A stretch of DNA of 64,000 nt from Pseudomonas sp. Tri1 (GTDB taxonomy: Bacteria; Pseudomonadota; Gammaproteobacteria; Pseudomonadales; Pseudomonadaceae), in assembly GCF_017968885.1 (NCBI RefSeq), contig NZ_CP072913.1:1968001-2032000 (forward strand), given 5' to 3'. The translations under genes and the position numbers were made by a program. Positions 1-64,000 of the stretch are shown here, piece after piece. Position 1 is the stretch's first letter. Every line of letters starts with the position of its first letter. A model generated the notes under the pieces. The model was not told the origin of the DNA. It did not search any database and saw only the letters and a program-made list of their open reading frames with translations.

Positions 1-1068
1 CGCGATCCGCAACACGTGAAGATCCAGACCAAGACCCAGACCGTTACCGCGATCGAGCAGGCTCACCTGCTGGTTCACGCTGACCAGAAGACCTCGGCTG
101 TATTGAGCCTGCTGGAAGTCGAGGATTTCGACGCCCTGATCATGTTCGTACGCACCAAGCAAGCGACCCTGGACCTGGCCAGCGCCCTGGAAGCCAAGGG
201 CTACAAAGCCGCTGCGCTGAACGGTGACATTGCCCAGAACCAGCGTGAGCGCGTGATCGAATCCCTCAAGGATGGCCGTCTGGACATCGTTGTGGCTACC
301 GACGTCGCTGCCCGTGGCCTGGACGTTCCGCGCATCACCCACGTGTTCAACGTGGACATGCCGTACGATCCGGAATCCTACGTTCACCGTATCGGCCGTA
401 CCGGCCGTGCCGGTCGCGAAGGTCGTGCACTGCTGCTGGTCACCCCGCGTGAGCGCCGCATGCTGCAAGTGATCGAGCGTGTGACTGGTCAAAAGGTTGC
501 CGAAGTTCGCCTGCCGGATGCCCAGGCCGTTCTCGATGCGCGCATCAAGAAACTGACCAACAGCCTGTCGCCGCTGGTGGCTGACGCCGAATCGACTCAC
601 GGTGATCTGTTGGATCGCCTGACCGCCGACATCGGTTGCACCCCGCGTGCCCTGGCCGCTGCACTGTTGCGCAAGGCCACCAACGGCCAGGCGCTGACCC
701 TGGCGGCGATTGAGAAGGAACGTCCTCTGGTGCCGAACAGCGCGCCGCGTGGCGACCGTCCTGAGCGTACCGGTGATCGTCCGGACCGTGGTGATCGTGA
801 GCGTCGTGCGCCGATCCCGCTGGCCGAAGGCCGTGCTCGCTGCCGTACCGCGCTGGGCGCTCGTGATGGCATCGCTGCCAAGAACCTGCTGGGGGCCATC
901 CTCAACGAAGGCGGTCTGGCGCGTGAAGCCATCGGTCGTATCCAGGTGCGTGACAGCTTCAGCCTGGTGGAACTGCCGGAAGATGGTCTGGAGCGTCTGC
1001 TGACCAAACTGAAGGACACTCGCGTGGCCGGCAAGCAGCTCAAGCTGCGTCGTTATCGCGAAGATTGA
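1..1068 (+). CDS. deaD: DEAD-box ATP-dependent RNA helicase, DeaD/CsdA type (3' part)
   Basis: The open frame runs in from the left edge, so the N-terminal RecA-like domain (Walker A, DEAD box) lies outside the window. What remains is RecA domain 2 with motif IV (residues FVRT), motif V (ATDVAARGLD) and motif VI (HRIGRTGRAGR). An Arg/Asp-rich linker near codons 240-265 and a C-terminal DbpA-type RNA-binding domain (about codons 275-350) follow. Helicases of this type unwind structured RNA during ribosome assembly and mRNA decay, especially in the cold; that role is family knowledge. The gene ends 28 bases before a strong intrinsic terminator, which suggests it is the last gene of its transcript. 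The DeaD/CsdA assignment rests on the RNA-binding tail; other DEAD-box paralogues share the helicase core. Confidence 0.9.
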   Translation, partial: RDPQHVKIQTKTQTVTAIEQAHLLVHADQKTSAVLSLLEVEDFDALIMFVRTKQATLDLASALEAKGYKAAALNGDIAQNQRERVIESLKDGRLDIVVATDVAARGLDVPRITHVFNVDMPYDPESYVHRIGRTGRAGREGRALLLVTPRERRMLQVIERVTGQKVAEVRLPDAQAVLDARIKKLTNSLSPLVADAESTHGDLLDRLTADIGCTPRALAAALLRKATNGQALTLAAIEKERPLVPNSAPRGDRPERTGDRPDRGDRERRAPIPLAEGRARCRTALGARDGIAAKNLLGAILNEGGLAREAIGRIQVRDSFSLVELPEDGLERLLTKLKDTRVAGKQLKLRRYRED

Positions 1069-1096
1069 TCGGCTTGCGGGCTGATTGATCGAACAT

Positions 1097-1127
1097 AAAA
1101 AATCCCCGACTGGTTCGGGGATTTTTT
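1097..1127 (+). terminator. Intrinsic terminator after the helicase gene
   Basis: A 13-bp perfect stem (AAAAAATCCCCGA with TCGGGGATTTTTT) closes a 5-base loop, giving a T-tract on either strand. It lies just downstream of the helicase stop. Confidence 0.9.
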
Positions 1128-1172
1128 ATGCCTGTCGTTTGATGTTTTTTCAGGGAGAGCGGGGGGAGTCCA

Positions 1173-1235
1173 ATCGCGAGCAGGCTCGCTCCCACAGGGG
1201 TTCAGGTCCAATGTGGGAGCGAGCCTGCTCGCGAT
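1173..1235. repeat. REPIN: two inverted REP elements
   Basis: Two 24-base REP units (1173-1196 and 1212-1235) are arranged head to head. Each carries the core GCGAGCAGGCTCGC. The same unit recurs near 2.8, 18.6, 38.3, 46.0, 59.9 and 60.9 kb. It lies between the convergent 3' ends of the helicase and dioxygenase genes, the usual setting for these elements in fluorescent pseudomonads. Confidence 0.9.
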
Positions 1236-1253
1236 TGAGGACGACTCGGTCCA

Positions 1254-2021
1254 TCAGTCAAACCGATAGATGTCCATCCCCAGCGTCCCCATCGTGAACC
1301 CTGTATGGGCAACGCTGAATTTCCCACCCGCCCCCCGGGCGAAATACAGCGGCAACAAATGCTCGTCACTGGGGTGGCTGCGCACAGCGTTCGGCGCCTG
1401 GTGCCGGTAGTCATGCAGCGCGGCCTCATCGTCGTCGGCCAGCTTCTCAACCATCCAATCGCGAAAGGCTTTCGCCCAGGGCTCGATGTTTGCGGGGCTG
1501 GCGTGCCAGTCCAGATCGCGCAAGTTATGAGTGATGCTGCCGGAGCCGATCAGCAGGACACCCTGCTGGCGCAGGCTCGCCAGGGCATGGCCAACCTGCG
1601 TCTGCAATGTCGGCCCCTGGCGACTGGGCAAGGAAACCTGCACCACCGGGATGTCGGCTTCGGGGTACATCAAGGACAGTGGCACCCAGACGCCATGATC
1701 GGACGGTCGTTGAGGGTCGAGGCGGGCCGGTAGATGTGCGGTATTAAGCAGGTCTGCCACTTGCGCCGCCAGTTGCGGATTGCCTGGCGCGGGATACTGC
1801 ACCTCGTACAGTGCCGGTGGGAAGCCGCCGAAGTCGTGCCAGGTGGACGGTTGCGGGTTCGCGCTGACCAACAGTTCACTGCTTTCCCAGTGGGCGGACA
1901 CGATGACGATGGCGGTGGGGCGGGGCAGTTGAGCGGCCAGGCGAGCCAGTGCCGGGCCGCTGTCGCCGGGTTCCAGGGCCAGCATGGGTGAACCATGGGA
2001 GATAAACAGGCTAGGCAGCAT
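1254..2021 (-). CDS. DODA-type extradiol aromatic ring-opening dioxygenase (LigB/YgiD family)
   Basis: This 255-residue protein matches the single-chain class III extradiol dioxygenases typified by E. coli YgiD (4,5-DOPA dioxygenase). The likely metal and active-site histidines are visible in order: SHGSP near the N-terminus, SAHWE around residue 45, DHGVW around residue 110, and GSITHN around residue 170. The start was set at the ATG at 2021 because AGGAG lies about 9 bases upstream; the open frame continues 13 codons further without a better ribosome site. The family cleaves catechol-type rings using a non-haem metal, but the physiological substrate is unknown. The gene faces away from tpm, with an AT-rich shared upstream region (about 2060-2115) that probably holds both promoters. 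Confidence 0.85.
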   Translation of the reverse strand: MLPSLFISHGSPMLALEPGDSGPALARLAAQLPRPTAIVIVSAHWESSELLVSANPQPSTWHDFGGFPPALYEVQYPAPGNPQLAAQVADLLNTAHLPARLDPQRPSDHGVWVPLSLMYPEADIPVVQVSLPSRQGPTLQTQVGHALASLRQQGVLLIGSGSITHNLRDLDWHASPANIEPWAKAFRDWMVEKLADDDEAALHDYRHQAPNAVRSHPSDEHLLPLYFARGAGGKFSVAHTGFTMGTLGMDIYRFD

Positions 2022-2124
2022 GAACGGACTCCTGAGCGTTAAGATGTGGTCATCTTCCATCAGGGCAATGATCTAAATCTAATATAAGTTTTAACCCGTT
2101 TTGATCGAATTTTTGGAGTGAATC

Positions 2125-2778
2125 ATGGAGCCTGAGTTCTGGCACAAGCGCTGGTCATCGAACCAGATTGGCTTTCACTTGCCGCAGGTGAACCCCTACC
2201 TGCAACGTTTCTGGCCATCATTGGGGTTGGAGCGGGGCAGTCGAGTATTGGTGCCCTTGTGCGGGAAAAGTCTGGATTTGTTGTGGCTCGCCCATCAGGG
2301 ATATTCGGTGCTGGGCGTGGAACTGTCGGAAAAAGCCACGGCTGATTTTTTCCTTGAGCACCAGCTTGAGCCGAGCGTGAGTGAAGAAGGTGCGTTCAAG
2401 GTGTTTCGGGCCGGGGATATCGAAATCCGCTGCGGTGATTTCTTTGCCTTGGGTGCTGCGGACGTGGCCGATTGCGCGGCGTTGTACGACCGCGCTGCAT
2501 TGATCGCCTTGCCTGTGACGATGCGAGAGCGGTATGTGGCCCATTTGCAGAAGATCTTGCCCGCGTGCGTTGGGCTGTTGATTACCCTGGATTACAACCA
2601 GGATGAAATGCCCGGGCCACCTTTCTCCGTAGGAAATGATGAGGTGCTACGGCTGCTGGGTAATGCCTGGCGGCTGGAGGTATTGCAGGAACAGGATGTG
2701 CTGGGAGAAAGCTGGAAGTTCTTGCAGGCTGGGGTGACGAGGCTGGATGAGCGGGTGTATCGGGTTTCCAAAGGTTGA
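2125..2778 (+). CDS. tpm: Thiopurine S-methyltransferase
   Basis: The 217-residue product begins [10 protein letters not shown], the hallmark of bacterial TPMT. It has the class I methyltransferase glycine motif as [15 protein letters not shown] (about residues 42-57) and the acidic loop VELSEKA. The family transfers methyl groups from S-adenosylmethionine to thiopurines and, in pseudomonads, has been linked to methylation of selenium and tellurium compounds. It is a cytosolic enzyme, and its length matches the family. The ATG is preceded by TTGGAG at suitable spacing. A REP pair follows the stop codon, and no other gene appears to be cotranscribed with it. Confidence 0.92.
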
Positions 2779-2799
2779 AGCGTTGTTTGTACTGGCACC

Positions 2800-2892
2800 A
2801 TCGCGAGCAAGTCGTTCCCACAGTTGATCGGCTGTGAACAATGAACCCGTGTCCACCGAAGATTCCTGTGGGAGCGAGCTTGCTCGCGATGG
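2800..2892. repeat. REPIN, one arm degenerate
   Basis: An inverted REP pair: the left arm (2800-2822) has lost part of the core stem, while the right arm (2867-2892) is canonical. It sits between the convergent ends of tpm and htpX. Confidence 0.8.
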
Positions 2893-2923
2893 CGTCAGGC
2901 CTGGCGCACCTAAACCAGCAGAC

Positions 2924-2949
2924 AAAAAAGCCCGCATTTCTGCGGGCTT
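2924..2949 (-). terminator. Intrinsic terminator of htpX
   Basis: A 9-bp stem, AAGCCCGCA with TGCGGGCTT, is followed on the minus strand by a run of T. It lies 20 bases beyond the htpX stop. Confidence 0.88.
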
Positions 2950-2968
2950 CTCTTGATGCTAGAACCTG

Positions 2969-3856
2969 TCAGCCGCGACGACGCAGGGCGTCGATGCGCT
3001 CTTCCAGTGGCGGGTGGCTCATGAACATGCGAGCCAGGCCCTGCTTGACGCCGCCGTTGATGCCAAAGGCGTTCAGGGTGTCGGGCATGTGAACTGGCAG
3101 GCCTTGCTCGGCACGCAGGCGTTGCAGGGCGCCGATCATGGCGCTGGTGCCAGCCAGGCGTGCGCCGGCGTCGTCAGCCCGGAACTCGCGCTTGCGCGAG
3201 AACCACATGACGATGGCGCTGGCGAGGATGCCCAGTACCAGCTCGGCAAAGATGGTCGCCACGTAGTAGGCGATCCCCTGGCCTTCTTCATTCTTGAAGA
3301 TCACCTTGTCGACGAAGTTGCCGATGATGCGGGCAAAGAACATTACGAAGGTGTTCACCACGCCCTGGATCAATGCCAGGGTCACCATGTCGCCGTTGGC
3401 GACGTGGCCGATCTCGTGGGCCAGCACGGCCTTGACTTCATCGGGTGAAAACCGCTCGAGCAGACCCTGGCTGACTGCGACCAGTGCGTCGTTCTTGTTC
3501 CAGCCGGTGGCGAAGGCGTTGGCCTCGTAGGCCGGGAAAATCCCGACTTCCGGCATTTTGATACCGGCTTCGCGAGACAACTGTTCGACGGTCTGCAGCA
3601 GCCATTGTTCATGGCGAGTGCGCGGCTGGCTGATGATCTGGGTGCTGGTGCTCATCTTCGCCATCCACTTGGAGATGAACAGCGAGAACAGGGAACCGGC
3701 GAAACCGAACACCGCACAGAAGATCAGCAGCTGATTGAGGTTGAGGTCAACCCCGTTGGCCGCCATGAACCCGTTGAAGCCAAAAAGGCTCAGGGTGATG
3801 CTGGCAATCAGCACGACCGCCAGGTTAGTGGCCAAAAACAGCAGGATGCGCATCAT
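2969..3856 (-). CDS. htpX: Membrane zinc protease HtpX
   Basis: The 295-residue integral membrane protease of the M48 family degrades misfolded inner-membrane proteins alongside FtsH. Two transmembrane segments lie at the N-terminus (about residues 4-22 and 38-58). The zinc motif HEIGH is near residue 146, and the third zinc ligand region (EFRADDAGA) is near residue 225. Two more hydrophobic segments lie between about residues 155 and 215. The C-terminal SHPPLEERI is typical. The start has TGAGGAG upstream. It is monocistronic, with its own terminator. On the minus strand upstream there is a TATATA-containing -10-like stretch, but I cannot identify a heat-shock promoter with confidence. Confidence 0.95.
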
Positions 3857-4158
3857 GGTGGTGGAAATCTCCTCATGCTAAAAATGTAGCGTTATGCGGG
3901 GTATATAAGGTGCTGCCGCAGGCTATTCAACTCGTCGACTATTTCAAACTGTGTCCTACAGGCGTCCTAAATGATTGAAAGACTTTTCTGAAAGTGACCG
4001 TGGAAAAGAAATATGGCGCCTATCCCCCGTGAACGTTGAGCCCGGATGCCCGGCGGCTGCTCAGCCCCTAGTGTAGAAGGCTTGCCAAAAGCGGCGCAGC
4101 GGATATGTTGCTGAATCAAACAGCGTGCGAGGCGAGGACTTCTCGCACGCTGCCCGGC
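3857..4158. other. Intergenic region between htpX and the aminotransferase gene
   Basis: This 302-base stretch holds the htpX promoter region (nearest 150 bases, AT-richer) and the aminotransferase terminator (4121-4152). Small frames overlapping its edges show no recognisable protein. I see nothing else. Confidence 0.6.
4121..4152 (-). terminator. Probable terminator of the aminotransferase gene
   Basis: An 11-bp perfect stem (CAGCGTGCGAG with CTCGCACGCTG) lies directly after the gene's stop on the minus strand. Only a short T-rich tail (TTTGATT) follows, so termination may be partial. Confidence 0.65.
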
Positions 4159-5370
4159 TTATTGGCGATAGGATTTGAGGAAGTTGCCGATCCGGCCGAT
4201 GGCCTGGTCCAGGTCATCGACCCGCGGCAGGGTCACGACGCGGAAGTGATCCGGCCACGGCCAGTTGAACGCGGTGCCTTGGACCACCAGCAGCTTCTCG
4301 GACAGCAGCAGGTCGAGTACGAATTTTTCATCGTTATGGATCGGGCAGATCTTCGGGTCGATCCGCGGGAAGGCATACAGCGCGCCCATCGGCTTGACGC
4401 AACTGACACCGGGAATGTCGTTGAGCAGTTCCCAGGTGCGATTACGTTGTTCCAGCAGGCGGCCCTGGGGCAGGACCAGGTCATTGATGCTTTGGTAGCC
4501 GCCCAGCGCCGTCTGGATCGCGTGCTGGCTCGGGACGTTGGCACACAGGCGCATGTTGGCCAGCATGTCGATGCCTTCGATATAGCTCTGGGCGTGATGC
4601 TTGGGGCCGGTAATGACGATCCAGCCTGAGCGGAACCCCGCTACCCGATAGGATTTGGACAGACCGTTGAAGGTCAGGCACAGCAGGTCCGGCGCCAGGG
4701 ATGCGGTGCAGATGTGCACGGCATCGTCGTAGAGGATCTTGTCGTAGATCTCGTCGGAAAACACCACCAGGTTGTGCTGACGGGCCAATTCCAACATGCC
4801 CAGCAGCACTTCCCTGGAGTAGACCGCGCCGGTCGGGTTGTTCGGGTTGATGATCACCAGCGCCTTGGTATTGGGCGTGATCTTGGCCTTGATGTCCGCC
4901 AGGTCAGGAAACCAGTTGGCTTGTTCATCGCACAGGTAATGCACCGGGTTGCCGCCGGACAGGCTTACGGCGGCGGTCCACAATGGATAGTCCGGCGCCG
5001 GCACCAGCACTTCATCGCCGTTGTTGAGCAGGGCCTGCATCGACATCACGATCAGCTCGGACACGCCGTTACCCAGGTAGATGTCCTCGATGCCGACGCC
5101 TTCGACCTGCTTCTGCTGGTAGTACTGCATCACGGCCTTGCGGGCGCTGAACAGACCCTTGGAGTCGCTGTAGCCCTGGGCGGTCGGCAGGTTGCGGATG
5201 ACGTCCTGGAGAATTTCATCGGGCGCTTCGAAACCAAAGGGTGCCGGGTTGCCGATGTTCAGCTTGAGGATGCGATGGCCTTCCTCTTCCAGGCGTTTGG
5301 CGTGCTTGAGCACCGGGCCGCGAATGTCGTAGCAGACGTTGGCGAGCTTGTTCGATTTGCTGACCTGCAT
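4159..5370 (-). CDS. alaA: Pyridoxal-phosphate aminotransferase, alanine transaminase AlaA type
   Basis: This 403-residue fold-type I aminotransferase closely resembles E. coli AlaA (YfbQ), which makes alanine from pyruvate and glutamate. The start at 5370 gives the family N-terminus (MQVSKSNKLANVCYDIRGP). The open frame continues about 130 codons upstream, but that extension runs opposite msrB and has no family similarity. Visible motifs are NIGNPAPFGFEAP (residues 38-50), NPNNPTGAVYS near residue 180, FSDEIYDK near residue 207, and the PLP lysine in NGLSKSYR near residue 240. It is divergent from msrB, with a 220-base shared upstream region, and ends at its own stem-loop. The exact amino acid specificity cannot be read from sequence. 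Confidence 0.87.
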   Translation of the reverse strand: MQVSKSNKLANVCYDIRGPVLKHAKRLEEEGHRILKLNIGNPAPFGFEAPDEILQDVIRNLPTAQGYSDSKGLFSARKAVMQYYQQKQVEGVGIEDIYLGNGVSELIVMSMQALLNNGDEVLVPAPDYPLWTAAVSLSGGNPVHYLCDEQANWFPDLADIKAKITPNTKALVIINPNNPTGAVYSREVLLGMLELARQHNLVVFSDEIYDKILYDDAVHICTASLAPDLLCLTFNGLSKSYRVAGFRSGWIVITGPKHHAQSYIEGIDMLANMRLCANVPSQHAIQTALGGYQSINDLVLPQGRLLEQRNRTWELLNDIPGVSCVKPMGALYAFPRIDPKICPIHNDEKFVLDLLLSEKLLVVQGTAFNWPWPDHFRVVTLPRVDDLDQAIGRIGNFLKSYRQ

Positions 5371-5590
5371 GGCGATGTGTTCCCGAAAATGAACGATCCA
5401 GGCGGCGTATGAACTACCGTACTGGGGATCCTGCGTCTGTGCCCAGGCCTGACGCGGTACATGCGTCACAATCCGTTTGAATGCGCATGACGTGACTGCC
5501 AGACTGGCGCCTGACGAGGCGCAATCATACGTGCCGCCCGATCTGCGGAAAAGCGTCGGATCGGGCTTTTTCAATTGCCGAGGTAGGACG

Positions 5591-5986
5591 ATGGAAAAGT
5601 TGCAGAAAACCCTTGAAGAATGGCGGGACATGCTCGACCCGGAGCAGTACAACGTCTGTCGGTTGAAGGGCACTGAGCGGCCATTTTCCGGTAAATACAA
5701 CGCGACCAAGACCGACGGTGTATACCACTGCATCTGCTGCAACGAGCCGCTGTTCGATTCGCAGACCAAATTCGATTCCGGCTGTGGCTGGCCGAGTTTC
5801 TACGCGCCGATCGAAGGCAGAGCGGTGGTGGAAGTGCGCGATGTCAGCCACGGCATGATCCGCACTGAAGTGGTCTGCGCAAAATGCGATGCTCACTTGG
5901 GCCATGTCTTCCCAGACGGCCCGCCGCCTACTGGGCTGCGTTACTGCATCAACTCGGTATGCCTGGACCTCGTGCCCCGCGATTGA
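5591..5986 (+). CDS. msrB: Peptide methionine-(R)-sulfoxide reductase MsrB
   Basis: The 131-residue cytosolic enzyme reduces methionine-R-sulfoxide in oxidised proteins. It carries the two zinc-binding CxxC pairs (CICC near residue 46 and CAKC near residue 95), the substrate pocket GCGWPSF, and the C-terminal RYCINS with the catalytic cysteine. The ATG at 5591 is preceded by GAGG, 7 bases away. The frame is open about 38 codons further upstream, but that stretch has no family similarity. It is followed by the glutathione peroxidase-ospR operon, but a hairpin lies between them, so it is probably a separate transcript. It belongs functionally to the local group of peroxide-repair genes. Confidence 0.95.
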
Positions 5987-5988
5987 GC

Positions 5989-6021
5989 CCTGTGGCGAGG
6001 GGCAAATCCCCTCGCCACAGG
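5989..6021 (+). repeat. CTGTGGCGAGG-type palindrome after msrB, terminator-like
   Basis: A 14-bp perfect inverted repeat (CCTGTGGCGAGGGG with its complement) closes a 5-base loop directly after the msrB stop. It belongs to a second repeat family, also seen at 20133, 41260 and in part at 35309. It could stop or stabilise the msrB transcript, but no T-tract follows. Confidence 0.75.
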
Positions 6022-6065
6022 TTTGTGTTGGTCGGCAGATCAACGGGGCCAACGCTGTCGCTTCA

Positions 6066-6095
6066 AACAATTAAATTGCACACAATTGAATCGTT
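6066..6095. promoter_or_regulatory. OhrR/OspR-type operator upstream of gpx-ospR
   Basis: A perfect CAATT-A-AATTG palindrome (6068-6078) is followed 4 bases later by a second, imperfect copy, CAATTGAATCG. The tandem arrangement and sequence match the Bacillus subtilis ohrA operator, as I remember it, at about 24 of 30 positions. It lies about 40 bases before a peroxidase gene cotranscribed with an OhrR-family regulator, so autoregulation is likely. Confidence 0.8.
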
Positions 6096-6136
6096 CGCTA
6101 TCTTCGGCGTCCATCCCATGACTGCCGAGCCTTGCC

Positions 6137-6622
6137 ATGAGCGACAACCTGCTGAGCATCCCGTGCACCACCATCACCGGTGAGCAAAAGACCCTCGCCG
6201 ATTTCGCCGGCAAGGCTGTACTTGTCGTCAATACCGCCAGCCAGTGCGGGTTCACCCCTCAATACAAGGGCCTGGAGGCGCTGTGGCAGACCTACAAGGA
6301 CCAGGGACTGGTCGTGCTGGGCTTTCCCTGCAATCAGTTCGGCAAGCAGGAGCCGGGCAACGAAGGGGCGATATCCGAGTTCTGTGAACTGAACTTCGGC
6401 GTGAGTTTCCCGCTGTTCAAGAAAATCGAGGTCAACGGGGCCAATGCCCATCCCCTGTTTGTCCAGTTGAAGCGCCGGGCGCCGGGCGTGCTGGGCTCCA
6501 AAGGGATCAAGTGGAATTTCACCAAGTTCCTGATTGGCAAGGACGGCCAGGTGGTCAAGCGTTTTGCCCCAACCACCAAGCCTCAGGAACTGACTGGCGA
6601 GATCGAAGCGCTGCTCAAATGA
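6137..6622 (+). CDS. Glutathione peroxidase family thiol peroxidase
   Basis: The 161-residue thioredoxin-fold peroxidase reduces organic hydroperoxides. The peroxidatic residue is a cysteine, not selenocysteine, in NTASQCGFTPQY near residue 36. The other family signatures are LGFPCNQFGKQEPG (residues 61-74) and WNFTKFLIGKDG (about residue 128), which supply the catalytic Gln, Trp and Asn. There is no signal peptide, so it acts in the cytosol. It overlaps the next gene, an OhrR-family repressor, by 4 bases, and both lie behind the operator at 6066-6095. The same gene pair in P. aeruginosa is, to my recollection, PA2826-ospR. I saw no strong ribosome site before the ATG. Confidence 0.9.
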   Translation: MSDNLLSIPCTTITGEQKTLADFAGKAVLVVNTASQCGFTPQYKGLEALWQTYKDQGLVVLGFPCNQFGKQEPGNEGAISEFCELNFGVSFPLFKKIEVNGANAHPLFVQLKRRAPGVLGSKGIKWNFTKFLIGKDGQVVKRFAPTTKPQELTGEIEALLK

Positions 6623-7083
6623 ATGAGATGTCAGTCGATTCGCTAAAGCTTGACAGCCAATTGTGCTTCAAGCTGTACGCCGCGTCCCGGGCGGTGATCC
6701 GTGGCTACAAGCCGATGTTGGATCAGCTCGGCCTGACTTATCCGCAATACCTGGCGATGCTGGTGCTGTGGGAGTGGCAGGAGACCGCGCCGGAACAACC
6801 AACGGTCAAGGCCCTGGGCGAGCGGTTGTCGCTGGATTCTGGCACGTTGACGCCGCTGCTCAAGCGCCTGGAACAACTGGACCTGGTGCAGCGCCAGCGT
6901 TCGGCCCGCGACGAGCGGGAGGTGCACTTGAGCCTGACGGATGCGGGGCGGGCCTTGCGTGAGCAGGTTGGCCCGCTCAAGGCTCGTCTGTTGTGCGACA
7001 GCGGGATCGATCTGGACCGCCTGGGGAGTTTGCGCGACGGTCTCGATCATCTGTTGGGGCAGATCAAAGCGCTGACGTTGTAG
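6619..7083 (+). CDS. ospR: MarR/OhrR-family peroxide-sensing repressor OspR
   Basis: The 154-residue winged-helix regulator has the OhrR reactive-cysteine context, LDSQLCFKLYAASR, near residue 14. The conserved YKPMLDQLGLTYPQYLAMLVLWEW follows in two adjoining blocks. A second cysteine (ARLLCDSG) lies near residue 128, which fits the two-cysteine type described for P. aeruginosa OspR. The DNA-reading helix region (LSLDSGTLTPLLKRLE) is intact. Oxidation of the first cysteine should release DNA and derepress the peroxidase operon. The start overlaps the peroxidase stop as ATGA; an in-frame ATG 3 codons later is also possible. Its 3' end overlaps the convergent sagS gene by 20 bases. Confidence 0.9.
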   Translation: MNEMSVDSLKLDSQLCFKLYAASRAVIRGYKPMLDQLGLTYPQYLAMLVLWEWQETAPEQPTVKALGERLSLDSGTLTPLLKRLEQLDLVQRQRSARDEREVHLSLTDAGRALREQVGPLKARLLCDSGIDLDRLGSLRDGLDHLLGQIKALTL

Positions 7084-9400
7084 GTACCCACTGGTCCAGC
7101 AATGCTGCCAGTTCTTCGCGACGGAACGGCTTGGACAAATAGTCATTCATGCCGGCCACCCGGCAGCGCTCGCGTTCTTCCGGCATTGCGTTGGCCGTCA
7201 GTGCGACAATCGGCAAGTCCGACCAGCGCCCGCTGCGGCGGATCTGCCGGCTGGCTTCGTACCCGTCCATCACTGGCATGTTGCAGTCCATCAATACCAG
7301 GTCGAAAACCCGCTGCTCCAACTGATCCAGGGCTTCGACACCGTGGGAAGCGACGCTGACTTCGCAGCCCAGTTTCACCAACATGCCCTTGGCCACCAGT
7401 TGGTTGACCGGATTGTCCTCCACCAGCAATACCCGCCCGCGCTTGGACGGTGCCAGGGTTTCGATCTGTGCGTCATTGATGCTGGTCGTCTCGCTCTGCA
7501 GGGCACGGCGCAAAATCTGATGCAGTGCATGGCGCGCCAGTGGCCGGGCCTGTTGGATCAGGGGCGCGAGGGCGGCGGCTTCTTCGCTGGGCATGAAACT
7601 GCCGTAAGCGGTCACCAGCAGGATCGGGGCGTCGAAGGTTGGCCGCAGGTGGAACAGGCATTCCGGGCAATCGGTGATCAACACATCAGGCTTGAGGCCC
7701 AGCAGGCTGTCATCCACGGAGCGTCTTGAATAGTCCAACCCCCAGTCTGGCAGCAACATGTTCAGCAACTCGGCCAGGCCGCTGCTGCCGGCAGTAATAG
7801 CCACGACGTTGCCGCGCAGGGGTTCGAGCGCTACTGCGGGGGTATGGCACGGCAGGGGCAGGTCGGCGCAGAACTGGCTGCCGAAACCGGCTTCGGAGCT
7901 GATGGTCAGCCGGCCCTGCATGACTTCGCAAAGGTTGTAGGTCAGCGCCAGGCCTAGCCCGGTGCCACCAAACTGGCGAGTAATACCGGCGCCGGCTTGG
8001 GTGAACGGCTGCAAGATTCTCGCTTGAGCCTCCTGGGGGATACCGATGCCTGTGTCACAGACCTCGATACGCACGCCGCCTTCGTAATGGCTCAGTTTCA
8101 CATCGACCCGGCCGAAGCGCGTGAACTTGAGGGCATTGGACAGCAGGTTGCTGACGATCTGGCGTACTCGGGTCGGGTCGCCCAGTACCTGCGCCGGGAA
8201 CCGCGGATCGATCAGGCAGGCCAGTTCGACGCTGGGTGCGGCGTTCTGGGAAAGCAGGTTGGCGGTATCCTCGACCAGCGAGCCGAGGTCGAACGGGATG
8301 CGTTCGAGTTCCAGTTGACCGGCATCGAATTTCGACAGGTCGAGAATGTCGTTAAGCAGCTCGACCAAGACTTTGCCCGAGTCATGGGCAATCGATAGCT
8401 GCTGCTGTTGTTCGGCTGTCAGGGGCCCATCCAGGGACAGTGCGATCATCCCCAGCAAACCGTTGAGCGGCGTACGGATCTCATGGCTCATGTTGGCCAG
8501 GAACGCAGAGCGGGCTTCGGCCATGTCCAGGGCCGTGCGCCGCGCCACTTCCAGTTCTTCGTTGGAATGGCTGAGGCGAGCATTGATCGCCTTGAGTTCA
8601 GCGGTGCGTGACGAGACGATGTTTTCCAGTTGCGCCAGGTATTCGGTGAGGCGATTTTCGGCCGTGCGCCGCTGCTGGATTTCAGTGGAGATATTTTCGA
8701 ACTGCTGGTTGGCGACCGACACCAGTACACCGATTTCATCGGACTGGTGGCCGGAAGGGCATTCCAGGCGATTCTGTTCGCTGCTGCTCGGATCGCGGCT
8801 GCTCAGCTCGCGGATGACCCGCACCAAGGGCTTGGTCAGCATCACGTAGAACAGTGCCAACAGGATACCGGTCAGGATCAGGCTACGGGCAAAACCGTTG
8901 AGCAACGTGACCTCGGCGCGCCGCAGGAAGCGGCTGCCGAACGCGTAGGTATCGACATCCAGGCGCAGCACGCCGAGGGATTCGCCGGGCAGGTGGTCCA
9001 GGTAAAGTCGATCTTCGAACTGACGCTGGGCGCCAAACAGGAAGTCGCTGATGAATCGGTAACTGCTTTGGAGTTCGGGCCGCTTGACGCTGGCCAGCAC
9101 GGTATTGTTGTTGTCGATCAGCTCGGCACCAATGATGGCCGGCGAACGCAACAGGCCCATGGACAGTTCCTGGGCAAGTTCGGCGTCGATGTTGTAGGCA
9201 ATGCGCGAGGCCGGGTTGTGGCTGATTTCCAACAACGAGAGGATTTCACGGTTGATCGAAGCGTCTTCGCTGGCATAATCGATGCCGATCTGCATCAGGC
9301 TGAGCAAGGTGCCCAGCACGAAACCCACCAGGACGGTCAGGCGGGCCTGCTTGTAGGACAGCCGTTGGGTGAATCTGATGTCCATTGAGTGATGAACCAC
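7064..9400 (-). CDS. sagS: Hybrid sensor histidine kinase/response regulator, SagS type
   Basis: The product is about 778 residues. Transmembrane segments lie near residues 23-42 and 178-197 around a periplasmic sensor region. Next come a HAMP-like linker, a coiled coil (about 240-295), a HisKA domain with the phospho-acceptor in FLANMSHEIRTPLNG (near residue 308), an HATPase domain with GIGIPQ and FGGTGLGLA, a degenerate receiver-like stretch, and a true receiver (about 660-770; DLVLMDCNMPVMDGYE). The layout and the place beside ospR match PA2824 (SagS), which switches P. aeruginosa between motile and attached growth through HptB and BfiSR. That role is transferred by homology. The start is a GTG with AGGGA upstream; an ATG at 9385 is the alternative. 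Confidence 0.85.
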   Translation of the reverse strand: MVHHSMDIRFTQRLSYKQARLTVLVGFVLGTLLSLMQIGIDYASEDASINREILSLLEISHNPASRIAYNIDAELAQELSMGLLRSPAIIGAELIDNNNTVLASVKRPELQSSYRFISDFLFGAQRQFEDRLYLDHLPGESLGVLRLDVDTYAFGSRFLRRAEVTLLNGFARSLILTGILLALFYVMLTKPLVRVIRELSSRDPSSSEQNRLECPSGHQSDEIGVLVSVANQQFENISTEIQQRRTAENRLTEYLAQLENIVSSRTAELKAINARLSHSNEELEVARRTALDMAEARSAFLANMSHEIRTPLNGLLGMIALSLDGPLTAEQQQQLSIAHDSGKVLVELLNDILDLSKFDAGQLELERIPFDLGSLVEDTANLLSQNAAPSVELACLIDPRFPAQVLGDPTRVRQIVSNLLSNALKFTRFGRVDVKLSHYEGGVRIEVCDTGIGIPQEAQARILQPFTQAGAGITRQFGGTGLGLALTYNLCEVMQGRLTISSEAGFGSQFCADLPLPCHTPAVALEPLRGNVVAITAGSSGLAELLNMLLPDWGLDYSRRSVDDSLLGLKPDVLITDCPECLFHLRPTFDAPILLVTAYGSFMPSEEAAALAPLIQQARPLARHALHQILRRALQSETTSINDAQIETLAPSKRGRVLLVEDNPVNQLVAKGMLVKLGCEVSVASHGVEALDQLEQRVFDLVLMDCNMPVMDGYEASRQIRRSGRWSDLPIVALTANAMPEERERCRVAGMNDYLSKPFRREELAALLDQWVPTTSAL

Positions 9401-9548
9401 TTACGTTTCCCTTCGCCGGTCAAGCATAGCTGATCATCTCTGAATACCGGTGCAACCGGTTTGTGTCGTGTGGGGTAGACCCGCCATTGGATACGGCGTT
9501 TCGTTGCTGTAGCGCCATCATTACTGTGAACCTGCCCGAGGAGAAGAC

Positions 9549-10439
9549 GTGGACTCGCGATTGAATGCTTTTCTTGAGCGTGCCGATGCGGTGCTGGCCC
9601 GGATCGAGCCTCTGTTGCCGGCTCTGCGGCCGGACATCGATTGGACCCAGACCCTGGCCGCCCGCTGGCAACGTGACGGGCGCAGCGGTTATTTGCTGCC
9701 GCTGCAGGTCAGCCTCGACATGCGCCTGTCGGACCTGATTGGCGTGGACCGCCAGGTCGAACAATTGGAGCGTAATACCCGCCAGTTCATCGACGGCATG
9801 CCCGCCAACCATGCGCTGCTCTGGGGTTCGCGTGGCACCGGCAAGTCGTCCCTGGTGCGGGCCTTGCTGGCCGAACATGCCCGGCATGGCCTGCGGCTGA
9901 TCGAGATCGAGCGCGATCACCTGGCGGATCTGCCCCGGGTGGTCGAGCAGGTCGCGAAACTGCCGCAACGCTTCGTGGTGTTCTGCGATGACTTGTCGTT
10001 CGAGTCCGGTGAAGGTGATTACCGCGTGCTCAAAAGCGTGTTGGACGGTTCCCTCGAACAGGCGCCGGACAACGTGCTGTTGTATGCCACCTCCAACCGC
10101 CGCCATCTGGTCCCGGAAAAGGAAAGCGACAACGAGAACTGGAAACGGGTGGACGGCGAGCTTCATCCCAGCGAAGCGGTGGAGGACAAGATTGCCTTGT
10201 CCGACCGCTTCGGCTTGTGGCTGTCGTTCTATCCGTTTACCCAGGAGCATTTCCTCAACGTGGTGGAGCACTGGATTGGTGAGCTGGCGGCCAAGGCTGG
10301 CCTGGCCTGGCAGCGCGACGAGGCGCTGGACATCCAGGCGGTGCGCTGGGCCACCGGACGGGGCAACCGCAACGGGCGTTGCGCTTATCAGTTTGCCCGT
10401 TATTGGGTAGGCCTGAAACTGTTGGAGGAAAAGGCATGA
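9549..10439 (+). CDS. DUF815 family AAA-type ATPase
   Basis: The 296-residue cytosolic ATPase has a Walker A motif, GSRGTGKSS (residues 92-100), a Walker B-like FVVFCDDLSFE (about 144-154) and a sensor-like ATSNRR (about 179). It uses a GTG start with GAGGAGAA upstream. DUF815 proteins are conserved in many bacteria and have no settled function; the fold suggests a small remodelling ATPase. The stop overlaps the ATG of the next gene (ATGA), so the two are translationally coupled and may act together. The partner is a free methionine sulfoxide reductase, which is a hint of a link to oxidative damage but no more than that. Confidence 0.82.
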   Translation: MDSRLNAFLERADAVLARIEPLLPALRPDIDWTQTLAARWQRDGRSGYLLPLQVSLDMRLSDLIGVDRQVEQLERNTRQFIDGMPANHALLWGSRGTGKSSLVRALLAEHARHGLRLIEIERDHLADLPRVVEQVAKLPQRFVVFCDDLSFESGEGDYRVLKSVLDGSLEQAPDNVLLYATSNRRHLVPEKESDNENWKRVDGELHPSEAVEDKIALSDRFGLWLSFYPFTQEHFLNVVEHWIGELAAKAGLAWQRDEALDIQAVRWATGRGNRNGRCAYQFARYWVGLKLLEEKA

Positions 10440-10918
10440 TCGATTTGAAGAGTACCGGCGAAGGCCTCGATGGCTACGGTTTGTTATCGGCACAGCTTGA
10501 GTCCTTGCTGGCCGATGAGCGTGATTTCATTGCCAATGCCGCGCAGTTCTCGGCCTTCCTGTTCAGTCAGCTGGATGATCTGAATTGGGCCGGTTTCTAC
10601 CTCAATCGCAACGAAGAACTGGTGCTGGGGCCGTTTCAGGGCCAGATCGCCTGTGTGCGGATTCCTTTCGGTCGTGGTGTCTGCGGCACCGCTGCGCAGA
10701 CCCGCCAGACCCAGCGCGTCGAAGATGTGCATGCCTTCGCAGGCCATATTGCCTGCGACAGCGCGTCGAACAGCGAGTTGGTGGTGCCGCTGGTCAAGGA
10801 CGGGCGCCTGATCGGCGTGCTTGACCTGGACAGCCCGAAACTGGCGCGCTTCACCGAGCATGATCAGGCCGGCATTGAACAGTTGGCCGCGATTTTCCTG
10901 CGCCTGAGCGATTGCTGA
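10436..10918 (+). CDS. Free methionine-(R)-sulfoxide reductase, GAF-domain type (fRMsr)
   Basis: This 160-residue single GAF-domain protein closely resembles E. coli YebR. The three family cysteines are present in IACVRIPFGRGVCG and GHIACDSASNSE, together with the acidic substrate-binding residues. The enzyme reduces free, not protein-bound, methionine-R-sulfoxide. The start is fixed by the ATGA overlap with the upstream ATPase gene and GGAGGAAAAGG upstream. With msrB and the peroxidase nearby, the first 11 kb holds three cysteine-based repair enzymes. It ends back to back with the HD-GYP gene, with no space for a shared terminator. Confidence 0.9.
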   Translation: MIDLKSTGEGLDGYGLLSAQLESLLADERDFIANAAQFSAFLFSQLDDLNWAGFYLNRNEELVLGPFQGQIACVRIPFGRGVCGTAAQTRQTQRVEDVHAFAGHIACDSASNSELVVPLVKDGRLIGVLDLDSPKLARFTEHDQAGIEQLAAIFLRLSDC

Positions 10919-13867
10919 TCATGCCTTCAGTCCCGCTTTGACCAGCAGGCTGTCCGGGTCGACGTCGTCGATCTGGTGCGGGTCGAGGAACTGGCTGGCG
11001 TAATCGAGATAGACCTGCGCTTGGATGAACAACCCGAACAGCTCGGGATCGATGTGGGCGTCACGGCACATGGTGGCCATGATGCCCAGGGCTTCGCTGA
11101 GTTTCTTCGCTTTCTTGTAGGGACGGTCGGCCGCCGTCAGCGCTTCGAAAATATCTGCAATCGCCATCATGCGTGCCGGCAGGCTCATCTCCTCGCGTTT
11201 GAGGCGCTTGGGGTAGCCGCTGCCATCCATCTTCTCGTGATGACCGCCGGCGATCTCCGCCACATTCTCCAGATGGCTGGGGAAGGGCAACTGGCTGAGC
11301 ATCAGGATGGTTTGCACCATGTGATGATTGATGACATAGCGCTCCTCGCGGGTCAGCGTGCCTCGCTTGATGCTGAGGTTATAGAGTTCGCCCCGGTTGT
11401 ATTTCCACAGCGGCACGTCGAGTTGGAAGCCCCAGGGGTTGTCCGCCGGAATCAGTTCGGCTTCGTGGCGCTCCAGCAGATGCTCGGGTTTGTCCGCCAA
11501 CAACATTTCGGTGACCGGCAGGGTGGGCCTGGGCGTGCGCGCCTGGCGCCGGTTTTCCTCCCAGGACACCCCCAGGCGATCATCGAGGGTTCGGGTCCAT
11601 GGGCGACGGGCGATGTGTTGCAAGCGCTGCAGGTCGGCGTCGGCCATGGTTTCGGAGCCCAGATTGCAGCGGGCGACAAAAGCAAAGTCGTCATCCAGGC
11701 TAGCCAGTGCCGCGTCGCGCCGCTGGGCCAAGACTGACGGCTCGCCACCCGTCGCGGTGGCCTGCCAGTACTCGACCCAGGTGTCGCGCTTGAGCACCTC
11801 GAAACGGGTGCGGATCTCGTGGATCCGGTCGTTCAGGGTTTCCAGTTTGGTGGCTTTATCCACGACATATTCGGGCGTGGTGACCTTGCCACAATCGTGC
11901 AACCAGGCGGCGATGTGCAGCGCTTCCCATTCATCCTCCGTCGGCCGGTAGGCTTGGAACGCTGGCGCCTGGCTGGCAGCGGCGGCCTGGGCGAGCATCA
12001 GCGTCAAGGCTGGCACCCGCTGGCAATGGCCTCCGGTGTAGGGGCTCTTGGCATCGATCGCGCCGGCCAGCAATTGGATGAATGAATCGAGCAATTGCTT
12101 TTGCCTGGCTTGCAGGCGCTGGCCTTCAATGCTCACGGTGGCGGCACCGGACACGGCCTGCAGGAAGGCGATGCGGTCCGGTTGCAGCTTTTCCAGATCG
12201 GCTTCGGTGCCGCTGTCGGTAATCAGTAGTACCAATACGCCGACGGTTTCCTGATGACGATTGCGCAGGCGGATACCGATCAGGTGAACTCGCGGAGAAT
12301 CCAGGGCCAGCAGGACACTGCGCAGGTCGCCGGCCTGCTCGAAGCCCAGGGAGGTCACGAGGTTTTCTGAAACGGTCAGTTGCTGGAGCCAGGGCGGACT
12401 GTCGTCAGCGTCAAGCGCATAACTTTTCAGCTCGAAGGCCTGGAGGTCGCGAGGCGTTCCATCGATCACCAGCCCGTACGGCTTGACCCGATCTTCGTCG
12501 TTTTCCCGCAGGTAGATCAAGCCGGCCTGGGCCTGGCCGATTTTTACAGTCTCGAACAGCACTCGCTCCAGCAAGGGGGCAAAGCGGGTTTCGGCGCGCA
12601 GGCTTGCAGTGATTTCAAAGAAACTCGCCAAGGTGTCTTTCATTCGAGCCATCGAGAGGCTCAACTGATCGACCTCCAGCACGGGGGAGCGACGCGACAC
12701 CGGGTAGTTGAAATCAAAGCTGCGAATGGCATCGGCCTCCTGCACCAGCTCGCGCAGGGGTTTGACCAGGATCCTTGAGGTCAGCCAACCCAGGGGCAGG
12801 CACAGCAGCAAGGTGGTGAGGGTAACGAGCGCGCCTTGCCAGCGCATGCGATAGGCATCGGCCAGCAACTCATCTTCAGGAACCAGCAGTGCCAACTCCA
12901 GGCCCTGCGGCCCACCCTCCTGCATGTGGCTGCGAGAAACGATCCACTGGCGCCCGGCGGCCGTCAGGCGTGGGGTATCTGCGTTGTTGTCGAGCGCGGC
13001 GGCGATCGCCGGGCTGAGGTCGCGGGCCTTGATCAGGCGTGCCGACTCGCTGTCGGCAATCAGCCGGTCGCTGTCGGGATAGCCCACTGCATTGCCTTGG
13101 GGGTCGAGCAATACGATCTCGGTGTCGGCGGTCACTTTGTGTTTGGCCAGGGTCTGGGACAGCGCCGCCAGGGTCAGGTCGGCACCGATGACCGCATGCT
13201 CACCGCTGCGCCGGGCCAGGGTGGTACCGATATGACGGGTGGAAAAAAATGCGTAGGGTTCGGTGGTGATCTGGCCTGCGCTGTCCAAAGCACTGCGAAA
13301 CCAGGCGCGACTGCGCGGATCGTAGGTTTCGTCGGCGATGTCCTGGCGGGCGATGAGCACCAGAGCCTCGTCGTAAAACAACGACTGGGAGATAACCGGG
13401 CCTTGGTTGTTCGCTCGTTCCACGGTCCAGACCTGATAGGCCGCATTGGCCGGCGCCTTCAGGATGGCTTTCAGGGCCGCCGTGCGCAGTGGCCGGACCA
13501 TCAGAAAGTCGCCGTTGCTGTCGCCCAGGTACAGCGACGCCAGGTTCGGGTTGTCCCGCAGCGCCTGGCTGAAAGGGGGGAGCAGGGCCATGCGCCCGGC
13601 CATCTGGGGCTTGCGTGTTGCCGGGTAGTCGGCCAGCAGGCCCAGCAGGTGGCGGATCGGTTCGTAGGTGTCGTACAAATCCAGGCGCACATCCTGTTCA
13701 ATCCGGTTGAACAGCTTTTCACTGCTGGACAGGATGATTTGCGTGGTTTGTTGGTAGTTGAAAATGCCCAGTACCACCCCGGTCAGCAACAGAAGCAGGG
13801 TAAACATCATGCTGATGTGGACGTGCAGGGGAAACCGGCGTTTTTCCGGAGGCGGTGCGCTGGGCAT
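10919..13867 (-). CDS. Membrane-bound HD-GYP domain sensor protein, putative c-di-GMP phosphodiesterase
   Basis: The 982-residue protein has a transmembrane segment near residues 18-38, a long periplasmic Cache-like sensor, a second segment near 345-365, then HAMP, a GAF-like region (about 430-590) and a C-terminal HD-GYP domain. Metal and catalytic motifs are visible: GGHCQRVP, HDCGK near residue 657, GTLTREERYVINHH, and HHEKMDGSGYP near 875. HDCGK and HHE lie about 215 residues apart, much more than in RpfG-type enzymes, so the domain carries a large insertion. HD-GYP proteins hydrolyse c-di-GMP; activity here is inferred. The ATG at 13867 has GGAG 8 bases upstream; a GTG 3 codons earlier overlaps that site. 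Confidence 0.85.
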   Translation of the reverse strand: MPSAPPPEKRRFPLHVHISMMFTLLLLLTGVVLGIFNYQQTTQIILSSSEKLFNRIEQDVRLDLYDTYEPIRHLLGLLADYPATRKPQMAGRMALLPPFSQALRDNPNLASLYLGDSNGDFLMVRPLRTAALKAILKAPANAAYQVWTVERANNQGPVISQSLFYDEALVLIARQDIADETYDPRSRAWFRSALDSAGQITTEPYAFFSTRHIGTTLARRSGEHAVIGADLTLAALSQTLAKHKVTADTEIVLLDPQGNAVGYPDSDRLIADSESARLIKARDLSPAIAAALDNNADTPRLTAAGRQWIVSRSHMQEGGPQGLELALLVPEDELLADAYRMRWQGALVTLTTLLLCLPLGWLTSRILVKPLRELVQEADAIRSFDFNYPVSRRSPVLEVDQLSLSMARMKDTLASFFEITASLRAETRFAPLLERVLFETVKIGQAQAGLIYLRENDEDRVKPYGLVIDGTPRDLQAFELKSYALDADDSPPWLQQLTVSENLVTSLGFEQAGDLRSVLLALDSPRVHLIGIRLRNRHQETVGVLVLLITDSGTEADLEKLQPDRIAFLQAVSGAATVSIEGQRLQARQKQLLDSFIQLLAGAIDAKSPYTGGHCQRVPALTLMLAQAAAASQAPAFQAYRPTEDEWEALHIAAWLHDCGKVTTPEYVVDKATKLETLNDRIHEIRTRFEVLKRDTWVEYWQATATGGEPSVLAQRRDAALASLDDDFAFVARCNLGSETMADADLQRLQHIARRPWTRTLDDRLGVSWEENRRQARTPRPTLPVTEMLLADKPEHLLERHEAELIPADNPWGFQLDVPLWKYNRGELYNLSIKRGTLTREERYVINHHMVQTILMLSQLPFPSHLENVAEIAGGHHEKMDGSGYPKRLKREEMSLPARMMAIADIFEALTAADRPYKKAKKLSEALGIMATMCRDAHIDPELFGLFIQAQVYLDYASQFLDPHQIDDVDPDSLLVKAGLKA

Positions 13868-13888
13868 TGCAGTCACTCCAAGTGATAG

Positions 13889-13943
13889 GGGGCGTTCTCA
13901 ATCAGTTTTCCGGTGCGTTGAGGCAACTGATTGAGAACGCCCC
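13889..13943. repeat. 19-bp perfect inverted repeat
   Basis: Arms 13889-13907 and 13925-13943 (GGGGCGTTCTCAATCAGTT and its exact complement) flank a 17-base spacer between rocS2 and the HD-GYP gene. It is not a member of either REP family and has no T-tract. It may be an operator, an attenuator or a terminator-like structure. Confidence 0.8.
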
Positions 13944-13983
13944 TGATACGCACTGCTGAGCGAACAGCATAGTAAACGCTGGA

Positions 13984-16900
13984 TTATTTTGCCTTGGCGA
14001 TCTCTGTTTCCAGGGCCCGCTCCAGTTCCGTCATGGCTTGATCGAGGGCCTCGGCGCATTCGCTCGTTCGCTCAGGCGCCTGTGCGTGATGACACGCTTG
14101 TTCCAGTGCCTCACAGCGCTGGATCAACGAGCTCGCCTGCACAATTCGGGCGACGCCTTTTATTTTATGCGCCGCTTCGATCAATGCCTGCCGGTTGCCG
14201 CTGCGGGCGATGCCAAGCAGTTCTTGGCGGTCCGAACGGTTGCTGCTGAGTAACTCGGCCAGCAGGCGTCGTGTGGAGTGTGGGTCACCGCCGGTCAAGG
14301 CCTTTAGGCTCAGTACATTGAAGACACGTGGTCGGTTGATGGGTTTGACCGTCCTCATCCATTGGCTCAGGGCGCTCAGGCTGATCGGTTTGAACAGGCA
14401 GTCGTCCATGCCGGCGTCCAGGCAGCGTTGTTTTTCCTCGGGCTGCGCATTGGCGGTAAACCCCAGGATGGTGCAGGGCGGCAGTTGTTGTTCGGACTCT
14501 CGTTGCCGAATCGACCTGGCCAGTTGATAACCGCTCATGATGGGCATGTTGCAATCGGCGATCACCAGGTCGAAATGCCCTTCATGCCAGGTCTCGAGCC
14601 CTTGTGCGCCATCGAGGGCCACCTGATAGTGATGGCCCAGATATTCCAGCTGTTGTGACATCAACAAACGATTGGCCGGATGATCGTCCACGACCAGGAC
14701 GTTCAGCGCGGTAGCGGCCGTGTCGATCTGCGGTTCGGCGGGCGCGATAGCCATTGTCGGGGGCAGGACGGTCAGTTGCAGGCCGACCTGGACTTGCGTG
14801 CCAGTGCCCGGCTGGCTGCTCATATGCAGGCTGCCGCCCATCATCTGGCACAGGTTGCGACTGATCACCAGCCCCAGCCCGGCACCCTTGCGGGCCATCC
14901 GGCCGGTATTGTCGACCTGGGCAAAGGGTTCGAACAGACGTTGCAGGTCCGTCGGGCTGATGCCAATGCCGCTGTCACTGACCTCCAGTTGCATGTGCAC
15001 GACGTTGTCCTGGGCGGTGCGTGACAGGTGCACCTTGATTTGTACCCGGCCTTGTTCGGTGAATTTGAGGGCGTTGCTGATCAGGTTCGAGAGCACCTGT
15101 TTGAATCGCAAGGGGTCAATCAATACGTCCGGGTTGCCTTCGCAAGGGTCAAACTGCAGCGACAGCCCCAGGTTTTTCTGTCGGGCCAAGCCTTCGAAAA
15201 CTCGTATGACCGATTGCAGCATGGCCCTGAGATTGACTCGCTCGGGCGCCAGGCTCAGATGACCTGATTCGATCCGCGCGATGTCCAGGATATCGCCTAT
15301 CAGTTCCAGCATGCCGGAGGCCGACTCGTACGCGACTTCTATGGCCGAGCGGTCCAAATGCCCCTTTTCGGCATGTTTCAAGGCCAGTTCCAGCATGCCG
15401 ATCACGGCGTTCATGGGGGTACGGATTTCATGGCTCATGGTCGCCAGGAACGTGCTTTTGGCCCGGTTCGCGTCATCAGCCTGTTTCTTGGAAGCACGCA
15501 GCTCCTCGAAGAGCTGGCGCCGCTCGCTGATGTCGATCCAGCCGCCAATGATGCCTTGCACTTCTGCGGTGGAGTTACGGTAGGGGAGGATCCAGTGATA
15601 GATCGTCAGCTTTTTGTCTCCAATGTGCAGCGGCCGGTCCACGATCAGGGCGGTGCCTTCGGCCATGACGCGCTGATAGTCCGCCTGGTACTCCTGCGCT
15701 TCGAAAGCATTGCTCATGGACCCGGGCATGACATTCTTGCCGATGACGTCTTCGCGTTTGGCCCCGAACGTTTCCAGGTAGCTGTCGTTGCAGCTTTGCA
15801 GGAAGCCGTGGCGATCTCTCACGTAAATGGGGTGAGGGGTGCCGTTGAGCAGCGAGTGCATGAACTCGAGCTGGTCGTTGAGGGCCAGTTCGGCCCGTTG
15901 CCGTTGTCTGATCTGGCGCTGCATGTAGGCATTCCATGCCAGAGAAAGCAGCAGCAACAGGCCGACGCCTGCGACGATCTGGAAGAACAGGCGGTTATAG
16001 GTGCGCCAGGTGTATTGCGATGCCGAGACGTAGCCGCGCCATCGGTTGTTGATGACGCCCAGCTCGTCGGGGTCGATGCTGGTCAAGGCCTTGTCGAGAA
16101 TGGAGTTCAGCTCGATGGCATTTTTCCCGGTGGCCAGTGAGAACATGGCCTGCTGAGTGCCGACGGTGCTGCTGATTTGCAAGGTGTCGCGCAGCGAGTG
16201 AGACGAGATGAAATAGTTGGCCATGACCAGGGAATGCACGCTGCCGTCGACCTGGCCCTGGGCGAGCATTTCAATGGCATGGGAGGCGTCGATGGTTTCG
16301 ATTATCTTGAGGCTCGGGTACTGGTTGCGCAGCCATTCGATGACCGGATTGCCCTTGGCGATCGCCAGGCTCCGGGCCCCGAACTGGTCGAGTGTCGCCG
16401 GTGTATCGGATTGCCTGCGGGTCAGCAGCACAAACGAGCTGTCGATGTAGGGACGGCTGAATTTAAGTTGTTGCTGGCGTTTGCTGCTCGGCAAAAGTGC
16501 AGCGATCATGTCGGCTTCACCATTCAGCACGGCGGCAATCATTTCGCTGTCGTTCTGGCGCCGCTGGATGTCCAGGCGCAAGCCGGTATGCAGCCGGATC
16601 AGCTCCAGCAGGTCGGCGCTGATTCCGCGCAAATCACCGTCCGAATCAAAGAACGTGAAGGGGGCCGCCGTTTCGTTCACGGCCACCCGAACCACCGGGT
16701 GCCTGGCCAGCCAGCGTTCCTCCCGTTCAGTCAGTTGTATTTTGTGCTCCGTGAGGAACAGGTCGCTGCCCGCGCTCCAGCGCTTGAAGATGGCCGCTTG
16801 CTCGGCGACGGAAATCTGGTTCAGCGTGGCGTTGATGATTTCCAACAACCGGGTGTCGTCGCGCCGCACTGCGAAACCGAACCCGTAGGACTCATGTTTC

Positions 16901-17619
16901 CCGAAACTGGCCATGCGGATATTGCTCAAGTACCCCTTGCTGATCATGTAATGGGTAGAAATGGTATCGCCGAGAAATACATCGGCCTGGCCGAAGGCAA
17001 CGGCGTTTATGGCGTTCTGGTAAGAGGGATAGGTGGTGATGAGCGCCTGGGGGTAGAGTTTTTCGATTTCCGGTAGCGGCAGGTAGTGATAGACCATGCT
17101 CAGCCGCAACCCCTTGAGGTCTTCAGTCAAGGATCGGCTTTCATTTGTCCGGGTGACGAGCACGGGCTGGTCCACTGCATATGGCATCGACAGGACAATG
17201 CCGGGGTTGCGGGCTTCGAAACCGTTGGCGGTCCCCAGCAGGTCGATTTGCCCGTTCTGGAGCGCAATGATGGCCGCCTCACGGGAAGCGAATCGCAGGA
17301 CCTTCATGGGCAGGCCGGTCGCTTGGGCGATGATACCGGCGTAGTCGGCGGTCATGCCCTCATAGTCGCGCCCGCTGGTGGAAAGATCGAAGGGCGGATA
17401 GTCCGGCGCAGAGGTGCCTAGAACCAACTCCCGCCGGCTCTGCAGCCAGGCGCGGTGGGCGTCATCCAGCCTGATCTCGCTAGGAGCCGGGGTTGAACGC
17501 CCTAGAAGCGTATAGGCTTCGGGCTCATTCGCTGCCGCCGCGAGGCCCCCTGCATATAATCCGGCGCTCAGCAGCAGGAGACATGCCTTTATGCACTTGA
17601 GCATCCTGTTCTTTCTCAT
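13984..17619 (-). CDS. rocS2: BvgS/RocS-type hybrid sensor kinase with two periplasmic binding domains
   Basis: The 1211-residue unorthodox kinase starts with a signal-like segment (about residues 8-29). Two tandem SBP_bac_3 domains follow (about 45-285 and 295-535), then a transmembrane helix (about 545-565), a PAS domain (about 585-700), HisKA with FLATMSHEIRTPMN near 717, an HATPase domain, a receiver (VLVVDDHPANRLL; DLVIADCNMP) and a C-terminal Hpt domain with AAHKIKGVAR. This is the BvgS/EvgS plan, with phosphate passed along a His-Asp-His-Asp relay to the partner regulator. The cognate regulator gene is directly upstream and overlaps by ATGA. By its place near dgt it resembles P. aeruginosa RocS2 (PA3044). 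The periplasmic ligand is unknown. Confidence 0.85.
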   Translation of the reverse strand: MRKNRMLKCIKACLLLLSAGLYAGGLAAAANEPEAYTLLGRSTPAPSEIRLDDAHRAWLQSRRELVLGTSAPDYPPFDLSTSGRDYEGMTADYAGIIAQATGLPMKVLRFASREAAIIALQNGQIDLLGTANGFEARNPGIVLSMPYAVDQPVLVTRTNESRSLTEDLKGLRLSMVYHYLPLPEIEKLYPQALITTYPSYQNAINAVAFGQADVFLGDTISTHYMISKGYLSNIRMASFGKHESYGFGFAVRRDDTRLLEIINATLNQISVAEQAAIFKRWSAGSDLFLTEHKIQLTEREERWLARHPVVRVAVNETAAPFTFFDSDGDLRGISADLLELIRLHTGLRLDIQRRQNDSEMIAAVLNGEADMIAALLPSSKRQQQLKFSRPYIDSSFVLLTRRQSDTPATLDQFGARSLAIAKGNPVIEWLRNQYPSLKIIETIDASHAIEMLAQGQVDGSVHSLVMANYFISSHSLRDTLQISSTVGTQQAMFSLATGKNAIELNSILDKALTSIDPDELGVINNRWRGYVSASQYTWRTYNRLFFQIVAGVGLLLLLSLAWNAYMQRQIRQRQRAELALNDQLEFMHSLLNGTPHPIYVRDRHGFLQSCNDSYLETFGAKREDVIGKNVMPGSMSNAFEAQEYQADYQRVMAEGTALIVDRPLHIGDKKLTIYHWILPYRNSTAEVQGIIGGWIDISERRQLFEELRASKKQADDANRAKSTFLATMSHEIRTPMNAVIGMLELALKHAEKGHLDRSAIEVAYESASGMLELIGDILDIARIESGHLSLAPERVNLRAMLQSVIRVFEGLARQKNLGLSLQFDPCEGNPDVLIDPLRFKQVLSNLISNALKFTEQGRVQIKVHLSRTAQDNVVHMQLEVSDSGIGISPTDLQRLFEPFAQVDNTGRMARKGAGLGLVISRNLCQMMGGSLHMSSQPGTGTQVQVGLQLTVLPPTMAIAPAEPQIDTAATALNVLVVDDHPANRLLMSQQLEYLGHHYQVALDGAQGLETWHEGHFDLVIADCNMPIMSGYQLARSIRQRESEQQLPPCTILGFTANAQPEEKQRCLDAGMDDCLFKPISLSALSQWMRTVKPINRPRVFNVLSLKALTGGDPHSTRRLLAELLSSNRSDRQELLGIARSGNRQALIEAAHKIKGVARIVQASSLIQRCEALEQACHHAQAPERTSECAEALDQAMTELERALETEIAKAK

Positions 17620-18242
17620 ACCAGCGCGTTGCGCTTCGCCATTTCAATCAGTTCTACCAGGGATTTGACTTTAAGTTTTTGCATCAACCGTTTTTTATAG
17701 GTGCTGACGGTTTTATTACTTAGGAACATACCTTTGGCTATTTCTTTGTTGGTACGGCCCTGGGCAAAAAGTTGCAGTACCATCAACTCCCGATCATTGA
17801 CACTCTTGAACAGATCCAACTCGATACTGCGCGGGTCATCCTGGCGGACCGGGTTCAGCGCTTGGCTGGGGAAATAGTTGTAGCCGGACAATACGGCTTT
17901 GATCGCGCTGACAAGCTCACTGAGGTCTTCTTGTTTACAAACGTAACCAGAGGCGCCGGACTGCATGCATCGGATACCGAACAGCGTGGGAGACTGTGCC
18001 GTGAGCACCAGCGTTTTGAGCGGTGTGGTCATGGCGTTGAAGCGTGACAGGATTTCCAGCCCGTCAAGCTTGGGAATGCTGATGTCCAGGATCACCAGGT
18101 CTGGCATGCATTCGCGCACCATTTGCATCGCGTCGACGCCGTTGTCAGTTTCCCCTACGACCTTATAGCCCTCATGCTCCAGAAGCATGCGAACGGCGAG
18201 GCGGATGACCGGATGATCGTCGACAATGAAAACGGAGTTCAT
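17616..18242 (-). CDS. rocA2: LuxR/NarL-type response regulator, BvgA/RocA type
   Basis: The 208-residue regulator has a receiver domain with the phosphorylation site in DLVILDIS (near residue 53) and the conserved Lys in GYVCKQ. Its C-terminal LuxR-type helix-turn-helix contains GRTNKEIAKGMFLSNKTVS. It resembles BvgA, EvgA and RocA proteins in length and layout. It is the first gene of a two-gene operon with the hybrid kinase, coupled by a 4-base overlap, so it is the expected output of that relay. In P. aeruginosa the Roc regulators control fimbrial and efflux genes; transfer of that role here is inference. No EAL-domain rocR gene is present in the window. Confidence 0.88.
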   Translation of the reverse strand: MNSVFIVDDHPVIRLAVRMLLEHEGYKVVGETDNGVDAMQMVRECMPDLVILDISIPKLDGLEILSRFNAMTTPLKTLVLTAQSPTLFGIRCMQSGASGYVCKQEDLSELVSAIKAVLSGYNYFPSQALNPVRQDDPRSIELDLFKSVNDRELMVLQLFAQGRTNKEIAKGMFLSNKTVSTYKKRLMQKLKVKSLVELIEMAKRNALV

Positions 18243-18700
18243 GAATAAAGTATCCCTACGAGCTTAAATAAAGCGCGCACCTTAGCCCAGTTAAAGCCAG
18301 GGCCGTACGAGGAGAAAGGCATGCCTTCGTAGTTTCAGACGTTTCCTACAAAAAAAGAGGCAGGGTACTACGGTGTGATTGGGTTTTTAGTAGGTGGATG
18401 AAATAGGAAGGGGGATTTGATAGCAGTTTATGAAAGGATATTTCCTTCAATGAGTTGTTTATAAAAATAAGTGAGAAGTGGGAAGGGGGATTCAATATTG
18501 CTGGCAGGTTTCACGTTTCTTCCTGATGTGAAACTTGCCCGAAAGCCATTGTTGGAGGGGGCACAGAACCTCGGCACGCAGCGCAACTCATGTGGGAGCG
18601 AGCCTGCTCGCGATAGTGAGCGGGCGCATCGCGAGCAGGCTCGCTCCCACAAGTTTTTGTGGCTGGCACGAACCCCGGCGCACCGCAGCACCCACACAGC
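18243..18700. other. Intergenic region upstream of rocA2
   Basis: This 458-base stretch is AT-richer than its flanks between about 18330 and 18530 and probably contains the rocA2-rocS2 promoter. A REPIN lies at 18591-18651. Small open frames here show no recognisable protein. Confidence 0.6.
18591..18651. repeat. REPIN
   Basis: Two canonical 24-base REP units (18591-18614 and 18628-18651) face each other across a 13-base spacer, shortly after the 3' end of dgt. Confidence 0.9.
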
Positions 18701-20029
18701 TTATTGCCGGGTGCGGCCCGTCATTTCCTGGGCCATTTCGCTGGCGTAACTGTCGGTCATTCCGGCGATGAAATCGATCATTCGCAGGAATGCACCATGC
18801 AACGGGCCGTTGGGGTCGGGCGCGTTGTTGCCCAGCAGATCGAGGATGCGGCGATTCTTGAACGAAGGCGTACGGCCCCCGTGCTGTTCCAGAGCCGCGC
18901 CACAAAATCCATTGAGCAAGATTTCCAGCGTCGTGTAGGCGCCGATTTCGTGAAGGGTCTTGCGCTTGTCCTGGAATATTTTCTTGCGGGCCATGTCCTT
19001 GGCATTCAGTACGCAGCGTTTGGCCGGGCCATGCATGTGCTCCACCAGGTCGCCTGGCAGCGTGCCGGCCAACAACGCCTCCTGCTGCTCGACGAACGCC
19101 CTGGCGGCGGCGTTGGTCAGGTGTTCGATGGCCTTGCCCCGCAGGATCGCCAGCTTTCGCCGTCGGGAATCCAGTGGCCCCAGTTGGCGATAGGTGTCTG
19201 GAAGATCGTCTCCCACCAGATCCAGGAGCAGCGACTCTACCTGCGGATACTCCAGCAGATCCATCTCCACGCCGTCCTCCAGGTCGATCAGCGCATAGCA
19301 GATGTCATCGGCGGCTTCCATCAGGTACACCAGAGGGTGCCGTGCCCAGCGCTGGTCTTCGATTTGGGGCAGGCCAAGCTTGTGGGCGATCTGTTCCAGT
19401 AGCGGCAGTTCGCTCTGGTAGCAACCGAACTTGTGCTTCTTATAACCCAGGGAATCGGCGTGGCGGGCGGTCCAGGGGTATTTCAGATAGGTTCCGAGGG
19501 TGGCATAGGTCAGTCGAGTACCGCCGTCGAACTGATGATATTCAAGTTGTGTCAGGACCCGGAATCCTTGGGCGTTACCTTCGAAGTTGAGGAAGTCGTT
19601 GCGCTCGGCTTCGCTCATGGCGTCAAGCCAACCGCGGCCTGCGGCTTGCTGGAACCAGTAGCGAATAGCGTCTTCACCGGAGTGACCGAACGGCGGGTTA
19701 CCGATGTCGTGGGCCAGGCAAGCCGATTGCACGACCATGCCCAAGTCGCTGGGTTCACACCAGTCGGGCAGGGCGCTGCGGATGGTCTCTCCCACACGCA
19801 TGCCCAGGGAACGTCCGACGCAACTGACTTCCAGGGAATGGGTCAGGCGCGTGTGGATGTGATCGTTACTGGAGACCGGGTGCACCTGTGTCTTGCGGCC
19901 GAGGCGGCGAAAGGCACCGGAAAAGATGATGCGGTCGTGGTCTTTGTGAAACGGGCTACGGCCCAGCTCTTCCGGGCTGTGCAAGGTTTTTCCGAGACGT
20001 TCGCGAGTCAGCAGGGTATGCCAATCCAA
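18701..20029 (-). CDS. dgt: Deoxyguanosinetriphosphate triphosphohydrolase-like protein
   Basis: The 442-residue HD-domain enzyme resembles the type 2 dGTPase-like family. The metal-binding histidines and aspartates appear in [14 protein letters not shown] (around residue 62) and [18 protein letters not shown] (around residue 108). The N-terminal [11 protein letters not shown] is typical. These enzymes remove triphosphate from dNTPs and so trim nucleotide pools; substrate preference varies between members. The gene starts with TTG, placed by CGGAG 9 bases upstream and by the usual MDWHTLL-like N-terminus. The three-gene membrane operon reads toward it on the same strand from upstream, but a stem-loop at 20133-20171 separates them. 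Confidence 0.88.
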
Positions 20030-20132
20030 GGCCGGTTACTCCGTTTGATGAGATCGATACCCTAGCTTCCCGGTTCGTGGCGCGCCCTGCAAGGGCCGTG
20101 GGTTCGTGCACAGAGGAGGATGGTCAAGCACA

Positions 20133-20171
20133 ACACCCCTGTGGCGAGGGAACTCGCTCGCCACAGGGTGT
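20133..20171. repeat. CTGTGGCGAG-type palindrome, terminator-like
   Basis: A 15-bp stem with one bulged base, built on CTGTGGCGAG and its complement, lies just after the stop of the yqjD-like operon. It is the same family as 5989-6021. No T-tract follows, so its use as a terminator is uncertain. Confidence 0.7.
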
Positions 20172-20177
20172 GGGGCT

Positions 20178-20513
20178 TCAGGGCTTGCGCACGCTTTTGG
20201 CCAATTTGATCAGTGGCAGCAACGTCGTCGCCAGGCGTATCAGGCTTGTCACGCCGCCGGCGCCACCGCTGCGGCTGCGTTTGCCCGTGATGAAGCCTAG
20301 CAAGGTCACCGCGGCCACGCCCCAAAGCGGCGCATGCTTGATGCCGAAGCCTTCATGCCAGCTTTGCGTCAAGCCGCGAACCCGTTGCAGCGGTTGCAGC
20401 AACTGGCGCGTTTCCTGGCGGATTTCCTGGCGGTGCATTTCCATACGTAGACGCACCAACGCCTTGCGCATTTCCTGGCGGGTCCGGGCTTGAGGAATAT
20501 CAGGCAAGCTCAT
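20178..20513 (-). CDS. Small membrane-associated protein, third gene of a yqjD-yqjE-like operon
   Basis: The 111-residue protein has a charged, helical first half rich in Arg, Gln and Glu (about residues 10-50). A hydrophobic segment (APLWGVAAVTLLGFITGK, about 61-78) and a basic tail follow. I do not recognise a named family. Its place after a DUF883 and a DUF1469 gene parallels E. coli yqjK in the yqjCDEK operon. Its ATG overlaps the stop of the upstream gene by 4 bases, so the genes are coupled. E. coli YqjD and ElaB bind ribosomes at the inner membrane in stationary phase; a joint role here is inference. Confidence 0.7.
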   Translation of the reverse strand: MSLPDIPQARTRQEMRKALVRLRMEMHRQEIRQETRQLLQPLQRVRGLTQSWHEGFGIKHAPLWGVAAVTLLGFITGKRSRSGGAGGVTSLIRLATTLLPLIKLAKSVRKP

Positions 20514-20899
20514 GGCAGCAGGCGCTCCCGATCATTGGCCAATTCTTCGAGGGTGGCATGGAAGGGGGACGATTCGTCAAAGATCGCTGCCTTGAGCCGA
20601 AGACCACAGAACAGCGCCGCCAGCAGATAAAACAGGCACAGACCGATGATGCCCGCCAGGCGATAGGTATCCCATACCAGGATCAGCACCAGCGCCGAAA
20701 GCCCGACCAGCAGCAGCAAACCGAACACCAGCGCAAGCCCGGCGAACAGCAGCAGGCTGACGGTGCGGGCCTTTTGTTCCTGCAATTCGATGCCGAACAG
20801 TTCGACATGGCTGTGCAGCAGGCCAAGGAATGCCGCGCCCAGGCGGCGCGCTGTAGGTTGTGTGCCCGCTTCGGACGAGCCCGGTTGTTCGATCCCCAT
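20510..20899 (-). CDS. Phage-holin-like DUF1469 (YqjE family) membrane protein
   Basis: The 129-residue protein has an N-terminal amphipathic stretch (LLHSHVELFGIELQEQKART) and two closely spaced transmembrane helices (about residues 50-75 and 80-103), the pattern of DUF1469/YqjE proteins. The ATG at 20899 lies 2 bases after the upstream stop, so translation is probably coupled; an upstream in-frame extension overlaps the DUF883 gene and was rejected. The family is called holin-like for its shape only; there are no phage genes nearby. Function is unknown. It most likely works with the DUF883 protein encoded just before it. Confidence 0.8.
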   Translation of the reverse strand: MGIEQPGSSEAGTQPTARRLGAAFLGLLHSHVELFGIELQEQKARTVSLLLFAGLALVFGLLLLVGLSALVLILVWDTYRLAGIIGLCLFYLLAALFCGLRLKAAIFDESSPFHATLEELANDRERLLP

Positions 20900-20901
20900 G
20901 A

Positions 20902-21216
20902 TCAGCGCCGCGTTGCCAGCAGACCAATCAAAAAGCCCACGCCCGCTGCAATGCCGACGGACTGCCAAGGGTTGGCCTGTACGTATTCCTCGGTGGCGGT
21001 GACTGCGGCCTGGCCCCGTTCGCGTACCGAGTCTTCGGTCAATTTGAGGGTTTCACGGGCGCGCAAGAGCGTTTCGTGAATCTGGCTGCGCAATTCATCC
21101 GCCTGGTCACCTGCCAGCGTCGCGGTGTGATCCAGCAACCGTTCGGTGTCGCTGACCAGTGTCTGAAAATCTTCCATCAGGATTTCTTGAGCGGTCTTTG
21201 CCTGGGTTCTGGCCAT
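20902..21216 (-). CDS. DUF883 (ElaB/YqjD/YgaM family) membrane-anchored protein
   Basis: This 104-residue protein has the ElaB/YqjD plan: a long amphipathic coiled helix (about residues 10-75), then a C-terminal transmembrane helix, GIAAGVGFLIGLLATRR, ending in Arg-Arg. The motif NPWQSVGIAAGVGFLIG is the family signature. In E. coli these proteins are tail-anchored in the inner membrane, are induced in stationary phase and bind ribosomes. It is the first gene of the three-gene operon. Its promoter shares the 338-base region with the divergent amt gene. I cannot see a sigma-S promoter with certainty. Confidence 0.85.
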   Translation of the reverse strand: MARTQAKTAQEILMEDFQTLVSDTERLLDHTATLAGDQADELRSQIHETLLRARETLKLTEDSVRERGQAAVTATEEYVQANPWQSVGIAAGVGFLIGLLATRR

Positions 21217-21554
21217 GGGGTGAATCTCCGTAAGTGACGTCTGAAGCGTTCGAGTATGAGCCTTGTCGGAAGGTTCAGTGAAAGTGGCTGGTACAACTTT
21301 TGCTCAGGCATTGCCATGTACTGGTGCGACACCCTGCACCAGTGCGCTGAAGCTGGGCACAACCCCGCAAAACCTTAACCTAAATAATCAAAACCCGCGA
21401 AGCACCTCAAAGCGGGATGTCGTGCTGTCAGTTTGCGCGCACCAAAGCGGGTCATGAGCCTTCGGTAGGCTGGTGAGTCGTTTCAACTTGGTGCGTCGGC
21501 AGGGCAGGCGAACCGGTTTGGTGCTTTTTTTAACTTTTCAGGTCTGCCAACACC
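21217..21554. other. Regulatory region between the DUF883 operon and amt
   Basis: This region contains a consensus sigma-54 promoter (21289-21304) facing amt and, just after its predicted start, a 7-bp stem-loop CTGGTGC/GCACCAG (21321-21342). The amt leader would therefore be about 240 bases. The inverted repeat resembles an NtrC half-site pair, but it lies downstream of the promoter. No gene is seen. Confidence 0.65.
21289..21304 (+). promoter_or_regulatory. Sigma-54 (RpoN) promoter for amt
   Basis: TGGTAC-AACTT-TTGCT fits the full sigma-54 consensus TGGYAC-N5-TTGCW, with GG and GC separated by 10 bases. It points at amt 250 bases downstream, which makes sense for nitrogen-controlled ammonium uptake. 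Confidence 0.8.
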
Positions 21555-22763
21555 ATGGAAAATATGCAAAGCGCTGTGGAGAGTCTCCTCCATAGCTCCA
21601 ACACGTTGTTCATTCTGCTGGGTGCGGTGATGGTTCTGGCGATGCATGCCGGTTTTGCGTTCCTTGAAGTGGGAACCGTCCGGCAAAAGAACCAGGTCAA
21701 TGCACTGTCCAAGATCCTCAGCGATTTCGCTGTCTCGACCCTGGCCTATTTCTTTATAGGCTACTGGATTTCCTACGGTGTGACCTTTCTGCAACCGGCA
21801 GCGGTGCTCAGCGCCGATCATGGTTATAGCCTGGTGAAGTTCTTCTTCCTACTGACATTTGCCGCCGCGATTCCGGCCATCATCTCCGGTGGGATTGCCG
21901 AACGTGCCCGGTTTGCGCCGCAGTTGTGCGCCACGGTGCTGATCGTGGCGTTTGTTTATCCATTCTTCGAAGGCTTGGTCTGGAACGGCAATTTTGGCCT
22001 GCAAGCCTGGTTACAGGCTCGGTTCGGTGCCGGCTTCCATGACTTCGCCGGTTCCGTGGTGGTGCACGCCATGGGCGGCTGGCTGGCGTTGGCCGCCGTG
22101 CTCTTGCTCGGGCCGCGCAACGGCCGCTACCGGGACGGCCGCCTGGTGGCGTTCGCGCCCTCGAGCATTCCGTTCCTGGCCCTGGGGTCGTGGATCCTGA
22201 TTGTCGGTTGGTTCGGTTTCAACGTGATGAGTGCCCAGACCCTGCCTGGGGTAAGCGGGCTGGTGGCGGTCAACTCGTTGATGGCCATGGTGGGGGGTAC
22301 CGTGGCGGCATTGATTGTCGGGCGCAATGACCCAGGCTTCCTGCACAACGGCCCGTTGGCTGGCCTGGTGGCGGTTTGTGCCGGATCCGACCTGATGCAT
22401 CCGGTCGGCGCGCTGGCGACCGGTGTCATCGCCGGCGCCTTGTTTGTCTGGTGTTTCACCGCCGCCCAGGGCAAGTGGAAGATCGACGATGTGCTGGGGG
22501 TGTGGCCGTTGCATGGGTTGTGTGGCGTCTGGGGCGGTATCGCCTGCGGCATCTTCGGCCAAAGCGCCTTGGGTGGGCTGGGAGGAGTCAGCCTGATCAG
22601 CCAGCTGCTCGGCACGGCGCTGGGCGTTGTCATCGCCCTGGCTGGTGGGTTCGCGGTCTATGGAGTGATCAAGGTCTTGCTGGGGCTGCGGTTGACGCAG
22701 GAAGAGGAGTACTACGGCGCCGACCTGTCGATCCACAAGATCGGCGCGGTCAGCCAGGACTAA
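21555..22763 (+). CDS. amt: Ammonium transporter, Amt family
   Basis: The 402-residue protein has about 11 transmembrane helices and moves ammonium across the inner membrane. The twin pore histidines are visible in SVVVHAMGGWLALAA (near residue 172) and in WPLHGLCGVWGG (near residue 317). The opening (LFILLGAVMVLAMHAGFAFLEVG), FDxMSAQT-type loop (FNVMSAQT) and SGGIAERARF also fit Amt. There is no signal peptide and no adjacent glnK, unlike the glnK-amtB locus, so this is probably a second Amt. An in-frame ATG 3 codons later is a possible start. Control by RpoN/NtrC under nitrogen limitation is inferred from the upstream promoter. The 3' end overlaps the antiporter gene by 4 bases. Confidence 0.92.
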   Translation: MENMQSAVESLLHSSNTLFILLGAVMVLAMHAGFAFLEVGTVRQKNQVNALSKILSDFAVSTLAYFFIGYWISYGVTFLQPAAVLSADHGYSLVKFFFLLTFAAAIPAIISGGIAERARFAPQLCATVLIVAFVYPFFEGLVWNGNFGLQAWLQARFGAGFHDFAGSVVVHAMGGWLALAAVLLLGPRNGRYRDGRLVAFAPSSIPFLALGSWILIVGWFGFNVMSAQTLPGVSGLVAVNSLMAMVGGTVAALIVGRNDPGFLHNGPLAGLVAVCAGSDLMHPVGALATGVIAGALFVWCFTAAQGKWKIDDVLGVWPLHGLCGVWGGIACGIFGQSALGGLGGVSLISQLLGTALGVVIALAGGFAVYGVIKVLLGLRLTQEEEYYGADLSIHKIGAVSQD

Positions 22764-24502
22764 GGCTCTTTGTCCTGATTGCCCGGATAAAAACCGTGCA
22801 GCAAGCGATAGCGGTCATGCCGGACCTGATCCACATGATGCCGGACCTGCTGCTCGGGCAGGCCGAGCATGATCAAGGCGTGGGAGGCCAGCATGAGGCT
22901 CGACTCCAGCAGCTCCGGGACCACTTCGCTGGCCCCGGCCGCCTGCAACTCGGCCAGTTGGCTGTCATCGCGGGTGCGTACCAGGATCGGCACCTGAGGG
23001 TTGAGTCGCCGGGCCTCCCTGAGGACGGTGATGGCGATGTCGGTCTTGTCGACCGCAATCACCAGCAACCTGGCGCGGCCCAGGCCGACGGCGACCAGCA
23101 GGTCGCCGCGTCGCGAATCACCGTAATGCACGCAGTGCTCCCCGACGGTGGCTTCCCGGATGATCACCGGGTCATCATCCAGGGCGACGAACGCCTGGTT
23201 TTCCCGACGAAGAAAGCGCCCGATGGACTGGCCGACACGCCCATACCCGCAAATGACCACGTGGCCCGACAAGCCAGCGTTAAGCGCGCTGATCTGGTCC
23301 AGTTGCGCCTCTTCGTTGGGTTTGCGATGCAGGCGCGCGGCGATGTGGGGTGCGGCGCGCAGCAACAGCGGGGTCAGCAGCATGGAACAGAAGGTCGCCG
23401 CCAGCAGCAGGCCACTGATGTCGGCCGGCATGAGGCGGTTCTGCTGCATCTGCGCCATCAAGGCAAAACAGAATTCGCCACCCTGGGCCAGGGCCAGGCC
23501 ACTGCGCCAGGCGGTTTCACCGTCGCTGCCGCGCCATTTCACCAGCACGGCGACCACGCAGCCCTTGATGAGCATCAGCGCCAGGGTCAAACCAAGGATC
23601 AGCAGACCGTCATCGATGAACAACTGCAGATCGATCAGCATGCCGATGCTGACGAAAAACAGCCCCAGCAGGATGTCGCGGAACGGGCGGATATCGGCCT
23701 CGATCTGATGCCGATAGTGGCTTTCCCCCAACAGCATGCCCGCCAGAAACGCCCCCAGGGCCGGTGACAGGCCGAGCAGGTGTGTCAGCCATGCCGTCAG
23801 CAACACGATCACCAGGGCCAGCAGCACGAACAGTTCTGCGGACCGGGACGCAGCCACTTCATGGAACAGTCGAGGCAGTAGCAGGCGGCTGGCTAGCAGC
23901 AGGCCACCGAACAAGACCAGGGTCTTGCCCAAAGTCAGGGGCAGCGCCCAATACCAAGGGTGCTCGCTGCTGCCGGCGAATACCGGTACCAGGGTCAGCA
24001 ACAGCACCGCGACCACATCCTGGAACAGCAGCACGCCGATGGCGTTCTGGCCGTGACTGCTGAAAATCTCCCCCAGGCTCGTCAATTCCTTGCTGACAAT
24101 GGCGGTGGACGACAAGGCCAATCCTGTGCCGAGCAACAGTGCGGCTATCACTGGCGCACCGCAGAATGTCAGTAATGCCGCCAGGAGCGCACCCGAACAC
24201 ACCACCTGCAGGCTGCCAAGGCCGAACACGACCCGACGCAGTTCGAGCATCTTCGACAGAGAGAACTCCAGCCCCAACGAAAACAACAGGAAAACCACGC
24301 CGAGCTCGGCCAGGTCTGGCAGTTCTTCGCTGTCATTCACCCAGTTCAGCGCGGTCGGCCCCACCGCCAACCCGACACAGAGGTAGCCCAGTACCGGTGG
24401 CAGGCGCAGTCGCCTGAACAAGGCGATGACCACCAGGGACGAGGCAAGAATGATCAGCAGGTTGGCAAACAAGGGGCACTCCGGTTCAAGGTTCTGAGAC
24501 AC
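22760..24502 (-). CDS. CPA2-family cation:proton antiporter with TrkA-N domain (KefB/YbaL type)
   Basis: The 580-residue inner-membrane protein has 12 or so transmembrane helices in the first 390 residues, with Na+/H+-exchanger signatures such as LPPVLGYLCVGLAVGP and SSTAIVSK. A cytosolic TrkA-N nucleotide-binding domain follows, starting at HVVICGYGRVGQSIGRFL (near residue 415). Relatives are KefB/KefC and YbaL, which exchange K+ or Na+ for protons and are gated by NAD(H) or glutathione adducts. There is no neighbouring kefF/kefG ancillary gene, so true Kef behaviour is uncertain. The start ATG at 24502 gives the usual N-terminus with a hydrophobic segment at residues 12-30. Confidence 0.85.
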   Translation of the reverse strand: MSQNLEPECPLFANLLIILASSLVVIALFRRLRLPPVLGYLCVGLAVGPTALNWVNDSEELPDLAELGVVFLLFSLGLEFSLSKMLELRRVVFGLGSLQVVCSGALLAALLTFCGAPVIAALLLGTGLALSSTAIVSKELTSLGEIFSSHGQNAIGVLLFQDVVAVLLLTLVPVFAGSSEHPWYWALPLTLGKTLVLFGGLLLASRLLLPRLFHEVAASRSAELFVLLALVIVLLTAWLTHLLGLSPALGAFLAGMLLGESHYRHQIEADIRPFRDILLGLFFVSIGMLIDLQLFIDDGLLILGLTLALMLIKGCVVAVLVKWRGSDGETAWRSGLALAQGGEFCFALMAQMQQNRLMPADISGLLLAATFCSMLLTPLLLRAAPHIAARLHRKPNEEAQLDQISALNAGLSGHVVICGYGRVGQSIGRFLRRENQAFVALDDDPVIIREATVGEHCVHYGDSRRGDLLVAVGLGRARLLVIAVDKTDIAITVLREARRLNPQVPILVRTRDDSQLAELQAAGASEVVPELLESSLMLASHALIMLGLPEQQVRHHVDQVRHDRYRLLHGFYPGNQDKEP

Positions 24503-24660
24503 AGCGTAGAGGGAAAAAAGTACTAAGCATCGCCGGAAAAACTTTCGCGTTCAGTGATTTGCATCAGCGTTTTACCGAGACACCCTCAAGAGAGACAGCG
24601 GCTCGACGGTTTCCTGGGGCAGGCCTAGAATGACCGTCTCTCTTTTGTGGGTCTACCGTC

Positions 24661-24897
24661 ATGCCTCCTGAATGCAAGCTGTTCAGCACCCTGGGTTGCC
24701 ACCTCTGTGAAGTGGCCGAAGCGGAGTTGATGCCTTTGGTTGAACATGGACTGTTGGTGGAGCTGGTGGATATCAGCGAAAGCGAAGCGATGGCTGAGGC
24801 CTATGGGCTACGAATCCCGGTCCTGCGCAGAATCGATACTGGCGCAGAGTTGGACTGGCCTTTTGATGCCGAACAGGTTGTCGCGTTTCTGCGCTGA
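24661..24897 (+). CDS. Glutaredoxin-like protein, DUF836 family
   Basis: The 78-residue protein has a thioredoxin-like fold with the redox motif CHLC (residues 13-16) in LFSTLGCHLCEVAEAEL. A cis-proline context (RIPVLRR, about residue 50) and a C-terminal AEQVVAFLR helix also fit. DUF836 proteins are small cytosolic glutaredoxin relatives with unknown partners. The ATG directly follows a CTACCGTC leader without a clear ribosome site. Its stop is about 60 bases before the LexA box of the next gene, so that gene probably has its own promoter. Confidence 0.82.
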   Translation: MPPECKLFSTLGCHLCEVAEAELMPLVEHGLLVELVDISESEAMAEAYGLRIPVLRRIDTGAELDWPFDAEQVVAFLR

Positions 24898-24958
24898 TAG
24901 CCTTTCCACTCATCGTATCTACATGCAGGTCATTGGCGAAAATCGCATTCTTCGGTTA

Positions 24959-24974
24959 CTGTATGCCCATACAG
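24959..24974 (+). promoter_or_regulatory. LexA (SOS) box
   Basis: CTGTATGCCCATACAG is a perfect 16-base palindrome of the form CTGTAT-N4-ATACAG, the LexA consensus of gamma-proteobacteria. It lies 18 bases before the next start codon and overlaps the likely promoter, so the downstream gene should be damage-inducible. Confidence 0.88.
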
Positions 24975-24992
24975 CTATCTGGAGTGCACCCC

Positions 24993-25313
24993 TTGGTCAA
25001 TGTCGAACAATTGAAGAACAGCGTGAACCGGATGTCCGTGGACGTTGTGCGCGAGGCTGTCCAGGAGTTACGCCTGGACGGGCTGGTGACCGAAGGCAAG
25101 ACCCCCTTCAACAAACTGCATTTCAACACCTGCTTTGCCGAGATTGAAGCGTTGTTCCAGCGTGCCGGCTACCATAAGCAGCTGGATGTGGTCGGTTACC
25201 AGGGCCTGTTGTACGCATTGTACGATCCGGGGCGCTGGGAGGCGGTGGAAGTGCTGCGCTGGTTGAAAGAATTCACCGAGGCGGCGGCGAAGCCAACGTC
25301 GATCCCGGCCTGA
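24993..25313 (+). CDS. Small uncharacterised protein, predicted SOS-regulated
   Basis: The 106-residue cytosolic protein is mostly helical and has no signal peptide or transmembrane segment. Recognisable features are SVNRMSVDVVREAVQELRLDGLV, which looks like a helix-turn or winged-helix fragment, and HFNTCFAEIEALFQRAGYHK. I do not recognise the family. The start is a TTG with GGAG 8 bases upstream; an ATG frame opening at 24933 would begin upstream of the LexA box and was rejected. The perfect LexA box immediately before it is the best clue: the protein is probably made after DNA damage. It could be a checkpoint or repair accessory, but nothing in the sequence proves that. Confidence 0.8.
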   Translation: MVNVEQLKNSVNRMSVDVVREAVQELRLDGLVTEGKTPFNKLHFNTCFAEIEALFQRAGYHKQLDVVGYQGLLYALYDPGRWEAVEVLRWLKEFTEAAAKPTSIPA

Positions 25314-25384
25314 AGCAATCACTACTGGGCTGGCTGGCGCGACTGGCAGATAATGCTGCCCTGCAAAATGGCTAAGAGTCTTCA

Positions 25385-26275
25385 ATGTCCGGTTCCTCGT
25401 TTTCCGCTGCCCACCATCAAGCCAGTACGTTGTATCTGCCCCCCGGTTCCTGGCAGACGGTATTGGAGTGCCTGTGTGAGCATTTCAGTGCTATCAGCCG
25501 CGAGCAATGGCTGGACCGCATCGCCCGGGGGAGGGTGCTGGATGGGGAGGGCAAGGCGATCGGTGTCGACTTGCCCTACCGTGAAGGCCTGCGCATCCAC
25601 TATTTTCGTGAAGTGCCCGACGAGAAGCCGATCCCCGTGCTGGAGTCGATCCTGTATGCCGACGAGCATTTGGTGGTGGCGGACAAACCGCATTTTTTGC
25701 CGGTCACTCCGGCAGGCGAATATGTCGAGCAAACCCTGTTGCGACGACTGATCCGGCGACTGGACAATCCCCATCTGGTGCCGTTGCATCGTATCGATCG
25801 GCACACGGCCGGGCTGGTGCTGTTTTCAGCCAACCCGCACACTCGTTCGGCTTATCAATCGCTGTTTCCCACCCGGCAGATCGACAAGCGCTACCAGGCC
25901 ATTGCTCGCGCGCTGCCTGAATTAACCTTTCCTAGGGTGCATAAAAGCCGAATGATCGATGGCGAACCGTTCTTCCGGATGCAGGAAGGTCCGGGCGAAC
26001 CCAATACCGAGACGACCATTGAGGTGCTGGAAAGAAACGGCGAGCTGTGGCGCTATGGCCTGTATCCGGTTACGGGCAAGAAGCACCAGTTGCGGGTTCA
26101 CATGAACGCCCTTGGCGCCGTCATCTGTAACGATCCGTTTTATCCTGATGTGCTGCGGGACGCCGATGACGACTACGCCAATCCACTTAAGCTGCTGGCC
26201 CAAGGGCTGCGTTTCGTCGATCCCGTCACTGGCCAGGAACGTGTTTTTGAAAGCGGCATTACGCTGCAGTGGTAA
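25385..26275 (+). CDS. RluA-family pseudouridine synthase
   Basis: The 296-residue protein has the RluA catalytic motif HRIDRHTAGLVLF (near residue 139), in which the Asp after HRI is the catalytic residue. It also has the N-terminal VADKPHFLPVTPAG and the C-terminal KKHQLRVHMNALG typical of the family. It isomerises uridine to pseudouridine in rRNA or tRNA; the target position cannot be read from sequence. There is an S4-like N-terminal region (EQWLDRIARGRVL) that may bind RNA. It is followed by a bidirectional terminator that it shares with the convergent lipoprotein gene. The ribosome site before the ATG is weak. Confidence 0.9.
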   Translation: MSGSSFSAAHHQASTLYLPPGSWQTVLECLCEHFSAISREQWLDRIARGRVLDGEGKAIGVDLPYREGLRIHYFREVPDEKPIPVLESILYADEHLVVADKPHFLPVTPAGEYVEQTLLRRLIRRLDNPHLVPLHRIDRHTAGLVLFSANPHTRSAYQSLFPTRQIDKRYQAIARALPELTFPRVHKSRMIDGEPFFRMQEGPGEPNTETTIEVLERNGELWRYGLYPVTGKKHQLRVHMNALGAVICNDPFYPDVLRDADDDYANPLKLLAQGLRFVDPVTGQERVFESGITLQW

Positions 26276-26301
26276 CCGACCTGGCTTTCTGACCGGCACA
26301 A

Positions 26302-26328
26302 AAAAGCCCGCAAATATTGCGGGCTTTT
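26302..26328. terminator. Bidirectional intrinsic terminator
   Basis: A 12-bp perfect stem, AAAAGCCCGCAA with TTGCGGGCTTTT, closes a 3-base loop between the convergent pseudouridine synthase and lipoprotein genes. T-tracts are available on both strands. Confidence 0.92.
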
Positions 26329-26353
26329 CTGTATCTGGCCGTGGCGTTGAAGA

Positions 26354-26575
26354 TTACAGGTCTTTAACGGTACGAACCTGATCCTTGTTCACGCGAGTGT
26401 GTTTGCCGTCCAGTTGCTCGAATTCGTAGAAGCCGCTTTCTTCGTCGTACTTGGGCGTGTCGACGGCCTGGATTTCGCGACCGTCATTCAAGGTGATCAC
26501 TGTTGGCGATGCGCAACCGGCGAGAGTGGCAAGGCCCAGTGCGAGCATGAAAGTGGCGAGGGTCCGTTGAGTCAT
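26354..26575 (-). CDS. Small lipoprotein, YgdI/YgdR (DUF903) family
   Basis: The 73-residue protein has a lipoprotein signal: a basic N-terminus, a hydrophobic core and the lipobox LAGC, with the modified Cys near residue 20. The mature part (TVITLNDGREIQAVDTPKYD) is the DUF903 SH3-like fold seen in E. coli YgdI and YgdR. The Ala-Ser after Cys suggests export to the outer membrane. The ATG at 26575 was chosen because CGGAGAAACACC precedes it; the longer frame upstream would bury the signal peptide. Function is unknown. It is the next gene after mobA on the same strand but is about 75 bases away. Confidence 0.88.
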   Translation of the reverse strand: MTQRTLATFMLALGLATLAGCASPTVITLNDGREIQAVDTPKYDEESGFYEFEQLDGKHTRVNKDQVRTVKDL

Positions 26576-26650
26576 GGTGTTTCTCCGAAATGGATTCTTC
26601 AAGTTACTAACCTTCAGACGTATACATTGCACGCAAGTTCCTGGCTAGTG

Positions 26651-27253
26651 TCAATCTGACACGCCATTGTGTTGGGCCAGTAATTCCGGGGTATTCAGAT
26701 TCGCCAGCCGAGGATCGTTGGCGGGGCATGGCAACGCAACGGCGTGGAGCGTGCGCATGATGCGGCCGGGGCTTCGTTCGCCTTCGCTCCAGGCCTGTTC
26801 GAAGGCACCTGCCAGCGCCCGCGGAATGACGCACAGCAGCGGTTCCCAATGCTCGCCGTGACGCACCATGAGCGGTCGGTCGGGATGCCGGCTGGCTGTT
26901 TCGCGCATGCTGTCGAGCAGGCTTGAGTCGATTTGTGGAACGTCGCATGGCAGCACCAGCAGATACGGATGCCTTGCCGCCTTGAGGCCGGCGCGGATAC
27001 CTGCCAGCGGGCCGGGAAAATCGCCTTCGTCGTCATGTACCAATTGATCGGCATACAACGCATAGCGTTCCAGATTGCGGTTGCAAGAGATGATCAAGTC
27101 ATCGCTCAGCGCCCGGGTCTGGCGATGGAGATGGGCAATCAGTGGTTCGCCCTGCCATTCCAGCAGGCCCTTGTCTTGCCCGCCCATGCGTTGCCCGCGC
27201 CCACCCGCCAATAGCAGAATGGAACATGATGGCAGAGGAGTGTTCGTGGTCAT
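26651..27253 (-). CDS. mobA: Molybdenum cofactor guanylyltransferase MobA
   Basis: The 200-residue cytosolic enzyme links GMP to molybdopterin to form the guanine dinucleotide cofactor used by DMSO-reductase-type enzymes. The GTP-binding motif [18 protein letters not shown] (residues 14-31) is intact, as are the metal-binding LPCDVPQ (near residue 99) and the GPLAGI loop. The ATG at 27253 follows GGAG with proper spacing. It is divergent from moaB-moeA across 78 bases, so all three Mo-cofactor genes may share one regulatory region. The same arrangement is known, as I recall, in P. aeruginosa (PA3028-PA3030). Confidence 0.93.
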
Positions 27254-27331
27254 GGCGTGTCTCCGCACAGGCGAAAAAATGAAGCGCTGTGATATAACAC
27301 CGGGCTGTTTCCCCTACAACTGGACGAGCCT

Positions 27332-27871
27332 ATGAAAGCCAAGGCTGATGTACCTTTCGTGCCGCTCAATATTGCGGTGCTGACTGTCAGTGATACCCGT
27401 ACCCTGGAAACCGACACCTCTGGGCAGGTTTTTGTCGACCGGCTCACTGCGGCCGGCCATAACCTGGCGGCGCGGGTCCTGCTCAAAGATGATTTGTACA
27501 AGATTCGGGCACAGGTCGCGACCTGGATTGCCGAAGACGTGGTGCAAGTGGTGTTGATCACCGGTGGCACAGGATTTACTGGTCGCGACAGTACCCCGGA
27601 AGCCGTCGCATGCCTGCTGGACAAGCAGGTTGACGGTTTTGGTGAGTTGTTCCGGCAGATTTCCGTGGCGGACATCGGCACTTCCACGGTCCAGTCCCGG
27701 GCGTTGGCCGGCTTGGCCAACGGCACGCTGGTTTGCTGCCTGCCAGGTTCCACCAATGCGGTGCGCACCGGGTGGGATGGGATCCTCGCCGAACAACTGG
27801 ACGCGCGGCATCGTCCATGTAACTTCGTGCCCCATTTGAAACAAGCCGCTGCTTGTGAATCCCGTGGGTAA
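27332..27871 (+). CDS. moaB: Molybdenum cofactor biosynthesis protein MoaB
   Basis: The 179-residue protein belongs to the MoaB/Mog family, which adenylylates molybdopterin before metal insertion. Signatures include AVLTVSDTRTLETDTSG (residues 12-28), LITGGTGFTGRDSTPEAV (residues 74-91) and CLPGSTNAVRTGWDG (near residue 138). These form the MPT-binding fold with the conserved Asp in SDTR. It is cytosolic. It overlaps the start of moeA by about 17 bases, which fits a two-gene operon performing consecutive steps. Divergent mobA lies across a 78-base gap. Confidence 0.93.
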   Translation: MKAKADVPFVPLNIAVLTVSDTRTLETDTSGQVFVDRLTAAGHNLAARVLLKDDLYKIRAQVATWIAEDVVQVVLITGGTGFTGRDSTPEAVACLLDKQVDGFGELFRQISVADIGTSTVQSRALAGLANGTLVCCLPGSTNAVRTGWDGILAEQLDARHRPCNFVPHLKQAAACESRG

Positions 27872-29081
27872 ACCGGGCAAGGCTGGCGCCTTGATGGCCG
27901 TCGAGGTCGCGTTGGAGCGATTGCTCGAAATGGCGGCGGCCACGCCGATTGTCCAGCGCGAACGCCTACCCTTGGCCGCCGCACAAGGACGGGTGCTCGC
28001 CGAGGATTTGGTGTCGACCCTTGATTTGCCGCCATGGCCCAACAGCGCCATGGATGGCTATGCCTTGCGGCTGGCTGACTGGGACGCAGAACCCTTGGTG
28101 GTCAGCCAGCGAATTTTTGCCGGGCAGGCACCACAGCCATTGGCCTTTGGAACCTGCGCACGGATCTTCACGGGAGCACCTGTCCCGCCCGGCGCCGATT
28201 GCGTGCAGATGCAAGAAAACGCTGTGGTTGAAAGTGATCAGCGGGTACGGTTTACCGAACCCATGGTCAGCGGGCAGAACATTCGCCCTCAAGGACAGGA
28301 AGCAACCGTTGGCGAGCAGGTCCTGCCTGCGGGTACTCGTCTGGGGCCAATCGAGCTGGGGCTGGCGGCCTCCTTGGGCTGCGCGTCGCTGGAAGTGGTG
28401 CGCAAGGTACGCGTTGCCGTCCTGTCCACCGGCGACGAGTTGGTCGAGCCGGGGCAAGCACTGGGCCCGGGCCAGATCTATAACAGCAACCGCGTGCTGC
28501 TCTGTGGCTGGCTACAGCGCCTGGGCTGTGAAGTTGTGGATGCGGGTATCCTGCCTGACGACTTGCCGGCTACTCGCGAACGCCTGGCGAAGTTATTGGA
28601 TGTCGACTTGATCCTGTCCACGGGCGGCGTATCGGTGGGGGAGGCGGACTTTCTAGGCATCGCATTGCGCGAGGAGGGAGAGTTGGCGCTTTGGAAGCTC
28701 GCCATCAAGCCCGGGAAACCGCTGACCTTCGGGCATTTCCGTGGCGTGCCGGTGATAGGCCTGCCTGGAAACCCCGCTTCGACACTGGTGACATTCGCAT
28801 TGCTGGCAAGGCCCTACCTGCTGCGACGCCAGGGCGTCCAGTCGGTGGCGCCGCTCAAGTTCACTGTGCCGGCCGGGTTTGCCTGGCCGAAGGCAGGCGG
28901 GCGACGAGAATACTTGCGAGGTCGCATGGAGAATGGTCGTGCGATCATCTACCGCAATCAAAGCTCCGGTGTCCTGCGTAGCGCAGCCTGGGCTGAAGGG
29001 CTGGTCGAGGTGATCGAGGGGCAAACACTGGTCGAAGGTGACCAAGTAGGTTTTATCCCCTTGAGCGAAGTCCTGGGTTAA
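27855..29081 (+). CDS. moeA: Molybdopterin molybdenumtransferase MoeA
   Basis: The roughly 408-residue enzyme inserts molybdate into adenylylated molybdopterin. Conserved blocks are LPPWPNSAMDGYAL (near residue 58), FTGAPVPPGADCVQMQE (near residue 105), the MoaB-like domain with LSTGDELVEPGQ (near residue 195) and LSTGGVSVGEADF (near residue 255), and GLPGNPAS (near residue 303). It follows moaB with a 17-base overlap if the GTG at 27855 is used; GTG at 27864 and ATG at 27894 are alternatives with no better ribosome site. Two MoeA paralogues are common in pseudomonads, and this one is grouped with mobA and moaB. Confidence 0.93.
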   Translation: MNPVGKPGKAGALMAVEVALERLLEMAAATPIVQRERLPLAAAQGRVLAEDLVSTLDLPPWPNSAMDGYALRLADWDAEPLVVSQRIFAGQAPQPLAFGTCARIFTGAPVPPGADCVQMQENAVVESDQRVRFTEPMVSGQNIRPQGQEATVGEQVLPAGTRLGPIELGLAASLGCASLEVVRKVRVAVLSTGDELVEPGQALGPGQIYNSNRVLLCGWLQRLGCEVVDAGILPDDLPATRERLAKLLDVDLILSTGGVSVGEADFLGIALREEGELALWKLAIKPGKPLTFGHFRGVPVIGLPGNPASTLVTFALLARPYLLRRQGVQSVAPLKFTVPAGFAWPKAGGRREYLRGRMENGRAIIYRNQSSGVLRSAAWAEGLVEVIEGQTLVEGDQVGFIPLSEVLG

Positions 29082-29142
29082 CGCTGCAGCGATAACGTGT
29101 TCCGGCCCGAGTCGAATACCCGGGCCTTCATATCCGTTGCCT

Positions 29143-29337
29143 TTATCGCGAGAGCAGCATCACCACCTGGTCGAAACGACTGTTCGCAATCCACCCCAGC
29201 AGACCGAGGACCACCGCTGCCGCGCCGGCCGAATAGGCTAGCCTGTGGCGGATCACCTTGACGTCGGTGCGGATTTCATCCATGTCTTTGCGGATGTATT
29301 TGAGGTGGGTTTCCAGTTCAACGACGCGCGGTTCCAA
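29143..29337 (-). CDS. Small coiled-coil membrane protein (hypothetical)
   Basis: The 64-residue protein has an N-terminal coiled coil with a heptad pattern (RVVELETHLKYIRKDMDEIR) and a C-terminal transmembrane helix (AGAAAVVLGLLGWIA). The shape recalls XhlA-like small proteins, but no phage genes surround it and I do not assign a family. The start is a TTG with GGAGG 7 bases upstream, a near-perfect ribosome site. The open frame goes 46 codons further upstream, but that part has a different composition and no ribosome site as good. It is convergent with moeA. Function is unknown. Confidence 0.65.
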   Translation of the reverse strand: MEPRVVELETHLKYIRKDMDEIRTDVKVIRHRLAYSAGAAAVVLGLLGWIANSRFDQVVMLLSR

Positions 29338-29796
29338 ATCAATTCCTCCAGCGGGATTACTGCAACTTTTGCATTCGTTTTGAGTATCTGCCTGCTCGCT
29401 TCCAAAGGATGCGAACTGCCGAGGCGAGAGCATGTATTCATGGCTACGCATGGGACGCTTCATCCCTTTGGCCATTACTGTTCGAATCGCTGATCAGGCC
29501 CTCGCGAGCCCTGATGTGTCCATCCATGAGTAAGTACATCCTTGTGTAATGAGCGTTTTAACGGTCCAGCACAACAGAATGCCAAGGTGTCTTAATACAG
29601 CCAGGGGGTCAATTGACCTGATTCGCCGGGGCTTGTAAGAAAATTCTTCGAATGGAGACGTATGGGTGGATGGGCTGCTTCGCAGTGTCTCCTTGGGGCG
29701 CTAGATCGTGTTTTTTTATTGAAATTGAGACGGTCAGGGCTTTTTCGGATGAATGAGCGGTCCCATTTCCAGAACCTTCCAATGACGGAGACAACG
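29338..29796. other. Intergenic region upstream of yegS
   Basis: This 459-base stretch contains a palindromic hairpin around CTCGCGAG (29494-29516) and AT-rich sequence (about 29540-29600 and 29700-29740) that may hold the yegS promoter. Short open frames, including one that would extend yegS upstream by 45 codons, lack family similarity. Confidence 0.55.
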
Positions 29797-30714
29797 ATGA
29801 GCAAAGGCAAGGCGCTGATGATTTTGCATGGCAAGCAAGCCCTCAACGACGAGGTTCGCGCCGCAGTGATGCTCAAGCGTGAGCAGGGCTGGGACCTGGC
29901 GGTACGGTTGACCTGGGAGGCAGGCGATGCCCGGCGATGTGTCGAAGAAGCACTGGATGCCGGCTACACGCAATTGATCGCCGGTGGCGGTGACGGCTCC
30001 TTGCGTGATATCGCCGAAGCTATCGTCCACCAGTCGAGCGACGCCAGTCTGGTACTGTTGCCGCTGGGCACTGCCAATGACTTTGCCCGGGCGGCCGGTA
30101 TCCCGCTGGAGCCGGCCCAGGCACTGGACTTGCTGGACATTGCACCACAGGCTGTTGATGTGGGTGAAGTCGGCGGCCAGATTTTCCTGAACATGGCCAC
30201 GGGCGGTTTTGGCAGCCAGGTGACGGCGAACACCTCCGAGGACTTGAAGAAGGTCCTCGGAGGCGCCGCTTACCTGTTCACCGGCTTATCGCGCTTCAGT
30301 GAGCTGAGTGCGGCCTACGGCGAATTGCAGGGGCCTGGCTTTCAGTGGCAGGGCGATTTGCTGGCGCTTGGCATCGGTAACGGCCGACAGGCCGGGGGTG
30401 GTCATGTGCTGTGCCCGCAGGCGCTGGTCGATGACGGATTGCTGGACATCAGCATCCTGCCAGCGCCGCAGGAAGTGGTCAGCACGCTCAAAGACCTGTT
30501 GGCTGGAGGTTTGGGTATCGACAATATGTTTGTGCGCGCGCGCTTGCCCTGGGTGGAAATCAAAGTCGCCCAGGGCCTGGATATCAATCTTGATGGCGAA
30601 CCGTTGCAGGTCGACAGTCTGCGTTTCACTGTGCGGCCAAAGGCATTGCGGGTGCACCTGCCGCACGATTCGCCGCTGCTTGGCGCTTCGGCGAGGCTCA
30701 ATCGTCCAGGCTGA
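29797..30714 (+). CDS. yegS: Lipid kinase YegS
   Basis: The 305-residue protein has a diacylglycerol kinase catalytic domain, with the nucleotide loop GGGDGSLRDIAEA (residues 64-76) and LPLGTANDFARAAGIP (about 88-103), both diagnostic. The C-terminal domain holds FLNMATGGFGSQVT and the phosphate-binding DGEPLQVDS. YegS phosphorylates phosphatidylglycerol in vitro. The ATG at 29797 has GGAG 6 bases upstream; ATGs at 29782 and 29662 are less well placed. The 3' end overlaps the convergent NarL-type regulator by 17 bases. It matches the yegS annotated near the Mo-cofactor genes of P. aeruginosa. Confidence 0.92.
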   Translation: MSKGKALMILHGKQALNDEVRAAVMLKREQGWDLAVRLTWEAGDARRCVEEALDAGYTQLIAGGGDGSLRDIAEAIVHQSSDASLVLLPLGTANDFARAAGIPLEPAQALDLLDIAPQAVDVGEVGGQIFLNMATGGFGSQVTANTSEDLKKVLGGAAYLFTGLSRFSELSAAYGELQGPGFQWQGDLLALGIGNGRQAGGGHVLCPQALVDDGLLDISILPAPQEVVSTLKDLLAGGLGIDNMFVRARLPWVEIKVAQGLDINLDGEPLQVDSLRFTVRPKALRVHLPHDSPLLGASARLNRPG

Positions 30715-31357
30715 TGATCTGTTCGCGCACGGCGAACAGCACGAGCCCGGCCACGTCATGGATTTGTAGCCGCTTCATGATTTGTGCCCGGTGGGTTTCC
30801 ACGGTCTTGATGCTCAGGCTCAGGCCGTTGGCAATTTCCCGGGTGGACTTGCCGCGTACGATCAGGCGCAGTATTTCCAGTTGACGTGCAGTCAGGTTGT
30901 GGGTCTGGGCAGGGTCGGGCAGGTGCTTTTGGACGCGGGTCAGCGCCTGGTTGATCACGGTGTGGGCGATGGCCGGGCTCAGGTAGCGTTCGTTGTTGCG
31001 CAATGCCTCCAGGGCGTGCTCCAGCTCGGTGGGCGTGGTGTCCTTGAGCAGGTAGCCATGGGCTCCGGATTCGAGGGCCTGCATGATCAACGCCGGATCG
31101 GTGTGCATCGACAGGATCAACACTTTGCTGTGAGGACGCACCTGCTTGAGTTGCCGCAAGGCGTCCAGGCCGTTGGTGTTTTTCATGGAAATGTCCAGCA
31201 GCACGATATCGGGGTTCAGTCGCTCTACCAGCTCCAGTAATCGCGTGCCGTCATTGGCTTCGCCGATGACGGCGTAGCCGGGAAGATCCATGACCAGGGC
31301 GCGCACGCCGGCCCTGATCAGCGAGTGGTCGTCTACCAGGAGCAGATTACAAATCAA
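30698..31357 (-). CDS. NarL/FixJ-type response regulator
   Basis: The 219-residue regulator has a receiver domain with the acidic pocket VDDHSLIRAGVRAL, the phospho-Asp in DIVLLDISMKNT (near residue 54) and the conserved Lys in GYLLKDTTP. Its C-terminal LuxR-type helix-turn-helix contains LTARQLEILRLIVRGKSTREIA and SIKTVETHRAQIMKRL. The start is a TTG that overlaps the histidine kinase stop (TTGA), so the kinase is translated first and the two are coupled. The signal and target genes are unknown; the layout resembles UhpA/NarL systems. Confidence 0.88.
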   Translation of the reverse strand: MICNLLLVDDHSLIRAGVRALVMDLPGYAVIGEANDGTRLLELVERLNPDIVLLDISMKNTNGLDALRQLKQVRPHSKVLILSMHTDPALIMQALESGAHGYLLKDTTPTELEHALEALRNNERYLSPAIAHTVINQALTRVQKHLPDPAQTHNLTARQLEILRLIVRGKSTREIANGLSLSIKTVETHRAQIMKRLQIHDVAGLVLFAVREQIISLDD

Positions 31358-32247
31358 TGGAGAACCTTATTCTTACTGGCTCGTTCCAGGGCTCGGGGCG
31401 CCCAGGGAAAGCGTGCTTCGATGTGCGTGCCTTTACCGGCTTCGCTGATGACCTTGAGGGTGCCGCCCAGTTGCTCAGCCCGCTCCGACATGCCGGCCAT
31501 GCCGCGTTGCCCTTCGCGAGCGGGGTGGGCGGCGGGAACAAACCCCTGGCCATCGTCGCTGATCAGCAGCATCAGGCCTTCGGGCAGGCGCTGCAGGCGC
31601 ACCAGCAGATTCTTCGCCTGGGCATGACGCAAGATATTGGTGACCGCTTCCTGGGTGATTCGAAAGACCGCGACGGTCATTTCCTCGGGAATGCCCGCCA
31701 TGCGCTGTTGGCAATCGAGGCTCCATTTCACCGGGGTGTTGGCCAGAGTCTTGAGCAGGTGCGCACGCAGGCTGGCTTCCAGGCCCAGGCTGGTCAATTG
31801 CCTCGGGTTGAGGATCGCCGACACATCGCGGACTTTGTTGAGGGTTTCGTCGAGGGTTTCGCACAGTATCGTGCATTGCCCCTGCAATTCTTCCGGTATC
31901 CGGCGCTTGAGCCATTCGCTTTGCAGTTTCGCCGCGGTCAGCAACTGGCCGATGTCGTCGTGCAATTCGCGGCTGAGCCGGTGGCGCTCGTTCTCCTGGA
32001 CCTCAAGCAACCGGTTGGCCAGTTCGTGAGGCTGGAACTTGATGGATTTGCGCGACAATCGATGGTGGATCCAGACACAGGTCATGGCCGCGACATTCAG
32101 TGCCAGCAGGCCCAGCGGCACCGTGTGGGCAAACAGGTAAGTCAATAGGCAGCCGAGGGCCGAGCAGATGCACAGTAATAATGTGAAGCGGCGGGCATTT
32201 TCTCGGGAGGGAGGCCAGGTGATGAATGACTTGAGGCTGGCGTACAT
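31354..32247 (-). CDS. NarL-family sensor histidine kinase (HisKA_3)
   Basis: The roughly 297-residue kinase has two closely spaced transmembrane helices near the N-terminus (about residues 19-37 and 43-60) with almost no periplasmic part, so it may sense a membrane or cytosolic cue. The dimerisation/phosphoacceptor region is NERHRLSRELHDDIGQLL, with the His near residue 104. The ATPase domain follows, with TQEAVTNILRHAQAKN and ISDDGQGF. The start at 32247 is a choice: the frame is open 30 codons further and no ribosome site is strong. It is paired with the overlapping response regulator. The signal is unknown. Confidence 0.8.
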   Translation of the reverse strand: MYASLKSFITWPPSRENARRFTLLLCICSALGCLLTYLFAHTVPLGLLALNVAAMTCVWIHHRLSRKSIKFQPHELANRLLEVQENERHRLSRELHDDIGQLLTAAKLQSEWLKRRIPEELQGQCTILCETLDETLNKVRDVSAILNPRQLTSLGLEASLRAHLLKTLANTPVKWSLDCQQRMAGIPEEMTVAVFRITQEAVTNILRHAQAKNLLVRLQRLPEGLMLLISDDGQGFVPAAHPAREGQRGMAGMSERAEQLGGTLKVISEAGKGTHIEARFPWAPRALERASKNKVLH

Positions 32248-32481
32248 AGCGGATGGAGCCAATGAATGTTCGCTGCGGGCAAGCCGGTCAGCGCATCTGA
32301 CGGGCCGGGTCGGGTAAACGTTTGAGGTCGAAGGCATATTTCAGGTGGCGGCTTTTGCGCCGCAGTCTGAAACAACTGACGCGGGAGATAGTACCACTTC
32401 GCAAATCGTTGGTCGCGCTCGGCATGGCAGCAAGAAAGCGCTATGAGGCACGCATATCATCCTGGGCCGGCATCCTCGACA

Positions 32482-32952
32482 TCAGGCTTGTTTTTGGGGG
32501 TAAGGCACCAGTGTCATTGGGCGCGACGCTGGCAGTTCCTGGCACGGACTCTGGCCTACCTGGAATGCAAAAGCTTCGATCAGCGAGGTTTGCTCGCTGG
32601 TGTCCAGACCGAGTTGGCCGGTGGTGTGATCGACCAGTTCAAGTTGCCAAGCCATCAAAGTGAAACAATCCTTTAGCGCACCCAAGGCCTGGTCATGCAG
32701 TTCCATGTGGTTTTGCGCGTGGCTGAGCAAGCCATGGATATGCAACGAGAACTCCGAAACAGCTTCCAGCGCCAGGGCATCGGCCTTGTTTGCCAGCTTC
32801 AACAAAGTGCTGAGCATGCAATCGATGGCGTCTTTGTCGTTGCTGATCAGTTGCAAGTGGCTCAGGCATTCCTCGGACTTGGCCAGAAGCGTCTCGGCTT
32901 CGGTCAGAAACTCAGGAAGGCGCTGATTCCAGTTCGTATCGTCGTTCGGCAT
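32482..32952 (-). CDS. Hypothetical all-helical protein, possibly Hpt-like
   Basis: The 156-residue cytosolic protein is predicted to be almost entirely helical, with repeated amphipathic segments (PEFLTEAETLLAKSEECLSHL, LLKLANKADALALEAVS, HIHGLLSHAQNHM). The pattern resembles Hpt or CheA-P1 four-helix bundles, but a clear HxxKG phosphoacceptor motif is missing, so it is either degenerate or another fold. The ATG at 32952 is preceded by GGAG at 6 bases. It is divergent from cheV across 481 bases, and the NarL-type kinase gene follows it on the same strand. A signalling role is inference from neighbours only. Confidence 0.6.
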   Translation of the reverse strand: MPNDDTNWNQRLPEFLTEAETLLAKSEECLSHLQLISNDKDAIDCMLSTLLKLANKADALALEAVSEFSLHIHGLLSHAQNHMELHDQALGALKDCFTLMAWQLELVDHTTGQLGLDTSEQTSLIEAFAFQVGQSPCQELPASRPMTLVPYPQKQA

Positions 32953-33072
32953 GCTTATCTCCACAACATCGTGTCAGGCGAAAGAAAATCGCATGTGGCG
33001 AACGGCTGGACTTCACCGCCGGTTACGAACGAAGACGCGTCGGCACATCGTTGCCGTTGGGCAATGACTGAA

Positions 33073-33094
33073 TCGCCAACGGTTGCGTTGGCGA
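33073..33094. repeat. 9-bp perfect hairpin, role unknown
   Basis: TCGCCAACG and CGTTGGCGA pair across a GTTG loop. No T-tract follows on either strand and it is not REP-like. It may be an operator or a leader structure of the divergent hypothetical gene. Confidence 0.6.
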
Positions 33095-33366
33095 GATCGG
33101 CCCAGAGGCTGGAAGTCCGAAGTCCTGCGGTCGCGCACAAAGGCCTGACTCCATTCAGCAATGAGAATGGCGTCACATTAATGGCTATTGGATAGCGGGA
33201 ATATCAGGTTGGACCTGATTGTGCCTAGGGGAATCCCTTACACAGGGGAACCTTGTGCGCAAACCGAGGTCGCGCAGCGGGGAAAAATCACGGATGAAAC
33301 CGTGAAGCCAGTAAAGCATGATGTTAATGTGACATCAATGCCCCTCGGTCATATTTCATACAGGGG

Positions 33367-33393
33367 TCAAGATCCGACTGACGCAGCCGATAT
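33367..33393 (+). promoter_or_regulatory. Sigma-28 (FliA) type promoter for cheV
   Basis: TCAA, a 15-base spacer and GCCGATAT match the flagellar sigma-28 consensus (TAAA-N15-GCCGATAA) in spacing and at 10 of 12 positions. It lies 40 bases before the cheV ATG, which agrees with flagellar-class control of chemotaxis genes. Confidence 0.78.
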
Positions 33394-33433
33394 CCCTTTA
33401 TAAGATTTATTCGAACAAGCCCAGGAGTCATCG

Positions 33434-34357
33434 ATGGCCGGCATTCTCGATACAGTAGATCAGCGAACCCAACTGGTGGGTGAGAATCGCCTGGAAATTC
33501 TCATGTTTCGCCTGGCGGGGCGACAGTTGTTCGCCATTAACGTATTCAAGGTCCAGGAAGTGCTGCAACTGCCGAAACTGACGTTGATGCCACAGCGCCA
33601 CCCATTTGTATGTGGCGTGGTCAATCTGCGGGGCCAGACGCTGCCGGTGATCGATCTGTCCCAGGCCATCGGCATGCGTCCGCTGGTGCCGGGGGCCAAC
33701 AGCACCATCATCGTCACCGAATACAACCGTTCGGTTCAGGCATTCCTGGTGGGTGGTGTGGACCGCATTGTCAACATGAACTGGGAAGCCATCCTGCCGC
33801 CTCCGACCAGCGCCGGTCGCGAGCACTACCTGACCGCCATCAGCAAGGTGGACGATCAGTTGGTGGAAATCATCGACGTGGAAAAAGTCCTGGCCGAAAT
33901 CGTGCCATATAACGCCAAGGTCTCCCGGGACAAGCTCGAAGACCCGGTGCTGGAGCGTGCCCGCGGGCGTGAAGTGCTGCTGGTGGACGACTCCAACGTT
34001 GCGCTCTCCCAACTGCGCGACACCCTGGGGCAATTGGGTGTGAAAATGCACATCGCCAGTGATGGTTTGAAAGCCCTGAACATGCTCAAGGCCTGGGCCG
34101 ATACCGGCGAGGTGATGACCGACAAACTGTTGATGATCTTCACCGACGCGGAAATGCCCGAAATGGACGGCTACCGCCTGACCACCGAAATTCGCAACGA
34201 CCCGCGTCTGCGTGGGCTCTATGTGGTACTGCACACCTCGCTGTCGGGCAGCTTCAACGATTCGATGGTCAAAAAGGTCGGTTGCGACAATTTCCTCTCC
34301 AAATTCCAACCGGACAAACTGGTCGATGTGGTACGTCAGCGGTTGATGCTCGACTGA
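33434..34357 (+). CDS. cheV: Chemotaxis coupling protein CheV
   Basis: The 307-residue cytosolic protein joins a CheW-like domain (about residues 15-160; GQLFAINVFKVQEVLQ-type block and VNLRGQTLPVIDLSQAIG) to a receiver domain (about 175-305). The receiver has EVLLVDDSNVALSQ, phospho-Asp in IFTDAEMPEMDGYRL and a conserved Lys in SNDSMVKKVG-like context. CheV links receptors to CheA and is thought to tune adaptation through phosphorylation. The ATG has CCAGGAG upstream. No other che gene is adjacent, so it is a stand-alone cheV. The sigma-28-type promoter upstream supports expression with the flagellar regulon. Confidence 0.93.
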   Translation: MAGILDTVDQRTQLVGENRLEILMFRLAGRQLFAINVFKVQEVLQLPKLTLMPQRHPFVCGVVNLRGQTLPVIDLSQAIGMRPLVPGANSTIIVTEYNRSVQAFLVGGVDRIVNMNWEAILPPPTSAGREHYLTAISKVDDQLVEIIDVEKVLAEIVPYNAKVSRDKLEDPVLERARGREVLLVDDSNVALSQLRDTLGQLGVKMHIASDGLKALNMLKAWADTGEVMTDKLLMIFTDAEMPEMDGYRLTTEIRNDPRLRGLYVVLHTSLSGSFNDSMVKKVGCDNFLSKFQPDKLVDVVRQRLMLD

Positions 34358-34428
34358 GGCTGATGGTGGTTTGCTTCAATGGCCGGCTCGTATAAGGTGG
34401 CATTTTTTCGCCACCAGGGAAGTTGACC

Positions 34429-35238
34429 ATGTTGCGGCTGAGTGCGCTGTATCGCTATCCGTTGAAGTCCGGCAAGGGCCAGGCCCTGCAAGGGATTGGC
34501 CTGGATAAGCTCGGGTTGGACGGTGACCGGCGCTGGATGCTGGTGGATGAGGGCACCGGTCGCTTCCTGACCCAGCGCGCCGTGGCGAAGATGAGCCAGC
34601 TCTCGGCATTGTGGAACGAAGCGGGCGGCCTGACGCTCAGCGCCCCAGGCCACGGTACCATCGACGTGCCGCTACCGCCGGCCGTTGAAGAACAGCGGCG
34701 CGGGGTGATCATCTGGCGCGACACCTTGCGCGTGCCGGATGCCGGTGACGAGGCGGCTGCCTGGGTCAGCGAATTCATCGGCAACCCCACCCGCTTGGTG
34801 CATGTGCCGGTCGAGCTGGCGCGCACCACCGCCGCCGGTTATGGCAAGGATGACGACAAGGTCGCCTTCGCCGATGGTTTTCCATTGCTGCTGATCGGCC
34901 AGTCCTCTTTGCAGGACCTGTCCAGTCGAGTAGGGCGCTCGCTGGAAATGCTGCGCTTTCGTCCCAACCTGGTGGTCGAAGGCAGCGAAGCATTTGCCGA
35001 GGACGGCTGGAAGCGCATTCGTATCGGCGATGTGGAGTTCCGGCTGGTCAAGCCCTGCTCGCGCTGCATCATGACCACGGTCGATCCGCAAACCGGCGAG
35101 CGTGATCCGAACCGCGAACCCTTCGCGACGCTGCAGCAGTATCGTTCGACACCGGACGGTGCGATGTTTGGCCAGAACCTGGTCAATGACAGCAATGGTC
35201 GACTTGAAGTCGGTATGCCGGTAGAAGTGCTCGAATAA
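34429..35238 (+). CDS. MOSC domain protein (YcbX/MOSC N-terminal family)
   Basis: The 269-residue protein has the MOSC N-terminal beta-barrel (LSALYRYPLKSGKGQAL; GLDGDRRWMLVDE) followed by a MOSC domain with the conserved Cys in VKPCSRCIMTTVDP (near residue 208). E. coli YcbX uses molybdenum cofactor to reduce N-hydroxylated compounds such as 6-hydroxylaminopurine. The same activity is plausible here, and the window also carries mobA, moaB and moeA. The ATG at 34429 has GGGAAG upstream; a TTG 2 codons earlier is also in frame. The gene ends at a strong terminator. Confidence 0.87.
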   Translation: MLRLSALYRYPLKSGKGQALQGIGLDKLGLDGDRRWMLVDEGTGRFLTQRAVAKMSQLSALWNEAGGLTLSAPGHGTIDVPLPPAVEEQRRGVIIWRDTLRVPDAGDEAAAWVSEFIGNPTRLVHVPVELARTTAAGYGKDDDKVAFADGFPLLLIGQSSLQDLSSRVGRSLEMLRFRPNLVVEGSEAFAEDGWKRIRIGDVEFRLVKPCSRCIMTTVDPQTGERDPNREPFATLQQYRSTPDGAMFGQNLVNDSNGRLEVGMPVEVLE

Positions 35239-35251
35239 GAGACCCTTGAAC

Positions 35252-35285
35252 AAAAATGCCCGTGTCGTTGGACACGGGCATTTTT
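35252..35285. terminator. Intrinsic terminator after the MOSC gene
   Basis: A 15-bp perfect stem (AAAAATGCCCGTGTC with its complement) and a 4-base loop give T-tracts on both strands. It serves the MOSC gene and may also serve the convergent ppnP. Confidence 0.93.
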
Positions 35286-35308
35286 ATTTTCACACAACAG
35301 CTCTTGGT

Positions 35309-35332
35309 CCCGCTGGGCTGCGCAGCAGCCCC
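35309..35332. repeat. Fragment of a REP-like element
   Basis: CCCGCTGGGCTGCGCAGCAGCCCC is the right half of the CTGTGGCGAGG-type element seen whole at 41260-41306. It lies between the MOSC terminator and ppnP. Confidence 0.65.
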
Positions 35333-35344
35333 TATATCTCAGGC

Positions 35345-35629
35345 TCAGCCGCGGTATTCACACAGGTAGGCGGTGTCGACGGCGACCTTGAGCTGGAACT
35401 TGCTGTTGGCCGGTACATTGAATTGGCTGCCAGCCTGGAAGGTTTCCCAATCAGTGCTGTCAGGCAGTTTCACGGTCAGGGCGCCGGAGACGACGTGCAT
35501 GATTTCCCGCTGGGCCGTACCGAATTCGTATTCGCCCGGGGCCATGACGCCGATGGTCGCAGGGCCTTCGGCGGTGCCAAAAGCGATCGACTTGACGGTG
35601 CCGTCGAAGTACTCGTTGACTTTAAACAT
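35345..35629 (-). CDS. ppnP: Pyrimidine/purine nucleoside phosphorylase PpnP
   Basis: The 94-residue single-domain cupin (DUF1255) resembles E. coli PpnP (YaiE), which phosphorolyses several nucleosides. The sequence [17 protein letters not shown] and the cupin segments [20 protein letters not shown] and [17 protein letters not shown] are diagnostic; each is split here around its middle by no gap. The start at 35629 has GAGGAATCG upstream; the frame opening at 35689 was rejected for lack of a ribosome site and family similarity. It is cytosolic and monocistronic, followed by a stem shared with the MOSC gene. Confidence 0.93.
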
Positions 35630-35712
35630 GGGCGATTCCTCGAAAAAGGGGCTGAAAAGGGCCGGCCAGTATGCACAAGGCTTCAACATTCGTCATCTGC
35701 CGCACCTGCGGC

Positions 35713-36255
35713 TCACCCTGGAAGCACCAAGGGCAGCAACCGCGCCGTATTGCGCGCATCCTCCAGGGCTCGGTGCTGCTGACCACAAAATTGCAACCCG
35801 GCCAGTTGCAGCGCGCCATTGAGACCCAGCGGTCGTTCCAGGCGACGGGCCTTGGCGAAACGCTGTTTGAGGTTCATGTGCGGTATTTGGCCAAGGACAC
35901 TGTGTAACTGCTGATGTTGCCATTCCTGAAGCAATTGCTTGCGGTCGTAGTCGCCCCAACTGACCCAGCTTTCCAGGTTTGAGTGATACGGCGCCAACCA
36001 GCGCTCGAACACGGGCCAGACTTCGGTCAGGGGCGCGGCACCGTCGATGTTGGCCTGGGTGATGTGGGTCAACTCGCGACAGAAAGATGTAAGCAGTGGT
36101 CGCCTCAAGGGCCGCACGAAACGCTGGAAATGATCCACCTCGCGACCGTCGCGGTTCACCAGCGAGGCGCCGATTTCGATAATTTCCATTTCGGTTACTG
36201 GCCAACCACCTTCATCGGTAGTGGCCTCCAGATCAATCACCAGCCAGTGAGGCAT
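35713..36255 (-). CDS. DEDDh 3'-5' exonuclease (ERI-1/KapD-like)
   Basis: The 180-residue nuclease has the four DEDDh motifs: DLEAT (residues 8-12), ELTHITQANID (about 60-70), SWGDYDRKQL (about 98-107) and HRALEDARNTARLL (about 160-173, His and Asp). The arrangement is closest to ERI-1-like exoribonucleases (KapD family) rather than DNA polymerase epsilon subunits. It is cytosolic and degrades single-stranded 3' ends using two metal ions; whether RNA or DNA is the target is not known from sequence. The ATG at 36255 begins with the conserved MPHWLVIDLEAT. It follows the atu cluster on the same strand but is separated by a 62-base gap. Confidence 0.85.
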   Translation of the reverse strand: MPHWLVIDLEATTDEGGWPVTEMEIIEIGASLVNRDGREVDHFQRFVRPLRRPLLTSFCRELTHITQANIDGAAPLTEVWPVFERWLAPYHSNLESWVSWGDYDRKQLLQEWQHQQLHSVLGQIPHMNLKQRFAKARRLERPLGLNGALQLAGLQFCGQQHRALEDARNTARLLPLVLPG

Positions 36256-36317
36256 TGCAAGGTTCCCGGTATCGGCGCGCTGATGGATTTGAGCGTAGTC
36301 AAACCCGGCGCATCCGC

Positions 36318-38288
36318 CTAGTGCCCTGTTTCGACCCGCAACAAAACCTGGCGGTTTTTCACCTGGTCGCCTGGCTTGACCTGTAATTGCCTGACGACCC
36401 CGTCGATGCCTGCCTTGAGTGGGTGCTCCATTTTCATCGCCTCCAGCACTATCAGCAGTTGGCCCTGGCGTACCGGACTGCCTTCGCTGGCCAGCAGCTC
36501 GACAATGACGCCGTCCATGGGCGCCTTGAGCGTGCCATCACTGGTACTGGCCGTGGGGATGCTGGCGGCCTGGGTCCGGTCTTGCAGGTGCAGGCAGCCG
36601 GGGCGAGTGAACAGCCATAGGTCGTTGCCGTCGAGGCGCCAGGTATGGCGTTGGCGAAGGCCGTTGATCATCAGCGTGGCACCACATCGATCCATGTCGA
36701 GCAGCTTCAGTTCGATCAAACCCTCGGTGCTGCGAATGTTTAGCGTCCCGTCGATTTCGGCAGCCAGGGTCAGCGTCCAATTCCGTTCCCCCGCGCCGAT
36801 CCGATAGTGCAGTGCCGTGCCGGCATTGTTGCGCCATCCGGCCAGACCGGAGGCATGTCGTGCGTGCGAGGCCTGATAAAACAGGGCCGTGGCAATAGCG
36901 AGCTGTTCGGTCGAGGGCTCGTGGGGTTGAAGGGCCGCATGACCGGCAAAATGCTGGCCGATGAACCCGTTGTCGAAATCAGCATCAATGAACCGCGGAT
37001 GCGCCAGCAACCCCGCCAGCAAACGCTGATTGCTCTGGACGCCGAGCAGCACGCAATCCTCCACTGCTCGCAGCAGTTTGCGTCGGGCCTCTTCGCGGGT
37101 GGCACCATGGGCGATGAGTTTACCCAGCAGTGGGTCGTAGAACGGCGTAATGGCCTGGCCTTCCAGCAAGCCATGGTCGATTCGCACGCCGTCGCGGGGG
37201 GACGGTTGCCAGCCGATCAGCCGCCCGGTCTGAGGCAGGAAGTCCGTGGCCGGGTCTTCTGCACAAAGCCGTACTTCCATGGCATGGCCGTTGAGCACGA
37301 GGTGCTCCTGGCGCAGGGGTAATGGCAGGCCGGCGGCGACCTCCAGTTGCCAGGCCACCAGGTCCAGGCCGGTGACGAGTTCGGTCACCGGGTGTTCGAC
37401 CTGCAGGCGCGTGTTCATCTCGAGGAAATAAAACCGGCCGTCCGGGGTGAGCAGAAACTCCACGGTCCCGGCACCGACGTAACTGACCGTGCGGGCTGCC
37501 TTGAGCGCCATGTCACCCATGGCCTGGCGCAGCTCGGCGGTCATGATTGGGCAGGGCGCTTCCTCGATGATTTTCTGGTGGCGCCGCTGGATCGAGCAGT
37601 CGCGCTCGCCCAGATGGATGAGCTGGCCATGGTGGTCGCCGAAAATCTGTACCTCCACGTGCCGCGGATTGATCAAGGCCTGTTCGAGAATCAGTTCGTC
37701 GTTGCCGAAGCCGTGCAATGCTTCGGAGCGCGCGGTGCGCAACTGTTCCGGCAGATCCTCGGCCCGCGATACCAGACGCATGCCACGGCCCCCGCCGCCG
37801 GCGCTGGCCTTGATCATCAGCGGGTAGCCGATGCGCGCGGCTTCGCGGCGCAGGGTGTCATCGTCCTGGGCGGCACCTTGGTAACCGGCGATGCAGGGGA
37901 CGCCGGCTTTGATCATGGCGATTTTCGAGCGACGCTTGCTGCCCATCAGGTCAATGGCCTCGGGGCTTGGCCCGATGAACACCAGACCGGCTTCGGCGCA
38001 GGCCTTGGCGAAAACGGCGTTTTCCGACAGGAAGCCGTAGCCGGGGTGGATGGCATCAGCGCCGCTGCGCCGGGCCGCATCGAGAATGGCCGACAGGTTG
38101 AGGTAGGACTGCTGCACCGCCGCCGGGCCGATCAACACGGCTTCGTCGGCCATGCGCACATGCAGCGCGTCGGCATCGGCCGCGCTGAATACCGCCACCG
38201 TGCGATAACCCAGGGCCTGGGCGGTGCGCTGGATCCGGCAGGCGATTTCGCCGCGGTTGGCGATGAGGATTTTGCTGAAGGTGGGCAT
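36318..38288 (-). CDS. atuF: Geranyl-CoA carboxylase biotin-containing alpha subunit AtuF
   Basis: The 656-residue subunit has a biotin carboxylase domain (about residues 5-450), with ATP-grasp GGGGRGM near residue 164 and the EMNTRLQVEHPVTE signature near residue 290. The C-terminal biotinyl domain has biotin on the Lys of VLEAMKMEHP (near residue 622). It carboxylates a biotin that the AtuC beta subunit uses to carboxylate geranyl-CoA. Related methylcrotonyl-CoA carboxylases look alike, so the assignment rests on the cluster with AtuA, AtuC and AtuD. The start follows CAGGAGCGACCCC. It is the last gene of the atu operon. Confidence 0.82.
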   Translation of the reverse strand: MPTFSKILIANRGEIACRIQRTAQALGYRTVAVFSAADADALHVRMADEAVLIGPAAVQQSYLNLSAILDAARRSGADAIHPGYGFLSENAVFAKACAEAGLVFIGPSPEAIDLMGSKRRSKIAMIKAGVPCIAGYQGAAQDDDTLRREAARIGYPLMIKASAGGGGRGMRLVSRAEDLPEQLRTARSEALHGFGNDELILEQALINPRHVEVQIFGDHHGQLIHLGERDCSIQRRHQKIIEEAPCPIMTAELRQAMGDMALKAARTVSYVGAGTVEFLLTPDGRFYFLEMNTRLQVEHPVTELVTGLDLVAWQLEVAAGLPLPLRQEHLVLNGHAMEVRLCAEDPATDFLPQTGRLIGWQPSPRDGVRIDHGLLEGQAITPFYDPLLGKLIAHGATREEARRKLLRAVEDCVLLGVQSNQRLLAGLLAHPRFIDADFDNGFIGQHFAGHAALQPHEPSTEQLAIATALFYQASHARHASGLAGWRNNAGTALHYRIGAGERNWTLTLAAEIDGTLNIRSTEGLIELKLLDMDRCGATLMINGLRQRHTWRLDGNDLWLFTRPGCLHLQDRTQAASIPTASTSDGTLKAPMDGVIVELLASEGSPVRQGQLLIVLEAMKMEHPLKAGIDGVVRQLQVKPGDQVKNRQVLLRVETGH

Positions 38289-38327
38289 GGGGTCGCTCCT
38301 GGGTTTTGCGGTGGCTGTCAGGGCCTC

Positions 38328-38396
38328 ATCGCGAGCAAGCTCGCTCCCACATTGACTGCGTCCACCGTCCAGTGTGGGAGCGAGCTTGCTCGCGAT
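38328..38396. repeat. REPIN inside the atu cluster
   Basis: Two canonical REP units (38328-38351 and 38373-38396) face each other in the gap between atuD and atuF. This could stabilise or attenuate the message ahead of atuF. Confidence 0.9.
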
Positions 38397-38418
38397 AGCG
38401 GCCAGTCAGGCAAGAAAC

Positions 38419-39576
38419 TCACTTGTTCTTCCCCGGCAAAATCCCCATGAGTTTGCAGATGATGCTCAGCATGATCTCGTCCGCACCGGCGCCGATGGAC
38501 ACCAGGCGCACATCGCGATAGGCCCGTGCCACCGGGTTGTCCCACATGAACCCCATGCCGCCCCAGTATTGCAGGCAACTGTCGGTGACTTCCCGGGCCA
38601 GGCGCCCGGCCTTGAGCTTGGCCATCGACGCCAGCCGCGTGACGTCCTGGTCGTTGATGTACTGTTCGGTGGCCTGGTAGACCAGCGCCCGCAGGCACTC
38701 GATTTCACTGGCCAGTTCCGCCAGGCGAAAGTGAATCACTTGGTTATCGATCAGGGCGGTGCCGAAGGTCTGGCGTTCCTTGCAGTACTCGATGGTGCGG
38801 TCGATGCAATGCTCCAGGCCCTTGATCATGTTCGCCGCGCCGAACAAACGTTCTTCCTGGAACTGCAGCATCTGCATCATGAACCCGGCGCCTTCCTGGC
38901 CAATGCGGTTGCGTTGCGGTACCCGCACGTCATCGAAGAACACCTGGGCGGTTTCCGAGCTACGCATGCCGAGTTTGTCCAGGCGCGCGCCAAGGCTGAT
39001 GCCGGGGCTGTGCATCGGCACCACGATCAGCGATTTGTTGACGTGCGGCTTGTCCTCCGAGGTATTGGCCAGCAGGCAAATGAAATCGGCGCTCGGTGCG
39101 TTGGTGATCCACATCTTGCTGCCGTTGATGACGTAGTCGTCGCCGTCCTTGCGGGCCGTGGTCTTGAGCCCGGCGACGTCTGAGCCGGCGCCGACTTCCG
39201 AGACGCCGATGCAGCCCACCTGCTCGCCGCGAATGGCCGGACGCAGGAATTCTTCCCGCAACTCATCGGAGCCAAAGCGCGCCAGGGCCGGGGTGCACAT
39301 GTCGGTTTGCACGCCGATGGACATTGGCACTCCGCCGCAATGGATGGTGCCAAACTCCTCGGCCGCCACGATCGAATAGCTGTAGTCCAGGCCCATGCCG
39401 CCAAATTGTTCCGGCTTGGAAATGCCCAGCAACCCCAGCCCGCCGGCCTTGCGGAAAATCTCGTGGATGGGGAAACGCCCGGCCTTCTCCCACTCCTCGA
39501 CGTTAGGGTTGATGTCGTGGTCGACGAACTGGCGAACGGTACGCCGCAGCGCTTCGTGTTCCTGGGTGAAGATCAT
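38419..39576 (-). CDS. atuD: Acyl-CoA dehydrogenase, citronellyl-CoA dehydrogenase type AtuD
   Basis: The 385-residue flavoprotein has the acyl-CoA dehydrogenase fold, with flavin-binding GCIGVSEVGAGSDVAGLKT (about residues 132-150), WITNAPSADF (about 170) and the C-terminal QYWGGMGFMWDNPVARAYRD (about 335-354). It should oxidise citronellyl-CoA to geranyl-CoA, the step before the carboxylase; that role is taken from P. aeruginosa AtuD and the cluster. Specificity could instead be for another branched acyl-CoA. The ATG is preceded by GGAGAACACTGA. It lies 33 bases after atuC. Confidence 0.82.
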   Translation of the reverse strand: MIFTQEHEALRRTVRQFVDHDINPNVEEWEKAGRFPIHEIFRKAGGLGLLGISKPEQFGGMGLDYSYSIVAAEEFGTIHCGGVPMSIGVQTDMCTPALARFGSDELREEFLRPAIRGEQVGCIGVSEVGAGSDVAGLKTTARKDGDDYVINGSKMWITNAPSADFICLLANTSEDKPHVNKSLIVVPMHSPGISLGARLDKLGMRSSETAQVFFDDVRVPQRNRIGQEGAGFMMQMLQFQEERLFGAANMIKGLEHCIDRTIEYCKERQTFGTALIDNQVIHFRLAELASEIECLRALVYQATEQYINDQDVTRLASMAKLKAGRLAREVTDSCLQYWGGMGFMWDNPVARAYRDVRLVSIGAGADEIMLSIICKLMGILPGKNK

Positions 39577-39609
39577 GTTCAGTGTTCTCCTGTGAGCCGT
39601 GGAGCGTCC

Positions 39610-41226
39610 TCAGAAACGGGCCACGCCGAAGCTGTTGGGTTGCAGCGGCCGGACCTCGGCCTCGTGACAGATGTCCAGCAGATAGCCCACCAGCGTGCGG
39701 GTTTCTCGCGGATCGATCAGTCCGTCGTCCCACAGGTTGGCGCTGCCATAGAGGGCGCTGGACTGGCTGTCGATTTTCTGTGCGGTGGTGTGCTCCAGCA
39801 GGTCCAGCATCTTCGGGTCGGGGGTCAGGCCACTCTTGAGCTGTGTGGCCTCGGTGACGATGCGCAAGACCTTGCCGGCCTGGGCGCCGCCCATCACCGC
39901 CGTGTGGCTGTTGGGCCAGGCGAAGATGAAGCGCGGGTCCAGCCCACGACCGCACATGGCGTAGTTGCCGGCGCCGTAGGAGCCGCCCACCACGACGGTC
40001 AGCTTGGGTACACGGGCGTTGGCCACGGCCTGGATCATCTTGGCTCCATGCTTGATCACGCCTTGGCGTTCCGCCTCGGTGCCGACCATGAACCCGGTGG
40101 TGTTGTGCAAGAACAGCAGCGGCGTGCGGCTCTGGTCGCACAACTGGATGAACTGCGCGGCCTTGCTGGCGCCCTTGGGCGTGATCGGGCCGTTGTTGCC
40201 GATCAGGCCGCAGGCATGGCCGCGAATGTGCAAGTGGCCGCAAATCGTCTGCGTGTCGAACTCACTCTTGAATGCCAGGAAGTTCGAGCCATCGGCGATG
40301 CGGGCAATGATTTCTTGCACGTCGTAGGGTTTCTTCGGATCGTCCGGGATCAGCCCCAATAATTCCTCGGCGGGGTAGAGCGGCTCTGTCCAGCTGCGTT
40401 GTGGCAGCGGCGGCAGTTGCGCGTTCCAGGGCAGCAGGCTGACGATTTCCCGGGCCAGGCGCACGCCGTCGGCGTCGTTTTCCGCCAGGTATTCGGCGGT
40501 GCCCGCCACCTGCGCGTGCATCTGCGCGCCGCCCAATTCCTCTTCGCTGGCGACTTCGCCGGTGGCGGCCTTGAGCAACGGTGGTCCGGCCAGAAACAGC
40601 CGCGCCTTGTCGCGCACCACCACCACGTAATCCGACAGGCCCGGCTGATAAGCGCCGCCGGCGGTGGCTGAGCCATGCACCACGGTGATCTGCGGCAGGC
40701 CCATGGCCGACATCCGCGCCTGATTGGCGAAGCTGCGCGCGCCTTCGACGAAAATCTGCGCGGCATAATTGAGATTGGCGCCGCCGCTCTCGGCCAGGGT
40801 GATGACCGGCAGTTTGTTCTCCATGGCGATCTGTTGCAGGCGCAGGGTCTTGTGCAGGCCGCTGGGGGAAATCGTCCCGCCCTTGATCGCGCTGTTGTTC
40901 GCCACCACCAGTACCCGCACCCCGGACACGTAGCCAATTCCCGCGATCAGGCCGCCGCCGGCCTGGCTGCCATCCTTGTCGTCATGCAGTTTGTAGCCGG
41001 CCAGGCTCGCCAGTTCGAGGAACGGTGCGCCGGGGTCCAGCAGCAGGTTCAGGCGCTGGCGCGGCAGCAATTGGCCGCGCTGGTCGAATTTAGCCTGGGC
41101 CTGGGCGGCTTCGACCAGCACGGCCTGTTCGAGTTGGCGCAGGTGTTCGACACCCGCCAGCATCGCCGCGTGATTGCGGGCGTAGTCGGCGCTGTGTGGG
41201 TCAAGCTGCGATTCGATCACTGGCAT
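39610..41226 (-). CDS. atuC: Geranyl-CoA carboxylase beta (carboxyltransferase) subunit AtuC
   Basis: The 538-residue carboxyltransferase has the two crotonase-fold halves of acyl-CoA carboxylases, with ESGGANLNYAAQIF (about residues 134-147), GSATAGGAYQPGLSDYVV (about 175-192) and the C-terminal half with LLFLHNTTGFMVG (about 368) and GGSYGAGNYAMCGRGLDP (about 413). It transfers the carboxyl group from biotin on AtuF to geranyl-CoA. Its length equals that of P. aeruginosa AtuC as I recall. Methylcrotonyl-CoA carboxylase subunits are close relatives. The start follows AGAGGAATCCTC. It is the second gene of the operon after atuA. Confidence 0.83.
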   Translation of the reverse strand: MPVIESQLDPHSADYARNHAAMLAGVEHLRQLEQAVLVEAAQAQAKFDQRGQLLPRQRLNLLLDPGAPFLELASLAGYKLHDDKDGSQAGGGLIAGIGYVSGVRVLVVANNSAIKGGTISPSGLHKTLRLQQIAMENKLPVITLAESGGANLNYAAQIFVEGARSFANQARMSAMGLPQITVVHGSATAGGAYQPGLSDYVVVVRDKARLFLAGPPLLKAATGEVASEEELGGAQMHAQVAGTAEYLAENDADGVRLAREIVSLLPWNAQLPPLPQRSWTEPLYPAEELLGLIPDDPKKPYDVQEIIARIADGSNFLAFKSEFDTQTICGHLHIRGHACGLIGNNGPITPKGASKAAQFIQLCDQSRTPLLFLHNTTGFMVGTEAERQGVIKHGAKMIQAVANARVPKLTVVVGGSYGAGNYAMCGRGLDPRFIFAWPNSHTAVMGGAQAGKVLRIVTEATQLKSGLTPDPKMLDLLEHTTAQKIDSQSSALYGSANLWDDGLIDPRETRTLVGYLLDICHEAEVRPLQPNSFGVARF

Positions 41227-41259
41227 GAGGATTCCTCTTGCTTGAACGGATTAGCGCTA

Positions 41260-41306
41260 CCCCTGTGGCGAGGGGATTTAACCCCGCTGGCTGCGCAGCA
41301 GCCCCT
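41260..41306. repeat. CTGTGGCGAGG-type REP element
   Basis: CCCTGTGGCGAGGGG, a short A/T middle, CCCCGCTGG and CTGCGCAGCAG are the parts of this second repeat family. It lies between atuA and atuC, with half copies or palindromes elsewhere in the window. Confidence 0.75.
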
Positions 41307-41368
41307 GAGCGGTTGATTCAATTTGCCTGACACACCAGATCGCAGGCATTTAGGGCCGCGACCGTCTC

Positions 41369-43159
41369 CTAGTTGAGCTGATCAGCGATGCTTTGCGGCA
41401 CCGGTATCTGGATCTCCAGCAACTGCTGGGCGAACGCCTTGCCTTGGGGATCGATGCGCAGGCTCGCGACACCCCCGCCGCCGAGGGCGTTTTCCAGCAG
41501 GAAATTCAGGCTATGGGTGCCCGGCAAATACCAGCGTTCGACGCGGCCCAGTAGTGGGTCGAGCACGTGGCTCATCCAGTCGACCATCACCTCCGGCGTC
41601 AGCGCCTCGGCGATCCATGGCAAGTATTCGGGCTCTCGGGCGATCACGCCTATATTGCTGTGATTACCCTTGTCGCCGGAGCGTGCCACCGCCAGTTTGA
41701 CCAGCGGCACACTGGCATCGGCCCGACCTTGGGGCTTGGGCAGATCCGGGGCGCCCGGTAAATCGGCGGTCTCCAGCGGCTCGATGGCGGGCAGGGCGCA
41801 AGGATGGTGCTGGCCATCGAGTTCGATATCGAGCCGACAGGCGGTTTTGTCGATCAGGAACGAGAACAGGCGGATCAGCGGCGACACCGTTGGCCGGCCG
41901 CCGACCAAACCGGTCAACCCCGGTGCCATGCCAGTGGCGGCCTGGGCGATCTCCTTGGAAAACAGCACCAGCGCCGCTCTCTGCGGGTGTCGCACGGCGA
42001 TTTTGATCAGCACCTCGCGGCTGTCCTGGCGCCGACCATGCTGGCCGTAAGTGGCTTCGCTGCCCAGCAGTTCGATGTTCACCTCGCTGAAGGGCGCCCA
42101 GCCGCGTTGGCTGAACATTTGCGAGGTCCTGTTGATGATCGCTTGGCTGACCCGTTCGGCCTTGGCCACGGCATCGATGCCCGCGATCAGGCAGGTAGCC
42201 GTGCAGCGAAAGCCATCCAGCCAGGTGGCACAGACCTTGTATTGATCGCTGGGCGGCAAGCCCTTGGCGCCGTGGACGCGCACCGTGTGCTTGCCTTGCT
42301 GGATCAACTTGACCTGGCTGAAGTCACAGGTCACGTCGGGCAAAAGGTAGCTTTGCGGGTTGCCGATTTCGTACAGCAATTGCTCGCCGACGGTCAGTGG
42401 CGTGACCAGCCCGCCGGTGCCTTCGGCTTTGGTGACAATGAACTGGCCGTCGGCGCTGACTTCAATGATGGGGAAGCCGATGTGCTCGTAATCCGCGACT
42501 TCCCGCCAGTCGGTGAAATTGCCGCCGGTGCACTGGGCGCCGCACTCGATCAGGTGGCCGGCCAGGGCGGCCTGGGCCAGTTTGTCGTAGTCGTGCCAGG
42601 CCCAGCCGAACGCGTGCACCAAGGCGGCGCTGACCACGGCGCTGTCCACCACGCGCCCGGTGATCACGATGTCGGCCCCCAGACGCAGGGCTTCGACAAT
42701 GCCCGGCGCGCCGAGGTAGGCGTTGGTGGACACGCAGGCGGATGGCAGGGGCTCGCCGCTGAACATCTCGCGGATGCCTTGGCTGGCGAGTTGTTGGAAG
42801 TGCGGTTGCAGGTCATCGCCCAGCAGCACGGCGATCTTCAAGGGTACGCCAGCCTGATCGCAGGCGGCTTGCAGCGCCGCGGCGCAGGCTTGCGGATTGA
42901 CCCCGCCGGCGTTGCTGATGACGCGGATCCGACCGTCATGCAGGCGCCGGAGCAGTGGCGTAAGTACCTCGACGAAGTCCGTGGCGTAGCCGCCCAAAGG
43001 GTTCTTCATGCGCGCTGCGGCCATGATCGACATCGTGACCTCGGCCAGATAGTCGAACACCAGGTAATCCAGCGCCGCGGCTTCGACCAGTTGCGCCGCA
43101 GCGCTGCAGGTATCGCCCCAGAAGGCGCTGGCGCAGCCGATTCGGATCGTTTTTGGCAT
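41369..43159 (-). CDS. atuA: Acyclic terpene utilisation protein AtuA (DUF1446)
   Basis: The 596-residue protein matches the AtuA/DUF1446 family, conserved in acyclic-terpene clusters and of unknown catalytic role. Recognisable blocks are GCASAFWGDTCSAAAQLVE (near residue 8), YLVFDYLAEVTMSI (near residue 33), ITGRVVDSAVVSAALVHAFGW (near residue 186) and the C-terminal ARSGDKGNHSNIGVIA (near residue 481). The ATG at 43159 has GGGAGGG upstream at 6 bases; a GTG 5 codons earlier was rejected. It is the first gene of the cluster and lies divergent from the TetR regulator across a 180-base operator region. Confidence 0.85.
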   Translation of the reverse strand: MPKTIRIGCASAFWGDTCSAAAQLVEAAALDYLVFDYLAEVTMSIMAAARMKNPLGGYATDFVEVLTPLLRRLHDGRIRVISNAGGVNPQACAAALQAACDQAGVPLKIAVLLGDDLQPHFQQLASQGIREMFSGEPLPSACVSTNAYLGAPGIVEALRLGADIVITGRVVDSAVVSAALVHAFGWAWHDYDKLAQAALAGHLIECGAQCTGGNFTDWREVADYEHIGFPIIEVSADGQFIVTKAEGTGGLVTPLTVGEQLLYEIGNPQSYLLPDVTCDFSQVKLIQQGKHTVRVHGAKGLPPSDQYKVCATWLDGFRCTATCLIAGIDAVAKAERVSQAIINRTSQMFSQRGWAPFSEVNIELLGSEATYGQHGRRQDSREVLIKIAVRHPQRAALVLFSKEIAQAATGMAPGLTGLVGGRPTVSPLIRLFSFLIDKTACRLDIELDGQHHPCALPAIEPLETADLPGAPDLPKPQGRADASVPLVKLAVARSGDKGNHSNIGVIAREPEYLPWIAEALTPEVMVDWMSHVLDPLLGRVERWYLPGTHSLNFLLENALGGGGVASLRIDPQGKAFAQQLLEIQIPVPQSIADQLN

Positions 43160-43192
43160 GGAGTTCCCTCCCACAAACGAGGTTCGAGACTA

Positions 43193-43248
43193 CCAAGCAA
43201 GCGCTTGGTCTGTAAACGACCGTTGGTTCTTCTTCCCGAGCGCTTGCT
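43193..43248. promoter_or_regulatory. Paired AGCAAGCGCT operators between atuA and atuR
   Basis: AGCAAGCGCTT (43196-43206) and its inverted near-copy GAGCGCTTGCT (43238-43248) lie 42 bases apart, centre to centre. The first sits in a larger palindrome, CCAAGC-AAGC-GCTTGG. Two such sites in a divergent atuA-atuR gap fit the known control of atu genes by a TetR repressor. Confidence 0.7.
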
Positions 43249-43339
43249 AGGTTGTTCCGACCAGCTTAAATTGCCCGCGTCACCCCGCCGCTTTGGGGCA
43301 GTGGCTGCACGTTGATTGATCGACTGTAGGAGAGAACGG

Positions 43340-43966
43340 GTGGACGAGCAAAAAGCCCTGAGCGTGATGCGTGAGCTGGTCGATCACGGGCAACTGACCG
43401 ACCCGGACAGCGCTCGTGGCAAGCTGCTCCAGAGCGCCGCTCACCTGTTTCGCAACAACGGCTTCGAGCGCACCACGGTGCGCGACCTGGCGAGCGCCGT
43501 GGGTATTCAGTCGGGCAGCATCTTTCATCACTTCAAAAGCAAGGACGACATCCTGCGGGCGGTGATGGAAGAAACCATCCGCTACAACACCGCATTGATG
43601 CGCGCGGCCCTGGCCGAGGCGGGCAGTGTGCGCGAGCGCGTGCTAGCGCTGATCCGCTGTGAATTGCAGTCGATCATGGGCGGCAGCGGCGAGGCGATGG
43701 CGGTGCTGGTCTATGAGTGGCGCTCATTATCCCAGGAAGGCCAAGGGCAAGTGCTGGCTTTGCGTGATATTTATGAGCGCTTGTGGCTTGAGGTCTTGGG
43801 CCAGGCCAAGGAGGCCGGGTATATTCGCGGGGACGTGTTCATTACCCGGCGTTTCCTCACGGGCGCGTTGTCCTGGACCACCACCTGGTTTCGCGCCGAA
43901 GGCAGCCTGAGCCTCGATGAGTTGGCCGAACAAGCCTTGATCCTGGTGCTTGAAGAAAAACGATGA
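43340..43966 (+). CDS. atuR: TetR-family repressor AtuR
   Basis: The 208-residue regulator has a TetR helix-turn-helix (about residues 28-70; LFRNNGFERTTVRDLASAVG and SGSIFHHFKSKDDIL) and an all-helical ligand domain. It starts at GTG 43340, with AGGAG 7 bases upstream. It is divergent from atuA and is probably the local repressor of the terpene genes, released by an acyl-CoA intermediate. The same regulator type controls fatty-acid and leucine catabolism genes, so its inducer cannot be stated from sequence. It is the first gene of a three-gene plus-strand run, though the next two genes are probably transcribed separately. Confidence 0.83.
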   Translation: MDEQKALSVMRELVDHGQLTDPDSARGKLLQSAAHLFRNNGFERTTVRDLASAVGIQSGSIFHHFKSKDDILRAVMEETIRYNTALMRAALAEAGSVRERVLALIRCELQSIMGGSGEAMAVLVYEWRSLSQEGQGQVLALRDIYERLWLEVLGQAKEAGYIRGDVFITRRFLTGALSWTTTWFRAEGSLSLDELAEQALILVLEEKR

Positions 43967-44058
43967 TCCAGCGGCGTCTTTTAGGGGCCGCGCTGGCTAA
44001 GCGGCTGAAACCGCCTAGCTTGATGGTATTGACGGGTACTTTTGGGGAGTGGGTTATC

Positions 44059-44856
44059 TTGACGTTTTCACAGATGGGGATGACCTCGCGTATCGTCTTG
44101 GCCGCACTGGCCATGTTCCTGACGTTGCCGGCCAGCGCGGCGCAATTGGTCCGGATCGGCGCCGCTCATTTTCCGCCCTACACCGTTCGCCCCGAGAACG
44201 GTGCCGACACCGGCCTGCTGCCGCAAATGGTGGAAGCCTTGAATCGATCGCAAACCGACTACCAGTTCGTGCTGGTACCGACTTCGATTCCGCGCCGTTT
44301 CAATGATTTCAAGCAAGGCCGGGTCGATATGGCGATTTTCGAGAATCCGGAATGGGGCTGGCAGGATGTGCCTCATACCTCGGTAGACATGGGCCTGGAA
44401 GACGCGGAAATCTTTGTCACCCAGCGCCAGCCGGATCGTCAGCAAGACTATTTCACGGATCTGAGGGGCAAGCGCCTGGCGCTGTTCAGCGGCTACCACT
44501 ACGCCTTTGCCCAATTCAATGCCGACCCCAAGTACCTGGCCGGGCAATACAACGCCACGCTGACCTATTCCCACGACAGCAACCTGCTGATGGTACTGCG
44601 CGGGCGTGCGGATATTGCGCTGGTTACCCGTTCGTACCTCAGCGACTACGTGTTGCGCAATCCCGAAGTCGGCCCGCAGTTGCTGGTGTCCGAACGGATC
44701 GATCAGATTTACCACCATTACGCGCTGATCCGGCCGCAGGCGCCGATCTCCGCCGAAGCGTTTGGACAGCTGCTGCAAAAACTCCGGGACAACGGTCAGT
44801 TGCTGGCGATTTTCAAACCCTATCAAATTGACCTGGTACCGGCGCACGCCCATTGA
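44059..44856 (+). CDS. Periplasmic solute-binding protein, SBP_bac_3 family
   Basis: The 265-residue protein has a signal peptide (about residues 8-27; LAALAMFLTLPASAAQ) and one family-3 extracellular binding domain: VRIGAAHFPPYTV, GLLPQMVEALNRS, FKQGRVDMAIFENPEW and RGKRLALFSGYHYAF. It should bind an amino acid or similar polar compound in the periplasm. No ABC permease or ATPase is adjacent, so it is an orphan binding protein. The TTG at 44059 is supported by GGGGAG 9 bases upstream; ATGs at 44074 and 44080 are alternatives. It lies just before the iron-starvation box of pvdY but is not obviously connected with pyoverdine. Confidence 0.8.
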   Translation: MTFSQMGMTSRIVLAALAMFLTLPASAAQLVRIGAAHFPPYTVRPENGADTGLLPQMVEALNRSQTDYQFVLVPTSIPRRFNDFKQGRVDMAIFENPEWGWQDVPHTSVDMGLEDAEIFVTQRQPDRQQDYFTDLRGKRLALFSGYHYAFAQFNADPKYLAGQYNATLTYSHDSNLLMVLRGRADIALVTRSYLSDYVLRNPEVGPQLLVSERIDQIYHHYALIRPQAPISAEAFGQLLQKLRDNGQLLAIFKPYQIDLVPAHAH

Positions 44857-44865
44857 GGGCGGCAC

Positions 44866-44889
44866 TAAATTTCCCTTCCTGGCTCACGT
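44866..44889 (+). promoter_or_regulatory. Iron-starvation (PvdS) box for pvdY
   Basis: TAAAT, exactly 16 bases, CGT matches the PvdS promoter consensus (TAAAT-N16-CGT). The extended context CTAAATTTCCC also fits. It lies about 37 bases before the pvdY ATG. Confidence 0.88.
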
Positions 44890-44925
44890 CACACGTTGAC
44901 TACCGACGAATACGTGAGCCCCTTC

Positions 44926-45939
44926 ATGTCCAACCTCAATCACCCGACGACGCTGCCCTTGCCTGGGGGGCGTCGCCTCGGCGCCGATGAAACCGAACGT
45001 CACCTGAGCCTGATGCTTGAAGGCGCGCCGCTGATCCGGCTGCGCCTGGAGCGTGGTCCCGAGCTGCATGTGCATTTGCAGGACATCCACGATCGCCCCG
45101 TCGGACCGGCGTTATGGGCGGCCTGCTATTGGCTGTTTGCCCGCGATGGCAGCTGTCAGCGCCTGACCTGGCACCTCGACGAACGTCCCGGCGAAGCCTT
45201 GCTCAGCGGCCTGCTGACGGGCTCGGAGCGTGCCGGCGAATACGTCTGCGAGCGCACGATGTTCTGGCAATTGCCGCAACCGTGGCTGGGAGAGTCATTC
45301 AGCGGCAGTTATCCGCAACAAATGATCATCACCGACGGCAAGCGCCATCCGCGTCGGCCCATGAAACCGCGCGGGGAAGTGTATCGGCGCTTCGATGCAC
45401 GGTTGGGGGCCTGGGTATCCTTGCGCACCTTGGAAATCGAGCAGGACCTGACGCGTTTCAATCGCTGGCAGAACAGCCCGCGGGTGGCGAGTTTCTGGCA
45501 GGAGGAAGGCAGCCTGGAACAGCATCGCGAGTATTTGAGCAAGCTGCAGAGCGATCCCCGGGTCTTGACCTTGATCGGTTGCTTCGACGACCAACCATTT
45601 GCCTATTTCGAAGCCTATTGGGCCAAGGAAGATCGAATCGCGCCGTTCTATGACGCCGAGAACTACGATCGCGGCATTCACATGCTGGTGGGTGAAGAAC
45701 AGCACCGGGGCCCGCACAAGGTGGCGAGCTGGCTGTCGGCGCTGGTGCATTACCTGTTTCTCGATGACCCGCGTACCCAGCGCGTGGTGGCCGAGCCTCG
45801 GGCCGATAACGCGCGGATGATCGGTCATCTGCACAACCAGTGTTTCCATTGTGCAAAGGAGTTCGATTTCCCTCACAAACGGGCGGCGCTGATGATTCTG
45901 GGGCGGGAGCGGTTTTTTGATCGGTGTGGGTTGATGTGA
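44926..45939 (+). CDS. pvdY: PvdY-like N5-hydroxyornithine acetyltransferase (IucB family)
   Basis: The 337-residue protein is of the IucB/siderophore acetyltransferase type. The C-terminal GNAT domain contains FAYFEAYWAKEDRI (near residue 225), RGIHMLVGEEQHRGPHKVASWLSALVHYLFLD-like segments and VVAEPRADNARMIGHLH (near residue 292). Such enzymes acetylate a hydroxylamine group on Lys or Orn during siderophore synthesis. The gene sits next to pvdS and behind a PvdS box, so the product probably acts on hydroxyornithine for pyoverdine. If used, the peptide would carry acetyl-hydroxyornithine. The ATG at 44926 lies after the promoter; an in-frame start at 44896 is less likely. Confidence 0.85.
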   Translation: MSNLNHPTTLPLPGGRRLGADETERHLSLMLEGAPLIRLRLERGPELHVHLQDIHDRPVGPALWAACYWLFARDGSCQRLTWHLDERPGEALLSGLLTGSERAGEYVCERTMFWQLPQPWLGESFSGSYPQQMIITDGKRHPRRPMKPRGEVYRRFDARLGAWVSLRTLEIEQDLTRFNRWQNSPRVASFWQEEGSLEQHREYLSKLQSDPRVLTLIGCFDDQPFAYFEAYWAKEDRIAPFYDAENYDRGIHMLVGEEQHRGPHKVASWLSALVHYLFLDDPRTQRVVAEPRADNARMIGHLHNQCFHCAKEFDFPHKRAALMILGRERFFDRCGLM

Positions 45940-45965
45940 GGGCAGGGGGCGGTCATCAGGCCGCC

Positions 45966-46036
45966 ATCGCGCGCAAGCTCGTTCCCACAATGGATTTGGG
46001 TGTTCACCCCCCTGTGGGTGCGAGCTTGCTCGCGCT
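45966..46036. repeat. Degenerate REPIN
   Basis: Two REP-like units (45966-45989 and 46013-46036) with substitutions in the core face each other between the convergent ends of pvdY and pvdS. Confidence 0.8.
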
Positions 46037-46068
46037 GGGACCAACCAAACCACCAAGCCATCGCAAAA

Positions 46069-46617
46069 TCAGCGCCGGGCGAAGGTATCCCCACGCACCC
46101 CCGATACCTTGCGGCAATGCACCAGGGCGTCGCGGATCATGAAGTTCACCAGGGTCGGCGAGACCCCCAGTTCCTTGGCGATGTCCTTCTGCGGCACGCC
46201 GTGCAGGCGGTACATCTCGAAAGCGTAGCGGGTGCGGCTGGGCAATTCGGTCAGCGCGTCGGCGATGTGTTCCAGAGTGGAAAAGTTGATGTGTGACGTT
46301 TCTGGCGAAGCACCCTGGATCACCACGTTCAACCCTTCCTCTTCCGGCCCCGAGTATTTCTGTTCCAGCGCCTGCTTGCGGTAATGGTCGATGGCCAGGT
46401 TGCGCACGATCTGGAACAGATAGCTGAGCTGAGCCTTGAACGAGGAGGTGATCTGCGGCGCCGATTGCAGCCGGAAAAACGCGTCCTGCACTACGTCTTC
46501 CGCGCGGGACCGGCAGCCGGTGATGCGCGCCGCGATCTTGACCAGGATCATTCGATTGTCGACGAATGCCTGAAGTAACGGTGAGTCGCACCTGCTTGTG
46601 GATACTTGTTCCGTCAT
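46069..46617 (-). CDS. pvdS: Extracytoplasmic-function sigma factor PvdS
   Basis: The 182-residue iron-starvation sigma factor has region 2 (about residues 15-80; DVVQDAFFRLQ and FQIVRNLAIDHYRK for -10 recognition and melting) and region 4 (about 117-170; ELPSRTRYAFEMYRLHG and KDIAKELGVSPTLVNFMIRDAL for -35 recognition). PvdS directs transcription of pyoverdine genes and is normally held by the anti-sigma FpvR and repressed by Fur. The ATG at 46617 has AAGGTG upstream; the GTG three codons earlier overlaps that site. It is divergent from pvdL across 271 bases containing a candidate Fur box and an iron-starvation box. Confidence 0.95.
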   Translation of the reverse strand: MTEQVSTSRCDSPLLQAFVDNRMILVKIAARITGCRSRAEDVVQDAFFRLQSAPQITSSFKAQLSYLFQIVRNLAIDHYRKQALEQKYSGPEEEGLNVVIQGASPETSHINFSTLEHIADALTELPSRTRYAFEMYRLHGVPQKDIAKELGVSPTLVNFMIRDALVHCRKVSGVRGDTFARR

Positions 46618-46701
46618 GGAATTCACCTTGCTGCAAAAAGTTAGCAGGGCGGCCGGATTGCCGGACGCGTCCTACATATCGAGCGACAAATTAGGATGAA
46701 T

Positions 46702-46720
46702 GATAATGATTGTCAATTGA
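46702..46720. promoter_or_regulatory. Candidate Fur box
   Basis: GATAATGATTGTCAATTGA matches the 19-base Fur consensus at about 13 positions, with the left half (GATAATGAT) perfect. It lies 85 bases upstream of the pvdS start, where Fur would be expected to repress it. Confidence 0.7.
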
Positions 46721-46818
46721 GAAGAAGAATTATTGATGCGCCAAAGTCCAGCATGAGAGGCGCGGCCCTTTGCCGCGGGCCGTGGCCGTCAAACGCTTGG
46801 GTGCGGGAGGTTGCCGAC

Positions 46819-46842
46819 TAATTATTTGCCGGTGTTATCCGT
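46819..46842 (+). promoter_or_regulatory. Iron-starvation (PvdS) box for pvdL
   Basis: TAATT, exactly 16 bases, CGT differs from the PvdS consensus (TAAAT-N16-CGT) at one position. It lies 47 bases before the pvdL ATG at 46889. Confidence 0.78.
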
Positions 46843-46888
46843 TCCCATGGGTGACCACTTGCAAGCCGAATTTCAGGCAGGAAACCCC

Positions 46889-49800
46889 ATGACCGACGCG
46901 TTCGAACTCCCCAGCACCCTGGCCCATGCCCTCCAGCGCCGCGCCGCGTTGACGCCGGATCGGGTGGCCTTGCGCTTCCTTGCCGACACTGCGGAGCAGG
47001 GCGTGGTGTTGAGTTATCGCGAATTGGACCTGCGTGCCCGGACCATTGCCGCCGCCTTGCAGGCCGAAGCGGCATTTGGCGAGCGTGCCGTGCTGCTGTT
47101 CCCCAGCGGTCCGGATTATGTCGCGGCGTTCTTTGGCTGCCTCTACGCTGGGGTGATTGCCGTACCGGCCTATCCACCGGAGTCCACCCGTCGCCATCAT
47201 CAGGAGCGCCTGCTGTCGATCATTGCCGACGCCGAACCGCGCCTGTTGCTCACCAGCAGCGATCTACGTGAGCCGTTGCAAGCCATCGAATCGGCACCGC
47301 CGGTGTTGTGCGTCGACACCCTCGACCCGGCCATTGCCGGGCAATGGCAGGCGCCGACCCTGCAGGACGATGACATCGCCTTCCTGCAATACACCTCCGG
47401 TTCCACCGCATTGCCCAAGGGCGTGCAGGTCAGCCACGGCAACCTGGTGGCCAACGAATCGTTGATTCGTCACGGTTTCGGCATTGATGTGAACCCCGAC
47501 GACGTCATCGTCAGTTGGCTGCCGCTGTACCACGACATGGGTCTGATCGGTGGCTTGCTGCAGCCGGTCTTCAGCGGCGTACCCTGCGTGTTGATGTCGC
47601 CGGCGTACTTCCTCGCCCGGCCGCTGCGTTGGCTCGAAGCGATCAGCGAGTACGGCGGCACCATCAGCGGCGGCCCGGACTTCGCCTATCGGCTGTGCAG
47701 CGAACGGGTCAGCGATTCAGCCCTCCAGCGTCTGGACCTGAGTGGTTGGCGCGTGGCTTATTCCGGCTCCGAGCCGATCCGCCTCGACACCCTGGAGCGT
47801 TTCGCCGACAAGTTCGCCCCGTGCGGCTTCACACCAGACAATTTCATGGCCTCCTATGGCCTGGCTGAAGCGACCCTGTTCGTCGCCGGTACGCCGCGCC
47901 GCCACGGTATACCTTTGCTACGGCTGGATGACGCGGCACTGGCGCAAAACCGCGCCGAGCCGGGGCAGGGCTGCGCGGTGATGAGTTGCGGTGTCAGCCA
48001 GCCCGGGCACGCGGTGCTAATCGTCGAGCCGACTACGTTGCAGCCATTGGCCGACAATCAAGTGGGCGAACTCTGGGCCAGCGGGCCAAGCATCGCCCAT
48101 GGCTACTGGCGCAACCCCGAAGCCAGCGCCAAGACCTTTGTCCAGCATGACGGCAGCACTTGGCTGCGCACCGGCGACCTGGCGTTCCGGCGGGACGGCG
48201 AGCTGTTCGTCACCGGTCGCCTGAAGGACTTGTTGATCGTGCGCGGTCATAATCTCTATCCCCAGGACATCGAACAAACCGTCGAGCGTGAAGTAGACGT
48301 TGTGCGCAAGGGCCGGGTGGCGGCGTTCGCGGTCAACGACGGCGGTGAAGAAGGCATTGGCATCGCAGCGGAAATCAGCCGCAGCGTGCAGAAGATCCTG
48401 CCGCCCGAGGCCTTGATCAACGCCATTCGCCAGGCCGTGGCCGAAGCCTGTCAGCAGGCGCCGAGCGTAGTGGCGCTGCTCAACCCCGGCGCGTTGCCCA
48501 AGACCTCCAGCGGCAAGTTGCAGCGCTCGGCTTGCCGCACCCGGCTGGCGGATGGCAGCCTCGACAGTTATGCGCTGTTCCCGTTCGCCGAGGTTGAAGG
48601 GGCCCGTAAAGCGACCCCGTCTTCGCCGTTGCAAGCGCTGATCGGTCAGGTCTGGTGCGAGCAATTGCAGGTCCAACAGGTCCAGGCTGACGATCACTTT
48701 TTCCTGCTGGGCGGCAACTCTATCGCCGCCACCCAAGTGATCGCGCGCCTGCGGGAAGCCCTGGGCCTGGAGCTCAACCTGCGTCTGTTGTTCGAAGCCC
48801 CGACCCTGGCCGAATTTGCCGCCGCGGTGGCGAACCAACAGCAGGATGGCGGTCAGGCCCAGGGCGCGATCAGCCTCTTGCCGCGCCACGAAGCCTTGCC
48901 GCAATCCCTGGCCCAGAATCGTTTGTGGATTACCTGGCAGCTCGATCCGACGAGCCATGCCTACAACATTCCCGGCGCCTTGCACCTGCGTGGCGAGCTG
49001 GACGAAGCGGCCTTGCGCGTCAGTTTCCAGCAACTGATCCAGCGCCACGAATCCCTGCGTACGCGCTTTCTGGAACGTGAAGGTGTGGCCCTGCAACAGG
49101 TCGACCCGGCTGGCGAGTTCAAGCTGCAAGTGATCGACCTGCGCGACGTACCGGCCGACCAGCGTGAAGCCCGGGCGCGGCAGGTTCGGGAAGATGAAGC
49201 GGCCATACCGTTCGATCTGGAAAAGGGGCCATTGCTGCGGGTCAGCGTGTTGCGCCTCGATGACGACGACCAGCAGTTGCTGGTGACGCTGCACCACATC
49301 ATCGCCGACGGCTGGTCGATGAACCTGCTGATCGATGAGTTTTCCCGGTTGTACGCCGCAGCCTGCCAAGGGCAGCTCGCCGTGCTGGCGCCCTTGCCGT
49401 TGCAGTACGCCGACTACGGCAGTTGGCAGCGCCAGTGGCTGGCCCAGGGGGAGGCCGGGCGTCAGTTGACGTATTGGAAACAGCAGCTGGGTGACGACCA
49501 TCCAACCCTGGCGCTGAGCACGGATCATCCCCGTAGCGCGCAACACCTGCGCAGCGCCGCGCGGCATAGCTTGCGCTTGGACAAGGGGTTGGGCGATGCC
49601 TTGCGCCAAGTGGCCCAGGCCCATGAGGCCACCCCGTTCATGCTGTTGCTGGCAGCTTTCCAGGCGCTGTTGCAACGTTACACCGGCCAGTCCGACATTC
49701 GCATTGGCGTGCCCAACGCCAACCGTCCGCGCCTGGAAACCCAGGGGCTGATCGGCTTTTTCATCAACACCCAGGTGCTGCGCGGGCAGGTCGATTCGCG

Positions 49801-52800
49801 CCAGCCGTTCGCCGCGCTGCTGGCCCAGGCCCGGGAAGCCACGCTCGGTGCCCAGGCCCATCAGGATCTGCCGTTCGAACAACTGCTCGAAGCGTTTCCC
49901 GAGGCGCGTGAGCAAGGCCTGTTCCAGGTGATGTTCAACCACCAGCAGCGTGACCTGGGCGCCTTGCGCCGCTTGCCGGGGCTATTGGCCGAAGAGTTGC
50001 CGTGGCACAGCCACGAAGCCAAGTTCGACCTGCAACTGCACAGCGAAGAGGATCGCAACGGCCGGCTGACGCTGTCGTTCGACTATGCCGACGAGCTGTT
50101 CGAAGCAGCGACCATCGCCCGGTTGGCGACGCATTACTGCAACCTGTTGCGGGCCGTCTGTGCCGATCCGCAGCAGGCCATCGGCGATGTGCCGTTGTTG
50201 AGCGTCGATGAATACACCCAACAGCAGCAGTGGGGCGCGGCCCCGTGCGCGCCGGCCTGCCAGTGGTTGCCGGAGCTGTTGAACGAGCAGGCCCGGCGTA
50301 CACCGCAGCGTACCGCGCTGCGGTGGGACGATGGTTGTCTGGATTACGCCGAACTGCACACCCAGGCCAATCGCCTGGCCCATTACCTGCGAGACAAAGG
50401 CGTCGGCCCGGACGTGTGCGTGGCGATTGCCGCCGAGCGTTCGCCGCAGTTGCTCATTGGCGTGCTGGCGATCATCAAGGCCGGCGGTGCCTACGTACCG
50501 CTGGATGCCGACTATCCGGCCGAACGCCTGGCCTACATGCTTGCCGACAGCGGCGTCGATCTGCTGCTGACGCAAACCGCGTTGCTCGAACGCTTGCCGG
50601 CCTGCGAGGGCGTCAGCGTCATCGCCATGGACGCCTTGCATTTGGAGCAATGGCCGAGCAACCCGCCGGGCCTGCACTTGCACGGCGATCACCTGGCTTA
50701 CGTGATCTACACCTCCGGCTCCACCGGCCAGCCGAAAGGCGTCGGCAACACCCACGCGGCCCTGGCCGAGCGCCTGCAATGGATGCAGGTCACTTACGCC
50801 CTGGACGAATCCGATGTGCTGATGCAAAAAGCGCCGATCAGCTTCGACGTGTCGGTGTGGGAATGCTTCTGGCCGCTGATCACCGGTAGCCAATTGGTGC
50901 TGGCCGGCCCGGGTGAACACCGCGACCCGCACCGCATCGCCCAGTTGGTCCGGCAATTTGGCGTGACCACGCTGCACTTCGTACCGCCGCTGCTGAGCCT
51001 GTTTATTGACGAACCCTTGAGCGCCCACTGCACCAGCCTGCGCCGGCTATTTTCTGGCGGCGAAGCCTTGCCGGCCGAGTTGCGCAACCGGGTGCTGGCG
51101 CAGCTGCCGTCGGCGCAACTGCACAATCGCTACGGCCCGACCGAAACCGCGATCAACGTCACCCATTGGCATTGCACCGAAGCCGATGGCGAGCGTTCGC
51201 CGATTGGTCGGCCGCTGGGCAATGTGCTGTGTCGGGTACTCGACAGTGAGCTCAGTCCCGTGCCGGTGGGTGTGCCGGGTGAGTTGTGCATCGGCGGCCA
51301 GGGCCTGGCCCGGGGTTATCTCGGGCGTCCGGGCTTGAGTGCCGAGCGTTTTGTCGCCGACCCGCTGGGCGCGGCGGGCGCGCGCTTGTACCGCACTGGC
51401 GACTTGGTGCGCTGGAGCGCCAATGGGGTGATCGAATACCTCGGCCGCCTCGACCAGCAGGTCAAGCTGCGTGGCTTCCGGGTCGAGCCGCAGGAAATCG
51501 AAGCGCGCCTGCTGGCTCAGGACGGTGTCGCCCAAGTGGCGGTGCTGGTGCGCGACACCTCGGCCGGCCCGCAGTTGATTGGCTATTACACCACTGCGCA
51601 GGTCACTGAAAGCGAGGATGCCCAGAGTGTTCGGCTGAAAACCGCCCTGGCCGCCGAACTGCCGGAATACATGGTGCCCGCGCAATTGCTGCGTCTGGAC
51701 GCCATGCCCCTGAGCCCGAGTGGCAAGCTCGACCGCCGCGCCTTGCCCGAACCGCAATGGCTGGTGCGCGAGCATGTCGAGCCGGTCAGTGCCCTTGAGC
51801 AGCAGATCGCGGGTATCTGGCGCGATGTGCTGGGTCTTGCGCGGGTGGGCCTGCGGGATGATTTCTTCGCGTTGGGCGGCCATTCGCTACTGGCGACCCA
51901 GATCGTTTCCCGCACCCGCCAGGCTTGCGACGTCGAGCTGCCGCTGCGCACCTTGTTCGAGGCCAGTGAGCTTGGCGCGTTTGCTGAACAGGTGCGCTTG
52001 ATCCAGGCCAACGGCCAGACCAACCGCCAGCCGCCCATCGAGCCGGTCGATCGTAGCCAACCGGTGCCGCTGTCCCATTCCCAGCAACGCATGTGGTTCC
52101 TTTGGCAGATGGAGCCGGACAGCCCGGCCTACAACGTTGGCGGCATGGCGCGCTTGCGCGGGGTGCTGGATGTCGGGCGTTTCGAGGCCGCGTTGCAGGC
52201 GTTGATCCTGCGCCACGAAACCCTGCGCACCACGTTCCCGAGCGTCGATGGCGTGGCCCGCCAGCAGGTGCACAGCGAGACAGGCCTGCGCATGGACTGG
52301 AAGGATTTCTCCATGCTGGCCGCCGACATTCGCCAGCAGCGAGTGCAACAACTGGCGGACAGCGAGGCCCACCAGCCCTTTGACCTGGAAACCGGGCCGC
52401 TGCTGCGAGCCTGCCTGGTCAAGACTGCCGAGCAGGAGCACTACTTTGTGCTGACCCTGCACCACATCGTCACCGAAGGCTGGGCGATGGACATTTTCGC
52501 CCGCGAGCTGAGCGCACTGTACGAAGCCTTTATCGACGACCGCGAATCACCGCTGGCACCCTTGCCGGTGCAGTATCTGGACTACAGCGTATGGCAGCGC
52601 CAATGGCTGGAATCCGGTGAGCGTCAACGGCAACTGGACTACTGGACCGGGCAACTGGGCCGTGAACACCCATTGTTGGAATTGCCCGGCGACCGCCCGC
52701 GTCCGCCCGTGCAAAGCCATCGCGGCGAGCTGTTGCGTTTTGACCTCAGCGATGACCTGGCCGCCCGGGTCCGCGCCTTCAACGCGCAACAGGGCTTGAC

Positions 52801-55800
52801 CCTGTTCATGACCATGACCGCCGCCCTGGCTGTTTTGCTTTATCGCTACAGTGGCCAGACCGACCTGCGCATCGGCGCGCCGGTGGCCAACCGTATTCGC
52901 CCGGAAAGCGAAGGGCTGATCGGTGCGTTCCTCAATACCCAGGTGCTGCGTTGCCAGCTCGACGGACAAATGTCGGTGGGCGAGTTGTTCGAGCAGGTGC
53001 GCCACACCGTGATCGAAGGCCAGTCCCACCAGGACTTGCCATTCGATCATCTGGTGGAAGCCCTGCAACCACCGCGCAGTGCCGCCTATAACCCGCTGTT
53101 CCAAGTGATGTGCAACGTGCAGCGCTGGGAGTTCCAGCAGAGCCGCATGCTGGCCGGCATGACCGTCGAATACCTGGTCAACGACGCCCGGGCGACCAAG
53201 TTCGACCTCAACCTGGAAGTCACCGACCTCGACCATCGCCTGGGTTGCTGCCTGACCTACAGCACCGACCTGTTCGACGAACCGCGCATCGCGCGCATGG
53301 CCGGGCACTGGCGCAATCTGTTGGAAGCCTTGCTGGTCGATCCGAGCCGACGGCTGAGCGAGCTGCCATTGCTGGACGCTGGCGAACAGCAACAACTGCT
53401 CGATAGCCTCGGTGTCGAACCCGGTGAACATCGCCTGGATCAATGCATTCATGAACTGTTCGACACACAGGTCCAGGCTCGACCCGACGCGCCGGCCCTG
53501 ACGTTTGCCGGGCAGACCCTGACTTATGCACAACTGAACAGCCGCGCCAATCGCCTGGCCTGGATGTTGCGCGAGCGGGGTGTCGGGCCGCAGGTGCGGG
53601 TCGGCCTGGCCCTGGAGCGTTCGCTGGAAATGGTCATCGGCCTGCTGGCGATCCTCAAGGCCGGCGGTGCCTACGTGCCGCTGGACCCGGAATATCCGTT
53701 GGACCGCCTGAGCTACATGATCGAGGACAGCGGCGTAGGCTTGCTGCTCAGCGACCGGGCGATGCTCCAGGCCCTCGGTGCGTTGCCTGAAGGTGTGGGT
53801 TGCTGGTGCCTGGAAGACGATTCGGCGGCCCTGGCGCAATATCCGGATCACCCACTGCCGTTGATCAACCTGCCGCAGCACCAGGCGTACCTGATCTACA
53901 CCTCCGGCTCCACCGGCAAGCCCAAGGGCGTGGTGGTGTCCCACGGTGAAATCGCCATGCATTGCCAGGCGGTGATCGAGCGCTTTGGCATGCGAGCGGA
54001 CGATTGCGAGCTGCATTTCTATTCCATCAACTTTGACGCCGCCACCGAGCGCCTGCTGGTGCCGCTGCTCAGCGGCGCCCAAGTGGTGCTGCGGGCCCAG
54101 GGACAGTGGGATGCCGAGGAAATCTGCGGGCTGATTCGCCAGCATGGCGTCAACATCCTGGGTTTCACCCCCAGCTATGGCAGCCAATTGGCGCAATGGT
54201 TGGCGACCCAAGGCCAAACCCTGCCAGTGCGCATGTGCATCACCGGCGGTGAAGCCCTGACCGGCGAGCACTTGCAACGCATTCGCGCTGGGTTCAGCCC
54301 GAGCCTGTTTTTCAACGCCTATGGTCCGACTGAAACCGTGGTCATGCCGTTGGCGAGCCTGGCCCCGGAGCAGTTGGAGACGGGCGCGGCCAGTGTGCCG
54401 ATTGGCAGTGTGATTGGCGCCCGGGTCGCCTACATCCTCGATGCTGACCTGGCGCTGGTGCCGCAAGGTGCCACGGGTGAGTTGTACGTCGGTGGCGCGG
54501 GATTGGCCCAGGGTTATCACCAACGCCCGGGCATGACCGCCGAGCGTTTCGTCGCCGACCCGTTCGCCGTCGCTGGCGGACGGCTCTATCGCACTGGCGA
54601 CCTGGTGCGCCAGCGTGCCGACGGTTTGGTGGAGTACCTGGGACGCATCGACCATCAGGTAAAAATCCGCGGTTTCCGCATCGAACTGGGAGAGATCGAA
54701 ACCCGCCTGCTGGAGCACGATGGGGTGCGCGAGGCCGTGGTATTGGCCCTCGACATGCCGGGGGGCAAGCAACTGGCTGGTTACCTGCTGACCGACATCG
54801 CCGAACAGGACGCCGACCGACAAGCGGCCCTGCGCGAAGCACTGAAAAACCACCTCAAGGCCCAACTGCCGGACTACATGGTGCCCACGCACCTGATCCT
54901 GCTGGCGAGCATGCCGCTGACCGCCAACGGCAAGCTCGATCGCCGCGCCTTGCCGATGCCCGATCCCGGACTCAATCGCCAACACTACGTGGCGCCGAGC
55001 AATGCCTTGGAACAGACCCTGGCGACGATCTGGTGCGAGGTGCTGAACGTGGGGCAAGTGGGCCTTAACGACAACTTCTTCGAGCTGGGCGGCGATTCGA
55101 TCCTGTCCATCCAGGTGGTCAGCCGCGCCCGGCAGCAGGGCATCCATTTCACCCCCCGCGACCTGTTCCAGCATCAGACCGTGCAGACCCTGGCCGCTGT
55201 TGCCAGCCACAGCCAGCAGGTGAGTGCCGAGCAGGGGCTGTTGGACGGTGAGGCCGCGCTGACGCCGATCCAGCACTGGTTCTTCGACAGCCAGATGCCC
55301 AACCGGCATCACTGGAACCAGGCATTGCTGCTGGAGCCGGCCGTCACCCTCGACCCTCATCTTCTGGAGCAGGCACTGCGCACGGTCTTCCAGCAGCACG
55401 ATGCCTTGCGCCTGGGCTTCGACGAGCGCGCCGGCCACTGGTGCGCCGAGCACCAACCATTGTCCGAAGCGGCGCTGTTGCAGACAGTATCCGTGGCGAG
55501 TGAGCAGGCCAGTGAAAGCGTGTTCGCCGAGACGCAGCGCAGTCTGAATCTGTCAACCGGCCCGCTGCTGCGCGCGGTACTGGCGCAGATGCCCGATGGT
55601 CGGCAACGGCTGCTGATCGCCATCCATCACCTGGTGGTCGACGGTGTGTCGTGGCGGGTGTTGATGGACGATTTGCAGACCGTCTACCGCCAGATCGCCG
55701 CGGGGCAAGCTGCCCGACTGCCGGCCAAGACCAGCCCGTTGCGGGACTGGGCCGCGCGCTTGCAGGCTTACGCCGGCAGCGAATCCCTGCGCGAGGAGCT

Positions 55801-58800
55801 GGGTTGGTGGCAGGCTCAGTTGAAAGGCCCGCAGGTGACGCTGCCTTGCGCGCGTCCTGACGGCGGGCTTCAGGAGCGTCACGCTGAAACGGTCAGCGTG
55901 CGCCTGGACGCTGAGCGCACCCGGCAGTTGTTGCAACAAGCGCCAAGTGCCTATCGCACTCAGGTCAACGACCTGCTGCTCACGGCGTTGGCCCGGGTGC
56001 TGTGCCGCTGCAGCGGCCAGGAGTCGGCCCTGGTCCAGCTTGAAGGCCACGGCCGCGAGGCGCTGTTCGAGGACATCGACCTGACCCGCACCGTGGGCTG
56101 GTTCACCAGCGTCTACCCGCTGCGCCTGAACCCGGTGGGTGACGACTTCAGCGCGTCGATCAAGGCGATCAAGGAGCAACTGCGCGCGGTGCCCCACAAG
56201 GGCCTGGGCTATGGCGTGCTGCGCTACCTGGCTGATTCGGCCATTGGTGAGGCGCTGGCCGGTCTGCCGTCAGCGGCGATCACGTTCAACTACCTGGGCC
56301 AGCTCGACCAGACCCTGGGGCAGGATGCGCTGTTCCAGCCGCTGGATGCGCCGTTGGGCGCAATCCATGATCCCGACGCGCCGCTCCCCAATGAGCTGAG
56401 CGTCGACAGCCAGGTCAGCGGTGGCGAGCTGGTGCTGCGCTGGACCTTCAGTGCCGAGCGCCATGACCGACAAGCCATTGCCACGTTGGCCGAAGCCTAC
56501 CTCGATGAGCTGCAACGCCTGATCGAACACTGCCTGACGGAGGAGGCGGGTGGGCTGACGCCTTCGGACTTCCCCCTGGCGAAACTGACCCAGGGCCAGC
56601 TCGACAGCCTGCCAGTGCCGGCCGGGCAGATCGAAGACGTCTATCCGCTGACGCCGATGCAGGAAGGCATGCTCCTGCACACGCTGCTGGAGCCGGGCAC
56701 CGGCCTGTACTACATGCAGGATCGCTACCGCATCAACAGTGAGCTCGATCCGCAGCGTTTCGCCCAGGCCTGGCAAGCGGTCATCGCCCGTCACGAAGCC
56801 TTGCGCGCCTCGTTCTGCTGGAACGTCGGTGAAGACATGCTGCAAATCATCCACAAGCCCGGTAGCACACCGGTGGATTATCTCGACTGGTCGCAAGTAC
56901 CCGAAGACGCGCAGGAAGCCAAACTCCAGGCGCTGCTCAAAAACGAGCGCGAGGCCGGTTTCGATCTGCTGAACCAGGCGCCGTTTCACCTGCGGCTGAT
57001 CCAGGTTGGCGCGGGGCGCTACTGGTTCATGATGAGCAACCACCACATCCTGATCGATGCCTGGTGCCGTTCGTTGCTGATGGATGACTTCTTCGAGCTC
57101 TACACCGCCCTGGGCGAAAACCGCGAAGCGCAACTGGCCGTGCCGCCGCGTTATCGCGACTACATCGGCTGGTTACAGCGCCAGAGCCTGGCCGAAGCCC
57201 GGCAGTGGTGGCAGCGCAACCTGCAAGGCTTTGCGCGGACCACGCCGATTCCCAGCGACCGGCCGTTCCTGCGCGAGCACGCCGGTGACAGCGGCGGCAT
57301 GATCGTCGGCGACTGCTACACCCGCCTCGATGCCCAAGACGGTGCGCGGTTGCGGGAGCTGGCCCAGGCCCATCAACTGACGGTCAACACCTTCGCCCAG
57401 GCGGCGTGGGCCCTGCTACTACGGCGAGTCAGCGGTGAGCGCGACGTGCTGTTCGGCGTCACCGTCGCCGGGCGTCCGGTGGAGTTGCCGCAGATGCAGC
57501 GCACGGTGGGGCTGTTCATCAACAGCATCGCCTTGCGGGTGCAGATGCCCGAGGACCACCAGCCATGCAGCGTGCGCCAGTGGCTCAGCGCCTTGCTCGA
57601 CAGCAACATGCAACTGCGCGAGTACGAATACCTGCCGCTGGTGAGCATCCAGGAGGTCAGCGAACTGCCCAAGGGCCAGCCGTTGTTCGACAGCTTGTTC
57701 GTGTTCGAGAACGCGCCGGTGGAAGTCTCGGTGCTGGACCGCGCCCAAAGCCTCAATGCCACTTCGGACTCGGGCCGCACCCACACCAACTTCCCGTTGA
57801 CGGCGGTCTGCTATCCAGGGGATGACCTGGGGCTGCACCTTTCGTATGACCAGCGTTACTTCGATGAGTCCACCGTCCAAGGCTTGCTCGGCGAGTTCAA
57901 GCGCTTGCTGCTGGCGCTGATGGAAGGTTTCCACGGTGATATGGCCGAGCTGCCGCTGATTGGCGCCGAAGAGCAGGCTTTCCTGATCGACGGCTGCAAC
58001 CAGAGTGAGCACGTCTATCCGCTGGAGCAGAGTTACGTAGAGCTGTTCGAGGCCCGGGTGGCGGCCCATCCGCACCGCATCGCCGTCAGTTGCCTGGACA
58101 CGAGCTACAGCTATGCCGAGTTGAATGCCCGCAGCAACCGCCTCGGCCACGCCTTGATCGCTTCCGGCGTCGGGCTCGATCAGCCGGTGGCGCTGCTGGC
58201 CGAACGAGATGCGGACCTGCTGGGCATGATCATCGGCAGCTTCAAGGCCGGTGCCGGTTACCTGCCACTGGATCCGGGCCTGCCGAGCCAGCGCCTGAGC
58301 CGCATCATCGAACTGAGCCGCACGCCGCTGCTGGTTTGTTCCCAGGCCTGTCAGGCCCAGGCGCTGGCGCTGCTGGAGGAGTTCGCCTGTGCCGGGCGGC
58401 CGAAGTTGCTGGTGTGGGAAGCCATCCAGGCCAGCGCTGTGTCGCAGGAAAACCCCGGCGTCTACAGCGGGCCGGACAACCTGGCCTACGTGATCTACAC
58501 CTCCGGCTCCACCGGGCTGCCCAAAGGCGTGATGGTGGAGCAGCGCGGCATGCTCAACAACCAGCTCAGCAAAGTGCCGTACCTGGCGCTGAGCGAGGCG
58601 GATGTGATCGCCCAGACCGCGTCTCAGAGTTTCGATATTTCCGTGTGGCAGTTCCTCGCCGCGCCGTTGTTCGGCGCCCGGGTCGACATAGTGCCCAATG
58701 CCATCGCCCACGACCCGCAAGGGTTGCTGGAGCATGTACAGCGCCAGGGCATCAGCGTGCTGGAAAGCGTACCGTCGCTGATCCAGGGCATGCTCGCCCA

Positions 58801-59875
58801 GGAGCGTATCGGCCTGGATGGCCTGCGCTGGATGCTGCCCACCGGCGAAGCAATGCCGCCGGAGCTGGCCCATCAATGGCTGTTGCGTTACCCGGACATC
58901 GGCCTGGTGAACGCCTACGGTCCGGCGGAGTGCTCGGATGACGTGGCGTTCTTCCGGGTCGACCTGGCCTCGACCCGTGGTACGTATCTGCCGATTGGCA
59001 CACCCACCGACAACAACCGTTTGTACCTGCTCGACGGCGCGCTGGACCTGGTGCCGTTGGGTGCGGTGGGTGAGTTGTGCGTGGCGGGCACCGGGGTTGG
59101 GCGCGGTTATGTCAGCGATCCGTTGCGCACCGCACCGGTGTTCGTGCCCAATCCTTTCGGCGCGCCGGGGGAGCGTTTGTACCGTACCGGCGACCTGGCA
59201 CGGCGGCGCAGCGACGGGGTCTTGGAGTACGTCGGGCGCATCGACCATCAGGTGAAGATTCGTGGCTACCGCATCGAATTGGGAGAGATCGAAGCGCGAC
59301 TGCATGAACAACCCGAGGTGCGCGATGGAGCGGTGGGTGTGCAGGAGGGCGTCAACGGCAAACATCTGGTGGGTTACCTGGTGGCCGCCGACACGGCGCT
59401 GAACCCGAGCGAACGCCTGGAGCGCATCAAGCAGCGCCTGCGCAGTGAATTGCCGGAATACATGGTGCCGCTGCACTGGTTGTGGCTCGATCGCCTGCCC
59501 CTCAACGCCAACGGCAAACTCGACCGCAAAGCCTTGCCGGCCCTGGAGATCGGCCAGTTGCAAAGCCACGACTACCAGGCGCCTGCCAACGAACTGGAGC
59601 AGACCCTGGCGGACATCTGGGCCCAGGTGCTGAAAGTCGAGCGAGTGGGGGTGCGGGACAACTTCTTTGAACTGGGTGGTCATTCCCTGCTGGCGACGCA
59701 AATCGCCTCGCGGGTGCAAAAAGCCCTGCAACGCAACGTGCCGCTGCGGGCGATGTTCGAATGCAGCACGGTGCAGGAACTGGCCGACTACATCGATGGC
59801 TTGGCGGCCAGTGAGATCACTGAGGAGAAGGTGGATCGGTTGAATGATTTGATGGCGGAATTGGAAGGATTGTAG
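46889..59875 (+). CDS. pvdL: Pyoverdine chromophore non-ribosomal peptide synthetase PvdL
   Basis: The 4328-residue enzyme starts the pyoverdine precursor. Domain order with rough residues: acyl-CoA ligase (15-570), carrier (580-650), condensation (665-1110, HHIIADG), adenylation A1 (1130-1610), carrier (1635-1705), condensation (1720-2170, HHIVTEG), A2 (2190-2690), carrier (2705-2775, GGDSI), epimerase (2785-3225, HHLVVDG), condensation (3250-3690, HHILIDA), A3 (3710-4220), carrier (4235-4305). There is no thioesterase, as expected for PvdL, which hands its product to the next synthetase. The known order of substrates is fatty acid, Glu, D-Tyr, Dab. By my alignment A3 reads D-I-W-E-L-T-A-D-D, the 2,4-diaminobutyrate code. 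The start at 46889 has AGGA 6 bases upstream and follows the PvdS box; the earlier in-frame start lies upstream of that promoter. Confidence 0.96.
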
Positions 59876-59900
59876 TTTTGCGGCGTCTATAAGGGGCCTC

Positions 59901-59975
59901 ATCGCGAGCAGGCTCGCTCCCACAAGGGATTTGTGATCACCGCGAACCCAGTGTGGGAGCGAGCTTGCTCGCGAT
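59901..59975. repeat. REPIN after pvdL
   Basis: Two canonical REP units (59901-59924 and 59952-59975) face each other between pvdL and the hydrolase gene. Confidence 0.9.
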
Positions 59976-60074
59976 GGCGTCATGACTAACACCGCAAAGC
60001 CCTAGGTTGACGCCTCACCCTGTACGGCTCAGTCTTCCCAAGGCTTTCCCTCACTCAAAACAAGGAGGTCATCA

Positions 60075-60881
60075 ATGCCCTTTTCAATTATTGACGGACA
60101 ACCGCTTCATTACCTGGACCAAGGCCAGGGCCCGGTGGTGTTGCTGGGCAGCAGCTATCTGTGGGACCACACCATGTGGGCGCCGCAGATCGAGGTGTTG
60201 TCCCGGCATTATCGGGTCATTGCCCTGGATCTATGGGGTCACGGCCAGTCCGGGCAGTTGCCTGAGGGCACGGCTTCCCTGGACGACCTGGCCCGCCAGG
60301 CATTGACGTTGATGGACCGCCTGGACATCGACTGCTTCAATCTGGTCGGGCTCTCGGTCGGCGGGATGTGGGGCACGCGCCTGGCGCTGGCTGCGCCGAA
60401 TCGGATCAAGTCCCTGGTGCTGATGGACACCTACGTGGGCGTCGAGCCGGAGCCGACCCGCCAGTATTATTTCTCGCTATTCGACAAGATCCAAGCCAGC
60501 GGCAGCGTTCCCGAACCGTTGCTAGACATCATCGTGCCGATCTTCTTCCGGCCGGGCATCGATCCGCAGTCGGCGCTCTACCAGCAGTTCCGCGCCACGC
60601 TGGCCGCGCTGCCGGCCGACCGCCTGCGCAACAGCATCGTGCCCCTGGGGCGGATCATTTTCGGTCGGGACGACATCCTGCCACGCCTGCATGAACTGGA
60701 TGCCAAGCGCACAACGGTGATGTTCGGCGACCAGGACAAACCGCGCCCACCGTCCGAGTCGCTGGAAATGGCCGAGCTGATCGGTTGCCCCCATATACTG
60801 ATCCCGGAGGCGGGGCATATCTCCAACCTGGAGAACCCGGAGTTCGTGAATCGGACATTGCTGGGGTTATTGCGCAGCTGA
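60075..60881 (+). CDS. Alpha/beta hydrolase
   Basis: The 268-residue protein has the alpha/beta hydrolase fold: oxyanion-hole region GQGPVVLLGSSYLWD (residues 17-31), nucleophile elbow GLSVGG with the Ser near residue 95, and the catalytic His in EAGHISN (near residue 247). A lid region rich in aromatic residues lies between about 125 and 190. There is no signal peptide. The closest functional groups are 3-oxoadipate enol-lactonase-like and haloalkane-dehalogenase-like esterases; substrate unknown. AAGGAGGT lies upstream of the ATG. It follows pvdL on the same strand, but a 200-base gap with a REPIN argues against cotranscription. A link to pyoverdine is not shown. Confidence 0.85.
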   Translation: MPFSIIDGQPLHYLDQGQGPVVLLGSSYLWDHTMWAPQIEVLSRHYRVIALDLWGHGQSGQLPEGTASLDDLARQALTLMDRLDIDCFNLVGLSVGGMWGTRLALAAPNRIKSLVLMDTYVGVEPEPTRQYYFSLFDKIQASGSVPEPLLDIIVPIFFRPGIDPQSALYQQFRATLAALPADRLRNSIVPLGRIIFGRDDILPRLHELDAKRTTVMFGDQDKPRPPSESLEMAELIGCPHILIPEAGHISNLENPEFVNRTLLGLLRS

Positions 60882-60890
60882 TCCACCGTC

Positions 60891-60965
60891 ATCGCGAGCA
60901 AGCTCGCTCCCACATTGGGTCTGCGTCGATCACAAGTACCCTGTGGGAGCGAGCTTGCTCGCGAT
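60891..60965. repeat. REPIN between the hydrolase and dsbG genes
   Basis: Two canonical REP units (60891-60914 and 60942-60965) face each other between two convergent genes. With the pair at 59901 they bracket the hydrolase gene. Confidence 0.9.
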
Positions 60966-60985
60966 GAGTCCCATCCTTGATGGGC

Positions 60986-61753
60986 TCACTTCGGCCCGAG
61001 AATCTTCACCAGTTTGTCTGGCGATGGCGCGCCTTGTTGCTGTTGCAGTTCGCCTTTGTCATCCAGATAGAAAATCGCCGGGGTGGCGGACAGTTCCAGC
61101 TCGTCCATCAACTGTTGGTTGGCGTCGAGTTTGGCCTGGATGGCCGCCGGGATGTCCTTGAGGGGCTTGAGCACGCTGCCCTTGCCGGCCTTTTCATGCT
61201 CCGCCAGGGCTTTTTCCGGGTCCTTGGCGGCCAGTAAGGCGGCGGATTTACCAGGGCTGTCTTCGCGGATGATGCCGACCATGATGTGGCGTAACTGCAC
61301 CTTGCCGGCCTTGACCCATGGCCGCGCCTGTTCCCAGAACATGTTGCAGTACGGGCAGTTCGGGTCACTGAACAGGTACACCGTGCGCGGTGCGTCCTGG
61401 TTGCCGTCGGCGATCCAGTTGCTCGTCTGCATCTTTGCCCAGACTTCCTTGGCCATCGGCGCATAGACCAGTTTTTGCAGCGGCTCCACGCTCAGGTCCT
61501 TGCCGTCGGCATCGTACAGGTTGCCCAGCAGGACGTGCTGGCCATCCGGCGTCAGGTACAGCGCCATGCCGCGGTTCTGGTATTGCGCCGCGTAACCGCG
61601 AAGGCCGTCCGGTGCCTCGAAGGTGCCGACGATTTTCGCGCCCTTGGCTTCGATCTTCTTGATGGCCGCAGGCAGTTCTTCGGCCTGTAGCAGCGGGGCC
61701 TGCGACAGCGTGGCGGCGACGGCCAGGGTCAGCAGGTGGCGGAGGCGGGGCAT
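60986..61753 (-). CDS. dsbG: Periplasmic thiol:disulfide isomerase DsbG
   Basis: The 255-residue protein has a signal peptide (about residues 1-24) followed by a DsbC/DsbG N-terminal dimerisation domain and a thioredoxin domain with the active site CPYC (FSDPNCPYCNMFWEQAR, near residue 133). The cis-Pro loop is SATPAIFYLDD (near residue 224). DsbG shuffles disulfides and protects single cysteines from sulfenic acid formation; it is kept reduced by DsbD. It is the last gene of a dsbD-tlpA-dsbG operon, overlapping the upstream gene by 25 bases. The start has AAGGAAACCGCC upstream. P. aeruginosa has the same set under the copper-sensing DsbRS pair, as I recall. Confidence 0.93.
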   Translation of the reverse strand: MPRLRHLLTLAVAATLSQAPLLQAEELPAAIKKIEAKGAKIVGTFEAPDGLRGYAAQYQNRGMALYLTPDGQHVLLGNLYDADGKDLSVEPLQKLVYAPMAKEVWAKMQTSNWIADGNQDAPRTVYLFSDPNCPYCNMFWEQARPWVKAGKVQLRHIMVGIIREDSPGKSAALLAAKDPEKALAEHEKAGKGSVLKPLKDIPAAIQAKLDANQQLMDELELSATPAIFYLDDKGELQQQQGAPSPDKLVKILGPK

Positions 61754-62598
61754 GGCGGTTTCCTTGTGGCGGGGTGGGGCGCCGTGGTCGAGCCCGGCGT
61801 TTCAAAGTTTTCCAGGGCGCGGGCCAGGCTCGCTTCCGACAGTTCGCCCAGGTGGCTGCCCAGCAGGCGGCCATCGGCGCTATAGAACAGGGTCGTCGGC
61901 AGGGCCATGGAGCCGACGGCCTGGCCGAGACGACCACTGCCATCGAACAACACGTTGTCCAGGCTCAGGCCCTGGGTGGCGAGGTAGGTGCTGACGCTTT
62001 GCATGCTTTCGGCCTGGTTGACGAACAGGAAGGTCAGGTCCGGGCGCTGTTGTTGGGCTTCTTCGAGCACCGGCATTTCCCGTCGGCAGGGCGGGCACCA
62101 GGTGGCCCAGAGGTTTATCACCAGAGGGCCGCCCTGATAATCGGTGAGTTTCACGGTTGTGCCGTCGGCGGTGCGCAAGTTGATGTCCGGCAGCCGAGTG
62201 CCTTGCTCATAAATCGTCAACGACATTGTCGCCAGCAGCCAGAACAGCAAGCCGCTGCCAACCCCGAAGCCCAGTGGCTTACGCAAAGCCGGTCGGCGCC
62301 GGGCCCAGAGCAGTGCGCCGATCACCAGCGCCACGACACCCGGCCAGGCCAGGAAACCTCCGTCGCGCAGGTCGACAATCTGCCACGGGTCATCCTGGTA
62401 ATGCTGCCAGTAGGCGGCGACAAAGCCGACCCGTGCCGCCAGCAGGCCGAGTAAAAACAGTACGAACAGCACCGATTCGGGGTTCTCGCCACCGCCCTTG
62501 GCCACTCGCCAGCCCACGAACGTTGCCAACGCCAGGGCGCTGATCAGCAACAGATGATTGAGGGCGATGGCAAAGGTGCCGAGGGTGAACGTCAGCAT
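61729..62598 (-). CDS. Membrane-anchored TlpA/DsbE-type thioredoxin with Lgt-like N-terminal domain
   Basis: The 289-residue protein has about four transmembrane helices in residues 1-135 with an Lgt-like pattern (GLLAARVGFVAAYW, DLRDGGFLAWPG). A periplasmic TlpA domain follows, with the active site WATWCPPCRREMP (CPPC near residue 172) and the cis-Pro loop SMALPTTLFY (near residue 232). TlpA proteins reduce periplasmic disulfides, for example in cytochrome or copper-centre assembly. The ATG shares one base with the dsbD stop (TGATG). The 3' end overlaps dsbG. It probably draws electrons from the adjacent DsbD. The N-terminal domain is too short to be a working Lgt. Confidence 0.85.
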   Translation of the reverse strand: MLTFTLGTFAIALNHLLLISALALATFVGWRVAKGGGENPESVLFVLFLLGLLAARVGFVAAYWQHYQDDPWQIVDLRDGGFLAWPGVVALVIGALLWARRRPALRKPLGFGVGSGLLFWLLATMSLTIYEQGTRLPDINLRTADGTTVKLTDYQGGPLVINLWATWCPPCRREMPVLEEAQQQRPDLTFLFVNQAESMQSVSTYLATQGLSLDNVLFDGSGRLGQAVGSMALPTTLFYSADGRLLGSHLGELSEASLARALENFETPGSTTAPHPATRKPPCPASATC

Positions 62599-64000
62599 CA
62601 GCGCGCGTCCCGGGTGATATTCCAGCGCTCCAGGAACACCTTGGCACTGACTTCCCCGGTGATCCGCTGGCTGCGCCGCTCGGTACCGTCCGCGCCGACC
62701 CACAGCAGGCTTGGGGGCCCCGGTACCTGGTAACGGCTCAGCAGTTCGCGGCTGGCGGCGTTGTCGGCGGTTACATCGAGGCGCACCAGACGTACGTCTT
62801 TCAAGGCGTCGAGCACCTCGGCGCGGCCGAATACCTGTTTTTCCATGATCTTGCAGGACACACACCAGTCGGCGTAGTAGTCCAGCAGCACCCATTGGCC
62901 CTGGGCCTTGGCGGCGTCCAATTCCCGTTGCAGCGCGGCGGGCTCGCTGACTGTGACGAAGGCCTCGTGGGCACTCACGGGCGCGCTGCCCTCGGTACCG
63001 GCGTACACCTTCAGGGGCTGGAAGAAATCATCGCCACCGCCAGCGGCGCCGATCACCAGCAGGCTGCCCCACAGGCCAAACAGCAACGACGCGCTGCCGC
63101 AGACATAGGCGATGCGGCCGAAGCCTTCGGTCTGGCGCCAGGCGCTGTAGGCGGCAATCAACAACAGCACGCCCCACAGGCCGACCCACAACGAACCGTC
63201 GATGACCGGACGGATCATCAGCAACGCGGTGCCCAGGAACAGGAAGCCGAACACGCCTTTGAGCAGGGTCATCCAGGCACCGGGCTTGGGCAGAAAGCGA
63301 TTACCCACAGTCACCAGCAGCAACAGTGGCAGGCCCATGCCGATGCCCATGGTGAACAGGATCAGCCCGCCATGCAGCGCATTGCCGCTCTGGGCGATGT
63401 ACAGCAGCGCGCCGGCCAGCGGGGCGGTCATGCACGGGCCGACCAACAGGCCGGACAGGGCCCCGAGAACGCCAGCACCCAGCAGGCTGCCACCGCGCTG
63501 TTGGCGTCCGGCGTTTTCCAGGCGATCGCGCAGGGCGGCGGGCAATTGCAATTCGAAGAAACCGAACATGGGCAACGCCAGCACCACGAATACGGCTGCG
63601 AAGGTGCCCAGCAGCCATGGTTGCTGCAACAAGGCTTGCAGGTTGGCCCCCAACAGCGCGGCGAGCACGCCCATGGCGGCGTACACCAAGGCCATGCTGA
63701 TTACGTAGCTGCCGGCCAATGCCAGGCCGCGCCGCGGCCCGGCACCGCTGCCCACCACCAGCCCGCCCAGGATCGGCAGCATGGGCAGCGAACACGGCGT
63801 GAATGCCAGCAACAGGCCCAGGCCGAAGAACACCAGCAGGCTCCAGGCCAGTGCCCGTTGTTGCAGGCCGCTGGCCAGGGCCTGGTCCGGCGCCTCGCTG
63901 CTATTGGCGGTTGTGGCTGTTGCGGGTGCGTTGCCGCCCAGGTCGACCACCTGGGTCTGGGGGGATAACACAGGCCGGCGTCGGCACAGCCTTGGAAGCC
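62598..64000 (-). CDS. dsbD: Thiol:disulfide interchange protein DsbD (partial, apparent frameshift)
   Basis: The frame continues past the right edge, so the N-terminal DsbD-alpha domain is largely outside. Visible are eight or so transmembrane helices with the redox cysteines in FTPCSLPMLP and GLLVGPCMTAPLAG, and a C-terminal thioredoxin domain with ADWCVSCKIMEKQVF. DsbD passes electrons from cytosolic thioredoxin to periplasmic partners, here TlpA and DsbG. The last part of the alpha domain (GCADAGLCYPP) is in a different frame: a run of six G (63959-63964, C on this strand) needs one more base to join the two. This may be a sequencing or assembly error, a real mutation, or slippage. An internal GTG at 63971 would give a product lacking the alpha domain. 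Confidence 0.8.
   Translation of the reverse strand, partial: LPRLCRRRPVLSPQTQVVDLGGNAPATATTANSSEAPDQALASGLQQRALAWSLLVFFGLGLLLAFTPCSLPMLPILGGLVVGSGAGPRRGLALAGSYVISMALVYAAMGVLAALLGANLQALLQQPWLLGTFAAVFVVLALPMFGFFELQLPAALRDRLENAGRQQRGGSLLGAGVLGALSGLLVGPCMTAPLAGALLYIAQSGNALHGGLILFTMGIGMGLPLLLLVTVGNRFLPKPGAWMTLLKGVFGFLFLGTALLMIRPVIDGSLWVGLWGVLLLIAAYSAWRQTEGFGRIAYVCGSASLLFGLWGSLLVIGAAGGGDDFFQPLKVYAGTEGSAPVSAHEAFVTVSEPAALQRELDAAKAQGQWVLLDYYADWCVSCKIMEKQVFGRAEVLDALKDVRLVRLDVTADNAASRELLSRYQVPGPPSLLWVGADGTERRSQRITGEVSAKVFLERWNITRDAR

Follow-up and report, generated by a model that had tools for sequence, protein, structure and literature searches.

A predicted LexA-controlled ortholog of PA0922 in Pseudomonas sp. 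Tri1 and the probable umuDC origin of its SOS switch

RecA-stimulated cleavage of LexA, which relieves repression of the genes under its control, is the established mechanism of the SOS response. The LexA regulon of Pseudomonas aeruginosa is small, with about 15 genes according to the accessible parts of the literature. One of its members, PA0922, is divergent from dinB and has a LexA box (PMC8944484, accessible part), and it was up 3.7-fold after exposure to hydrogen peroxide (PMC1250226, table). After UV-C, PA1044 and PA1045 were the only ones unchanged among 15 known SOS genes; PA0922 is not named in the accessible part of that paper (PMC12796719), and the response would include it if it is one of the 15. 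No function or phenotype for PA0922 was found in print within the portions of the sources at hand, and the hydrogen peroxide and rubredoxin-reductase tables list it without a function. The portion at hand of a paper on plasmid cost in fluorescens SBW25 yielded no mapping to the PA0922-family gene. LexA regulation is already known for PA0922; what the locus described here adds is the probable derivation of its switch from umuDC, together with a testable link to translesion synthesis. For a LexA-regulon member for which no published function was found, the locus gives a specific connection with both umuDC and dinB that can be tested.

The window, that is, the whole 64,000 nt stretch of the Pseudomonas sp. 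Tri1 genome that was analysed, carries a PA0922-family gene behind a perfect LexA box (Table 1). The initial annotation had described a perfect SOS box lying 18 bases before a TTG start, with GGAG at 8 bases, and all of these are present in the sequence as described. The reading frame is genuine, since across 158 homologous loci the differences from the window copy are biased by codon position (1895, 1090 and 6120 at positions 1, 2 and 3, respectively), and no internal stop was found in the first 94 codons of the gene in any of them.

Table 1. Features of the PA0922-family locus in the window (positions are those of the 64,000 nt stretch).
Feature	Position	Strand	Remarks
Glutaredoxin-like (PF05768) gene	24661..24897	+	Upstream neighbour; locus marker in relatives
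Candidate -35-like element, TTGGCG	24933..24938	+	Proposed; 18 nt between this and the -10-like TACTGT
Candidate -10-like element, TACTGT	24957..24962	+	Overlaps the LexA box; -10 role proposed
LexA operator (SOS box), CTGTATGCCCATACAG	24959..24974	+	Perfect CTGT-N8-ACAG; by comparison, probably once the operator of a umuDC operon since lost
Ribosome-binding site, GGAG	24981..24984	+	From sequence; 8 nt 5' of the TTG; possibly the former umuD site
TTG start codon	24993..24995	+	18 nt past the box
PA0922-family gene	24993..25313	+	106 residues; stop ends at 25313
RluA-family pseudouridine synthase gene	25385..26275	+	Downstream neighbour; starts 71 nt past the PA0922-family stop

The protein had been assigned to no recognised family, and it gave no match above cut-off to Pfam, NCBIfam, PHROG or PADLOC models. 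Its description as an orphan did not hold up: of 198 Pseudomonadaceae genomes sampled, 78 carry the gene, always in a single copy, and these represent 5 of 19 genera (a false match in genome G049 having been dropped); it is also the ortholog of a LexA-regulon member. A class-wide sample contained it in one genome of 369, the window's own. The P. aeruginosa ortholog (WP_003086015.1) shows 72.5% identity over 96% of the query and is divergent from dinB; its own box, CTGTATATTCGTACAG, starts 68 nt 5' of its ATG, and a tRNA-like sequence was seen by eye between dinB and the box. This protein was equated with PA0922 through its position opposite dinB as given in the accessible part of PMC8944484, rather than through a database cross-reference. 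With high identity over the full length, a single copy per genome and an own box, the window gene is, on sequence comparison, the ortholog of PA0922. The surroundings differ, PA0922 being divergent from dinB whereas the window gene stands between the glutaredoxin-like and RluA-family genes, behind a short leader of probable umuD origin. PA1044, from the regulon list, had been considered as the P. aeruginosa counterpart and was rejected when the dinB neighbourhood showed PA0922. The P. aeruginosa record in which the ortholog was found beside dinB, an 847-kb plasmid (megaplasmid; NZ_CP131792.1), includes a chromosome-like stretch with gacS, dinB, the PA0922 ortholog and mprF and, further on, aruC and aruF.

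The eight fixed bases of the box are unremarkable within the window, where 20 sites occur at no more than one mismatch (four of them perfect) against 19.9 expected. Genome-wide, CTGT-N8-ACAG was found at 70 sites compared with 22 for the reversed control, and the stricter CTGTA-N6-TACAG at seven compared with two; downstream of two of these seven (L186 and L187), NCBIfam named nothing. It is conservation across homologous loci, and not the bare pattern within the window, that establishes the box as real. Two sets of loci were compared, the best 80 of 433 relatives from named genomes and 79 loci from the sample of 198 Pseudomonadaceae genomes; one false match (L174, genome G049; 36% identity) was dropped before counting, leaving 158 loci that are related and partly redundant and that include the window's own (L081). 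All 80 loci of the named-genome set (the best 80 of 433) have a perfect box within 150 nt upstream. A box restricted to this one strain had been named in advance as a result that would speak against LexA control, and the opposite was found: 148 of the 158 loci carry a perfect CTGT-N8-ACAG within 200 nt upstream of the PA0922-family gene, one of the 148 (L162) being doubtful because its perfect site is inside the neighbouring gene and a one-mismatch site is nearer. In two more, L085 and L092, the perfect box stands farther up (-514 and -519), in front of umuD, and the remaining eight have a one-mismatch site upstream. By comparison, of 26,299 random 200-nt windows placed elsewhere in these loci, 31 held a perfect site. 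The distance between box and start is highly variable, and the gene is found in several different neighbourhoods. Control boxes in the same genome lie ahead of a PA0069-family radical SAM gene, topB (topoisomerase III) and a YebG-like gene (36 bits against a cut-off of 161), and lexA carries its own box. An operator of the CTGT-N8-ACAG type is found at the promoter and is kept in the orthologs, and the PA0922-family gene is almost certainly under LexA control, as far as sequence can tell.

A strict consensus promoter scan of the region gave no promoter, and the promoter elements in Table 1 are for that reason proposed ones. Across 94 loci, TTGGC is kept at -26 to -22 from the box (T 84%, T 98%, G 88%, G 98%, C 89%), as is TACTGT (T 100%, A 97%, C 100%, T 100%, G 100%, T 100%; the last four bases belong to the box by selection). 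This arrangement, overlapping the box, is conserved in fluorescens-type loci. Because the conserved TACTGT overlaps the box, LexA bound there would cover the -10 region and keep the gene repressed. Cleavage of LexA, stimulated by RecA, would release this repression and lead to expression after DNA damage, as predicted for the site from its sequence.

Both predicted structures of the PA0922-family protein are of low confidence. The initial annotation had noted a winged-helix-like stretch near the N-terminus. In sequence, the protein resembles the C-terminal winged helix of RPA32 (RPA_C), with a sub-threshold Pfam match (E 0.061) and four RPA32 C-terminal chains at E 0.62-1.5; this is confined to residues 2-34, a likeness of one part of the protein and not family membership. 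PA2723 of P. aeruginosa (6tcb) shares 6% identity, in a model with a mean pLDDT of 57.8; it was absent from the sequence-profile list and was not matched by the first structure model. The N-terminal likeness would suit a DNA-binding protein that regulates a part of the SOS response, its helix-turn-helix-like segment attaching to DNA or to a partner to tune a small number of genes. However, it lies below threshold, no family match exceeded its cut-off, and most invariant residues fall in 36-91, outside the helix-turn-helix-like part; moreover, RPA32 C-domains bind proteins rather than DNA. Many named relatives carry the NCBI name 'transcriptional regulator', but names assigned by automatic annotation do not count as evidence. 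A precedent exists in DdrR of Acinetobacter, the UmuDAb corepressor, which is small, DNA damage-induced and encoded beside a umuD-type gene (PMC11332147, accessible part); however, Acinetobacter lacks LexA, its operator is atypical, and no sequence relation was seen here. A regulatory role is considered doubtful, and an accessory role in damage tolerance is preferred for its links to umuDC and dinB.

Among the described systems near to this locus are the umuDC (Pol V) SOS operons of Pseudomonas, which in some relatives (L085, L092 and L191-L194) occupy the same place, with the same kind of operator and promoter flank. In L085 and L092, a UmuD-like S24 gene (PF00717) sits between the box and the PA0922-family gene, and in L191-L193 umuD runs directly into the PA0922-family gene, so that five loci keep umuD alone between box and gene. 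A umuD search of 199 genomes of the genus gave a match in 48; the best 12 loci were examined, and all 12 have a perfect box just 5' of umuD. One of these, extended as L234 (from L194), reads box, umuD, umuC, 56 nt, PA0922-family gene and RluA-family gene, its UmuC scoring 467.5 bits (cut-off 431) and its umuD product 58.2 bits (cut-off 110). This complete order, with the gene directly behind umuC and one operator, was found in that one genome only, and in the other eight of the best 12 umuD loci no PA0922-family gene was found next to umuD. In contrast to these operons, the window has no umuD or umuC at this place, while a more distant umuC (53%) is found elsewhere in its genome. Strict dependence of the PA0922-family gene on Pol V was considered and rejected, since umuC (E <= 1e-90) is present in 29 of 78 genomes with the gene compared with 66 of 120 without it (198 genomes, counted by hand).

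The catalytic residues of E. coli UmuD are Lys and Ser. In the UmuD-like protein of L085, an Arg aligns with the catalytic Lys, and it is kept in 13 rows of the alignment (L085 and L191-L202); several of these proteins also lack the catalytic Ser, with DDG, DDN, ADD or DDT in its place. With Arg at the Lys position and Ser missing in several, these proteins may be incapable of self-cleavage. A umuC gene follows umuD in L194-L199 and L202, and a partial one in L200.

Relics of umuDC are present in loci that no longer carry it. The leader of L066, where umuD is absent, still holds ATGTCTCTCACC, the first four umuD codons including the start, and the 169-nt leader region of L094, where umuDC is absent, matches the post-umuC spacer of L234 with a score of 38, where the highest-scoring of 2000 shuffles reached 15. 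A match at p <= 0.01 to the umuD leaders of this locus was obtained for 34 of 46 long leaders and for 3 of 8 umuD leaders taken from other loci, and in two sets of control leaders for 1 of 55 and none of 16; the shuffles preserve base composition only, and the leaders, the 46 included, are related and not independent. The window's own 18-nt leader matches umuD leaders weakly (score 8, p = 0.10); p <= 0.05 is reached by only 5 of 17 window-type short leaders and by none of the 27 of the -39 type. A umuDC origin for the window's own copy is argued from the shared locus, the promoter flank and the tree, and not from the short leader.

In a midpoint-rooted tree of 99 loci based on two genes, all 99 descend from the common ancestor of the loci that bear umuD or umuDC. 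The root separates a clade of 10, in which the umuDC locus L234 pairs with L094 (support 1.0), from a larger group, in which five umuD loci (support 0.97) form the sister clade of the 84 that lack umuD; L066 is the first branch among these 84. This suggests, as the simplest history, that umuC was lost, then umuD, with operator and gene being kept. An alternative is that the PA0922-family gene already had a LexA box ahead of it and that umuDC entered between the two, in one insertion or several. In favour of this, rulAB-type genes occur on plasmids (PMC4542609, accessible part), and in different surroundings the gene is preceded by a box of its own, in loci where no umuC was found. Against insertion are the umuD start codons left in the umuD-less L066, the post-umuC spacer left in the umuDC-less L094, and the tree, where loci with umuDC or umuD are found to either side of the (midpoint) root, which together make it rather improbable. 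The switch at this locus is, very probably, of umuDC origin. An ancestral umuDC operon would have had the PA0922-family gene as its third cistron under one operator, and deletion of umuC and then of umuD would have moved the gene up behind the retained operator; the ribosome-binding site was probably inherited from the operon as well. An SOS operator would then be able to survive the loss of its operon and be taken over by the gene that follows, which is one concrete way for SOS regulons to change their content.

A switch derived from umuDC also hints at a role for the gene in DNA damage tolerance. Among the functions put forward in the initial annotation, that of a repair accessory fits best because of the links to umuDC and dinB, although the role itself remains a prediction. 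As its most likely role, the protein would assist damage tolerance or translesion synthesis, and its N-terminal helix-turn-helix-like module may serve to contact protein or DNA. The translesion-accessory function in particular is put forward tentatively, whereas the reading as a whole, a LexA-controlled PA0922 ortholog with a switch inherited from umuDC and an accessory role in damage tolerance, is considered somewhat probable. A more speculative and rather unlikely extension would make the PA0922 family an unrecognised third component of SOS translesion synthesis in Pseudomonas. It would be a small protein that partners Y-family polymerases, whose gene once belonged to a umuDC operon at this locus, faces dinB in P. 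aeruginosa, and here stayed behind the umuDC switch when this copy of umuDC disappeared. Small SOS-controlled proteins of about this size often delay division or growth, but a checkpoint protein of that kind, or the cell-division inhibitor first proposed, is highly improbable here and not needed, as the genome already has a SulA match over cut-off (2171969-2172193) adjoining lexA, a Pfam scan of the PA0922-family protein gave no SulA (PF03846) match up to E 1, and no membrane segment was seen by eye.

The 71-nt gap to the RluA-family gene (25314-25384) contains no terminator-like site on the + strand, and SOS transcription may for this reason run on into that gene, the product of which scores below the cut-off of the RluA model. 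In P. putida, loss of TruA or RluA activity leads to a higher mutation frequency (PMC7822408, accessible part).

Two other boxed sites of the genome bear mention. At L186 (C1:5921285), a perfect box, CTGTATGTACATACAG, is found with a start offset of 68 nt ahead of a 424-residue reading frame that has no NCBIfam match and that reads like a levansucrase. At L185/L203 (C1:4522977 onward), a boxed DUF1654 gene has an endA-like gene no more than about 10 nt behind it, whose score of 264.6 bits falls short of the cut-off (372). A perfect box lies within 200 nt of the DUF1654 gene in 27 of 30 loci examined, and the endA-like endonuclease, encoded so closely behind the boxed gene, may be SOS-controlled as well.
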